DNA of 39,275 nt. Source: a virus. Below are positions 1-39,275 of the stretch, one piece after another. The translations under genes were made by a program, and so were the position numbers. The stretch lies in the IMG/VR virus record IMGVR_UViG_3300044825_000438, positions 1-39,275 of that record; one strand, given 5' to 3'. Position 1 is the first letter of the stretch. Each line of letters opens with the position of its first letter. The notes under the pieces were generated by a model, which was given only the letters and a program-made list of their open reading frames with translations, searched no databases and had not been told where the DNA came from.

Positions 1-26
1 AAGCACCTACCGTTTCGGTGCATCGT
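1..26. repeat. Terminal direct repeat, left copy
   Basis: These 26 bases are identical to the last 26 of the window. The repeat contains a small inverted repeat, GCACC at 3-7 against GGTGC at 18-22, and a competing inner hairpin ACCG-TTT-CGGT. An exact end overlap of this length is what an assembler leaves when a circular or circularly permuted genome is opened. A real short terminal repeat is possible but cannot be told apart from the sequence alone. Confidence 0.9.
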
Positions 27-277
27 TGTTTCACCTATTGCAGGGTTATGTTTGCGGTTCTTGTGGAACGGTGGCGTATTCGTTGTGTTTCGTGGCGTCC
101 CGTGCACAGGTAACGAGGCATGGGGGTGCGGGGGGGCGGGCACCCGGCAGCGACATGGATGGTTCTCGTGCGGAGCCAGAGCAATTATTTCCCAGAATAG
201 GGGTGGGGGGTTGTTTTTATGGATGCTAGCCTTGTTTTGTAAGGGTTTTAGGGGTTTGTGTGCGCCCTAGGTTGGTT
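1..277. other. Non-coding region with G-runs and hairpin
   Basis: No convincing gene is seen. Two open frames of about 70 codons on the plus strand lack a ribosome binding site and read as low-complexity translation. The plus strand carries G-runs at 122-126, 130-136, 138-140, 200-203 and 205-210. The first three could satisfy a four-run G-quadruplex pattern. GGGTGC (124-129) pairs with GCACCC (140-145), placing the G7 run in a hairpin loop. The region lies upstream of the minus-strand cluster once the ends are joined. An origin, a packaging site or a promoter region are possible roles. I could not identify a clear -35/-10 pair. Confidence 0.5.
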
Positions 278-574
278 TTACCATTTGACCTTGTCTGCCC
301 AATAGGCTGCGGACATCTTTCCCTTGGCGATGTTCTTCGAGTGACGAGCCTTGAATGACTCTCTGCGCTTGCGGTAGGAGGCTGACTCGCCGGCTTTTTT
401 GGGGGAGCCTGAAACACCCTGTTGACCAAAGCGGATGGTCTTAATTTGGTCGCCAGATTTGGCTACGACGACGTGTGATTTGGTCGGGTGGTTGGGGGTT
501 CTTTTGGGTTTGTTATAGCCGGATACTCCGGCACGGGAAAGTCGTGGGTCTCTGGTTGTTTTTCTTGTTGCCAT
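278..574 (-). CDS. Conserved small basic phage protein (DUF6321-like)
   Basis: 98 residues, strongly basic, rich in Ser, Gly and Lys. The N-terminal stretch around residues 8-27 (DPRLSRAGVSGYNKPKRTP) and the C-terminal stretch (FKARHSKNIAKGKMSAAYWA) match a small conserved protein I remember from many aquatic phages, which I believe is annotated DUF6321. The function is unknown; the charge suggests nucleic-acid or virion binding. The start is well supported by AAGGAG about nine bases upstream. It is the only minus-strand gene left of the plus arm and is divergent from the terminase end. Its leader carries a GC-rich bulged hairpin and two G-runs (on its own strand). Confidence 0.8.
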   Translation of the reverse strand: MATRKTTRDPRLSRAGVSGYNKPKRTPNHPTKSHVVVAKSGDQIKTIRFGQQGVSGSPKKAGESASYRKRRESFKARHSKNIAKGKMSAAYWADKVKW

Positions 575-599
575 TACCCTGTACTCCTTGTGCTCGTGC

Positions 600-661
600 C
601 CCAGCCGCCCCTGTGGGGCGGTCTGGGTCGGGTTTTCCCTTCCCCCCCTATAGTCCCCCCC
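600..661 (-). promoter_or_regulatory. Leader element: bulged hairpin plus paired C-runs
   Basis: CCCAG-CCGCCCC (600-611), loop TGT, then GGGGCGG-T-CTGGG (615-627) form a 12-bp stem with one bulged T. It is followed on the plus strand by two C7 runs (642-648, 655-661) separated by TATAGT. Read in the minus direction, G-runs come first, then the hairpin, then the gene at 574. The same order occurs at 34052-34109 before another minus-strand gene. There is no U-tract, so it is not a classical terminator. The function is unknown. Confidence 0.5.
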
Positions 662-684
662 TTCCGTTACATGACTTTGTGCGG

Positions 685-713
685 TTGTGATTGTGCGTTT
701 GTGAAAGTAACAA
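685..713 (+). promoter_or_regulatory. Weak candidate promoter for the plus arm
   Basis: TTGTGA, a 17-base spacer and TAACAA precede the first plus-strand gene by about 16 bases. The match to a host sigma-70-type consensus is only partial. It is listed because the plus arm must start near here and nothing better is visible. Confidence 0.2.
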
Positions 714-729
714 AGTGGGCTAAGGGGTG

Positions 730-1167
730 ATGAACAAGAATGAAGAACTCACGCTGACACCACAACAGCAGCAGTATCTGGACTGGCTGTGCACGCCTCC
801 AAGCGAGCGAACACCTCCTAGCAAGCACAAGATGGCGGTGCACCTTGGTGTCAACGAGACGACCCTTCGCCGCTGGGAGAAGAAGGAAGTCTTCCGTAAT
901 CATTGGAAGGCAGCGGTGGACGAAGTCCAAGGGTCGCCTGAGCGTACGGCAAGGCTGTTGGACACGCTGTATGCCAAGGCTTTGGATGGGGATACTAAGT
1001 CTGCGCAGTTGTATTTGCAGGCGACTAATCGTATGGCTCCTCCGACGGTAACGGTTCAGTCTAATAAGAAAGCGGCTGAACTCTCCGATGAGGAGTTGGA
1101 CCAGTTGATTGCAGCGGTGGCTGAGAGGGAGAAGTCTCAGAGGTCGGCGTTGCGTGTTGTTGGATGA
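730..1167 (+). CDS. Putative terminase small subunit (HTH)
   Basis: 145 residues. The N-terminal half reads as a helix-turn-helix: KMAVHLGVNETTLRRWEKK lies at about residues 34-52, inside a pattern (short linker, HTH, 'F...W' helix, then a helical oligomerisation segment) seen in phBC6A51-type small terminases. The acidic, helical C-terminus fits. By analogy the protein would bind the packaging site and recruit the large subunit. ATG at 730 follows TAAGGGG; a GTG one codon earlier is possible. The large subunit is 7.6 kb downstream, behind the fibre genes, which is unusual. A different HTH regulator is the alternative. Confidence 0.6.
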   Translation: MNKNEELTLTPQQQQYLDWLCTPPSERTPPSKHKMAVHLGVNETTLRRWEKKEVFRNHWKAAVDEVQGSPERTARLLDTLYAKALDGDTKSAQLYLQATNRMAPPTVTVQSNKKAAELSDEELDQLIAAVAEREKSQRSALRVVG

Positions 1168-1298
1168 ATACAATCGAGTGTCCGATTTGCGGTTGCGAGT
1201 ATCCGCCTGTTGCGACTCGGTGGCTTTGCCCCGAGTGCGGCAACAAGGAGTCGTGCTGTGAGGGGGAACCTCGGAAGATGAGGGATTTGGAGGACTAG
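1164..1298 (+). CDS. Small zinc-ribbon protein
   Basis: 44 residues. Two knuckles, CPICGC near residue 6 and CPECG near residue 22, form a typical rubredoxin-like zinc ribbon, followed by a CC pair and a charged tail. Its ATG overlaps the preceding stop (ATGA), and its TAG overlaps the GTG of the next gene, so it is tightly coupled on both sides. Such ribbons often mediate protein or nucleic-acid contacts. No specific function can be assigned. Confidence 0.75.
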   Translation: MNTIECPICGCEYPPVATRWLCPECGNKESCCEGEPRKMRDLED

Positions 1299-1633
1299 TG
1301 GCTGTACCTACGACACAGAATCTGACGATTATGCGTGGTGACACCGAAAGTTTGGTCATCAACATGGATGACGGGTCGGGTGCTATCAACATTTCGGGTC
1401 GGACTTATAGGGCACAAATTAGGCAGACGAAGGATTCGACGATTATTGCGGCTTCGTTTACTTGTGTGATTACGAATGCTGGTGCTGGTCAGGTGACTTG
1501 TACGTTGTCGGCGGCTACTACGGCTGGTTTGTCGCCGGGTATTTATTATTGGGATTTTGAGGAAACTAACGCTGGTGTGGTTTCTACGATTTTGGCTGGT
1601 TCCGTGAACGTGTTGGCGGACGTAACCCGGTAA
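1298..1633 (+). CDS. Fibre/baseplate-associated Ig-like domain protein
   Basis: 111 residues, predicted all-beta. The opening ([15 protein letters not shown], then a short turn and [13 protein letters not shown]) resembles the N-terminal beta-sandwich domain found in BppU-like upper-baseplate and fibre-attachment proteins, where it joins a fibre to the virion. Length is about one such domain. GTG start overlapping the upstream TAG; stop overlapping the ATG of the collagen-like fibre gene. The tight linkage suggests it is an adaptor for that fibre. The assignment rests on fold-level resemblance. Confidence 0.55.
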
Positions 1634-2673
1634 TGGCTCAGATTGAAATCAACCTTTCTCGTACCGAGGAGACTGTCGGGCAGGTTCGTACTGGCGTAAT
1701 CACGCTGGTCAGCACCGCTAATGTGGGTCCTACTGGCCCTCAGGGAGCCACGGGTGCGACGGGACCGACTGGTCCGCAGGGTCCACAGGGTCCAGCGGCA
1801 ACCATTGCGGTTGGTACGGTCACGACGGGTGCGCCTTCTAGTGCGGTTATTGTCAGCAATGCTGGCACGAGTTCGGCTGCGGTGTTTGATTTTACGATTC
1901 CGCAGGGTCCAGTAGGCGCAACTGGTGCAACTGGAGCGACAGGTGCGACAGGTCCACAGGGACCACAGGGACCGATTGGTCCACAGGGTCTACAGGGTGA
2001 TACAGGACCGCAAGGTCCGCAGGGTATTCAGGGACCGCAGGGTTTGACTGGTGCGACGGGTGCTACGGGCGCTACTGGTCCACAAGGTCCTCAGGGTATT
2101 CAGGGTGTTCAGGGTTTGCCGGGTGATGTGTATCAAACGTCGTCTACGACGAGTTTGACGATTCCTGCTGTTGGAACATCGATTACTTTGACTGTTGGAA
2201 CGGGTTTGTCGTATTCGACTAACCAAACGATTCTGATTTCGCACAACTTGAGCAATCACATTCATGCCGAGATTGATACATACGATTCTGGTACTGGTGT
2301 CATTGTGGCTGTGGTTACGGACACGGAGGGGTCTGGGACGTATTCGTCGTGGACGGTGAACCTGTCTGGTGCTGTTGGTGCTCAGGGTCCTCAAGGTATT
2401 CAGGGTCCGACTGGTCCTACGGGTCCAACTGGGGCAACTGGTGCTACTGGACCGCAAGGTCCACAAGGTATTCAGGGTCCTCAGGGTGACCCGGGTCCTG
2501 CGGGTGCGACTGGTCCTGCTGGTCCGGGTGTTCCTGTGGGCGGAACTGCTGGTCAGATTCTTAGCAAGGTGGATGGTACTGATTACAACACGGCGTGGAC
2601 TGCTGCGCCGGCAACGAATCCGATTACTAATAGTGGGTTTGCTGCGATAGTAACGATGGACATAGGAGTATAG
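1633..2673 (+). CDS. Collagen-like tail fibre protein
   Basis: 346 residues. Gly-X-Y repeats (GPQGPQG, GATGATG) fill residues 32-54, 91-164 and 250-299. They are separated by non-repetitive beta-rich blocks at about 55-90 and 165-249. The C-terminal segment [19 protein letters not shown] is a motif common at the end of phage fibre shafts. The collagen blocks should trimerise into rigid rods, making this a long host-contact fibre or its shaft. DNA of the repeats is itself repetitive (cagggtccacaggg-like units), so repeat number may vary by slippage or recombination. Confidence 0.85.
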
Positions 2674-3009
2674 ATGGCTGTTGGTGACAGGAACGAGGCA
2701 CGTCTTGGCGGGCCGGTGCAGTTGGGTACGACCACAACGGTGATTTGTACTGCTGCTGCGGGTTTTGATGAGATTTTGAAGCAGATTGTTATTTGTAACA
2801 CGGATACGGTTGACCGTACGGTGACGTTGTCGGTTGGTTCTGCCGCAACGGCGGCGAACCGTTTGATGTCAAATTTGCCGATTGGTGCGAATGACACGAT
2901 TGTGTTTGATACGGCAATTGTTCTTGCCGCTGGCGAGACGTTGGAGGGGTTGTCGGATACTGGTTCGAAGGTGACGGTGACTGTTGTGGGTTGGGAGAAG
3001 CAGGTTTAG
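2674..3009 (+). CDS. Small virion structural protein, beta-rich
   Basis: 111 residues with alternating hydrophobic and Thr/Val-rich strands, no Cys cluster beyond two residues, no signal peptide. It begins directly after the collagen fibre stop and ATG is well placed. Proteins of this length and pattern (ARLGGPVQLGTTTTVICTA, then a beta-sandwich ending in TVTVVGWEK) are common beside fibre genes, where they probably form a small jelly-roll-like connector or decoration. No specific function is claimed. Confidence 0.55.
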   Translation: MAVGDRNEARLGGPVQLGTTTTVICTAAAGFDEILKQIVICNTDTVDRTVTLSVGSAATAANRLMSNLPIGANDTIVFDTAIVLAAGETLEGLSDTGSKVTVTVVGWEKQV

Positions 3010-3011
3010 TT

Positions 3012-3962
3012 TTGGGTTTGGATAACGCCTACGGTTTGGGTTCAATTCGTCCCGGTGTGTGCACTAGTACCACACGCCCCGCAAGCCCTTACATAGGTCA
3101 AGTTATTTTTGAAACTGATACAAACAGAATAAAAGTTTGGCTTGGTTCATCTTGGTCTGCTGGAACTGTCCATGTATCAACTTTGTCGGTTGAGTATTTG
3201 GTCGTAGGTGGTGGCGGCGGTGGTGGTGGAACATCCGCTGGCGGTGGTGGCGGCGGTGGTGGTGGTGCTGGAAGAATGCTTGAAGGAACCACAACAATAA
3301 ATTTGTTGGATAATCTCACCGTTACGGTAGGCGCAGGGGGGAATGGTGGTTCTTCTGGCGGCGGAACTGGTGCAAATGGTTCGGACAGCATTTTCGCAAC
3401 CCTTACGGCTCAAGGTGGCGGTGGTGGTGGTGGAAGATTGCCTGCATCAAATGGCAATAGCGGCGGTTCAGGTGGCGGTGGTTCGGGAGATTTTGCTGGA
3501 AGTACCAGAACTGGTGGAGCCGCATCGTTTGGGGCGTTTGGCAATGGTGGTGGAAATGGTTGGAACGGTGCCGATTCTTCAGGTGGTGGCGGCGGCGGCG
3601 CAGGTAGTGCTGGCGGTAATGCGGCACAAAACACTCGTGGGACTGCTGGTAGTGGCAGGTCAAATTCAATTACTGGTTCATCTGTGACTTATGCGGCTGG
3701 CGGTCTTGGTGGTCAAGGACAGGCAACAAATGATGGTGCCGCTGGCACAACCAATAGAGGCAACGGAGGGGGTGCTGGAGAAAGCGCAAGCGGGCAAGGT
3801 GCTAGAGCAGGTGGCAATGGTGGTTCTGGGATTGTAATCCTTAGATACTCGCAGGCTTTTACGATTACAGTTGGGGCAGGTCTGACTTCTTCTACTACTA
3901 CGGTTGGCTCTGACAAGGTAACAACGTTTACTGCTGGCACAGGAACAATTAGCATCTCATGA
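3012..3962 (+). CDS. Glycine-rich fibre/adhesin
   Basis: About 316 residues. Residues 11-48 carry the recurring fibre module of this phage (RPGVCTSTTRPASPY, then ETDTNRIKVW). A long domain with runs of up to nine glycines follows, then a closing beta segment (SGIVILRYS) and a T/S-rich tail. Polyglycine domains of this kind form sheet-like adhesin tips, as in the T-even S16-type adhesin. The start is uncertain: TTG at 3012 has AAGCAGG upstream; a TTG at 2991 would overlap the previous gene by 19 bases. Most likely a receptor-contacting protein. Confidence 0.8.
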   Translation: MGLDNAYGLGSIRPGVCTSTTRPASPYIGQVIFETDTNRIKVWLGSSWSAGTVHVSTLSVEYLVVGGGGGGGGTSAGGGGGGGGGAGRMLEGTTTINLLDNLTVTVGAGGNGGSSGGGTGANGSDSIFATLTAQGGGGGGGRLPASNGNSGGSGGGGSGDFAGSTRTGGAASFGAFGNGGGNGWNGADSSGGGGGGAGSAGGNAAQNTRGTAGSGRSNSITGSSVTYAAGGLGGQGQATNDGAAGTTNRGNGGGAGESASGQGARAGGNGGSGIVILRYSQAFTITVGAGLTSSTTTVGSDKVTTFTAGTGTISIS

Positions 3963-4252
3963 CTATTTCTGCTACTACTCAGGGTCTTCGACCGGGCGCT
4001 TGTACGTCAACGAACCGCCCTGCGGTTCCGTTCGACGGCATGGTTGTTTATGAGACAGATACGAACACGATGTCGGTTTGGGATGGTACGAGTTGGGCTT
4101 CTCTTAGTGGACCAATTTCGCTCAATTACAACACGATTAGCGTGAACTATACGATGCCTACGGGTTATAACGGTATGTCGTCTGGTCCGATTACGATTGC
4201 GTCTGGTGTGACGGTGACGGTTCCGTCTGGTTCGAGTTGGAGTATTGTATGA
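3959..4252 (+). CDS. Short fibre protein with recurring module
   Basis: 97 residues. The N-terminal half (residues 10-46) is the same module as in the preceding gene: RPGACTSTNRPAVPF, then VVYETDTNTMSVWDGTSW. The C-terminal half is a short Thr/Ser/Gly beta segment ending GVTVTVPSGSSWSIV, similar to the closing motif of many fibre tips. It overlaps both neighbours by four bases (ATGA). Possibly an adaptor that joins a receptor-binding tip to the fibre. Confidence 0.7.
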   Translation: MTISATTQGLRPGACTSTNRPAVPFDGMVVYETDTNTMSVWDGTSWASLSGPISLNYNTISVNYTMPTGYNGMSSGPITIASGVTVTVPSGSSWSIV

Positions 4253-4791
4253 GCAGGCTTGCTGTGGGCCAGTTGGAAGGTTTGGCTTCTGAGTCGTATC
4301 GAATTACGGTGGCTTCAGGTTCTCGCATTCTTCAGGCTGGAGCCATCCTTCAGGTCGTCAGTGCTACGAAAACAAATACCGCAACGACAACCAGTTCGAC
4401 GTACTCCGACATTGACGGCCTCAGTGTGTCAATCACGCCCACAACGACGTCTAGCAGAATCTACATTTCTGCGGCATTGAACTTTGGTTCCAGCAACTCC
4501 AACACAACTACGGTTGCACAGTTGGTTCGTGGCTCAACAGCAATTTGCATTGGTGACGCCGCAAGCAACAGAAGGCGAGCAAGCGTAAATGCCTACACCG
4601 AATTTGCTGGTTCCTTTAAGATTGATTTTGTTGATAGTCCATCTACGACCAGCGCAACAACGTACAAAATTCAGTGGGCTTCACTTGGTGGTGCGGCATG
4701 TTTTATGAACCGTGTCAACTTTAACGATGATGACGCTGATGTTCGTCCTCGTACCGCTTCTACGATTACGGTGATGGAGGTGGCTGGGTGA
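4249..4791 (+). CDS. Receptor-binding tip paralog 1
   Basis: 180 residues, first of three tandem homologs. Shared landmarks are an ILQVVSATKT motif near residue 35, an SVSITP motif near 65, a DSPSTTSATTYK motif near 130 and TITVMEVAG at the end. The fold is presumably an all-beta trimeric tip that binds a host surface receptor; similar sequences end the fibres of many marine and freshwater phages. ATG overlaps the upstream stop (ATGA). The last codons contain the GGAGG that serves the next gene. Codon style in the middle differs from the 5' flank, suggesting a recombined cassette. Confidence 0.75.
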   Translation: MSRLAVGQLEGLASESYRITVASGSRILQAGAILQVVSATKTNTATTTSSTYSDIDGLSVSITPTTTSSRIYISAALNFGSSNSNTTTVAQLVRGSTAICIGDAASNRRRASVNAYTEFAGSFKIDFVDSPSTTSATTYKIQWASLGGAACFMNRVNFNDDDADVRPRTASTITVMEVAG

Positions 4792-5318
4792 GTACGCTTC
4801 GTGTCGGAAACATTACGGCTACTGGTGGCACAGGCACCATCACCGTGCCAACAGGAAACCAGATTGTTCAAACAGGCGGAATCCTTCAGGTCGTCAGCGC
4901 TACAAAAACTGATTCCTTTTCAACAACTAGCCAAACATTCGTTGACGTTACCGGAGTAAGCGCTTCAATCACTCCTTCTAACACATCAAGCAAAGTGTTT
5001 ATTTTTGTTAGTGGCGTTGTTGGAAATAGCAGTAGCACTCAACTTTCTCCAATAAACATCGTTCGAGATTCAACGAACATTGCACAGTCAACTAGTGCAT
5101 CAGCGGCCAACGCAACCTTAACCATCTACACGAATAACGGAAATAACAACAGTGGTTTTGCTATTTCTTTTCTTGATTCACCATCTACCACATCAAGCAC
5201 AACATACAAACTTCAAATGCGTTCTAATGGCTCTTCATCTGCCACCATTGGTCGTATCGCCCCAAACACCGATTGGGGTTCGATTACCACGATTACTCTG
5301 TTGGAGGTGGCTGGGTGA
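4788..5318 (+). CDS. Receptor-binding tip paralog 2
   Basis: 176 residues, homologous over its whole length to the genes on both sides (ILQVVSATKTDSFS, ASITPSNTSSK, FLDSPSTTSSTTYK, TLLEVAG). GTG start lies seven bases after GGAGG and overlaps the previous stop, so translation is coupled. The N-terminus (STLRVGNITATGGTGTITVP) is a typical fibre-attachment strand pattern missing from paralog 3. The middle region, roughly residues 65-125, diverges most and is the best candidate for the receptor-contact surface. Confidence 0.75.
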   Translation: MSTLRVGNITATGGTGTITVPTGNQIVQTGGILQVVSATKTDSFSTTSQTFVDVTGVSASITPSNTSSKVFIFVSGVVGNSSSTQLSPINIVRDSTNIAQSTSASAANATLTIYTNNGNNNSGFAISFLDSPSTTSSTTYKLQMRSNGSSSATIGRIAPNTDWGSITTITLLEVAG

Positions 5319-5818
5319 GTTCGATTATTCGTGCGGATAAGTGGCAGAACGCTTTGGGTGTGGCGTACAACAGTGTGTTGCAGGTTGTGTCCACTACCAA
5401 AACCGACACATTCAGTCACGCCACAAACACGTTCACAGACATTACCGGAATGTCCGTCTCCATTACTCCGTTTTTTTCAACAAGCAGAATTCTCGTTCAG
5501 GTTACGATGAGCGCATCTTCCAGTGCCAGCACCGTTGGGTCCGTAAAGTTGGTTCGTGGTTCAACCGACATTTTTATTGGTGATGCCGCTGGTTCCCGAA
5601 CGAGGGCAACGGCTCAAATCTACGAACAATTTGGTTCCGGGATAAGTTTCACATTTCTTGATTCTCCCGCAACAACTTCTTCCACCACTTACAAAGTTCA
5701 AGCAAGGGCGAACGACAATGCCTCGGCGTTTTTCTTGAACAGAAGCAATTCCGATTCCGATGGGGCGCAGTGGGTCCGAACGGCTTCGTCTATTACAGTT
5801 ATGGAAATAGCACAGTAA
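5315..5818 (+). CDS. Receptor-binding tip paralog 3
   Basis: 167 residues, third tandem homolog (VLQVVSTTKTDTFS, MSVSITPFFSTSR, FLDSPATTSSTTYK, SSITVMEIA). GTG start sits in the same 19-base junction as that of paralog 2 (GGAGG, seven-base spacer, GTG over TGA). The C-terminal part shares NRSNSDSDGAQWVRTASS-like spacing with paralog 1 rather than paralog 2, so the trio may have exchanged segments. A receptor-binding protein is the likely role. Confidence 0.75.
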   Translation: MSSIIRADKWQNALGVAYNSVLQVVSTTKTDTFSHATNTFTDITGMSVSITPFFSTSRILVQVTMSASSSASTVGSVKLVRGSTDIFIGDAAGSRTRATAQIYEQFGSGISFTFLDSPATTSSTTYKVQARANDNASAFFLNRSNSDSDGAQWVRTASSITVMEIAQ

Positions 5819-5829
5819 AGGAACAAACA

Positions 5830-6078
5830 ATGATTGACTACCCAGCCATCTTAGTAAGACACTACGCAGGAGCCGAATGGACCCTGAACGGTGACGAATA
5901 CAGCGGACTCACTTGGCTGTCCGACAGCGAAAAGCCAACGCAAGAGGAGTTGGATGCTTTGTGGTCTTCAACGCTTGAAGCGATTCAGGCTGAGAAGGAT
6001 GCGAAGGTTGCTGCTCGTGAAGCCTTGTTGGCTCGTCTTGGTATTACCGAGGACGAGGCAAGGATGTTGCTCGGCTAA
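5830..6078 (+). CDS. XkdW/fibre-assembly-like small protein
   Basis: 82 residues. WTLNGDEYSGLTWLSDSEKP followed by TQEELDALW is a pattern widespread in small phage proteins beside fibre genes (XkdW-like; sometimes annotated fibre assembly). The C-terminal half is a charged helix (AIQAEKDAKVAAREALLARL). ATG has AAGGA seven bases upstream, and the stop overlaps the next start. It may chaperone or cap the adjacent receptor-binding proteins; this is inferred from position. Confidence 0.65.
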   Translation: MIDYPAILVRHYAGAEWTLNGDEYSGLTWLSDSEKPTQEELDALWSSTLEAIQAEKDAKVAAREALLARLGITEDEARMLLG

Positions 6079-6743
6079 TGCCTCTCAGTTCTGTTCTCGG
6101 AGCGCAGTCGCTTGTTAAGCCGGGGGTGTGCACTTCGTCGACCCGTCCTGCAAGTCCGTATGACGGTCAAGTGATTTATGAGTCTGATACCGACACGGTA
6201 CGAGTTTGGGATGGCTCTGTTTGGGACGTTGTGGGCACTGGGGTATTTACCAGCACTACTCGTCCGTCTTCCCCGTATGAGGGCAAGTTGATTTATGAGA
6301 CTGACACAAACTTGGTGAAGATGTATGACGGTGCTTCTTGGGTTACGGTCGGTCCAACAACGCCATTGACCGTAACTAGCGCAACTGTTGCCACATCTCA
6401 GTCAACATCTAGTGGAACATACACAGATTTGGCTACTGTCGGACCACAGGTTACGTTAACAACTGGGACGCAGGCACTTGTAATTATTAGTGCTGGAATA
6501 AACATTCCATCTTACGACTGGGTCTCGTCCATGAGTATTGCCGTAAGTGGTGCAACGACTATTGCGGCTTCGGACTCACGAATGCTTAGTCAGAATGCTC
6601 ACAACCAAACTAGGGCGGCATCTAGGGTTGTTTTGTTTGACTCGCTTACGGCTGGGTCAAATACTTTTACGGCAAAGTACAAGGCTGGAGGCGGAACTAG
6701 CGCCACTTTTTCCGACCGGTCTTTGATGGTCATTCCGCTTTAA
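6078..6743 (+). CDS. Fibre protein with duplicated module and tip domain
   Basis: 221 residues. The recurring fibre module occurs twice in tandem, at residues 13-49 (PGVCTSSTRPASPYDGQVIY) and 54-88 (VFTSTTRPSSPYEGKLIYET). The second copy has lost the cysteine. Residues 90-221 form a separate beta-rich, Ser/Thr-rich domain ending SDRSLMVIPL, probably a receptor-binding tip. ATG overlaps the upstream TAA. The internal duplication shows the module is a movable unit in this array. Confidence 0.8.
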   Translation: MPLSSVLGAQSLVKPGVCTSSTRPASPYDGQVIYESDTDTVRVWDGSVWDVVGTGVFTSTTRPSSPYEGKLIYETDTNLVKMYDGASWVTVGPTTPLTVTSATVATSQSTSSGTYTDLATVGPQVTLTTGTQALVIISAGINIPSYDWVSSMSIAVSGATTIAASDSRMLSQNAHNQTRAASRVVLFDSLTAGSNTFTAKYKAGGGTSATFSDRSLMVIPL

Positions 6744-6753
6744 AGGAGAACTC

Positions 6754-7332
6754 ATGGCACTATCAATCCCACACTCATTCGTCAGCAACACCATCGCTGA
6801 AGCATCGGAAGTAAACGGCAACTTCACCGCCGTCAAACAGTTCGTGGATGCTTTGCAGGACGGTACCGGCATCGACGCTGGCGCTATCTCTGCCGCCAAA
6901 CTCGCCACCTCGTCTGTGACCGAAACCAAGATTGCTGGTTTGTCTGTCACCAGCGGCAAAATTGCCGATGGTGCAGTAATCACCGACAAATTGGCTGCAG
7001 GCGCACCACGAGCAGGATTCAACAGCACCCAAAACCAGCAAACGGGCACAACTTACACGCTGGTGTTGTCTGACCTTGGCAAGTTGGTTGAGTTGAACAA
7101 CGCTGCAGCAATCACCCTGACCATCCCGACGAACGCTTCGGTTGCGTTCGCTGTGGGTGACCGCATTGACTTGTTGCAGACTGGTGCCGGTCAGGTGACT
7201 GTGGCTGCTGCTGGTGGTGTGACTTTGAACTCTGAGGGTGCTAAGAACAAGTTGGCTGGTCAATGGGCTGCGGCAACGCTTATTAAGCGTGCCGCTGATA
7301 CTTGGGTGCTTATCGGAAACATTGTTGCGTAA
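6754..7332 (+). CDS. Tail fibre protein with AKLA-type repeats
   Basis: 192 residues. Residues 40-90 contain short degenerate repeats (AAKLATSSVTETKIAGLSV, SGKIADGAVITDKLA) characteristic of phage fibre shafts that form intertwined beta structures. A C-terminal beta domain follows (LVELNNAAAITLTIPTN, then GDRIDLLQTGAGQVTV and a terminal TWVLIGNIVA), which is a widespread fibre-tip fold. Strong AAAGGAG nine bases before ATG, the best ribosome site in the array, so this protein may be made in higher amount. Confidence 0.85.
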   Translation: MALSIPHSFVSNTIAEASEVNGNFTAVKQFVDALQDGTGIDAGAISAAKLATSSVTETKIAGLSVTSGKIADGAVITDKLAAGAPRAGFNSTQNQQTGTTYTLVLSDLGKLVELNNAAAITLTIPTNASVAFAVGDRIDLLQTGAGQVTVAAAGGVTLNSEGAKNKLAGQWAAATLIKRAADTWVLIGNIVA

Positions 7333-8102
7333 TGATTCCCGGCATTGTTGCTTCAGCCGCTGGCGGACTTGCTGGCTTCACCGACCCGTTCACAGGAACG
7401 GGTGCGCTAAACGCTAGGTGGATTAATACTTCTGGTTCTTGGACTAGGGACACCGATGACGCTTACACGGCTACGGCGGCTAGTTCGTATCCGCTGGCTT
7501 CGTTCAATGCGAACACAAAGAACGTGTCGGTCCGCTCCGAGTTCGGTGTTGCCAACACCTTTGGTTGGGGCGTGGCGTTTTGGGTGACTGACGCAAACAA
7601 TTGGTGGGCTGCGGTGGTGGACAGGACTGAGAATTCTTGCGTTACTGGGTCTACTACGGATTGTTGCGCTTGTGGATATTTGGGTGTCGGAAGTGGTTTT
7701 CCTTCCTGTAATTGTACTTATCCGCCATGCGACCAATACAATGTTCCCCAATGCGGGACTACGAGCAATGCGGGTCAATGTTCTTATCCCGTGTATGGAA
7801 CCTGCTACACCTATGTTCTCAGGTTGTTGAAGCGTGAGTCTGGAACGGTCACAAACGTGGCATCAACAAACATTGCTTCCGGCAACATTGGCGGAGCGTT
7901 GAATGTGGAGTATGTGCAGGCTGTGACGAACGATGCTGGTCAGATAACCGCAACGGCGTTTATTAGTGGTTACTCGGTTGCTTCGATTGTGAACACGCCA
8001 GTTTCACCAGTGCGTACTAACTTCCACGGTATGATTATTGCGCCACGCACAACGGGTACGCAGGCTGACCGTATTGAAACATTTATTTACGCACCACAAT
8101 GA
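7332..8102 (+). CDS. Cysteine-rich lectin-like tail protein
   Basis: 256 residues. The N- and C-terminal parts resemble a concanavalin-type jelly roll (FTDPFTGTGALNARW, GWGVAFWVTDANNWWAAVV, then RIETFIYAP at the end), a fold common in glycan-binding tips. Between residues 103 and 158 it has ten cysteines (103, 111, 112, 114, 126, 128, 133, 141, 150, 158) in a Tyr/Pro/Gly-rich insert. Such an even-numbered cluster could form disulfides once outside the cell, or bind metal. ATG overlaps the preceding TAA. Its role as a receptor-binding protein is inferred from fold and place. Confidence 0.7.
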   Translation: MIPGIVASAAGGLAGFTDPFTGTGALNARWINTSGSWTRDTDDAYTATAASSYPLASFNANTKNVSVRSEFGVANTFGWGVAFWVTDANNWWAAVVDRTENSCVTGSTTDCCACGYLGVGSGFPSCNCTYPPCDQYNVPQCGTTSNAGQCSYPVYGTCYTYVLRLLKRESGTVTNVASTNIASGNIGGALNVEYVQAVTNDAGQITATAFISGYSVASIVNTPVSPVRTNFHGMIIAPRTTGTQADRIETFIYAPQ

Positions 8103-8109
8103 GGAACCA

Positions 8110-8268
8110 ATGAGTGATACACCAGTTCAGTTAGAAACATTTGAAGTTTGGGTTGAGGGCGAGTTCGCTGCCCACATCCACCTTGTGCCGGAAGCGGCTG
8201 CGCTTGTGGCGGCAATGAAGTCGAATCCGACGATTGTTTGGGTGGACCCGAATGTCAGCGTGGACTGA
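8110..8268 (+). CDS. Small acidic protein of unknown function
   Basis: 52 residues, acidic, with a pattern of beta strand, helix (PEAAALVAAMKSNP) and beta strand (TIVWVDPNVSVD). I do not recognise the family. ATG has GAGG upstream, and the frame overlaps the next gene by 17 bases. It closes the fibre array and may be an accessory of it. Confidence 0.6.
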   Translation: MSDTPVQLETFEVWVEGEFAAHIHLVPEAAALVAAMKSNPTIVWVDPNVSVD

Positions 8269-8479
8269 ATACAAGAAGCGTGTCGGTGAGACACGCCCTT
8301 GGGATTTACTGAACCCTAACGCAGAACGCTCTACCGACGAGGAGGCAACAGGCAGGCTGGATACTTGTAAGGGGTGCGACAGGTTCCTGAAGTTGACTAG
8401 TCAATGTAAGGAATGTGGTTGTGTGATGATTGGAAAAGTGAAACTAAAAGCGGCAACTTGTCCGCTTGGAAAGTGGTAA
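8252..8479 (+). CDS. Small zinc-finger phage protein
   Basis: 75 residues. CKGC near residue 39, then CKECGC near 51 and a final CPLGKW give a C2-C2-C arrangement found in short conserved proteins of aquatic phages. It probably binds one zinc ion. The N-terminus (TEYKKRVGETRPWDLLNP) is also typical of that family. The function is unknown. The start at 8252 lies inside the end of the preceding gene. Confidence 0.7.
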   Translation: MSAWTEYKKRVGETRPWDLLNPNAERSTDEEATGRLDTCKGCDRFLKLTSQCKECGCVMIGKVKLKAATCPLGKW

Positions 8480-8481
8480 TC

Positions 8482-8715
8482 ATGAAGAAAGAACACATTG
8501 AGATGCTCAAGTCTTGGGCAAAAGTATTCGGGGCAGGGGTTGTTGCTCTTGCCATTGCTGGCGAGCGTGACCCGAAGGCGCTGCTTGCAGCAGGCGTAGC
8601 GGCGGTTCTGCCTGTGGTTTATAACTATCTTGACCCAAAGGACAGCCGTTATGGCAAGGTTGTGAAGGTCAAGGCGGTCGCCAAAAAGCGAGTAACTAGA
8701 AAGAAGGTGAAGTAA
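8482..8715 (+). CDS. Putative holin
   Basis: 77 residues. Two hydrophobic segments, about residues 15-27 (FGAGVVALAIAG) and 33-50 (ALLAAGVAAVLPVVYNYL), are separated by a short charged turn (ERDPK). A strongly basic C-terminus (AKKRVTRKKVK) follows. Size, two membrane segments and charged tail fit class II holins. The sequence resembles small membrane proteins called holins in actinophages. It is 19 kb from the endolysin but in the same transcription direction. Alternatively a virion or scaffold-associated membrane peptide. Confidence 0.6.
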   Translation: MKKEHIEMLKSWAKVFGAGVVALAIAGERDPKALLAAGVAAVLPVVYNYLDPKDSRYGKVVKVKAVAKKRVTRKKVK

Positions 8716-8810
8716 TGCCAAAGGTTGGAAAGAAAGAGTTCCCTTACACGAAGGCTGGAATGGCTGCTGCCAAGAAGGCTAAAATGAAGAAGGACAAGAA
8801 GAAGAAGTAA
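8715..8810 (+). CDS. Very small lysine-rich protein
   Basis: 31 residues, about half Lys, beginning MPKVGKKEFPYTKAGMAAAKK. This N-terminal pattern is one I remember as a recurrent short protein in marine and freshwater phages. ATG overlaps the preceding TAA, and the terminase starts two bases after the stop, so it is coupled on both sides. Possibly a DNA-binding or virion peptide; unknown. Confidence 0.65.
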   Translation: MPKVGKKEFPYTKAGMAAAKKAKMKKDKKKK

Positions 8811-8812
8811 GC

Positions 8813-10399
8813 ATGGAATTGACCGACCTGCTCAATGAGCGGGAATGGCGCAAATGCAGAGGTAAGGAGGGCGCTTCCACCGATGAACTGGTGGAGGCGT
8901 TCTCTTACTTCTGCGCAAACTATTGGACTATTCGACACCCGGAACGGGGTCGAATCAAGTTCGTGTTGCGTGACGCACAAGAAGAAACAGCAAAAGTTTG
9001 GATTGAAGCCAGATACAGCATCGTGCTGAAGGCACGACAGATTGGATTCTCTACGCTTGCCGCAGCATTCTCGTTTTGGGAATCATTCTTCTGGGGTGAC
9101 AGGTTCACGGTCATGTTGTCACGCACAGAACGAGAGGCGGCAAAGTTGCTGCAGAAAACCAAGTATGGCTACAAGATGATGCCTGTTTGGATGCGTCAGC
9201 GTGGACCGGAGTTGGTGTCTGACCACCAGTTGAAGATGGTGTTTGCTAATGATTCGGCTATTGAGTCCTTGCCGAGTGGTAATGACCCTGCTCGTGGCGA
9301 GTCGGTGTATCGGGTAGTTATTGACGAGATGGCGTTCTTGCCGAACGCCGAAGAAGCGTGGGCATCTATCGAGCCGATTGCCGACGTTGGTGGTCGAGTC
9401 ATCTGTCTGAGTACCGCTAACGGCGAGGGCAACATCTTTCATCAGTTGTGGGTTGGTTCACAGACAGGCACAAACAGATTCCAAGGAATCTTCTTCCCGT
9501 GGTCCGCTGGAGACCGTGATGACGCTTGGTACGAAACCAAGAAGCGTGACCTGCCTGACTGGCAGTTAGCACAAGAGTATCCGTCCGACCCTGATGAGGC
9601 GTTTATTCGCTCGGGTCGTCCCGTGTTTGATTTGGATGTGTTGCGAGAGATTTCTCCGCTTGAGCCGCACAGAGGGTTTCTGAAGCCGGGTTTAAACAAA
9701 AACACTTACTTGTTTGAGGAGGATGGCGGCGAGTTGGCGGTGTGGGATTTCCCTGAGGTTGGTGAGGCGTATGTGATTGGTGCTGACGTTGCCGAAGGTT
9801 TGGGTCATGGTGACTTCAGTTCAGCCCATGTTATTTCTGCTGATACGGGAATGATTGTGGCGCATTGGCACGGGCACATTGACCCAGACCTGTTTGGCGA
9901 GACTGTGCTCGCCTACTTGGGGTATTTCTTCAACCACGCCTTGATTGGTGTGGAGTCAAACAACCATGGTTTGACGACCCTGAAGGCTTTGCAGAGGATG
10001 GGTTATCAGAACATTTACCGTCAACGAAAGATGAATCATGTGTCTCCGAAAGCCAGCGAGTCGTTGGGTTGGAGGACGACCAGCGTGTCCAAGCCGTTGG
10101 CTGTGGACGAGTTGAATGCCTCGATGCGAGACCAGTCTTTAGCCCTGTTTTGTAAGAATACCATTGGGGAGTTACGCACTTTCGTGCGTGACCCTAACGG
10201 CAAGATGCACGGCTCCCCCCATGACGACAGGGTGATGTCGCTGGCTATTGCCAACCAGATGCTGAAGTATGTTTGGATGCCCGAGTATCGGCGTGACCTG
10301 CCTCCTAGAAGGAATTCGCTGCAATGGTGGGAAAGGTTCATTGTTCGGGAGGAAAAGGGCTCCAGAATCCCCATTGGGGCGTATAACACGGTTGAGTAA
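8813..10399 (+). CDS. terL: Terminase large subunit
   Basis: 528 residues; motor and nuclease for DNA packaging at the portal. The ATPase has the deviant Walker A KARQIGFST at residues 73-81, Walker B VYRVVIDEMA at 165-173 and the coupling motif CLSTANGEGN near 198-207. The RNase H-fold nuclease shows its acidic residues in GADVAEGLGHGDF (D325), GVESNNHG (E381) and PHDDRVMSLA near 475. Length is normal for the family. Starts directly after the Lys-rich peptide; no separate strong ribosome site, so probably coupled. Confidence 0.95.
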   Translation: MELTDLLNEREWRKCRGKEGASTDELVEAFSYFCANYWTIRHPERGRIKFVLRDAQEETAKVWIEARYSIVLKARQIGFSTLAAAFSFWESFFWGDRFTVMLSRTEREAAKLLQKTKYGYKMMPVWMRQRGPELVSDHQLKMVFANDSAIESLPSGNDPARGESVYRVVIDEMAFLPNAEEAWASIEPIADVGGRVICLSTANGEGNIFHQLWVGSQTGTNRFQGIFFPWSAGDRDDAWYETKKRDLPDWQLAQEYPSDPDEAFIRSGRPVFDLDVLREISPLEPHRGFLKPGLNKNTYLFEEDGGELAVWDFPEVGEAYVIGADVAEGLGHGDFSSAHVISADTGMIVAHWHGHIDPDLFGETVLAYLGYFFNHALIGVESNNHGLTTLKALQRMGYQNIYRQRKMNHVSPKASESLGWRTTSVSKPLAVDELNASMRDQSLALFCKNTIGELRTFVRDPNGKMHGSPHDDRVMSLAIANQMLKYVWMPEYRRDLPPRRNSLQWWERFIVREEKGSRIPIGAYNTVE

Positions 10400-10417
10400 C
10401 GATTCTGGGATGTATTG

Positions 10418-10642
10418 ATGGAAGATTTCACCTGTATTCATTGCAATCGGTCTTTTCAAGCCGAGGAATTGCCCCGTAGGGGAGAGGTTTGCTTTAAGTG
10501 TCATGTTAAAACAATACGTTTGGGTTTTACTTATGGGCAAGAGGACTTTCATGGCCCGACTATCCGTGAGCGTCAACGCCAAACGGTTGAGCAAGCAAAA
10601 ATCAACGGTTACAACGCCGAACCCGTGACCAACTGGATGTAA
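10418..10642 (+). CDS. Small zinc-ribbon protein
   Basis: 74 residues. Two CxxC pairs, CIHC near residue 6 and CFKC near 26, define a zinc ribbon at the N-terminus. The rest is basic and helical (PTIRERQRQTVEQAKINGYN). Located between terminase and portal. A packaging accessory or HNH-like remnant is possible, but no catalytic His-Asn-His is seen. The function is unknown. Confidence 0.65.
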   Translation: MEDFTCIHCNRSFQAEELPRRGEVCFKCHVKTIRLGFTYGQEDFHGPTIRERQRQTVEQAKINGYNAEPVTNWM

Positions 10643-10646
10643 TGGG

Positions 10647-10862
10647 ATGGAATGGCTGGTACCGATAATCGTTGCTGTAATTACCGGACCAGTCGTGGTG
10701 GTACTGCAGAGATTGCGTAGAGAGAACACCGAACAGCATGCCCACAACACGATTTTGTTGAGGCACATTGGCAGCAGGATTGACCGCATAGCAACGAAAC
10801 TCGACAGTCACATTGGATGGCACGAGGGTCAGAAGGATAAGGAAAATGGCGAGAACGTCTAA
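10647..10862 (+). CDS. Small membrane protein (holin/DUF2746-like)
   Basis: 71 residues. One N-terminal membrane segment (residues 3-20, LVPIIVAVITGPVVVVLQ) is followed by a basic turn (RLRREN) and an amphipathic helix rich in His, ending in WHEGQKDKE. This plan matches small actinophage membrane proteins of the DUF2746 type, some of which are called holins or accessory lysis proteins. It ends 17 bases inside the portal gene. With the 8482 protein it gives two holin-class candidates. Confidence 0.6.
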   Translation: MEWLVPIIVAVITGPVVVVLQRLRRENTEQHAHNTILLRHIGSRIDRIATKLDSHIGWHEGQKDKENGENV

Positions 10863-12663
10863 CAAAGAACTGATTACTCGATACCGCAACAAGGTTGAGC
10901 AGTCGAAGCGTTGGAGGCGTGAGGAAACTTACGACGACATTTGGGAGCGGATGATTAACCTCTACCGAGGTAAGCATTACCGTACAACCAGCGAAGAGGA
11001 CCGTTTGTTGGTCAACATTGCTTTTGCAACGATTAACGTGATTTCACCGAGCGTGTCGGTGAATCACCCGAAGATTACGGTGAACGCCAAGAAGTTTCAA
11101 GACGCTGACCGTGCGGTTGTGACTGAGGCAATTGTCAACTATTGGTGGCGGCACTATGACTGTCAGCGTGACTTCCGTCGAGCAGTCAAGGACATGCTCG
11201 TTATCGGTCACGGATGGCTAAAGACCGGCTACCGGTTCGTTGAGCGAACCGATGGCGAGTACGAGTTCTCTGACGAGTTGGCATCCACAGCACCTGAGTC
11301 AATTTCTGAGACCGAAATCAAGATTACGGAGGACCGCCCGTTTGTGGAGCGTATCTCTCCGTTTGATGTGTTTGTTGACCCGGATGCGACCAGCATGCAT
11401 GACATTCGTTGGATTGCGCAGCGTTTGCGTCGTCCGCTGAACGATGTGAAGCGTGACAAGCGATACAACTCGGTTGCCCGTCAAGAGGCTGCGCCATCGC
11501 ATTACTCGAAGTGGGGTGTTGATGATAAGCGTCGGGCTCGCACAAGTTATGACGAGCAGGATGCGTATGTTGAGGTTTGGGAGTTCTACGACATTGAGCG
11601 AAACAAGATGTCGGTGTTCTGCGACGGGTCAGACAAGTTCCTTGTCAGCCCGTTCGACATCCCGTTTGCTTTCGGTCACCCGTTTGTCATGTTGCGTAAC
11701 TACGACATCCCGGAGCATTTCTATCCGATGGGTGAACTTGAGGCGATTGAGCCGCTGCAGTTAGAGTTGAACGAAACCCGTACACAGATGATGAACCACC
11801 GTAAGCGGTTCTCACGTAAGTGGCTGTACAAGGAAGCGGCTTTCGACGCTGACGGTCGAAGCGCCTTGGAGTCCGACGAGGACAACGTCATGGTGCCAGT
11901 CATCTCCGAGGAAGGGTTGGGCAATGTTGTTGCCCCGATGCCTGCGGTTATCAGCCCACCCGAGTTCTACAACCAGTCGAGTCTGATTTCTTCGGACATT
12001 GACCGTGTGTCGGGCGTGTCGGAGTACATGCGTGGTGCGTTGCCTGAGATTCGTCGCACCGCCACAGAAGCAGCGATTGCTCAGGACGCAGCAAACGCCC
12101 GTGCGTCCGACAAGTTGGCTGTTATCGAGCGTGCGATTGCAGATTGTGCTCGCCGCCTTGTGATGCTGGCACAGCAGTACATGACGGGTGAACAGGTGAT
12201 TCGCATCATTGCCGAATCCGATACGCCTGCTTGGGTGAACTTCGACCGAGACTATGTTTCGGGCGAGTTCGACTTTGAGGTTGAGGGCGGTTCTACCGCC
12301 CCGGTGAACGAGTCGTTCCGCCGTCAGATGGCTTTGCAGGTTGTTGATGCGATGGCACCGTTTGCCCCTCTCGGCATTATCGACATGCCGAAGTTGGCTA
12401 ACTATGTTCTCCAGTACGGTTTCGGCATCAAGAATGCTGCCTCGTTCGTGAACCCTGCCCCTCAGATGCCGATGGGTCCTGAGGGCGCTCCTATGGCTCC
12501 TGAAGCGCCTATGGGAGCCCCTCCTGCGGTTCCTGCTGGTATGGGTGAGATGCCGACGGGTGGCATGCCGATGCCGACGAATATTCCGCCAGAGATTCTG
12601 GCTCAGTTGTTGGCATCGGGTGCTCCGCTGCCGAACACGCAGTTACCGCCAGAAGGCATGTAA
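10846..12663 (+). CDS. Portal protein
   Basis: 605 residues. Forms the dodecameric ring through which DNA enters and leaves the capsid. Recognisable features are the N-terminal WERMINLYRGKHY, an early VNIAFATINVISPSVSVNHP segment, DMLVIGHGWLKTGY near residue 130, PFDVFVDPDA near 175 and a helical C-terminal domain with VSGVSEYMRGALPEIRRTAT. The last 70 residues are Pro/Met/Gly-rich and probably disordered. I chose ATG at 10846 because AAGGATAAGGA lies upstream. Gene order terminase-portal-scaffold-capsid confirms it. Confidence 0.92.
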   Translation: MARTSNKELITRYRNKVEQSKRWRREETYDDIWERMINLYRGKHYRTTSEEDRLLVNIAFATINVISPSVSVNHPKITVNAKKFQDADRAVVTEAIVNYWWRHYDCQRDFRRAVKDMLVIGHGWLKTGYRFVERTDGEYEFSDELASTAPESISETEIKITEDRPFVERISPFDVFVDPDATSMHDIRWIAQRLRRPLNDVKRDKRYNSVARQEAAPSHYSKWGVDDKRRARTSYDEQDAYVEVWEFYDIERNKMSVFCDGSDKFLVSPFDIPFAFGHPFVMLRNYDIPEHFYPMGELEAIEPLQLELNETRTQMMNHRKRFSRKWLYKEAAFDADGRSALESDEDNVMVPVISEEGLGNVVAPMPAVISPPEFYNQSSLISSDIDRVSGVSEYMRGALPEIRRTATEAAIAQDAANARASDKLAVIERAIADCARRLVMLAQQYMTGEQVIRIIAESDTPAWVNFDRDYVSGEFDFEVEGGSTAPVNESFRRQMALQVVDAMAPFAPLGIIDMPKLANYVLQYGFGIKNAASFVNPAPQMPMGPEGAPMAPEAPMGAPPAVPAGMGEMPTGGMPMPTNIPPEILAQLLASGAPLPNTQLPPEGM

Positions 12664-12707
12664 CGAAGAAACCCAATAAATAGAGCAACCCTTGGAGGAC
12701 TCTTACA

Positions 12708-13502
12708 ATGAGCAATATTGAAAGCAACGAGGTTCTGGCTGAAGAAGCCCCTGCGCTAGAAGGCGAGGGACAACTTCAAGAGGTGCAGGACGCAGTTGAT
12801 GCCCTGACAGATGAGCAGATTGAACTGCTTCCCGTAGATGAGTTCGGTGACAAGTATGTGACCGTAACCGTTGATGGTGAAGAGGTTCGTGTGCCTCTGA
12901 AGGAGGCGCTCTCTGGTTATCAGCGTCAAGCGGACTATACCCGCAAGACGCAGGAACTTAGCGAGCAACGGCGACAGGTGCAATTTGGTGCAGCCCTGCA
13001 GGAGGCCCTGCAGAAGAATCCGAAGGAAACCTTGGACCTGCTATCACAGCATTACGGTCTGGCACAGCAAGCCGCTTCTGAGGAAGAGGAACTGTATGTG
13101 GACCCGGTTGAGAAGCAGTACCGACAGTTGGAGCAGCGAGTTCAAGCCTTTGAACAACAGAAGGCGATGGATGAGTTGGAACGGACTGTTCAGTCGCTGG
13201 AACAGCGGTACGGTTCTGATTTTGATGCCAATGAGGTTGTTGCCAAGGCTCTCGCCTTGGGGTCAACCGATTTGGAAGCCGTTTACAAGCAAATCGCTTT
13301 TGACAAGGTGTACGAGGACGCTAAGGCTCTTCGCCTGATTCGTGAGAAGAAGGCGGTGGAGGCGCAGCAGATTACGGATGCCAAGCGTCAGGCGGCGGTT
13401 GCGAGTGGCGGTACCACGGCATCAAGCGCAGATGTGTCCGCACGACCCATTACATCGTTGCGAGACGCATGGGATGCCGCCAAGCGGCAGGTCAGCGTCT
13501 AG
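12708..13502 (+). CDS. Capsid scaffolding protein
   Basis: 264 residues, very rich in Glu, Gln and Ala. An acidic N-terminus leads to VPLKEALSGYQRQADYTRKT at residues 64-83, a signature of phage scaffolds, then long coiled-coil helices (residues 80-240) and a short basic tail (SLRDAWDAAKRQVSV) that would contact the capsid protein. It directs procapsid assembly and leaves before DNA fills the head. Strong GGAGG site. Lies between portal and capsid genes as usual. No protease domain is present. Confidence 0.88.
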   Translation: MSNIESNEVLAEEAPALEGEGQLQEVQDAVDALTDEQIELLPVDEFGDKYVTVTVDGEEVRVPLKEALSGYQRQADYTRKTQELSEQRRQVQFGAALQEALQKNPKETLDLLSQHYGLAQQAASEEEELYVDPVEKQYRQLEQRVQAFEQQKAMDELERTVQSLEQRYGSDFDANEVVAKALALGSTDLEAVYKQIAFDKVYEDAKALRLIREKKAVEAQQITDAKRQAAVASGGTTASSADVSARPITSLRDAWDAAKRQVSV

Positions 13503-13524
13503 CGTTTCTCTAAAGGAGTAATTT

Positions 13525-14463
13525 ATGTCCAACCCGAATTTCGACCAACTGTTGTCGACGACGCTTGCGAACTACCGCCAGCAGTTGACTGACAACGTGT
13601 TCACGGCACGCCCGTTGACCTACTTCCTCATGGATAAGGGTCGCATCCGCATGCTCAATGGTGGCACGAAGATTGTTGAGCCGCTCATCTACGGTCAGAA
13701 CTCGACCGTGGCTTCGTACAGCGGTTACGACACCATCTCGCTGACCGCTCAGGACGGCATCACGGCTGCTGAGTACGACTGGAAGCAGTACGCTGCGTCC
13801 ATCGCCATCAGCGGTATCGAGGAAGCCAAGAACAACGGCGAACAGGAAGTCATCAACCTTCTCGAAGCCAAGATTATGCAGGCTGAAGAGTCGATGCGTG
13901 AAGGTTTCAACCAGATGTTCTTCGGTGACGGCACCGGCAACTCTGGCAAGAACTGGAACGGTCTCGGCAACATCGTTGAGGCTTCCGGCACCGTCGGTGG
14001 CATCAACCGTGCAACTGCTGGCAACGAGTACTGGCGTTCGTACGAGGAGAACACTGCTGGTGCTCTCACGCTCGCACAGATGGCTACGGCTTACAACAGC
14101 GTGTCGGTTGGTAACGACCACCCAGACATGATTCTGACGACCCAGACCCTGTACGAGAAGTACGAGTCGCTGCTCCAGCCGCAACTCCGTTACACCGACA
14201 CCAAGACCGCAGATGCTGGTTTCCAGAACCTGCTGTTCAAGGCTGCTCCGGTGACTTACGATGAGCATTGCACCGCTGGTGTTGTGTACTTCCTCAACAG
14301 CAAGTACCTGACCCTTGTTGGTCACTCTGGCAAGTGGTTCGCACAGACGGAATTTGTCCGTCCCGAGAACCTCGATGCCCGTTACGCACTCATCATGTGC
14401 TACGGAAACCTGACCTGCCGCAACGCTGCGAAGCAGGGCAAGTTGACCGCCAAGACCGCCTAA
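13525..14463 (+). CDS. Major capsid protein
   Basis: 312 residues, presumed HK97 fold. The N-terminus is short (FDQLLSTTLANYRQQLTDNV), with no cleaved delta domain, consistent with a separate scaffold. The pattern ISGIEEAKNNGEQEVINLLE (long spine helix) and PDMILTTQTLYEKYESLLQP (A domain) is typical of podo- and siphovirus capsid proteins. AAAGGAG upstream of ATG is near-consensus. Codon choice is C-rich at third positions compared with the fibre genes, in keeping with high expression. A strong terminator follows. Confidence 0.92.
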   Translation: MSNPNFDQLLSTTLANYRQQLTDNVFTARPLTYFLMDKGRIRMLNGGTKIVEPLIYGQNSTVASYSGYDTISLTAQDGITAAEYDWKQYAASIAISGIEEAKNNGEQEVINLLEAKIMQAEESMREGFNQMFFGDGTGNSGKNWNGLGNIVEASGTVGGINRATAGNEYWRSYEENTAGALTLAQMATAYNSVSVGNDHPDMILTTQTLYEKYESLLQPQLRYTDTKTADAGFQNLLFKAAPVTYDEHCTAGVVYFLNSKYLTLVGHSGKWFAQTEFVRPENLDARYALIMCYGNLTCRNAAKQGKLTAKTA

Positions 14464-14483
14464 TTAGGTCAAGGCAACAGATT

Positions 14484-14516
14484 GACCCCCGGGGAAACCC
14501 GGGGGTCTTTCTATTT
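14484..14516 (+). terminator. Intrinsic terminator after the capsid gene
   Basis: A perfect 10-bp stem GACCCCCGGG / CCCGGGGGTC closes on a GAAA tetraloop and is followed by TTTCTATTT. It lies 21 bases after the capsid stop. It would end or attenuate transcription there, so capsid and scaffold mRNA would exceed that of the tail genes. Confidence 0.88.
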
Positions 14517-14545
14517 CAGGTAACAAACGGCTCTAAAGGGTGATG

Positions 14546-14755
14546 ATGAAAAACGCTGTTCCAGCCCATTCCCTTTACGGTAAGCCAGTTACAGGTCAGA
14601 GGCTGTCGCATGCCGACGGTGCCCGTCTGGCTGCCGCCTCAGCCCCTTATGTGGGGCGTAATCGTTGTATCGCCAATAACGACACTTGTGAGGGTCCTAA
14701 GGCGAAGGGGACCGACTATTGCGTCGGTCATTTGCGTTCTAAGAAGGATATCTGA
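14546..14755 (+). CDS. Small Cys/His zinc-binding protein
   Basis: 69 residues. A CxxxxxxC...C..H pattern (CIANNDTCEGP, then YCVGHLRS) near the C-terminus probably binds zinc. Similar short proteins follow the capsid gene in several actinophages as far as I recall. Three possible starts in a row; ATG at 14546 has the best spacing to AAAGGG. Stop overlaps the next ATG. The function is unknown; a minor head component is plausible. Confidence 0.7.
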   Translation: MKNAVPAHSLYGKPVTGQRLSHADGARLAAASAPYVGRNRCIANNDTCEGPKAKGTDYCVGHLRSKKDI

Positions 14756-15450
14756 TGGCGATAACCCTCAATCAGTTGCGTGCACAAGTCCGAAACATGG
14801 TGGACTTGGACGAGGTTGATTTGCCGAACTCTGTGATTGACCAGTTCGCTCGTGAGGGTTTTCAAAGGATTTATTCGTTGGAGCGCCGCTGGCCTCATCT
14901 GCAAAAAAGTTATGCGTTGAGGACGGTCGCTAATCAGCGAGCGTACCCGATTGAAAACATCGGTGACATTCGGGAAATTATTTCGGTTGTTGATACCAGT
15001 CCGTCTGGTAATCGTTTGACTTTGATTTCGTATGAGAATGCGGAAGAGGTTTGGTTGGGCAACACGGATACTCCGAGTCGCCCTTACTTCTTTTCGTTCT
15101 GGGAAGACAAGATTCATTTTTTCCCGAAGCCTGACACCCAGTATGTGTTTTCTGTTCGTGCGTATCGCAATCCGACGTACACGTGGTTGGATAACCCGGA
15201 AGAGTTGATTGACCTAGACGAGTGGTTCCATGGCATTTTGCCGTATTTTGTGATTGCTCGTGTGTATCAGCGTCAAGAGGATTCTGATTTGTCGAACATG
15301 TATATGCGTTCGTTTGAAGAGGGTGTTGGTTTGGCTCGTAGAGATTTGATGAAGGCTTCGAGTGCACAGCCTGTGGTGATGTCGGGTGGTCGCAGGTATC
15401 CGACGATGCGTCGTTGGTTGCAGACACTTGGTGAAACTCTTGGGCAATGA
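14755..15450 (+). CDS. Head-tail connector (gp11/tubular A-like)
   Basis: 231 residues, helix-rich at both ends with a beta middle. The plan (LNQLRAQVRNMVDLDEVDLP at the N-terminus, then FAREGFQRIYSLERRWPHLQ, a beta section YFFSFWEDKIHFFPKPDT, and a C-terminal helical pair) matches podovirus adaptors that dock under the portal. Position directly after the head genes supports this. Stop overlaps the next ATG by four bases. Confidence 0.8.
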   Translation: MAITLNQLRAQVRNMVDLDEVDLPNSVIDQFAREGFQRIYSLERRWPHLQKSYALRTVANQRAYPIENIGDIREIISVVDTSPSGNRLTLISYENAEEVWLGNTDTPSRPYFFSFWEDKIHFFPKPDTQYVFSVRAYRNPTYTWLDNPEELIDLDEWFHGILPYFVIARVYQRQEDSDLSNMYMRSFEEGVGLARRDLMKASSAQPVVMSGGRRYPTMRRWLQTLGETLGQ

Positions 15451-17063
15451 GCAACGTCTCAATCGAACGATACGACGACTTTACTGGTGGATTGAACCTT
15501 CGGGCTGACCAGTTTCAGTTGGCAAGGAACGAGTCGCCTGACATGTTGAATGTTGAGGTTGACCCTCGTGGTGGTTTGTTTACTCGTGGTGCGATGCGTG
15601 AGATAACCACAACGAATGTTGATGCTGGCGATTGGCATCCTGACAGGTTGTTTCCGTTTCAGGGTGAGACGCCAACTTTGATGTTGGCGGCTAACAACCG
15701 TGTGTTCAAATCAACTGGCGGAAACTTCTCTAAGTTGCAGGTGTCTGCTGGTGTTGATGTTCAAACGACTACGAGTCACGGTGCTTGTTTTGCTCAATGG
15801 GGTAAGTATTTGTACATGACTGTTGGTACGGCTGGTAATGGTGGTTATGTGTGGGATACGGCTTCGACGTACGCCACAGCGTTGACCGCTAGTGGCGTTA
15901 GCCCGAATGCGTGGCAGGCTTCACCAGACCCGAGCGCACACAAGATGCCGACAGCGGAGCACATTGTTGTTCACGCCAACAAGATGTTTGTTGCAAACAC
16001 AACCGAGGATGGGGTGCGTTATCCGAACCGTGTTCGGTTCTCCTTGGAGGCAATCCCGGACAACTGGGATGCCGACGACTATTTCGACTTTGAATCTGGT
16101 GGCGATGGTGTCACAGCGTTGGCTTCCGTGAATGGTCAGTTGGTGGTGTTCAAGCAGAACGCTATTTTCATCGTGTACGGGTACACCCGTGACGATTTCC
16201 AGATTGTCCAGTTGTCATCGAAGTTGGGTGCGATGTCTCACGACCATGTTGCCGTGTCGGAGCAGGGCGTGTATTTCTATTCGCATCCACAAGGTTTGCA
16301 TTACTACAACGGCTCGTCGATTTTTGATGTGTTCATCAATCTGAGACCGATGTATCCGGAGGGTTACATCAATTCGTCTGCTGATGACAAGATTTATGTT
16401 TCGTATGTGAACCGTCGTGTTTGGGTTTCTGTCCCGTTCTCTAAGTCAACTTCTGTCAACTATCCGTCGTGGTCGTTTGTGTTTGACCCTTCTATTGGTA
16501 ATGGTGCTTGGGTTGCGTTTCAAACAGCCGACGGTCGTGGACCGGTCGGCGGTTGTGACTTTGTTGGTTCTGATGGTGTTACGAAGCATTACATGGTTCA
16601 TCCGACTTCTGCCCGTGTGTTGCAGGTTGACATGTACGAGGAAGAGTTGGACCGTATCAACGGTGCGAATGTTGGTTTCGATTCTTATTATCGGACTGGT
16701 TGGGTTGACGGTCGTACGTATTCGACTCGCAAGATGTGGCGGCGACCTGACTTTGTTGTGAAGCAGGTTGACACGAGTCGTTTGTTGAATGTGAAGGTGT
16801 TTCACAATTTCGAGGAAGCCGCTGGTAATGAGCGTAAGAATTTCAATTTGGCTCTTCCCTCTTCTTCTTCTGGAATGTTGTGGGGTTATGGGTTGTGGGG
16901 TCAGGACAAGTGGGGTGTTATGGCTCAGGGTGCTCAGGTAATCAAGGGGTCGAATCTTGGACTCGCTAGGGCGGTCCAGATTCTGTTGACTGGTCCTACT
17001 GGCGGGTATTGGGGTTTGGACAGCATCACTTACAAGTACAACGATAGGAAGGTGACGGGATGA
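15447..17063 (+). CDS. Tail nozzle/tubular B-like protein
   Basis: 538 residues, mostly beta. The N-terminus DDFTGGLNLRADQFQLARNE followed by SPDMLNVEVDPRGGLFTR is a hallmark of large beta-propeller-like tail proteins found after the connector in short-tailed phages. They form the nozzle of the tail to which fibres attach. Further strands such as VNGQLVVFKQNAIFIVYGYT support the propeller. Length is in the usual range. Translationally coupled at both ends. Confidence 0.75.
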   Translation: MSNVSIERYDDFTGGLNLRADQFQLARNESPDMLNVEVDPRGGLFTRGAMREITTTNVDAGDWHPDRLFPFQGETPTLMLAANNRVFKSTGGNFSKLQVSAGVDVQTTTSHGACFAQWGKYLYMTVGTAGNGGYVWDTASTYATALTASGVSPNAWQASPDPSAHKMPTAEHIVVHANKMFVANTTEDGVRYPNRVRFSLEAIPDNWDADDYFDFESGGDGVTALASVNGQLVVFKQNAIFIVYGYTRDDFQIVQLSSKLGAMSHDHVAVSEQGVYFYSHPQGLHYYNGSSIFDVFINLRPMYPEGYINSSADDKIYVSYVNRRVWVSVPFSKSTSVNYPSWSFVFDPSIGNGAWVAFQTADGRGPVGGCDFVGSDGVTKHYMVHPTSARVLQVDMYEEELDRINGANVGFDSYYRTGWVDGRTYSTRKMWRRPDFVVKQVDTSRLLNVKVFHNFEEAAGNERKNFNLALPSSSSGMLWGYGLWGQDKWGVMAQGAQVIKGSNLGLARAVQILLTGPTGGYWGLDSITYKYNDRKVTG

Positions 17064-17257
17064 GGCGTGAGGAGTTGGCTATTCCTGCGGTCACAGCGCT
17101 CACCTCTGTGGATGCGACGGCTATCCGGGCGATTGTGTCTGCGTTGACGAAAGAGATTTATGATTTGCGTGTTGAGGTTGATGCGCTCAAGGAGCGCAAT
17201 AATCGCAGGTCTTTGGGGATGGATTATCGGAATAACATGATTGCGAGGAGAGGGTGA
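17060..17257 (+). CDS. Small coiled-coil protein
   Basis: 65 residues. A central helix (AIVSALTKEIYDLRVEVDAL) shows heptad spacing of Leu/Val/Ile and should form a coiled coil; a basic tail follows. It overlaps both neighbours. I do not recognise the family. Probably a minor virion component such as a tail-needle-like or internal protein, judging from place. Confidence 0.65.
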   Translation: MRREELAIPAVTALTSVDATAIRAIVSALTKEIYDLRVEVDALKERNNRRSLGMDYRNNMIARRG

Positions 17258-17691
17258 TGGCTTACGACCCGAGTGTGTTTGAGGCTCGTCGGCGTGGGTT
17301 GATGCAGAACTACGCCGCTGAGGGTGCGATGAATGCGTATCAGCAGTTTATTTCGCAGCAGCGTGGTCAGCGTGGTGTTGCTGATTTGACTCGTCAGTAT
17401 GAGCAGGCTGCGCCGAGGATGGTGGCTCAGCAGACTCGGCGTGGTTTGGGTGGTGCGAATGTTCGTTCTGGTTTGATGGCTCGAGCGTTGCGTGATTTTG
17501 CTCAGCAGCGTATTCGTCAGCAGTCTGATTTGGAACGCCAGTTGCGTGAGGGTGCGATGAGTTATGACTTGGCTGAGCGTCGTCGGCAGGAGATGTATCA
17601 GCAGGCGTTGCAGGATTTGGAGTCTGAGAAGGCTAGGGAAATCGCTCAGAGTGCAAGGGACATTCTGGCTTACAGAGCAGGAGCAATCTGA
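17257..17691 (+). CDS. Internal virion protein, small helical
   Basis: 144 residues, almost all helical, very rich in Gln, Arg and Ala (QQFISQQRGQRGVADLTRQY; RQQSDLERQLREGAMSYDLA). Such a small Q/R-rich protein followed by larger helical ones recalls the gp14-gp15-gp16 ejection-protein order of T7-like phages. GAGGAGAGGG lies just upstream. The GANVRSGLMARALRDFAQQR segment is typical of this class. Assignment from composition and position. Confidence 0.65.
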   Translation: MAYDPSVFEARRRGLMQNYAAEGAMNAYQQFISQQRGQRGVADLTRQYEQAAPRMVAQQTRRGLGGANVRSGLMARALRDFAQQRIRQQSDLERQLREGAMSYDLAERRRQEMYQQALQDLESEKAREIAQSARDILAYRAGAI

Positions 17692-18749
17692 TGAGTGTTG
17701 ACATTTACAAGAAGGAAACCGGTAAGGGTGGCACGACGAGACTTGTTTACTCTGCTGCTCCTAAAGGGTCGTGGAATGTTGGTGGCGTTCGTGCTGGCGA
17801 GATGGCTGCGCTTACCCCTAAGGAACGTTTTATTGACTGGTATGACACCCGTCCGACCGGTCAACTTTTTTCTGCTGGTGAATTGACTCCGTCAGAGCGC
17901 AGGGCTCTTGGTCTTGGTGATGCAGCAACTATTGCTGGAATTGAAGCCGCAAATCAAGCGGACTTGGGTTATGGCGGTCTGGCAGATTTGATTAATGGTT
18001 TGACCGGTGGTGGAAAGGGTGCGTCAGCGAGCGACAAACTGGCTTCAAAGAAGTATGCGGATGAGCGTGCTGACCGTGCCGCAAAGCAGCGTGCTTTGCA
18101 GGCATACCTGAGTGGTGGTGGTTTGGCTGGCATTTCTGCGCCAGAGCGTTCTGCTGTCGAGGACCGTGCACGGGCGGCGTTGGCAAACATTGCTGCTGGT
18201 TACGAGGCTGCTCAAGGTTTGACTGAATCCGGGTATGGGGAGTTGCAGCGGTATCTTGAGGCGAATCGTGTGAACCCGTATGCGGGAATGACTGTGGATG
18301 CTGGGTTGGCTACGAATCCGATGGAGCAGTTCTTGCAGGCTTACGGGGCGATGAGTCCTGAGGTGCAGGCTCAGGTGGCTGCCGAGCAGGCAGCCCGTGA
18401 GAGTGGTGCTGGAGCGTTTAGGAACCTTGTGGACGTGTTGTCTGGGGCTGCTGGGCAGGCACAGACTTCTCGTGAGATGGAAGCCCAGATGGCTCGTAAT
18501 TTGGCTTCCCAGATGTTGGGTCAGCAGCGTGCGGGGTACATTTCTCAGGCTGAGATTGCCCGTCAGCAGGCGTTGGCTGCTATTGCCCAGCGTGAGAACG
18601 AGCGTAAGTACGCACTTCAGCAGGCGTTGCTTGAGTTGGGTATTAACCCTGCTGGTTTGGGTGCTCCCGCCGCAACCCCTGCTGCGGCTGCCTCCGTGTC
18701 TCGTGACCCTAGGGAAGAAGAACTTGCTTACATGCTGGGCATGGTGTAA
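17691..18749 (+). CDS. Internal virion protein (ejection type)
   Basis: 352 residues. After a short beta N-terminus the protein is Ala/Gln-rich helix. Segments such as ARNLASQMLGQQRAGYISQA and EIARQQALAAIAQRENERKY near residues 265-305 look like membrane-active or pore-lining amphipathic helices. Second of four such genes in a row, so probably a core protein ejected into the cell with the DNA. ATG overlaps the preceding stop. No enzymatic motif seen. Confidence 0.6.
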   Translation: MSVDIYKKETGKGGTTRLVYSAAPKGSWNVGGVRAGEMAALTPKERFIDWYDTRPTGQLFSAGELTPSERRALGLGDAATIAGIEAANQADLGYGGLADLINGLTGGGKGASASDKLASKKYADERADRAAKQRALQAYLSGGGLAGISAPERSAVEDRARAALANIAAGYEAAQGLTESGYGELQRYLEANRVNPYAGMTVDAGLATNPMEQFLQAYGAMSPEVQAQVAAEQAARESGAGAFRNLVDVLSGAAGQAQTSREMEAQMARNLASQMLGQQRAGYISQAEIARQQALAAIAQRENERKYALQQALLELGINPAGLGAPAATPAAAASVSRDPREEELAYMLGMV

Positions 18750-18766
18750 CAAAAGGAGTATTAGGT

Positions 18767-19957
18767 ATGTCGAAAGAAGACAAGAAGAATCAGCAACAGC
18801 AGGTTGACCCGGTTGGAGCCATTCTTTCGATTATGGCAAAGAGGGGCGGTCTTGACCTGTCCAATGCTTTGTCTGACCCTTTCTTGGCGTTTCTTGCTGG
18901 CACGTATCAGGGGCAACCACAGAAGTCTGAGGGCGACATTTACGCTGAGTTTGCTCCGACGCTGATGTCGATTCAAGCCAACGAACCTGATGGTTCGTGG
19001 CGTAAGGTTGCTGCAAGTCAGATTGCTTCTGGTATTCCTGCTTACCGTGTCAAGGAAAACATTCTTGCGCTTGCACAGGAGGACCCGTCTGTTACCGGTT
19101 TGTTGACTTCTAAGGAAGCGGCTGCGTTTGTGGATGAGTTGGCTGCGGAGAATCAGAAGGCTCAGAACGAGTTGACTAAGCAGGCTGAGCAACTTGACCC
19201 GTTCCAGAAGGCTGGGTTGCCGGGTGCTCGTCAGGTGTACACGGCAGAAGATGTTGTGAACATGAACCCTGAGACTTTCCGTGCGATTGTTCAGCAAGAA
19301 GTTCCGCAGGAGTTGAAGGCGAAGATGAAGGCTCTTGAGGAGTATGCAAAGAAGCCTATTTATCGTGAGCAGAAGCCGATGGGTGAGGCTTTGAAAGGTT
19401 TGGAGCAGGAGCAGGGCGGTTTGCGTGCCGCTTTGTATGGTGGTCGTGCATCAAACAAGATGGAGTTGCCTGCGTCCGAAGTTTATTTCGACCCGAGTCA
19501 AGACACCGCCACTACTCTCGGTCAGGCTTTTGAGAAAGCCGACCTTTATGGTGGAAAGAACTATTTGGGTGGTTTGATTCAGGAGAAGCCGCTTAGCGCT
19601 TTGCTTGGTTTGTACAAGGGTTTGACGGATATTCCGGGAAGCGTTATCGAGGACATTATTCGTCCGGGTAAGCGTGAGAAAGATATTCTTGAGCGTGAGG
19701 CAAAAAAGCGCACCAAGGTTGATGCCGAAGGCGAACCAGTAAAGGTTTTGAATCGTTCTGCAATGAAGTTCCGTGAAGAGTCTGCTCAGCGTGCGAAGGA
19801 TTTGTTTTCTCGCATGAAGGGTGGGGAGGAATATAATCAGCGTGTTGCTGCCGCTATGGCTGAGCGTCTTGCGCAGCGTATGGCTGAGCAAGGTCGTACT
19901 CCGCTGTCTGATGCTTTGCTTAGGACCGCAATCGTTTCTCGTCAACTTAGGAAGTAG
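18767..19957 (+). CDS. Internal virion protein (ejection type)
   Basis: 396 residues, helical, highly charged (rich in Lys, Glu and Gln), starting SKEDKKNQQQQVDP. Segments include FLAFLAGTYQGQPQKSEGDI near residue 40 and the LLGLYKGLTDIPGSVIEDII helix near 283-302, with a basic C-terminal domain. AAAAGGAG upstream indicates independent initiation. Unknown family; place between other helical virion proteins and the giant protein suggests a core component. Confidence 0.6.
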   Translation: MSKEDKKNQQQQVDPVGAILSIMAKRGGLDLSNALSDPFLAFLAGTYQGQPQKSEGDIYAEFAPTLMSIQANEPDGSWRKVAASQIASGIPAYRVKENILALAQEDPSVTGLLTSKEAAAFVDELAAENQKAQNELTKQAEQLDPFQKAGLPGARQVYTAEDVVNMNPETFRAIVQQEVPQELKAKMKALEEYAKKPIYREQKPMGEALKGLEQEQGGLRAALYGGRASNKMELPASEVYFDPSQDTATTLGQAFEKADLYGGKNYLGGLIQEKPLSALLGLYKGLTDIPGSVIEDIIRPGKREKDILEREAKKRTKVDAEGEPVKVLNRSAMKFREESAQRAKDLFSRMKGGEEYNQRVAAAMAERLAQRMAEQGRTPLSDALLRTAIVSRQLRK

Positions 19958-19967
19958 GTTCTAGCCG

Positions 19968-22900
19968 GTGGCTGGCACAAACGACAATCAGAGACTGCTG
20001 GATGCCCTAAGGAATGTGGGCAGCACTGCTACATCGGTGTCACAGAATAAGCGGTACACACCACCGGTGAATAAGGTTGCTGCAAGCGTAAATGATGCAC
20101 GGTTGCTTGCACTTCGTGCAGCACCGCAAATGGCGGACCAAATCAACGCTGTGGCTGCCGGGAAGGTGCAGCCTTCTGGTGCGTTGGGTACGGTTGGAAA
20201 GTTGTTGATTGATAACCCGATATCGAAAACGGTGTTGGGTGGTTTGACGATTGTTGATACGCCTCGCAGGGCGATTATTTCTGGCGTTCGTGAACTTGTG
20301 GATGCGGTGGATAGTGACCCACGGACACAAGCGTCGTTCTCCGAGTTCTTCAACCAAGCGAAGGATGTGAGATACGGGTTTGGTACGGCGTTCCCGATGA
20401 AGGGTTGGGGTGGACGGGTCGTTGGTTTCTTGGGTGATGTGGCATTGGACCCGTTGACGTATGCAACATTCGGTGCGACCATTCCGAAGAATGTCGCCGT
20501 CAAGGGTGGTTTGTTTGCTGGTCAGTCTTTGCGTGGCGCTCTTGGTGTGAAAACTTTGGCTGGTGCCGAAGGCAGGTTCGCTTTGGCTCGCATGGCAAAG
20601 GTCATGGGTGCGACGGATGATGTTGTGCGTGATGTGGCTGCAAAGGGACGTATTGCGTTGCCGAAGCAGATTGCAGACAACATGGGTATCAAGCGTGCAG
20701 GCATTTACTATTTCGGCACACGAGTGCGTGTGCCTTTGTCTGGTCCGATTGCAGATGTTATTCAGCGTGGTTTGGTGAAGACTCGACTCGGGTTTCTTTC
20801 TACCGACATGGGTCAGAGGGTTGGCAAGAAGTTTGCTTTGCGTGGCACAAGGCCGGGTGTTGACACGTCGGCTCAACGCTTTGCGTTGGCGACTGGACAG
20901 TTGTCACCGGAGCAGGCTGGTGCGTTTGTTGGTGAGTTTGCTGCACAGGACATTGAGCGTGGTGCACGCAGTTTTGCGATTGACCGTGCCATCAAGTATT
21001 CACGACCTTTGTTCGAGGACCAAGAAGTTGAAGCGGTTCGTGGAAGCGTGTACAGGCTGCTGGACACCCCACAAGCAAAGTGGGCGGAGTTGGGTATCAA
21101 TCCGTCTCCGGCAGAGTTGCGTGCCTACGAAAAGATTCGTCCCGTGTTCGAGCAGATGCATGCTGATGTTCGTGCAGCGTTCCAGAGTATTGACCCAGAG
21201 TTCCAGTTAGGAAAGATTGATGACTATCTGCCGCACATGGCGACAGATAATGCGTTGAAGTTGATGGCGGATGAAGCCTCACCGTACGCACAGGACATCA
21301 GAAAGTATTTGACCGTAAACCAGACGGATAATGCTTCGTCGTTCCGTGCACGTAACTTGAGTGCTGGTTCGGATTGGTTTGGTCAGGATGGCAAGTTCCC
21401 TGCGCTGACACAGAAGGATATTGATGGTGGTGTTCAGCGTTTGAATCAGTTGTTCCGTGAGCGTACGGGTCTTCAGTATGACTTCTTTGAGACTGACATC
21501 AAGCGGATTATGGAGCGTTATGCCGGGTACTACGGGCAGCAGATTGGTGTGTCCAAGTACATGGAGGAGTTGTTCAAGTCTGGTTTGATGCAGACTGCAA
21601 AGGAGGGAATCGAATTCAACGAGTCTCTTCTTGACATTGTGAACGAGTCTGTGAAGCGTGCAACCAACGTGATGAGCGCCTCTTACAAAGAGGCGTTCGA
21701 CACGGGTCGTGAGTTGTCGACAATTTTCGGTGAAGTGTTTGATTGGGCAACGAAGAAGAAGGCTACGGTCACAAGGCCGGTTGGTCCTTTGCAGCAGGAG
21801 GTTGATGGGCTGAAGGAAGTGCTGAAAGGCATTCCGCCTGTTGAGGTTGCTGCGGCACGTTTGGAGAGTGCGCAGGCAAAGTTGGAGATGGTCAAGCAGC
21901 AGATTCAGGATGCTTGGATTCAGTTTGAGCGTCAGTTTGATGAGCAGTCTGCTTATCTGCAGATGATTAAGCAGCAGCATGATGACTTGTATGAAGCGCA
22001 TCAGAAGGTTTCTGACACGCTTGCTGCTCTTATCAAGGAGTACCCGGATGCTTTGAGTGATGATGCTATTGAGGCACGCACGAAGGGGCTTCGTGACCAG
22101 ATTGAGAAGTTGAGGATGGAGATGGACACGCTTGACCGCAAGGTTGTGCGTGTTGGTCGCAACTGGGAAAGCATCATTGAGAAGCAGGACAAGTTCATTG
22201 ACAACTTTGCCAAGTATTTGAGTGACCCGCTGATTCACACGAAGAAGAAGGGTTTGCGTCAGTTCGACATTTTTGGCACTCCTCGGTTTGCTCAGCGTGG
22301 TGAAATGTGGACTGGGTTGAAGAAGAAGCAGGGTGAGAAATTGTTCTCGTCTTGGGGCAGCCCGAGTGCTGCACCTGATGCGAAGGACCTTCGTAAAGCG
22401 TTTGACCCGAATAGCGAGTTCTCTGTGAACGAACTGAGTTCAATGAGCATTCAGGAAGTGCGAGAGATTATCTCTGGTGGTTTCTCGTCTATCTCTGATT
22501 TGCGTAGTTTGCGTAAGGCTGTGAACTGGCTTGTGGGTGCTGACGTTGTTCGCAACGGCGGTATTGTGCCAACCGATGCCGACTTCTTTGGTCGCTTGGA
22601 GCGCTTGAAGAAGTTGATGAACTTGGCTAACGATGTTGAGAAGGAGTTCGTTGGTGGTGGCAAGGCTGTTGGTGCAGCCGGTAAAACGCAGATTGAAGAG
22701 TTGGCTACTGCTGTTGCTGCGCAGAACGATATTGAGGCAACAATCAAGAACATCGTAAGACAGATTGACGAGAATGGCGATGAACTTGAAGCGTTGATGG
22801 AGAAAGGCATCATGGCAACCCCCGAGGAGGGGTTGCGCATTCGCCAACTTGAAAAGGCAAATGCCGAATTGGTTGCCAGAAAGAACATGGAAAACATTCG

Positions 22901-25900
22901 ATACGAAAGAGCGGTTCGCACGGTCGAAGTGATTTCCAGCAAGCAGGAAACCGTTCAGCGTAAAGAGGCGTTCAAGGTTATTACCGGCAACAACTTCCGT
23001 GAACTAGCACAGGACCTGTCTGACGCAGCGTCCGAGTATTACTATCACTCGCAGGTTACAGCGATGTTCAAGTCTGTTGCCGAGGAGGCTGCATCAGTCG
23101 GCTTGGTGCCGACCGAGCAGATGTACAACGCTCTTGTTGCTCATGTGTCTAGGTTCGATTTGGATTTGGCACAGAACATGGTTCAGAGCATTGACCAAGC
23201 AGAAACGATTATGCGTGCGGTTCGTGACAGGGTTAGCGCATACACGGGACCGAACAAGAGTGCGTACCTTGTGAACGAGTTCTTTAACATCTTCGACAAT
23301 CTGGAGCGCAAGGCTGAGGCTGACATTCTTCGTGAAGTGTTCCCGGAGATTGAGGGCGTTATCTACAAGAGTCAGGCTGGTTCTCTGCGCAAGGGTCGTG
23401 CGCTGTTCCTGAACGAGGGTGGCGACGAGATTGCTTCACAGATTGATGCTGCGATGCGTCAGTTTGAGATTCCGTTTGCTCGGGGCGAGTCACCTGTTGC
23501 GCCATTGGATGTCACGCCTCGCAAGGCTGCGAAGCGTGTGCGACAGGAGCGCATGGGTGGAGAAGAGTTCGCCGCCCAGATGGAAGAGTTCGGTGCGCTG
23601 AGCGAACGAGATGTTCGCTCGCTCGGCTCAGAGACAGCAGACTTTGATTATCGTTCCGGTGTCATCGCACGAAACATTGATGTTATCAAGACGAGGCTTG
23701 AACGTACTGACTTGTCTCCTCAGGAGCGTCAGACGCTTGAGGCAATCACAGATAAGTATGACAAGGCGATGGTTCGTATTGCGAAGCGTCGCAAGGATAC
23801 GAATCGTCGGTTGAAGCAGTTGACTGGCGCTGCCAGCAACCGCCAGAACGAGCGCATCTTTTCCAACATCATCAAGAGTGGTGATGCTTTTGGTATTGCT
23901 GGTTCGTTGGGCAAGGCGTTCAATGGTGGTCAGTATGCGATTGATTCGTTCTTTGCCGATTTGTTGGGTGGCAACAAGTTTGATGTGCGTCTTGGTTATA
24001 CCCGTGAGAAGATTATTGGTGGCAAGATTCGTGAGGTTGAGCCTGCCGCAGAACAGTTCACGAACGTGTTTGAGAATGAGGCTGGCGAACTCATAGATTC
24101 CGCTGGCAATAAGTTGTCGAGCAACTTGGAAATCATCGATCCAGAAACTGGTCAACCGATTCCGGGTTCATCTCCGGCAAAGGAAACCAAGCCAAGCGTT
24201 CTTGTGCGTCGCAGAGACTCGTTGATGTCCAAGATGTATGACCGTGCTGCCGCACGGTACAGCAAACTCCGTTCGCTTGCCGATGACGCAGAGTTCATTC
24301 CAACGGTGCAACTGCGTGAAGGAACATTGAACTCGAAGGGTGATGCTGCTTGGGTGTTCTCGGACACAATCAAGGGTCCGAATGCGTACGCCAACCAGTT
24401 GGAACTGTATGTGAACGACCTCGAGCGCCGCATCAAAGTGTTGAAGCCGCTGCAGAGTGAAATTAAGCGTGAGGAAGGCAAGTTGAAGACTGCTGCCGGT
24501 CGTGTCGCTGAAGCGAATTTGACGGAGGGGCAGAAGAGTTTGTTGGCTAAGAGGCGTGCCGCCGCCAAGCGTGCACAACGAGAGTTGGATGAGTTGACTG
24601 GTAGCGAGTTGCATTTGCGTGCGTTGGAACGCAACAAGTTGAACAACTTCATGTACCAGTTGGCTGCTTTGAAGCCCGAAGAGGTGTCGAGAATCAACTG
24701 GGGTCTGGCGAGCATGGACTTCGGTTTCCCGGTCAGCCGCAGTGAAGTTCTTTCCGTGAACGAGTTGATGATTAAGGTTCAGGAAGAGAACATTCGCAAG
24801 TTGACGAAGCAGTTGGAAAACATCCAGCAGATGTCTCCACGTATCTCGACGAAGTCTCTTCGCACTCGCATTGCTGATGCGAATGCTGAAATCAATCGTT
24901 TGCGTGGTCAGATTCAGGCTGCACGTGGTCGGGCTCCAACCGACTTTGGTTTCTCTGCGGACGAGTTTTCTTCGCTGTGGGCGAAGGAGTACACGCCGCA
25001 GGAGATTGGTGCTTTGCGTACAGAGTATGCGAAGTTGAATAGCGAGTTGAATGCTCGTGTTGGTCAGAGGGCCACACCTGTGTACGAGTATTGGACTGCT
25101 GAGAAGATTGGTGAGAATGACGCCGCTATTGCGGCTGTCATGGAGCGGATGCAGGCAATCAACTCTGAACTGAATCAGGCTACATCTCGTGACATGGCGT
25201 TGAAGAAGGTCAAGTTCTTGTTTGACCAGTTTGAGACACCAGAGTTCCAGATTGCGATTGGTGCTTCGAAGCCGAATGCTTCTGTTGAAGCGGACCGTGC
25301 TGTTAGCAGGTTCTTGCGTGCACAAGGGGTCAAGGACTCTGCGTACAGGACTAATGCTCGTCGTGCTGGGCTTGCTGACATCTATGATGCTTCGCCTGAG
25401 GCTTTGCATCTTGATGAGGTTGAGCAGGCTAAAGAGGCAATCAGGTTGGCTGAGGAGACCGCTGAGGGGGTGTACTCACGCAAGAAGCGTTTGACTGCTG
25501 TTCGTGACCAGATTCGTGAGACGATTGCTCTGAAGCGTCGTGAGGTAAAGGACCTTGAGATTGGTCGCAGCATCAGCGAAATCAACGACATCTTGACCGG
25601 TGCATCTGAGGTGACCGGCAAGAAGGTTGGCAGGGTCACGAAGCAGGAGCCGTTGAAGACGGCGAAGGAAGCGAAGAAGGCTCTCGGCAGGGAGGTCAAG
25701 GCTGAGCGCCCAGAGTTGTTCAAGCGTGATGAGGCGTTCTTTGGCACTCAGAAACAGTTGCTTGATAACGAGTTGGATGAGTTCCAGATGCGTCGCCGTG
25801 ACATTGTTCAGCAGATTGCGAAACTGGAGTTTGATGTGCTTGCCGATAGGCAGGCTCAGTTGGATGCACGTGAAGCAATCAAGATTCTGCAGAGCATCGG

Positions 25901-27812
25901 GGACCGTCAAGCCGCTGTGCTGGGCTTGCCGTCCGCATCAAAGATTCGTGACCGTTTGACTGCTTCTGCGGTTCTTGAGAAGCAGATGATTGCGCTTGAA
26001 GAAACTGGTGCTAAGGCTGTGGCGAAGAGCGACAAGTTGGCTGCGACGCTTGCCACCCGCCAGAAGGCGGTGGACAAGGCTAAGGCTGCGTTTGACCTGT
26101 CGAGCACAATGCGTGCTCCGACGGAGGCGAAGTTGGAAAGTGCGCAGCGTGTTCTTGCTGAGACCAAGGATTTGGCTAAGCGTAATGTGAAGATACGTAA
26201 TGGCATAAGCAAGAAGGATGCTGCGTGGACTGAGGGCATGGACGAGTTGATTGCCGATGCCTCGTACATTATGCCGTTGATTGAGGGCACGGAGTTTGAA
26301 AAGCCGATGCGTGATGCCTTGGCTGATTACATTCGTGTCAAAGCGATGCTGCAGCAGAACCTGTTGCCGTTGGATGCCGCAACTCAGGAGAAGCGCATCC
26401 TTGAAGGTATCCAGAACATGGTTGCGACCGATGCTGATGAGGCGTTGCTGAACATTAGAAGGCTTGGTGCCCAGCCTGTGTCCGCCGGTGGTCCAGCAGG
26501 TATCGCTCATGCCGTGAATATCACGAAGTCCTTTGATGAAGGATTCGTGCAGTTGAGCCGCTACTTCCCGAATGTTGGTGTAAAGAAGGAGTTGGCTGAG
26601 TTGGTTCAGAACGTGCACAGGGCGCAGGACCCAGCAGTTGTGCGTGAACTGAACAAGTGGCTGTCTAAGTACACGAGGTTCTTCAAGGGTTATGCGACAC
26701 TCAGCCCGGGCTTCCACATTCGCAACGCAATGTCGAACGGCTTCATGCTGTTCGCTGCCGGTGGTAACCCGAGGTTCTTGGCGGATGGTTTGAAGTTCTC
26801 GCAGTCGTGGACTAACGCTTCTCGCCGTGGTGTCCAGTTTGAGAAGTGGTTGACTTCTGTTCCGCAGGCGCAGCGTGAAACGGTGCGTCAGGCGATGATG
26901 GCTGCTGCCGCAACTGGTGGCGGTATGACCGATGAGGCTCTCAGTCAGGGTGCGTTGTGGGGAACCAAGACCTCGAAGAAGGTTGGTCAATGGATGGAAC
27001 AGCACTCACGGTTCCTGTTGGCTTATGACGGTGTTCGTAGCGGTATGGACATGAATACGGCTGCTGCTCGTGTTCGCAGGTATCTGATTGACTACGAGAA
27101 TGTTTCTGGTGCTGACCAGTTGTTGCGTCAGATTATTCCGTTCTGGATGTGGACGAGTCGTAACTTGCCGATGCAGATTACAAACATTTGGATGAACCCG
27201 AAGGCTTATCAAATCTACGGAAGCATCAAGCGTAATCTTCAGGAGGACGACGAGGACGTTGCCGTCCCGTCGTGGATGCGTGAGATGGGTGCATTCAAGT
27301 TGCCGTTCGGCAAGAACTGGTATGCGACACCAGACTTTGGTTTCAATCGCATCAATCAGGACATCGAGCAGTTGCGTGACCCTGTACGGTTCGCCAGCAA
27401 CCTGAACCCGTTGCTGCGTTTGCCCATCGAGTTGATGGGTAACCGCCAGTTGTACTCTGGCAGACCGTTCTCCGACCAGCCTGTTGAGGTTTCTGGTGGT
27501 GTTGCATCAATACTGCAACCGATGCTCGAGGGTCTCGGGTTCGGTGAGACTGGACCTACCGGCAAGAAGTTTGTGGACGACAGGGCTTACTATGCTTTGC
27601 GCAGTTTGATTCCGACGCTCTCGCAAGCAGAGCGTCTCATCCCGTCAACACCAGAGTATCAGCAGCGTGGCATTTTGAATCCGCTTCTCGGCTACATCGG
27701 TGTGCCGGGTCGTCAGGTTACGCCACAAATGGAAGAAAGTGCAATTGCTGCGATTCAAGCACAGTTGCGGGAGATTGCCCAGCGAGGCAAGACACTTACG
27801 GAAGGAGAGTAA
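19968..27812 (+). CDS. Giant internal virion/ejection protein
   Basis: 2614 residues, one fifth of the genome, with no stop or frame break. The N-terminus (about residues 150-190) contains FLGDVALDPLTYATFG, common in large ejection proteins of actinophages. The middle (roughly 640-2180) is dominated by long charged coiled coils. The C-terminus holds FFKGYATLSPGFHIRNAMSN near 2237-2256 and RQIIPFWMWTSRNLPMQITN near 2385-2404, a pair of motifs recurrent in large podovirus internal proteins. It probably forms the ejected core, like T7 gp16, and may span the envelope. No lysozyme or protease site was recognised. GTG start, with AGGAAGTAGG upstream. Confidence 0.8.
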   Translation: MAGTNDNQRLLDALRNVGSTATSVSQNKRYTPPVNKVAASVNDARLLALRAAPQMADQINAVAAGKVQPSGALGTVGKLLIDNPISKTVLGGLTIVDTPRRAIISGVRELVDAVDSDPRTQASFSEFFNQAKDVRYGFGTAFPMKGWGGRVVGFLGDVALDPLTYATFGATIPKNVAVKGGLFAGQSLRGALGVKTLAGAEGRFALARMAKVMGATDDVVRDVAAKGRIALPKQIADNMGIKRAGIYYFGTRVRVPLSGPIADVIQRGLVKTRLGFLSTDMGQRVGKKFALRGTRPGVDTSAQRFALATGQLSPEQAGAFVGEFAAQDIERGARSFAIDRAIKYSRPLFEDQEVEAVRGSVYRLLDTPQAKWAELGINPSPAELRAYEKIRPVFEQMHADVRAAFQSIDPEFQLGKIDDYLPHMATDNALKLMADEASPYAQDIRKYLTVNQTDNASSFRARNLSAGSDWFGQDGKFPALTQKDIDGGVQRLNQLFRERTGLQYDFFETDIKRIMERYAGYYGQQIGVSKYMEELFKSGLMQTAKEGIEFNESLLDIVNESVKRATNVMSASYKEAFDTGRELSTIFGEVFDWATKKKATVTRPVGPLQQEVDGLKEVLKGIPPVEVAAARLESAQAKLEMVKQQIQDAWIQFERQFDEQSAYLQMIKQQHDDLYEAHQKVSDTLAALIKEYPDALSDDAIEARTKGLRDQIEKLRMEMDTLDRKVVRVGRNWESIIEKQDKFIDNFAKYLSDPLIHTKKKGLRQFDIFGTPRFAQRGEMWTGLKKKQGEKLFSSWGSPSAAPDAKDLRKAFDPNSEFSVNELSSMSIQEVREIISGGFSSISDLRSLRKAVNWLVGADVVRNGGIVPTDADFFGRLERLKKLMNLANDVEKEFVGGGKAVGAAGKTQIEELATAVAAQNDIEATIKNIVRQIDENGDELEALMEKGIMATPEEGLRIRQLEKANAELVARKNMENIRYERAVRTVEVISSKQETVQRKEAFKVITGNNFRELAQDLSDAASEYYYHSQVTAMFKSVAEEAASVGLVPTEQMYNALVAHVSRFDLDLAQNMVQSIDQAETIMRAVRDRVSAYTGPNKSAYLVNEFFNIFDNLERKAEADILREVFPEIEGVIYKSQAGSLRKGRALFLNEGGDEIASQIDAAMRQFEIPFARGESPVAPLDVTPRKAAKRVRQERMGGEEFAAQMEEFGALSERDVRSLGSETADFDYRSGVIARNIDVIKTRLERTDLSPQERQTLEAITDKYDKAMVRIAKRRKDTNRRLKQLTGAASNRQNERIFSNIIKSGDAFGIAGSLGKAFNGGQYAIDSFFADLLGGNKFDVRLGYTREKIIGGKIREVEPAAEQFTNVFENEAGELIDSAGNKLSSNLEIIDPETGQPIPGSSPAKETKPSVLVRRRDSLMSKMYDRAAARYSKLRSLADDAEFIPTVQLREGTLNSKGDAAWVFSDTIKGPNAYANQLELYVNDLERRIKVLKPLQSEIKREEGKLKTAAGRVAEANLTEGQKSLLAKRRAAAKRAQRELDELTGSELHLRALERNKLNNFMYQLAALKPEEVSRINWGLASMDFGFPVSRSEVLSVNELMIKVQEENIRKLTKQLENIQQMSPRISTKSLRTRIADANAEINRLRGQIQAARGRAPTDFGFSADEFSSLWAKEYTPQEIGALRTEYAKLNSELNARVGQRATPVYEYWTAEKIGENDAAIAAVMERMQAINSELNQATSRDMALKKVKFLFDQFETPEFQIAIGASKPNASVEADRAVSRFLRAQGVKDSAYRTNARRAGLADIYDASPEALHLDEVEQAKEAIRLAEETAEGVYSRKKRLTAVRDQIRETIALKRREVKDLEIGRSISEINDILTGASEVTGKKVGRVTKQEPLKTAKEAKKALGREVKAERPELFKRDEAFFGTQKQLLDNELDEFQMRRRDIVQQIAKLEFDVLADRQAQLDAREAIKILQSIGDRQAAVLGLPSASKIRDRLTASAVLEKQMIALEETGAKAVAKSDKLAATLATRQKAVDKAKAAFDLSSTMRAPTEAKLESAQRVLAETKDLAKRNVKIRNGISKKDAAWTEGMDELIADASYIMPLIEGTEFEKPMRDALADYIRVKAMLQQNLLPLDAATQEKRILEGIQNMVATDADEALLNIRRLGAQPVSAGGPAGIAHAVNITKSFDEGFVQLSRYFPNVGVKKELAELVQNVHRAQDPAVVRELNKWLSKYTRFFKGYATLSPGFHIRNAMSNGFMLFAAGGNPRFLADGLKFSQSWTNASRRGVQFEKWLTSVPQAQRETVRQAMMAAAATGGGMTDEALSQGALWGTKTSKKVGQWMEQHSRFLLAYDGVRSGMDMNTAAARVRRYLIDYENVSGADQLLRQIIPFWMWTSRNLPMQITNIWMNPKAYQIYGSIKRNLQEDDEDVAVPSWMREMGAFKLPFGKNWYATPDFGFNRINQDIEQLRDPVRFASNLNPLLRLPIELMGNRQLYSGRPFSDQPVEVSGGVASILQPMLEGLGFGETGPTGKKFVDDRAYYALRSLIPTLSQAERLIPSTPEYQQRGILNPLLGYIGVPGRQVTPQMEESAIAAIQAQLREIAQRGKTLTEGE

Positions 27813-28327
27813 TGAGACCGTACACAGGTAATAGCGATGTGCCAGCGAAAGGTTTGCGTCCCGGCATGCGAGTGTGGATTGAGGAAGTCATCGCTCTCAG
27901 CGGTGGTGCGTTGTGGAACAACGGTGACTTCGGTGTGCGCAACATGCGCTCAAAGAGTGAACCTAGTGTTCACGGCTCGGGCAGGGCTGTCGACCTTAGT
28001 TACAGAAAAGTTGGCAACAAAGGTAAGCCGGGTGGACGCAAGCACGCCGTAGGCGTGATGCGTGTGCTGGTGAGGTACGCAGATGAGGTTGGGCTTGAGG
28101 CAATTTTGGATTACTTCCCCAAGCCATACGGCAGGGGGTATAGATGTGACCGTGGTGGCTGGTCACGCTACAGGAAGCCCACAATCACGGGTGCGCCCGG
28201 TGGGGACTGGATACATTGTGAGGTCAGTCCTGAGTTTGCTGATAGTCCTCAGAAGGTGCGTGAGGGGTTTGCGAAGGTTCGTGCTGCTCTCGCTCAATCT
28301 GGACCACAGGCTGATTCAACAGAGTAA
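27812..28327 (+). CDS. M15-type peptidase endolysin
   Basis: 171 residues. Zinc-ligand pattern of M15 D-Ala-D-Ala-type peptidases: SVHGSGRAVDLS gives His54 and Asp61, and GDWIHCEV gives His135. It should cleave peptide cross-links in peptidoglycan at the end of infection. No signal peptide or wall-binding domain, so it needs a holin for export. ATG overlaps the stop of the giant gene. Its last 104 bases overlap the end of a convergent minus-strand gene. Confidence 0.85.
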   Translation: MRPYTGNSDVPAKGLRPGMRVWIEEVIALSGGALWNNGDFGVRNMRSKSEPSVHGSGRAVDLSYRKVGNKGKPGGRKHAVGVMRVLVRYADEVGLEAILDYFPKPYGRGYRCDRGGWSRYRKPTITGAPGGDWIHCEVSPEFADSPQKVREGFAKVRAALAQSGPQADSTE

Positions 28328-28583
28328 TGTCCAGCACCATCCCTAGCGGGATGTGCACAGGACCGCTGGTTGTTTTCAGTTCGGGTGCTTCGTCGGGCAT
28401 ATACGAGGAGACGAGCGTCAGGTAGCCCCTGAGACAGTCAGGCCATACGAATCCTACGGTCACAACGGTGGTGGGTGCTGGGTCGTACTTCTCTACGTCT
28501 GTCCATCCGTTTTCGCCGTCGAACGCATCAAGCCAATGGACTGCTACAAGCGACCAAGGGCAGGTTACTGATTCAGTCTTCAT
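28224..28583 (-). CDS. Small conserved phage protein, convergent end
   Basis: 119 residues. The part from WLDAFDGENGWTDV through VVTVGFVWPD and GPVHIPLGMVLDITLL matches a short beta-barrel protein found in very many phages (pattern W-x-DA...TVG...IP.gMi..I), function unknown. The last 30 or so residues, Gln/Glu/Pro-rich, are encoded opposite the endolysin gene and look like a recent extension. ATG overlaps the stop of the upstream gene; GAGGGG is ten bases before. Confidence 0.7.
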   Translation of the reverse strand: MKTESVTCPWSLVAVHWLDAFDGENGWTDVEKYDPAPTTVVTVGFVWPDCLRGYLTLVSSYMPDEAPELKTTSGPVHIPLGMVLDITLLNQPVVQIEREQHEPSQTPHAPSEDYQQTQD

Positions 28584-28848
28584 ACGGGTCAATCCCCTCT
28601 TCGTGCAGGTGGGTTTCTATCGTTGCGATGATTGACGAGACGAACGAGGTTACTTTGATGGCGGACTCGATGTCGCCTCGTAGGCTTTTGCGCCAGTATT
28701 GGCACATCTCGATTGCCGACTGATTGTCGGCAGAGAGGATGATGCTGAGTCCGTTGTCCATGTTGCGTTCGATTTGTTCAGCCTTGTCGTACATGGATTC
28801 AACTTGTTCTTGTGGCACGATGTTGTAAATCCAGTCATCGCTGCTCAT
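28573..28848 (-). CDS. Hypothetical protein
   Basis: 91 residues, acidic and helical (EQVESMYDKAEQIERNMDNG; IESAIKVTSFVSSIIATIET). I do not recognise it. The frame stays open upstream to ATG at 28977, which would add 43 basic residues and overlap the previous gene's stop as TGATG. I prefer the shorter form because the neighbouring frame there (28835-29008) looks more protein-like. Either form overlaps its neighbours. Confidence 0.6.
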   Translation of the reverse strand: MSSDDWIYNIVPQEQVESMYDKAEQIERNMDNGLSIILSADNQSAIEMCQYWRKSLRGDIESAIKVTSFVSSIIATIETHLHEEGIDPYED

Positions 28849-29008
28849 GGGTTGTTCCATTCTCAACATGTATAAATCTGGTCGGTATCCCATTCTCGGA
28901 TACACCTTGACCAATCTGGGCTCTGCCAAATCTGGTCGCAAGAACTTCTGCAACTTCTTCAGGAGTGACCGCAACATCAAAACCCACGGTTATTTGCCAA
29001 GTTCTCAA
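28835..29008 (-). CDS. Small hypothetical protein
   Basis: 57 residues from a TTG start that has TTGGAG nine bases upstream; ATG at 29017 is an alternative with poor spacing. WQITVGFDVAVTPEEVAEVL reads as a beta strand then a helix, a plan frequent in short phage proteins. It competes with the 5' extension of the following gene, which uses another frame over the same bases. Confidence 0.5.
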   Translation of the reverse strand: MRTWQITVGFDVAVTPEEVAEVLATRFGRAQIGQGVSENGIPTRFIHVENGTTHEQR

Positions 29009-29816
29009 TGAAATCATCTCCAAGTTCCAAACCGAACGTGTTGTCATCCAGCATTAGTGCCACAACACAATAGCCGACAATGTCCACCAAAGCATCCTCG
29101 TACGGTTCGGCTTGTGCCTGCCGCTTCTTCAGATTCCTAAGCCGTTCAATCTTGTCGCTGAGGCGAACAAGGATGCCGAAGTGACCGAACTTCTCGATGT
29201 TGCCATGACCGTAGTCGTTCTGTTTGCGACCGAGCAGGTTCACCATGTCGTCGTTGTCCCACTTGCGTAGATACTTGAGTTCGTTGATTGCGGATGATGC
29301 GATGCTTGTCCAGAAGATTGGGCTGAGTGTTTCTTCCTGCACCGTCTGCGCTCCGATGTCACGCAGCCGTGCGATTGATTCAACATTCATCTGCTGCGGG
29401 TTCTTGGACATTGACGATAGGTGGTCAACCCATTGTGCTGCCGATTCGTTCCATGTGCTTGCCACTTGTACTCTCCTTCTGATGATTGGGTGCATGGTTA
29501 GTAGGTGCTTGAGTTTTTCGTATGCGGCGTTCTTCAAACGCCATGCGTGAGGCTTGGACACGCCGAGGCGTTGTCCGAGTTCTTCGTACGAAATCATTTC
29601 GCTGTTGACTGCGTTCACAATGAACTGGTCTTGCTCGTCTAGTTGCTCGATGCATTGTGCTACGGCTTCTCGCATCGGCTGTAGTTCAATGACGGATTCG
29701 ACGGTGTCTTCTCCGATGCCAGCCATCATCAACGCCTCGATGGGCGTTTCTGGTCGGCGGTGCCCACGCATCGTTTCGATGTGCATGGGACTCAGGGAAG
29801 CGTCTTTATTAGCCAT
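28977..29816 (-). CDS. Sigma region 4-like HTH fused to Nmad1/DUF1599-like domain
   Basis: 279 residues. Residues 58-106 (LDEQDQFIVNAV, then ISYEELGQRLGVSKPHAWRL) match sigma-70 region 4, the helix-turn-helix that reads -35 elements. Residues 195-262 (KQNDYGHGNIEKFGHFGILV, RLSDKIERLRNL, EPYEDALVDIVGY) match a phage domain I know as DUF1599/Nmad1, an all-alpha MazG-like fold linked to nucleotide modification. The middle part (110-190) is helical and unassigned. No sigma region 2 is present, so it cannot be a full sigma factor. It may be a transcription regulator coupled to nucleotide metabolism. Confidence 0.72.
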   Translation of the reverse strand: MANKDASLSPMHIETMRGHRRPETPIEALMMAGIGEDTVESVIELQPMREAVAQCIEQLDEQDQFIVNAVNSEMISYEELGQRLGVSKPHAWRLKNAAYEKLKHLLTMHPIIRRRVQVASTWNESAAQWVDHLSSMSKNPQQMNVESIARLRDIGAQTVQEETLSPIFWTSIASSAINELKYLRKWDNDDMVNLLGRKQNDYGHGNIEKFGHFGILVRLSDKIERLRNLKKRQAQAEPYEDALVDIVGYCVVALMLDDNTFGLELGDDFIENLANNRGF

Positions 29817-30246
29817 TGTTCAACTGTACATACTCGCAGTCAGCGATGGGTATCTCCATGAACATTTCATGGGATGTGTACTTGGTGTCTTTGTAGATGG
29901 CTTGCTTGGCTGCCTTCTGCAGGGCATCCTCACCGACAATCAGCATGCAGTCTTTCTCGTGGTTCAAAGTGATGAAGAAGATTGACTCGGCGGAGTCAAG
30001 AAACTTCGTTTTGCGCCACGAGTAGTGCAAGGTGTCGTACTGAAAGGTTGGCCCCTTCCAGTTGTGCTTGACTTCCACTTCGATTCCGACCAGCCCTGCT
30101 GGTACGGACACAACGTCGATGCCGTAGCGTTCCGGGTTGATTTCGGCTTTGAAGCCCATGCCGTTTAGCCAGTCTACGACGATGTGCTTTGCGCTGTCGT
30201 CGTTGTCGTACAGGTGTTTGCTGAATGGTTTCTTACTTGGCTTCAT
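29809..30246 (-). CDS. PD-(D/E)XK nuclease-like protein
   Basis: 145 residues. NPERYGIDVV (Asp44) followed by GIEVEVKHNW (Glu58, Lys60) gives the D...ExK signature of restriction-endonuclease-fold enzymes, within the expected alpha-beta order. The length is close to the minimal fold. Could act in recombination, repair or host-DNA degradation. It overlaps both neighbours by 8-14 bases and has GGAG upstream. A catalytically inactive relative cannot be excluded. Confidence 0.7.
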   Translation of the reverse strand: MKPSKKPFSKHLYDNDDSAKHIVVDWLNGMGFKAEINPERYGIDVVSVPAGLVGIEVEVKHNWKGPTFQYDTLHYSWRKTKFLDSAESIFFITLNHEKDCMLIVGEDALQKAAKQAIYKDTKYTSHEMFMEIPIADCEYVQLNNG

Positions 30247-30460
30247 CGGCTCTCCATCTCATGATGTTGATGGTGTACACAGTACCGTAGATGGCTGCAG
30301 CCACAATGAAACCGTACTGTTTGGTGTTGACTGCGTAGATGACCCACAGCCATTCGTTGATTATCAGGACCATCCAGCCCCACCAGACTTTGCGTCCGAC
30401 GGTGAGCAGTCCGATTGAGCCGACTGTCATCAGTAGCCACGACCACCATTGGGGAATCAT
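30233..30460 (-). CDS. Small membrane protein (PnuC-like size variant)
   Basis: 75 residues, very rich in Trp. Probably three short membrane helices: residues 5-21 (WWSWLLMTVGSIGLLTV), 26-42 (WWGWMVLIINEWLWVIY) and 49-68 (YGFIVAAAIYGTVYTINIMR). A Trp-rich membrane protein of this plan is common in actinophages and recalls a piece of nicotinamide riboside transporters. Its gene sits among DNA-metabolism genes. Function unknown. Confidence 0.65.
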   Translation of the reverse strand: MIPQWWSWLLMTVGSIGLLTVGRKVWWGWMVLIINEWLWVIYAVNTKQYGFIVAAAIYGTVYTINIMRWRADEAK

Positions 30461-30819
30461 GCTTTCTCCAAATACAGCACGACGATTTGTTTGTCGTCCT
30501 TGTAGGCGATGCCGTTCAACCCGTCCAAGAATGACTTGGCGTAGTTGTCAATGTCGCCTGTCAATCGTGACACGGGCTGCTTCACCTTGGGGTTCATGTC
30601 AAGCCGTTCAATCATCATCTCGGTTCCTTCTTTCGTGAACCTGAGACTCATCTTCAGCATTCCTTCTTCAAACATCGGTCCGTTGTATGCCTTGGCGATG
30701 TCTGACTCGTACTTCTTTGTTGCCTTCGGCGTGTATGCGTAACCGCTGCGTGTGATGCGTGGTCGTGCTTTCGCTTTCGGTCTGACTTTGAAGAACTGGT
30801 GGTATTGGAACTTCTTCAT
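30457..30819 (-). CDS. rusA: RusA-family Holliday junction resolvase
   Basis: 120 residues, the family's usual length. The core GDIDNYAKSFLDGLNG at residues 88-103 with Asp89, Asp91, Asp99 and downstream KDDKQ (Asp108/109) gives the acidic metal-binding set, and the Lys-rich N-terminus with RPKAKARPRITRSG is typical. It resolves branched recombination or replication intermediates before packaging. Overlaps both neighbours by four bases. Confidence 0.9.
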   Translation of the reverse strand: MKKFQYHQFFKVRPKAKARPRITRSGYAYTPKATKKYESDIAKAYNGPMFEEGMLKMSLRFTKEGTEMMIERLDMNPKVKQPVSRLTGDIDNYAKSFLDGLNGIAYKDDKQIVVLYLEKA

Positions 30820-31697
30820 TGTTTGTCCGTTTCGTAAATGTCGCTAACGATTTTGGTTAGTTGTTCTTCGCAGTCGGGGCGGTGATGGAACTTGCCCCAC
30901 CGTTTGTCTGCATCAACAAGTATCGCATAGGCGTACTGGATTGGTGTGCCTTGCTCGTGCATTCGGTGCACCATCTTGCAGAGGGTGTTGCTCCTGTCCC
31001 TGCCATCGAGGGGACCGTTTTTCCAGATGTTCGTTACATACCCGTCAACATAGGCAAGCGCCTCACGGACGCTTGCCGTTACCTGCAGGCTGAAACCCGT
31101 GGAACGGCGGCGTGGAGAGAACTTCTCGGCAAGCGGGGTCAACTGGTGGACGGACACAAGGTGTTCGTCAACCTCGTCAATGAACGAATCGAAGTCCATT
31201 GGCGTGTCGTTGGGTGTCAGCATGTAACGGTTCTCAGGCATCTCGTTCATGCCGTTGGGGTACGGCAGGCGAACATAGTTACCTAAGCCTGATGCTTCTT
31301 CCTGTTTCGGGTTGACTTCCTTTGCCGGGTAGCCGATGACTTCGTGTGCTGCGAGCAACGCTCGGCGCATGATTGGTGCCGGAACCCAGTCGTCTGCGAA
31401 GACCCACACGTGGTAGCCACGGCGTGTCTTCTCAACATACGAGTAAACACCTTTGACCATGAGTGCCATCTGAATGTTGCGTGCAGCGTCAAGGTCGTCC
31501 ACATCGATGTCAGAGCAACCCCACTTGACTGTGCTGTCGTCACGCAACGGGTAGATGCCCACCAGTTCTTGTCCGTACAGGTGGTTGGCGTAGGTTGCGT
31601 AGGTAACTGTCTTCGCCACCGAGTAGCCGTCCCATGCGCCGTGTGCGTCGTCTCGTCCAGCGAACACGCTGGCGAACATTTCGATTGCGTCACGCAT
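30816..31697 (-). CDS. Archaeo-eukaryotic-type primase (PrimPol-like)
   Basis: 293 residues. Residues 59-68 contain WGCSDIDVDD with the paired aspartates that bind metal, and RRGYHVWVF at 92-100 supplies the catalytic His strand. The segment LGNYVRLPYPNG near 155 is also typical of these primases. It would prime DNA synthesis alongside the helicase encoded just upstream. No polymerase gene is visible in the genome, so it may prime for the host enzyme or have polymerase activity of its own. Overlaps the helicase gene by eight bases. Confidence 0.85.
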   Translation of the reverse strand: MRDAIEMFASVFAGRDDAHGAWDGYSVAKTVTYATYANHLYGQELVGIYPLRDDSTVKWGCSDIDVDDLDAARNIQMALMVKGVYSYVEKTRRGYHVWVFADDWVPAPIMRRALLAAHEVIGYPAKEVNPKQEEASGLGNYVRLPYPNGMNEMPENRYMLTPNDTPMDFDSFIDEVDEHLVSVHQLTPLAEKFSPRRRSTGFSLQVTASVREALAYVDGYVTNIWKNGPLDGRDRSNTLCKMVHRMHEQGTPIQYAYAILVDADKRWGKFHHRPDCEEQLTKIVSDIYETDKQ

Positions 31698-32712
31698 AGT
31701 TGCCCACCGAGTGACGGAACTGTGCTGGCAGTTCTCCGTTCAGGTCGGTGAGGCGACCGGTGGCTGCATCCAACTCGAAGTCGATGTCATCCACCAGTTG
31801 TCCAGCGGGACGCTTGTTCTTCAGCAGGCTGACCGTAACCGTGTACTCGTGGATACGGAGGTCATGTCTAAGGAACTCGAGGCGTTCTACTGCTCGTTCG
31901 CTGTGCGACCTGTCAAGTTTCTCTGTCAGTTCGTTCATCTCCGCAATGATTTGGTACTTCTTGCGGCGAACACCGATGATTGATGTGGCTTGCTGTTCAC
32001 CACCGTACGAACCTGACGACATGGTCAGTTTCGCACCATCAGCACCTGCGGTGCGTGATGTTTGGTGTAGCACCAGCATCGGAATGTCATGCCTGCGACC
32101 GAAAGATTTCAGGAATGTGGCTTTGTCAGGCACAGTTTCGCCTGCCTCCACCAAATCCAAGTAGTCAACAACTACTAGGTCAGGCACTTGTCCCCACACA
32201 TCTGTCACCTCGTTGTATGCACGCTCCATGTCTGATGCCGTTAGCGGCTGGTCAAACACGGCGAGGTTCGGGAAGTGTTCTTCTGCGGTTGCTCTCAGCA
32301 GGTTGATTGCGTCCTCGTCATCGGATGCGACACGAGCCTCTAGTTCTCGTGCGTCGATGTTGTTGTGGATGCAGGTCAACTTGGTGAGCACCAGTTGGCG
32401 TGGCTCGTCGGGGATGAAGAGTGCGATGTGTTTGTCACGGTTCTGACGCAAAGCGTGCAACAGCACGAGTGTCTTTCCTCCGTGTGCGAAGCCGAGCATC
32501 ATGGCTAGTTCGCCGGGTGCGATGCCTCGCATCTCTTCGTCAATGCGTTTGATTCCAAGGTGGACACGTTCCTGTGGGGATTGTGCCCAGCGTACGAATG
32601 AGTCGGCTGCTTCTGAGAGTGGCGTGTACATCCGATAGTCGGATGATGGGGAGGGTTGTGCCCTCCCCACCGAATCCCAGCCAGCAGCAAGTTGCTCTGG
32701 CGACAGTCTCAT
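31690..32712 (-). CDS. DnaB-like replicative helicase
   Basis: 340 residues. RecA-like core with Walker A GFAHGGKT at residues 75-82 and Walker B DLVVVDYLDLV near 179-189, then an MLVLHQTSR motif and ATSIIGVRRKKYQI. The N-terminal DnaG-binding domain of full DnaB is missing; only a short leader precedes the core, as in many phage helicases that work with an archaeal-type primase. ATG at 32712 forms TGATG with the preceding stop, with GAGG six bases upstream. Confidence 0.9.
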   Translation of the reverse strand: MRLSPEQLAAGWDSVGRAQPSPSSDYRMYTPLSEAADSFVRWAQSPQERVHLGIKRIDEEMRGIAPGELAMMLGFAHGGKTLVLLHALRQNRDKHIALFIPDEPRQLVLTKLTCIHNNIDARELEARVASDDEDAINLLRATAEEHFPNLAVFDQPLTASDMERAYNEVTDVWGQVPDLVVVDYLDLVEAGETVPDKATFLKSFGRRHDIPMLVLHQTSRTAGADGAKLTMSSGSYGGEQQATSIIGVRRKKYQIIAEMNELTEKLDRSHSERAVERLEFLRHDLRIHEYTVTVSLLKNKRPAGQLVDDIDFELDAATGRLTDLNGELPAQFRHSVGNYA

Positions 32713-33149
32713 CACTTACCTCGTGGAGGCCAGTAAGCCTTCTCTTTGTCGTCCACAGCCTTGAACCAAGGGCGCTTCGGATTCTGAGTAAGACCGTCAC
32801 GGTTGTCGTAGACACGGTTGATGCCATCACGCTTGCAAGCCTTGATGAGCCACTCGGGGATTGGTCCGTGCTGCTGACCAACGATGGTGACACCCGTGAA
32901 TGGTGCTGGCGTTTCAATTTCGGTTGCGTTGAACGCTTCCTTGACCATCGCCACAACATTGTTGGTTTGCTGTGCGGACTGTTCAGCGGTCATGCTTCCA
33001 CCGTAGATGGTGTCCATCATAATTTCGTTGATTGACGAGAAGAGAACGGCAAACTCGGAAATGACTCCGTCTACCGTGTTCTCCCTGTTGGTCAGGTCTG
33101 CCGCAATCTTTGCGGACACCTGAGTGATGATTGCCCTGTCCTTATCCAT
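32712..33149 (-). CDS. Hypothetical DNA-metabolism-associated protein
   Basis: 145 residues. Helical N-terminal half, then a segment HGPIPEWLIKACKRDGINRV followed by YDNRDGLTQNPKRPWFK and ending WPPRGK. This Trp/Pro-rich end looks like a small nucleic-acid-binding domain and occurs next to nucleases in other phages as I recall. Single-strand DNA binding is a guess. GGAGG lies upstream of ATG. Confidence 0.65.
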   Translation of the reverse strand: MDKDRAIITQVSAKIAADLTNRENTVDGVISEFAVLFSSINEIMMDTIYGGSMTAEQSAQQTNNVVAMVKEAFNATEIETPAPFTGVTIVGQQHGPIPEWLIKACKRDGINRVYDNRDGLTQNPKRPWFKAVDDKEKAYWPPRGK

Positions 33150-34017
33150 TTGATACCTCCGTATCAGTTGTCGTGCTCATGAATGAGCCTTTGCATTTTG
33201 ACCAGACTGGACACCACCGCTCTGAACAGAGATGGTGCTGGTCGTTCATCACCCAACGCTGGTCACTCGTCAGGTGAACTCTTGCCAACAGGATACTGTT
33301 GACGAGACTGATTGTCTGCTCGATTACCCAAGCAGAATGTTGTTCGGTTCGTGTGACGTTCACAACCTGACCAGATGAACTGGCGTTGCGAATCATCACA
33401 CCAAAGTTGAAGTTCACGGTGTAATCAACCATGCCCAACGCTGTCAGAGCAGCCGAATACACGGCTGACTGAATGTTCTGGGACTGCTTCTCCGCCTCGT
33501 AATACTTACGAGCCGCTGTCTTCCAGTCCCACAACCCTGAGCGGTGCACATAGTCTGCTGTGCCTTCGAAGTACAGGTCGTAGTTGATGTCCCTGTAGCC
33601 CTGAACGCCGCCTTCAGCAACCTTGACTGCGAACTTCACCTCCGTCTGTCCACCAAGGGGGACATGGGGGTAGATGTCACGCACCCACGCATCCGCCATG
33701 GATGCGATGTGTGTGTCCCAGTTCTTCGGGTCGGTGTTGGTAACGAACACATCCTTGCCTTCGGCACGAAGCGCCGCCTGCTTGGAACGGAACCAGCCGA
33801 CACAGAAGTCAGCGATGTTCTCCGACTCAATTTCGTTGTTGAGGACTTGCTCGATTCCTGCGTGCACAGCAGTACCCATGAGGGCGCTGTCGTTCTCACG
33901 ACGAGACTCGGGGAACAACTCCATGAGCCTTGCTCGTTCCGGACACATCAACGCATCGTTCAACCATGACTGGCGGACATAAATGCGTCGTCCGTTGATG
34001 TCTTGCTCTACTCTCAC
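33142..34017 (-). CDS. Cas4/RecB-like exonuclease with Fe-S cysteines
   Basis: 291 residues. RecB-type nuclease motifs in order: GTAVHAGIEQ (His52), QTEVKF (Glu126), EGTADYV (Asp155) and LWDWKTA (Asp164, Lys166), then QNIQSAVYS (Gln183/Tyr187). Cys25 (CPERARL) and three C-terminal cysteines (264, 269, 275 in CSERWCPVWSKC) fit the 4Fe-4S cluster that Cas4 and AddB use. It should process DNA ends for recombination or replication. GTG start with GAGGA upstream. The leader carries the hairpin and G-run element. Confidence 0.88.
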   Translation of the reverse strand: MRVEQDINGRRIYVRQSWLNDALMCPERARLMELFPESRRENDSALMGTAVHAGIEQVLNNEIESENIADFCVGWFRSKQAALRAEGKDVFVTNTDPKNWDTHIASMADAWVRDIYPHVPLGGQTEVKFAVKVAEGGVQGYRDINYDLYFEGTADYVHRSGLWDWKTAARKYYEAEKQSQNIQSAVYSAALTALGMVDYTVNFNFGVMIRNASSSGQVVNVTRTEQHSAWVIEQTISLVNSILLARVHLTSDQRWVMNDQHHLCSERWCPVWSKCKGSFMSTTTDTEVSNG

Positions 34018-34051
34018 TTGTTCCTCGTTTCTTCTGTGCTTGTGTTGGGAG

Positions 34052-34109
34052 ACCCCACGCCCCGTTGGGGCGGTGGGGTTGACCTATCGGCCCCCCCCTT
34101 TCCCCCCCC
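34052..34109 (-). promoter_or_regulatory. Leader element: bulged hairpin plus paired C-runs, second copy
   Basis: ACCCCAC-GCCCC (52-63 of this block), loop GTT, then GGGGC-G-GTGGGGT form a 12-bp stem with one bulged G. Two C8 runs (34091-34098, 34102-34109) separated by TTT follow. The same architecture as at 600-661, again directly upstream of a minus-strand gene. The gap 34018-34141 holds no gene. No U-tract is seen in the minus direction. Confidence 0.5.
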
Positions 34110-34141
34110 ACGATAACACGGGTGTGTCATGCGATGTGTGG

Positions 34142-34558
34142 CTAACCGAGATTCCATGGATTCCATCCCTTTCCGTAACTGTCTTTGGCGTAGTTGTGAA
34201 TGTGCAAAGCGGCAAGCAGGTTGGTCGCTGGGTCAAACAAGTCGGCTCGTTTCTTGAGCACACCCCGTTCTCTCAGCCACCTAGACCAGCCACCGTTGAC
34301 CTGCGTCAACCCGTACGAGCCACTCATCGGGTCGTCAGGGTTGTGCACATTCGGTTTGCATCGTGACTCTTTCCACATGACATAGTCCAGCGTCCAGATG
34401 TCTTGTGTGCGCCAGCCCACTTGCTTGGCTGTGCTCCACCACATCGGACACAATGCCCAGCCCGGTACGTGAACTGTGGGTTGGGCTTGGATAGCAGAAG
34501 CGGGGGCTGTCGCCCCCGCCACCACGATTGCTGCTGCGAATAGTGCCTTGCGTATCAC
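34142..34558 (-). CDS. Secreted lytic transglycosylase-like protein
   Basis: 138 residues. Residues 1-24 form a clear signal peptide (RK, then AAAIVVAGATAPASA, cleavage after ASA). The mature part has YVMWKESRCKPNV with the catalytic Glu of the SLT fold, then SGSYGLTQVNGGW, and a closing LLAALHIHNYAKDSYGKGW. It should act on peptidoglycan outside the membrane. GTG start within AGGAGGTAACAGGTG, a near-perfect ribosome site. It lies in the regulatory arm, far from the endolysin, so a role in superinfection exclusion or wall access is as likely as lysis. Confidence 0.78.
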   Translation of the reverse strand: MIRKALFAAAIVVAGATAPASAIQAQPTVHVPGWALCPMWWSTAKQVGWRTQDIWTLDYVMWKESRCKPNVHNPDDPMSGSYGLTQVNGGWSRWLRERGVLKKRADLFDPATNLLAALHIHNYAKDSYGKGWNPWNLG

Positions 34559-34785
34559 CTGTTACCTCCTAGGACTGCGGATAGGACATCTTCCATCTCA
34601 GATTTCGCTGAGATAAGAAGTTCCAACTCTGTTTGCACAGAGTCGGCTCGCCTGTTATCGGACAACCGAATCGCCTTCTTGGCGAGTTGGTCGACACCGA
34701 TAGCAAGAGACTTCACAACTGCTCTCAGTTCGCTGAGACTCAGTTGTATTTCCACTTGTGGCTCGTACTGATTACGAGTTTGCAT
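34555..34785 (-). CDS. Hypothetical coiled-coil protein
   Basis: 76 residues, helical with heptads (VEIQLSLSELRAVVKSLAIG; ELELLISAKSEMEDVLSAVL). No family recognised. Overlaps the WhiB gene at its 5' end and the transglycosylase gene by four bases at its 3' end. Confidence 0.65.
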   Translation of the reverse strand: MQTRNQYEPQVEIQLSLSELRAVVKSLAIGVDQLAKKAIRLSDNRRADSVQTELELLISAKSEMEDVLSAVLGGNR

Positions 34786-35050
34786 GTTGCTTCGCTCTCT
34801 TTCTCGGTGGAGTACCGACTGTTAGCAGGACACCACCGTAGATGCCTGAGGCTTTAGTTTGCTTGCCGTAATCTAGGCATGCTTCCGTGTGGGGACAGGT
34901 GGCGCAGACACCACGAGCCAACGCACCGTGTTGGCGTGGGCTACGACCCTGACCCTTTGTTGGATGCCACCAGTTTACTGGCAAACCCTTACATTTAGCG
35001 GTTTCCATCCATGTCCGGTCACCGATGTATTCGGGGTAGAAGTCAGACAT
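34772..35050 (-). CDS. WhiB-family transcription regulator
   Basis: 92 residues. Four cysteines at 20, 49, 52 and 58 (AKCKG; CATCPHTEAC) coordinate a 4Fe-4S cluster in this family. GIYGG at 69-73 and the basic tail RKRAK after it are the hallmark turn and DNA-contact region. WhiB proteins bind the primary sigma factor and are restricted to actinobacteria and their phages, so this fixes the host group. It may redirect host RNA polymerase to phage promoters or block the host's own WhiB. ATG overlaps the previous stop by eight bases. Confidence 0.92.
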   Translation of the reverse strand: MSDFYPEYIGDRTWMETAKCKGLPVNWWHPTKGQGRSPRQHGALARGVCATCPHTEACLDYGKQTKASGIYGGVLLTVGTPPRKRAKQHANS

Positions 35051-35558
35051 CTGCACCACCGTTCAGACGCTGACCGATGATGGTCAGCACACGCTCGGCA
35101 ACCTCGTTGGCAAGGTTCGCAGTCTGCTTCTCTACAGCCTGTCCAATAGCCAATAAGAAGTCGGTAGAAACCTGCAAGTACTCTTGCACAAATCGTTGCA
35201 TAAGCATCTGAAATCTGGTATTGCGCACCAAACGGTTCTGAAACTCGTCGTTATCAAACGGATTATCCGAACCGTAGTTGTCTAGCAACTCTTCCACAAT
35301 CTCGCTGGCAGAGAAGTGCCTAGACACCAACTCCGACATGTACGAATAGTCAAGTGATTCCATCAGCCAGTTACGAACAGACCGAACATACTCAGGTGTA
35401 CTGATAGCGGTCTGAAGTTCCTCAGCCAAGTGAACCTTGACTTTCTGCTGGATAGTTTCCATCAACGACGAGTCAACAGCCTCCATGATGGAAGCGTTAG
35501 ACAAGTCCAGTTCCATGCCCAACGGGGCAGAGATTGTTTGAACAGTAATCTTTGGCAT
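35043..35558 (-). CDS. Hypothetical helical protein
   Basis: 171 residues, mostly helical and acidic, with no Cys. Segments include SASEIVEELLDNYGSDNPFD near 85 and a C-terminal amphipathic helix. I do not recognise the family. GGAG lies nine bases before ATG, after an A/C-rich leader like those of the genes upstream. Confidence 0.7.
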   Translation of the reverse strand: MPKITVQTISAPLGMELDLSNASIMEAVDSSLMETIQQKVKVHLAEELQTAISTPEYVRSVRNWLMESLDYSYMSELVSRHFSASEIVEELLDNYGSDNPFDNDEFQNRLVRNTRFQMLMQRFVQEYLQVSTDFLLAIGQAVEKQTANLANEVAERVLTIIGQRLNGGADV

Positions 35559-35588
35559 TGTATTTATCTCCTTGTGTTTGTGTGTGTA

Positions 35589-36548
35589 TTACTTGCTTCG
35601 CTTATTGGCGATTGACATTGACTCTATCTCAAAGTTCCATTGCTCAACATCAACATACTGATGCAAAGCAACCCAACACTTGCACGATGTGTGACCACAG
35701 TACAAGCAGCAGTTGCAGTACGAGCAATGCGTGTGGATTGTGTCCGCAGGCACAGTCTCAGCACACGAGCATTGGTAGCACTCGATGAGGTCGGTTTGGG
35801 TGTCAATACGAGTAGTGAACATGTCCATCTGCTCGTACATCATCTCATAGTCCAACTCGGCCTCATCGTCCCACGATGAGTCGTCTTTCTTGATGCTGAC
35901 ATCCCAGCCACCATCCAACTCGGAGTAGTGACCACCCCAACCAGACGAATACGAACCGTAGCCGTAGTCGTGTGTCGTGTAGGTGTACACAGTCGGCTTG
36001 TACGAACTGTTAGACCACCACATGTCGTCAGCCCAATGACCGTCAGACTCGTTGATGATGTAGAAGTCGTACTTGGCATCAGGGTTGGCAGTTAGGAACA
36101 CCAACTTGGAACCCTTAGCCCACGACGACAACTTGTTGTAATAGTCGTCGTCATCAAGAGCACACACGCCACCGATGTTCGGCATGTAGTCTTCGGCAAA
36201 CACCTTGGTGTCAGACCGAGTGTCAGACGGCGACATCTTGACAGGCAAGATACCGTTGTGAGCCATGACGGTGTTACGGTCGCCGCCTAGCAAGAACGGG
36301 TGACAGTTGTCAATGGTCTCGGAACCGTGAGTAGCCCAACGGAAATGGAAAGTAGCAGGACCCTGCAAGGTCTTGCGCATTTCCAGAAACTTGTCGGCAA
36401 CTTCTTGGAAGTTCATGCTGTGAGCACGGACTATGCGATGCCTGTCATGGATGGCGAAGCCAAAGCCGTCCGGATTGTTCCGTGCAGCAATAGCAAACTT
36501 GTCCATGTCAGGAGTGACATAGTCGGGGATGAATGTTAGTAGACACAT
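35589..36548 (-). CDS. Class II glutamine amidotransferase
   Basis: 319 residues. Cys2 directly after Met is the Ntn nucleophile. RNNPDGFG (23-30), FHFRWATHG (67-75), MAHNGIL (95-101) and SDTRSDTKVF (108-117) are the expected glutamine-site motifs. It releases ammonia from glutamine. No synthase domain follows; instead there is a Tyr/Gly/Trp-rich linker (about 165-225) and a C-terminal block with ten cysteines (257-291), probably zinc-binding. AAAGGAG upstream of ATG. An operator-like palindrome sits 45 bases before the start. The amidoligase gene is immediately upstream, which suggests the ammonia or a related amide is passed to it. Confidence 0.85.
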   Translation of the reverse strand: MCLLTFIPDYVTPDMDKFAIAARNNPDGFGFAIHDRHRIVRAHSMNFQEVADKFLEMRKTLQGPATFHFRWATHGSETIDNCHPFLLGGDRNTVMAHNGILPVKMSPSDTRSDTKVFAEDYMPNIGGVCALDDDDYYNKLSSWAKGSKLVFLTANPDAKYDFYIINESDGHWADDMWWSNSSYKPTVYTYTTHDYGYGSYSSGWGGHYSELDGGWDVSIKKDDSSWDDEAELDYEMMYEQMDMFTTRIDTQTDLIECYQCSCAETVPADTIHTHCSYCNCCLYCGHTSCKCWVALHQYVDVEQWNFEIESMSIANKRSK

Positions 36549-36592
36549 GTTGTGTCTCCTTTCTGTTTGTTGTTTGTTTATGTATTTGGATT

Positions 36593-36609
36593 TGATAGAC
36601 GGTCTATCA
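36593..36609. promoter_or_regulatory. Palindromic operator-like site 1
   Basis: TGATAGAC-G-GTCTATCA, a perfect 8-bp inverted repeat with one central base. It overlaps the stop codon of the amidoligase gene and precedes the amidotransferase leader by 45 bases. Read leftward it contains CTGATA-like bases that could also form a -35 box. Confidence 0.75.
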
Positions 36610-37635
36610 GAGTGAGTTCCGTGCGTCGATACGGTCGGCAAGCACCTTGTACTTGTCGTTCTGTGTATCAAGCCACGAACGGAACGAACGGTACTCCAAG
36701 CCATGCTTGGTAGTCATGTCGTTGATGGTAAGTATGTCGCTGTACTGGTGTACGGCATCACACATCTGCAAAGCAGCCTGCACGGTCTCGGGACGCAACG
36801 AGGGGCGGAAGAACCGCAACTCGATGGTGTCACGATTACGCATGTTGATAGCAGTGAACCTGTCCTCGTTACGCCTACCCATCTTGATGAACTTAGGCAG
36901 GCTCATCTCCATCTCAACATCACCGCTAGTCCAGTTGTTGTATGCGTTCATGAACTTACCTTTCTCCCATGTCGCATAACGCTCAGAGTTACGACCAGCG
37001 AACTGAATGAGTTGGTTAGCGTTCTTGAATAAGAACATAACGAACACAGTCAAGTGCTTCTCGCTAGTGAACGCAGTACGACTGAGATGGATGTGCAGTC
37101 CACAAGTGGAAGCGTTCCACGACTTGAAGCCATGACGACGCAACTTGGTGATGCCCTCCCATCGGAAGTGGTTCATGTAGAACCCGAGCGTTGCAGGATG
37201 AGACACAATCTCAAAGCCATGGTTCAGCGAACCATCCTCCTTGAGATAAATGACACCCTCATGACCGAAGCCGTAGTTCACCGTGGAAAGCAAATCATCT
37301 GCGCCCTCGTCACGGTCAGCCATGCCAGCCTCAACCTCCAACTCGATGCCCATGTACAACGGCGTGAGATACTTCTTCTCATCCGTGTACTTGACATAGT
37401 ACGAAGCAAGCCCGTCGTCATGTAGGAAACTAGGCGACGGCTTGTACCCGTAATCGTGCACATAGTCGCTCTCGTTCTCACGCTCGGCGCACCGGTCTTC
37501 GTAATCGTAGTGGCAGTCGCCGCAACGATAGTTGTTGTTGTCGTCGTAGTCAGATGTGTACACATCATCCTCGTACAACCCCACACCGCACTCATTGCAC
37601 GAATACGGGTACTCTTCTTCTGTATTGCTTGGCAT
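36607..37635 (-). CDS. Amidoligase (glutamine synthetase-like fold)
   Basis: 342 residues. The phage amidoligase family, of the glutamine synthetase/GCS fold, is shown by MGIELEVEAG (95-104, metal-binding glutamates), LKEDGSL (131-137), GFEIVSHP (140-147), CGLHIHLS (178-185) and TIELRFFR (270-277). Such enzymes form an ATP-dependent amide bond between a carboxylate and an amine. The N-terminus adds a zinc ribbon (Cys13, 16, 38, 41) in a Tyr/Asp-rich segment that may bind the target. AAGGAGG ribosome site. Operator site 2 lies 60 bases upstream. Substrate unknown. Confidence 0.88.
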   Translation of the reverse strand: MPSNTEEEYPYSCNECGVGLYEDDVYTSDYDDNNNYRCGDCHYDYEDRCAERENESDYVHDYGYKPSPSFLHDDGLASYYVKYTDEKKYLTPLYMGIELEVEAGMADRDEGADDLLSTVNYGFGHEGVIYLKEDGSLNHGFEIVSHPATLGFYMNHFRWEGITKLRRHGFKSWNASTCGLHIHLSRTAFTSEKHLTVFVMFLFKNANQLIQFAGRNSERYATWEKGKFMNAYNNWTSGDVEMEMSLPKFIKMGRRNEDRFTAINMRNRDTIELRFFRPSLRPETVQAALQMCDAVHQYSDILTINDMTTKHGLEYRSFRSWLDTQNDKYKVLADRIDARNSL

Positions 37636-37694
37636 TTGTAATCATCCTCCTTCGGATGTTGTTTGTTGTTTGTTTGTATTTGCTTACAGCCAAC

Positions 37695-37711
37695 TGATAG
37701 ACGGTCTATCA
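37695..37711. promoter_or_regulatory. Palindromic operator-like site 2
   Basis: Identical 17 bases to site 1 (TGATAGAC-G-GTCTATCA). Lies in the 147-base gap upstream of the amidoligase gene, followed in the minus direction by an A/C-rich leader and a strong ribosome site. The rest of the gap shows nothing recognisable. Confidence 0.8.
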
Positions 37712-37782
37712 ACTGGACATCTTACGCATGTAACGCAGAAAGCGCCACATACGAAACCAACTACGAGCACGAACGAAAGCAC

Positions 37783-37992
37783 TCACTCGTTGCCCGCCCA
37801 TCTACTCGGGTGAACAAGCGAGAAACCTTGCCTCGTATCACCGTACACCGTGTTCTGCTCCAACTCTAATCGGATTTCGTCGTGAACACCGTCGTAGAAA
37901 TAACGCAAGCGAGAAACCTTGCGCACATCACGACACCATTCACCAACACCGACGGCACAGTCGGGACAACTTGACCGAATGGGGTCATTCAT
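37783..37992 (-). CDS. Small zinc-finger protein
   Basis: 69 residues. CPDCAVGVGEWCRDV with a His about twenty residues on resembles the short phage zinc fingers of the C-x2-C-x7-C...H kind that bind nucleic acids. The remaining sequence is charged. ATG overlaps the upstream stop, with AAAGGAG nearby. Specific role unknown. Confidence 0.65.
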   Translation of the reverse strand: MNDPIRSSCPDCAVGVGEWCRDVRKVSRLRYFYDGVHDEIRLELEQNTVYGDTRQGFSLVHPSRWAGNE

Positions 37993-38249
37993 TTCTGTTC
38001 TCCTTTGCTATTCGGGAATTGGATAGTCATGTCAAACCACGACGTACTCTCGGGAACGCTTGGTAACGGTTTCACCACCTGCCACGCAACCCTGTCCGAC
38101 CAACCCTTAGGGTCAGTCGTCATCTCGTATGCCGTCACATACAAGTACGCATGGTCAGTATGAATGTTGATGTCCCAACACCCAGCATCAACCCAATCAT
38201 CAAGATTGTAATTGGGTGCAACTGATAGGTCTCTATCAACGGCGTCCAT
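37989..38249 (-). CDS. Hypothetical protein
   Basis: 86 residues, beta-rich, Trp- and Asp-rich (WVDAGCWDINIHTDHAYLYV). No family recognised. The start forms TGATG with the stop of the upstream membrane-protein gene. Codons 4-9 of this gene coincide with operator site 3, so either the true start is further in or the site lies within coding sequence. Confidence 0.6.
   Translation of the reverse strand: MDAVDRDLSVAPNYNLDDWVDAGCWDINIHTDHAYLYVTAYEMTTDPKGWSDRVAWQVVKPLPSVPESTSWFDMTIQFPNSKGEQK
38223..38238. promoter_or_regulatory. Palindromic operator-like site 3
   Basis: TGATAG-GTCT-CTATCA, 6-bp arms and one base shorter than sites 1 and 2. It lies within the first codons of the gene at 38249, the only site that falls inside a predicted gene. 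Confidence 0.6.
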
Positions 38250-38395
38250 CAGAACACCACCGACACAATCAGTTGTACGCACATGAGCCCCATTGTGAAC
38301 GCCCACAGCGCCACAATACGGTCACTCTTGTTGGCGTTGCGTGGCTCCGTGAGCCAACGCAGAACGCCATCAGCAAAGCGTTGATAATGTTTCAT
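38249..38395 (-). CDS. Small single-span membrane protein
   Basis: 48 residues. A polar, basic N-terminus (MKHYQRFADGVLRWLTEPRN) is followed by one membrane segment at residues 29-47 (ALWAFTMGLMCVQLIVSVV). AAAGGA lies seven bases before ATG. Too small for domain assignment; a host-takeover membrane peptide is possible. Confidence 0.65.
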   Translation of the reverse strand: MKHYQRFADGVLRWLTEPRNANKSDRIVALWAFTMGLMCVQLIVSVVF

Positions 38396-38488
38396 GTTTC
38401 TATCCTTTGTGTATCTGTAGTTCCGCACCACAGAATTGAGCCCACCAGCCAGAGGGAAAGCCGGTGGACTCTCACCGCATTGCGGATT

Positions 38489-38504
38489 TGATAGATGTCT
38501 ATCA
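38489..38504. promoter_or_regulatory. Palindromic operator-like site 4
   Basis: TTGATAGA-TG-TCTATCAA including one flanking base each side (16-base core). It abuts the stop of the gene at 38506 and lies about 95 bases upstream of the membrane-protein start. A second small inverted repeat, CCGCA-T-TGCGG, is at 38475-38485. Confidence 0.75.
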
Positions 38505-38505
38505 A

Positions 38506-38979
38506 CTAGAAACCGAGAGCCTCCAACACCTGCTCGGTCTGCTTAGCCGACAAACCAGCCTTACCACAAGCAGAACGAACCTTACGAGAGGTAACGGACT
38601 GCTTCTTCTCCTTACGAGACGGCTTGTCCGCAGTCTTACGCTTGCTCAAAGAGCGAGCGTAACTACGCAAATCGTCAATGTTGGCATACCCATACCCAAC
38701 CTCAAACTCAAGATGCTCAATTACATCTTGCGCAACACAGTCACGCCCAACCTTGCCCATGACAATTAGACAGTCACCGACATAGTTGCGGATGGTATGC
38801 ATCGCCGTGTAATCCGTCTTAGATGCCGACGCATAAGCAGAACGATTACTATTCCACTTATCACGACACTCAACGGCGGCGTTCAGCCAACCCTCAAGAG
38901 CCTTGCGAGAACCTCCCGCAATAGTCTGTTCGTGTGTTGCAAAGTTGCTCCGCTTAGCGGTCGCCTTGTTCTTCGCCAA
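38506..38979 (-). CDS. Hypothetical basic protein
   Basis: 157 residues from a TTG start with AGAAAGG nine bases upstream. An ATG further up at 39075 would put operator site 5 inside the gene, so I reject it. Two helical parts flank a basic linker (LSKRKTADKPSRKEKKQSVT); the C-terminus (KVRSACGKAGLSAKQTEQVL) looks like a small helical DNA-binding domain. No family recognised. It could be the regulator that reads the palindromes; this is a guess from its place and charge. Confidence 0.65.
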   Translation of the reverse strand: MAKNKATAKRSNFATHEQTIAGGSRKALEGWLNAAVECRDKWNSNRSAYASASKTDYTAMHTIRNYVGDCLIVMGKVGRDCVAQDVIEHLEFEVGYGYANIDDLRSYARSLSKRKTADKPSRKEKKQSVTSRKVRSACGKAGLSAKQTEQVLEALGF

Positions 38980-39044
38980 TGTAGTTACCTTTCTATGTTT
39001 GTGTTTGTGTAGGTGAACGAATGTCCACCGCAGAACGCACGAAC

Positions 39045-39061
39045 TGATAGACGCTCTATCA
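39045..39061. promoter_or_regulatory. Palindromic operator-like site 5
   Basis: TGATAGA-CGC-TCTATCA, 7-bp arms and three central bases. Lies in the 99-base gap upstream of the TTG-started gene, about 66 bases before its start, and 18 bases after the stop of the preceding small gene. Confidence 0.75.
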
Positions 39062-39078
39062 ACCCATGCGCTCATGCG

Positions 39079-39225
39079 CTAGGCATTACTCATCATGTCA
39101 AACCTGAACGACATCCTTACAAGACGCTCGCTCTCATCCATCTTGCCTTGTTCCTCCGCAATAGCGGCAAGGTGCGAATAGATGTTGCTTAGTGACTGGT
39201 AATAGTCACGCATCGTCTCATCCAT
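39079..39225 (-). CDS. Small hypothetical protein, first gene of the minus arm
   Basis: 48 residues, acidic, helical (METs and Ser/Glu-rich; MRDYYQSLSNIYSHLAAIAE then EQGKMDESERLVRMSFRF). GAGAG and GAGG precede ATG. The upstream DNA runs across the end of the window into the G-run region at 1-277. No family recognised; first-position small genes in such clusters often act early against the host. Confidence 0.6.
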   Translation of the reverse strand: MDETMRDYYQSLSNIYSHLAAIAEEQGKMDESERLVRMSFRFDMMSNA

Positions 39226-39249
39226 AGCCTCTATCTCTCTTTCTGTCTC

Positions 39250-39275
39250 AAGCACCTACCGTTTCGGTGCATCGT
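39250..39275. repeat. Terminal direct repeat, right copy
   Basis: Exact copy of bases 1-26. Joining the two ends makes one continuous non-coding stretch from about 39226 through 277, upstream of the leftward minus-strand cluster. No gene is cut by the join. Confidence 0.9.

Follow-up and report, generated by a model that had tools for sequence, protein, structure and literature searches.

An adjacent amidoligase and glutamine amidotransferase with putative metal-binding modules, fixed and co-evolving in a clade of uncultured phages

Two neighbouring minus-strand genes, AMI and GAT, predicted to encode a glutamine synthetase (GS) superfamily amidoligase and a class II glutamine amidotransferase (GATase), are a fixed, co-evolving part of a clade of uncultured phages. 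The pair was analysed in a virus record of 39,275 bases, the whole of which is referred to below as the window. This type of pair is known from earlier prediction; what sequence comparison adds is that here it is fixed in its clade, co-evolves and has putative metal-binding modules of its own (Table 1). Conserved residues and structural models tip the balance slightly towards AMI and GAT acting as a two-subunit, glutamine-dependent amide synthetase that would form a primary amide on a carboxylate of its substrate.

Table 1. Features of the AMI-GAT region, in window coordinates
Feature	Coordinates	Strand	Details
GAT, class II (Ntn) glutamine amidotransferase, predicted Cys2 nucleophile	35589-36548	-	PF13230, 319 aa
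GAT C-terminal 8-Cys module	35676-35780	-	C257-x2-C-x14-C-x2-C-x2-C-x2-C-x4-C-x-C291-W
GAT leader hairpin	36593-36609	-	7 bp, loop CCG; overlaps AMI stop codon; then ACAAAC-rich leader, AGGAG
AMI, predicted GS-superfamily amidoligase	36607-37635	-	PF12224, 342 aa
AMI catalytic core, residues 89-342	36610-37371	-	E98xE100, K132xD134xS136, E142, H181xH183, R259, E272-L-R274
AMI N-terminal zinc-ribbon-like module	37513-37599	-	C13-x2-C16 ... C38-x2-C41; alignment, 35 sequences
AMI leader hairpin	37690-37716	-	12 bp, two G.U, loop CCG; then ACAAAC-rich leader, GGAGG
Looser fifth copy	38223-38238	-	TGATAG AGAC CTATCA; in 5' part of mechanical ORF 37989-38306
Third strict copy	38489-38504	-	TGATAGA CA TCTATCA; just past stop codon of gene 38506
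Longest copy	39033-39073	-	19-bp hairpin, five G.U, loop GCG; leader of gene 38506

Genome setting, pairing and co-divergence

Pfam scans of the window indicated the gene content of a podovirus-like phage. The plus strand encodes a P22/SU10-type portal, an SU10-type capsid and a terminase, and the minus strand a DnaB helicase, a TOTE-type primase, RusA, a PD-(D/E)XK nuclease, WhiB and a lysozyme-like transglycosylase; presumably, WhiB points to an actinobacterial host. AMI and GAT lie at the upstream end of a leftward minus-strand block in which the replication genes are also found. As the pair is conserved alongside these, it probably matters for infection. A 171-aa protein is encoded immediately after GAT (35043-35558, minus strand), with 29 relatives at only 22-37% identity and a weak DUF7487 match, and it is a possible third component of the system. 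Elsewhere on the minus strand, the product of a gene at 28977-29816 matched sigma-70 region 4 and, further along, weakly DUF1599 (nucleotide modification associated), in both cases below the cut-off. On the plus strand, the gene at 1633-2673 encodes a collagen-like repeat protein (PF01391, E 4e-23) that probably belongs to the tail or a fibre, and a single 2614-aa ORF (19968-27812) lies beside the virion genes; in the compared loci, most of which end before this region, this ORF had only two partial matches, both weak (27-31%). PADLOC returned no defence-system match and Rfam no credible match.

AMI was located directly upstream of GAT in all 45 loci of a first scan, with gaps of -13 to 84 bases, and directly 5' of GAT in every further viral locus with enough upstream sequence. 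Because these counts began from GAT, DnaB, encoded a few kilobases from the pair, served as the seed of another scan. Both AMI and GAT were present in 27 of the 27 loci with room, defined as at least 7.5 kb upstream. The earlier note had held that homologs that never co-occur would speak against a joint system; in both scans they did co-occur. Distances between AMI proteins were correlated with those between GAT proteins at r = 0.92 (30 phages), and a partial r of 0.79-0.82 was retained after removing DnaB or the nuclease, as compared to about 0.4-0.5 for the transglycosylase control gene. Adjacency by itself can produce co-divergence, and that of AMI and GAT may be the source of part of the correlation. 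In MW202803, a more distant relative (terminase 53%, DnaB 46%), profiles found no AMI-GAT pair, meaning that the pair is fixed within a clade and not across the whole group. A cellular origin of the pair was rejected; a GTDB scan gave four weak matches, and the one near an amidoligase is a prophage.

Enzyme domains and cysteine modules

AMI passed the PF12224 (Amidoligase_2) cut-off of 22 narrowly, at 25.9 bits, and the motifs on which an amidoligase had been proposed in the earlier note (GIELEVE, GFEIVSHP, CGLHIHLS and TIELRFFR) were all confirmed. The predicted metal- and ATP-binding residues (ExE, E, HxH, R and ExR) were assigned to GS positions by motif. E98, E100, K132, D134, E142, H181, H183, R259, E272 and R274 were invariant in all 35 aligned sequences, so that the loss of such residues, which had been named as grounds for doubt, was not observed in the alignment. 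The AlphaFold model of AMI (pLDDT 89.9) matched YbdK (Z 11.6, 3.9 A, 215 aligned) and glutamine synthetases (Z ~11) best and also resembled plant glutamate-cysteine ligase and GmaS. By these residues and this model AMI is a protein of the GS fold with apparently intact catalytic residues, in agreement with the amidoligase identity first proposed. AMI and GAT each strongly match a PHROG family of unknown function. A viral scan with AMI alone returned zero relatives, the peptide patterns lying in variable stretches, and a search of the window with AMI found one copy only. In some relatives another amidoligase, which looks intact, is encoded about 1.2 kb upstream of AMI (locus L008, 5596-6444; also L010, L025 and L037, with matches near L169); it lacks the zinc ribbon and has the motifs GFELELE, KRDGS, GFEIISQP, GFHIHIN and TVEVRCF.

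The match of GAT to PF13230 was likewise narrow, at 23.6 bits for a cut-off of 23. As class II glutaminases need a Met-Cys start, with the cysteine at position 2, the start of GAT was placed at 36548, where a Met-Cys start is preceded by AGGAG and where relatives also begin; the mechanical ORF reaching 36704 is too long and was rejected. Residues were compared for an N-terminal Cys nucleophile, the Arg and Asp that hold glutamine and an Asn-Gly oxyanion hole, and C2, R70, N98-G99 and D113 were found to be invariant in 35 of 35 aligned sequences. The AlphaFold model (pLDDT 83.6, with a low-confidence stretch at 189-229) was most similar to the glutaminase domain of GlmS (Z 13.5, 3.5 A, 168 aligned). 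EgtC was matched at Z 13.3 and the PurF glutaminase domain was also similar, whereas sequence profiles matched GlmS and PurF and not EgtC. The glutamine-hydrolysing Ntn domain claimed from Cys2, FRWATHG and AHNG is thus borne out, as both motifs were confirmed, PF13230 was matched above its cut-off and the model has a GlmS-like fold. GAT is not a whole GlmS enzyme; it scored 26.1 bits against a glmS cut-off of 418, the isomerase domain is absent and the 8-Cys tail ends the protein.

In the ribbon of AMI, C13 and C16 were each conserved in 34 of 35 sequences and C38 in all 35, while position 41 was Cys in 31 and His in 4, a swap that is expected of a metal ligand. A similar ribbon was found in loci L047, L048 and L189, and one precedes the amidoligase core in gp105 of Marvin, in gp06 of the methylotroph phage MEP402 and, in multiple copies, in the spring phage ctgrD200. 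The tail of GAT contains 10 cysteines, of which 8 (C257, C260, C275, C278, C281, C284, C289 and C291) are conserved in relatives and two (C262 and C280) are not. This 8-Cys tail occurs clade-wide and in mycobacteriophage Marvin, and is absent in MEP402 and a Bacteroidales prophage. It had no Pfam match and only chance matches in the PDB; profile matches to S27e and RNF31 domains (E 0.12 and 0.74) are too weak to count as evidence and were set aside. The earlier note had described both blocks as extra. The 10 cysteines at the C-terminus of GAT and the four-Cys ribbon at the N-terminus of AMI are indeed present, but they were not added in this genome, the ribbon being widespread and the GAT tail a clade marker shared with Marvin. 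Given this distribution, the modules are of long standing in these enzymes; they may bind zinc, contact one another or recognise a common target.

Leader hairpins

A palindrome, TGATAGACCGTCTATCA, precedes each gene, at 36593-36609 (GAT) and 37695-37711 (AMI). With its centre left free, TGATAGA-N-TCTATCA has 4 strict copies in the window as compared to 0 expected, and all five hairpin copies fall between 36.6 and 39.1 kb in the minus-strand block, most of them in intergenic positions. The real start of gene 38506, which follows the longest copy, is probably near 38978. Folding z-scores were -2.39 for the AMI leader, -4.67 for the copy at 39033-39073 and -0.84 for the GAT leader. In relatives other hairpins, often with four-base loops, occupy the same place and are followed by an ACAAAC-rich stretch and a ribosome site. 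Across 12 distinct AMI leaders none of the six pairs tested is broken in any sequence; compensatory changes are seen, one G.U pair is invariant, and the covariation score was reached by none of 500 shuffles.

The compensatory changes and the invariant G.U pair favour an RNA structure, and the leader hairpin is better explained as an RNA element than as an operator, perhaps with a role in processing or mRNA stability. Binding of a dimeric repressor became less probable because the centre varies between 2 and 4 nt, the arms extend via G.U pairs and compensatory changes are found in relatives; at this lowered weight the operator reading is kept for the window's own GAT leader, given its fold z-score. 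The observation that each gene has its own copy of the palindrome therefore stands, while regulation via a shared operator is not supported, since the hairpin evidence favours RNA. The leader plan of hairpin, ACAAAC-rich stretch and ribosome site is common to the window (36593-39073, minus strand) and loci L034, L057, L098 and L118. Several relatives also have a GTGGGGGC-GCAA-GCCCCCAC hairpin, with a GNRA loop, immediately before the ribosome site.

Candidate reaction and comparison with known systems

In the proposed reaction GAT, with Cys2 as the nucleophile and R70 and D113 holding the glutamine, would hydrolyse glutamine to glutamate and ammonia. The ammonia would then pass to AMI, which would use ATP/Mg to phosphorylate the substrate carboxylate, and attack by ammonia would yield the primary amide. 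We infer that the reaction runs towards amide formation. Dependence on ammonia is favoured because a GS-type ligase joining two organic partners would need no glutaminase. The substrate is probably a protein or peptide, and the zinc ribbon of AMI and the 8-Cys tail of GAT would most likely join the subunits and/or present a macromolecule as substrate. As the pair heads the leftward block holding the replication genes, action early in infection may be expected. The synthetase reading draws further support from Bacteroidales phages, whose quite different genomes also pair members of these two enzyme families. What is retained of the regulated amide-forming system suggested earlier is a pair that is intact by sequence, co-occurs and co-diverges, while regulation by a shared operator is no longer supported. 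A dedicated phage system for protein or peptide amidation, in which zinc modules on both subunits would bring the complex together and hold a single macromolecular target, is a more specific reading that we put forward tentatively and regard as rather doubtful. If the amidation reading is true, the pair would place a side-chain or C-terminal amide mark of a kind not known in phage infection and would be an obligatory part of the early programme of this phage lineage.

The main doubt on ammonia transfer comes from EgtC, which shares the fold of GAT but acts as a hydrolase, its pathway likewise employing a GS-like ligase. Because the class II glutaminase fold is thus also that of a gamma-glutamyl hydrolase, GAT may not be an ammonia donor. 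The two enzymes could then oppose each other with no ammonia transfer between them, AMI attaching a gamma-glutamyl or other acyl group to an amine and an EgtC-like GAT removing or trimming it. This is considered quite improbable; the GAT model fits EgtC nearly as well as GlmS and the AMI model is similar to plant glutamate-cysteine ligase and GmaS, but the sequence profiles of GAT point to GlmS and PurF and GAT carries RWATHG, HNG and SDT motifs like those of GlmS. Amidation could also be directed at the cell wall, the pair acting on a carboxylate of a peptidoglycan precursor (D-iGlu or meso-DAP) and blocking superinfection or tuning lysis. The carboxylates of actinobacterial walls are natural amidation sites, and the lysozyme-like transglycosylase gene (34142-34558) stays near the pair in relatives. 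Wall modification has been suggested for the phiEco32 and LUZ24-like modules in published predictions, as quoted in PMC10580990, PMC11318856 and PMC11945000. However, the gamma-glutamyl cyclotransferases of such modules (PF06094 and PF13772) had no match in the 39-kb record, possibly a fragment, while control genomes did match; no ATP-grasp ligase was seen in Pfam scans of 30 window genes, the main ones; and the zinc modules suggest a macromolecular partner. PF14395 (COOH-NH2 ligase) matched neither the record nor any control genome. On balance, amidation of the wall appears unlikely.

Zinc ribbons often bind nucleic acid and the pair sits in the replication-gene block, both of which would suit amidation of a carboxylated base of phage DNA against restriction. 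A precedent is found in CmoX/CmoY, where CmoY is a phage amide ligase acting on carboxymethylcytosine and one cluster has its own glutaminase domain (PMC12783734). Nucleobase hypermodification by AMI and GAT is nonetheless very unlikely, as Pfam scans of the main window genes revealed no methyltransferase or other base-modifying enzyme and CmoY, an asparagine-synthetase homologue, differs from AMI-GAT in both fold and partners. The Bacteroidales pair, moreover, is among head genes and its GATase has no Cys tail. In these Bacteroidales phages and a Paludibacteraceae prophage the pair is inside the head operon (L102, 5031-6543; L184, L185, L187 and L188), between portal and capsid genes in L102, L185, L187 and L188 and on the capsid side in L184. 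Such a position would fit modification of a portal, scaffold or capsid protein in virion maturation, which is held to be just as remote for AMI and GAT, since the window clade and the OM43 phages have the pair with replication genes and in the window it lies on the opposite strand from the head genes. With head genes as neighbours in one group and replication genes in the other, context does not settle the substrate. The preferred reading remains a two-subunit, glutamine-dependent amide synthetase.

The fold of AMI and its ExE, HxH and E-x-R motifs are shared with YbdK and glutamine synthetase at an identity of ~10-14%. GAT has the Cys nucleophile, RWATHG and HNG in common with the glutaminase domain of GlmS, from which it differs by the missing isomerase domain and the added 8-Cys tail. 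Like the extended start-associated sequences (ESAS) of cluster K mycobacteriophages, which stand immediately before some of the phage genes (PMC3203893), the repeats of the window are inverted and lie upstream of genes; they differ in being short hairpins before ACAAAC-rich leaders, and the 13-bp SAS GGGATAGGAGCCC gave 0 matches in the window with up to 2 mismatches allowed.

Among phages, amidoligase-GATase pairs have a scattered distribution, and annotation usually treats them as auxiliary genes or predicted modules for wall modification. That such pairs had been predicted earlier and that little is known of their biochemistry, as stated in the earlier note, is borne out; they are annotated in Marvin, LUZ24-like and OM43 phages, where wall modification or the synthesis of metabolites has been proposed, and no paper testing one biochemically was found, within incomplete literature coverage. 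As quoted in later papers, Iyer et al. (2009) predicted phage amidoligase/GATase operons, phiEco32 and LUZ24-like modules among them, in which the same two enzyme families are close together and to which a COOH-NH2 ligase, an ATP-grasp protein and a gamma-glutamyl cyclotransferase are added. The version in this clade is a plain two-gene one that lacks the cyclotransferase with which such pairs are usually found. The OM43 (Methylophilales) phages MEP401 and MEP402 also have an adjacent pair ahead of replication genes, with a Cys ribbon immediately before the amidoligase core, but their GATase lacks the 8-Cys tail and their amidoligase has a long N-terminal extension (PMC10580990). In Marvin (cluster S) gp105 and gp106, both annotated as 'glutamine amidotransferase domain', follow the same order of amidoligase then GATase, with a zinc ribbon on the amidoligase, the same 8-Cys tail on the GATase and a long hairpin before gp106. 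Identity is ~28% and 40%, gp105 has a C-terminal extension and the genome is otherwise different. As Marvin is culturable on M. smegmatis, this shared architecture makes the candidate amidation target, a question since 2009, directly testable.
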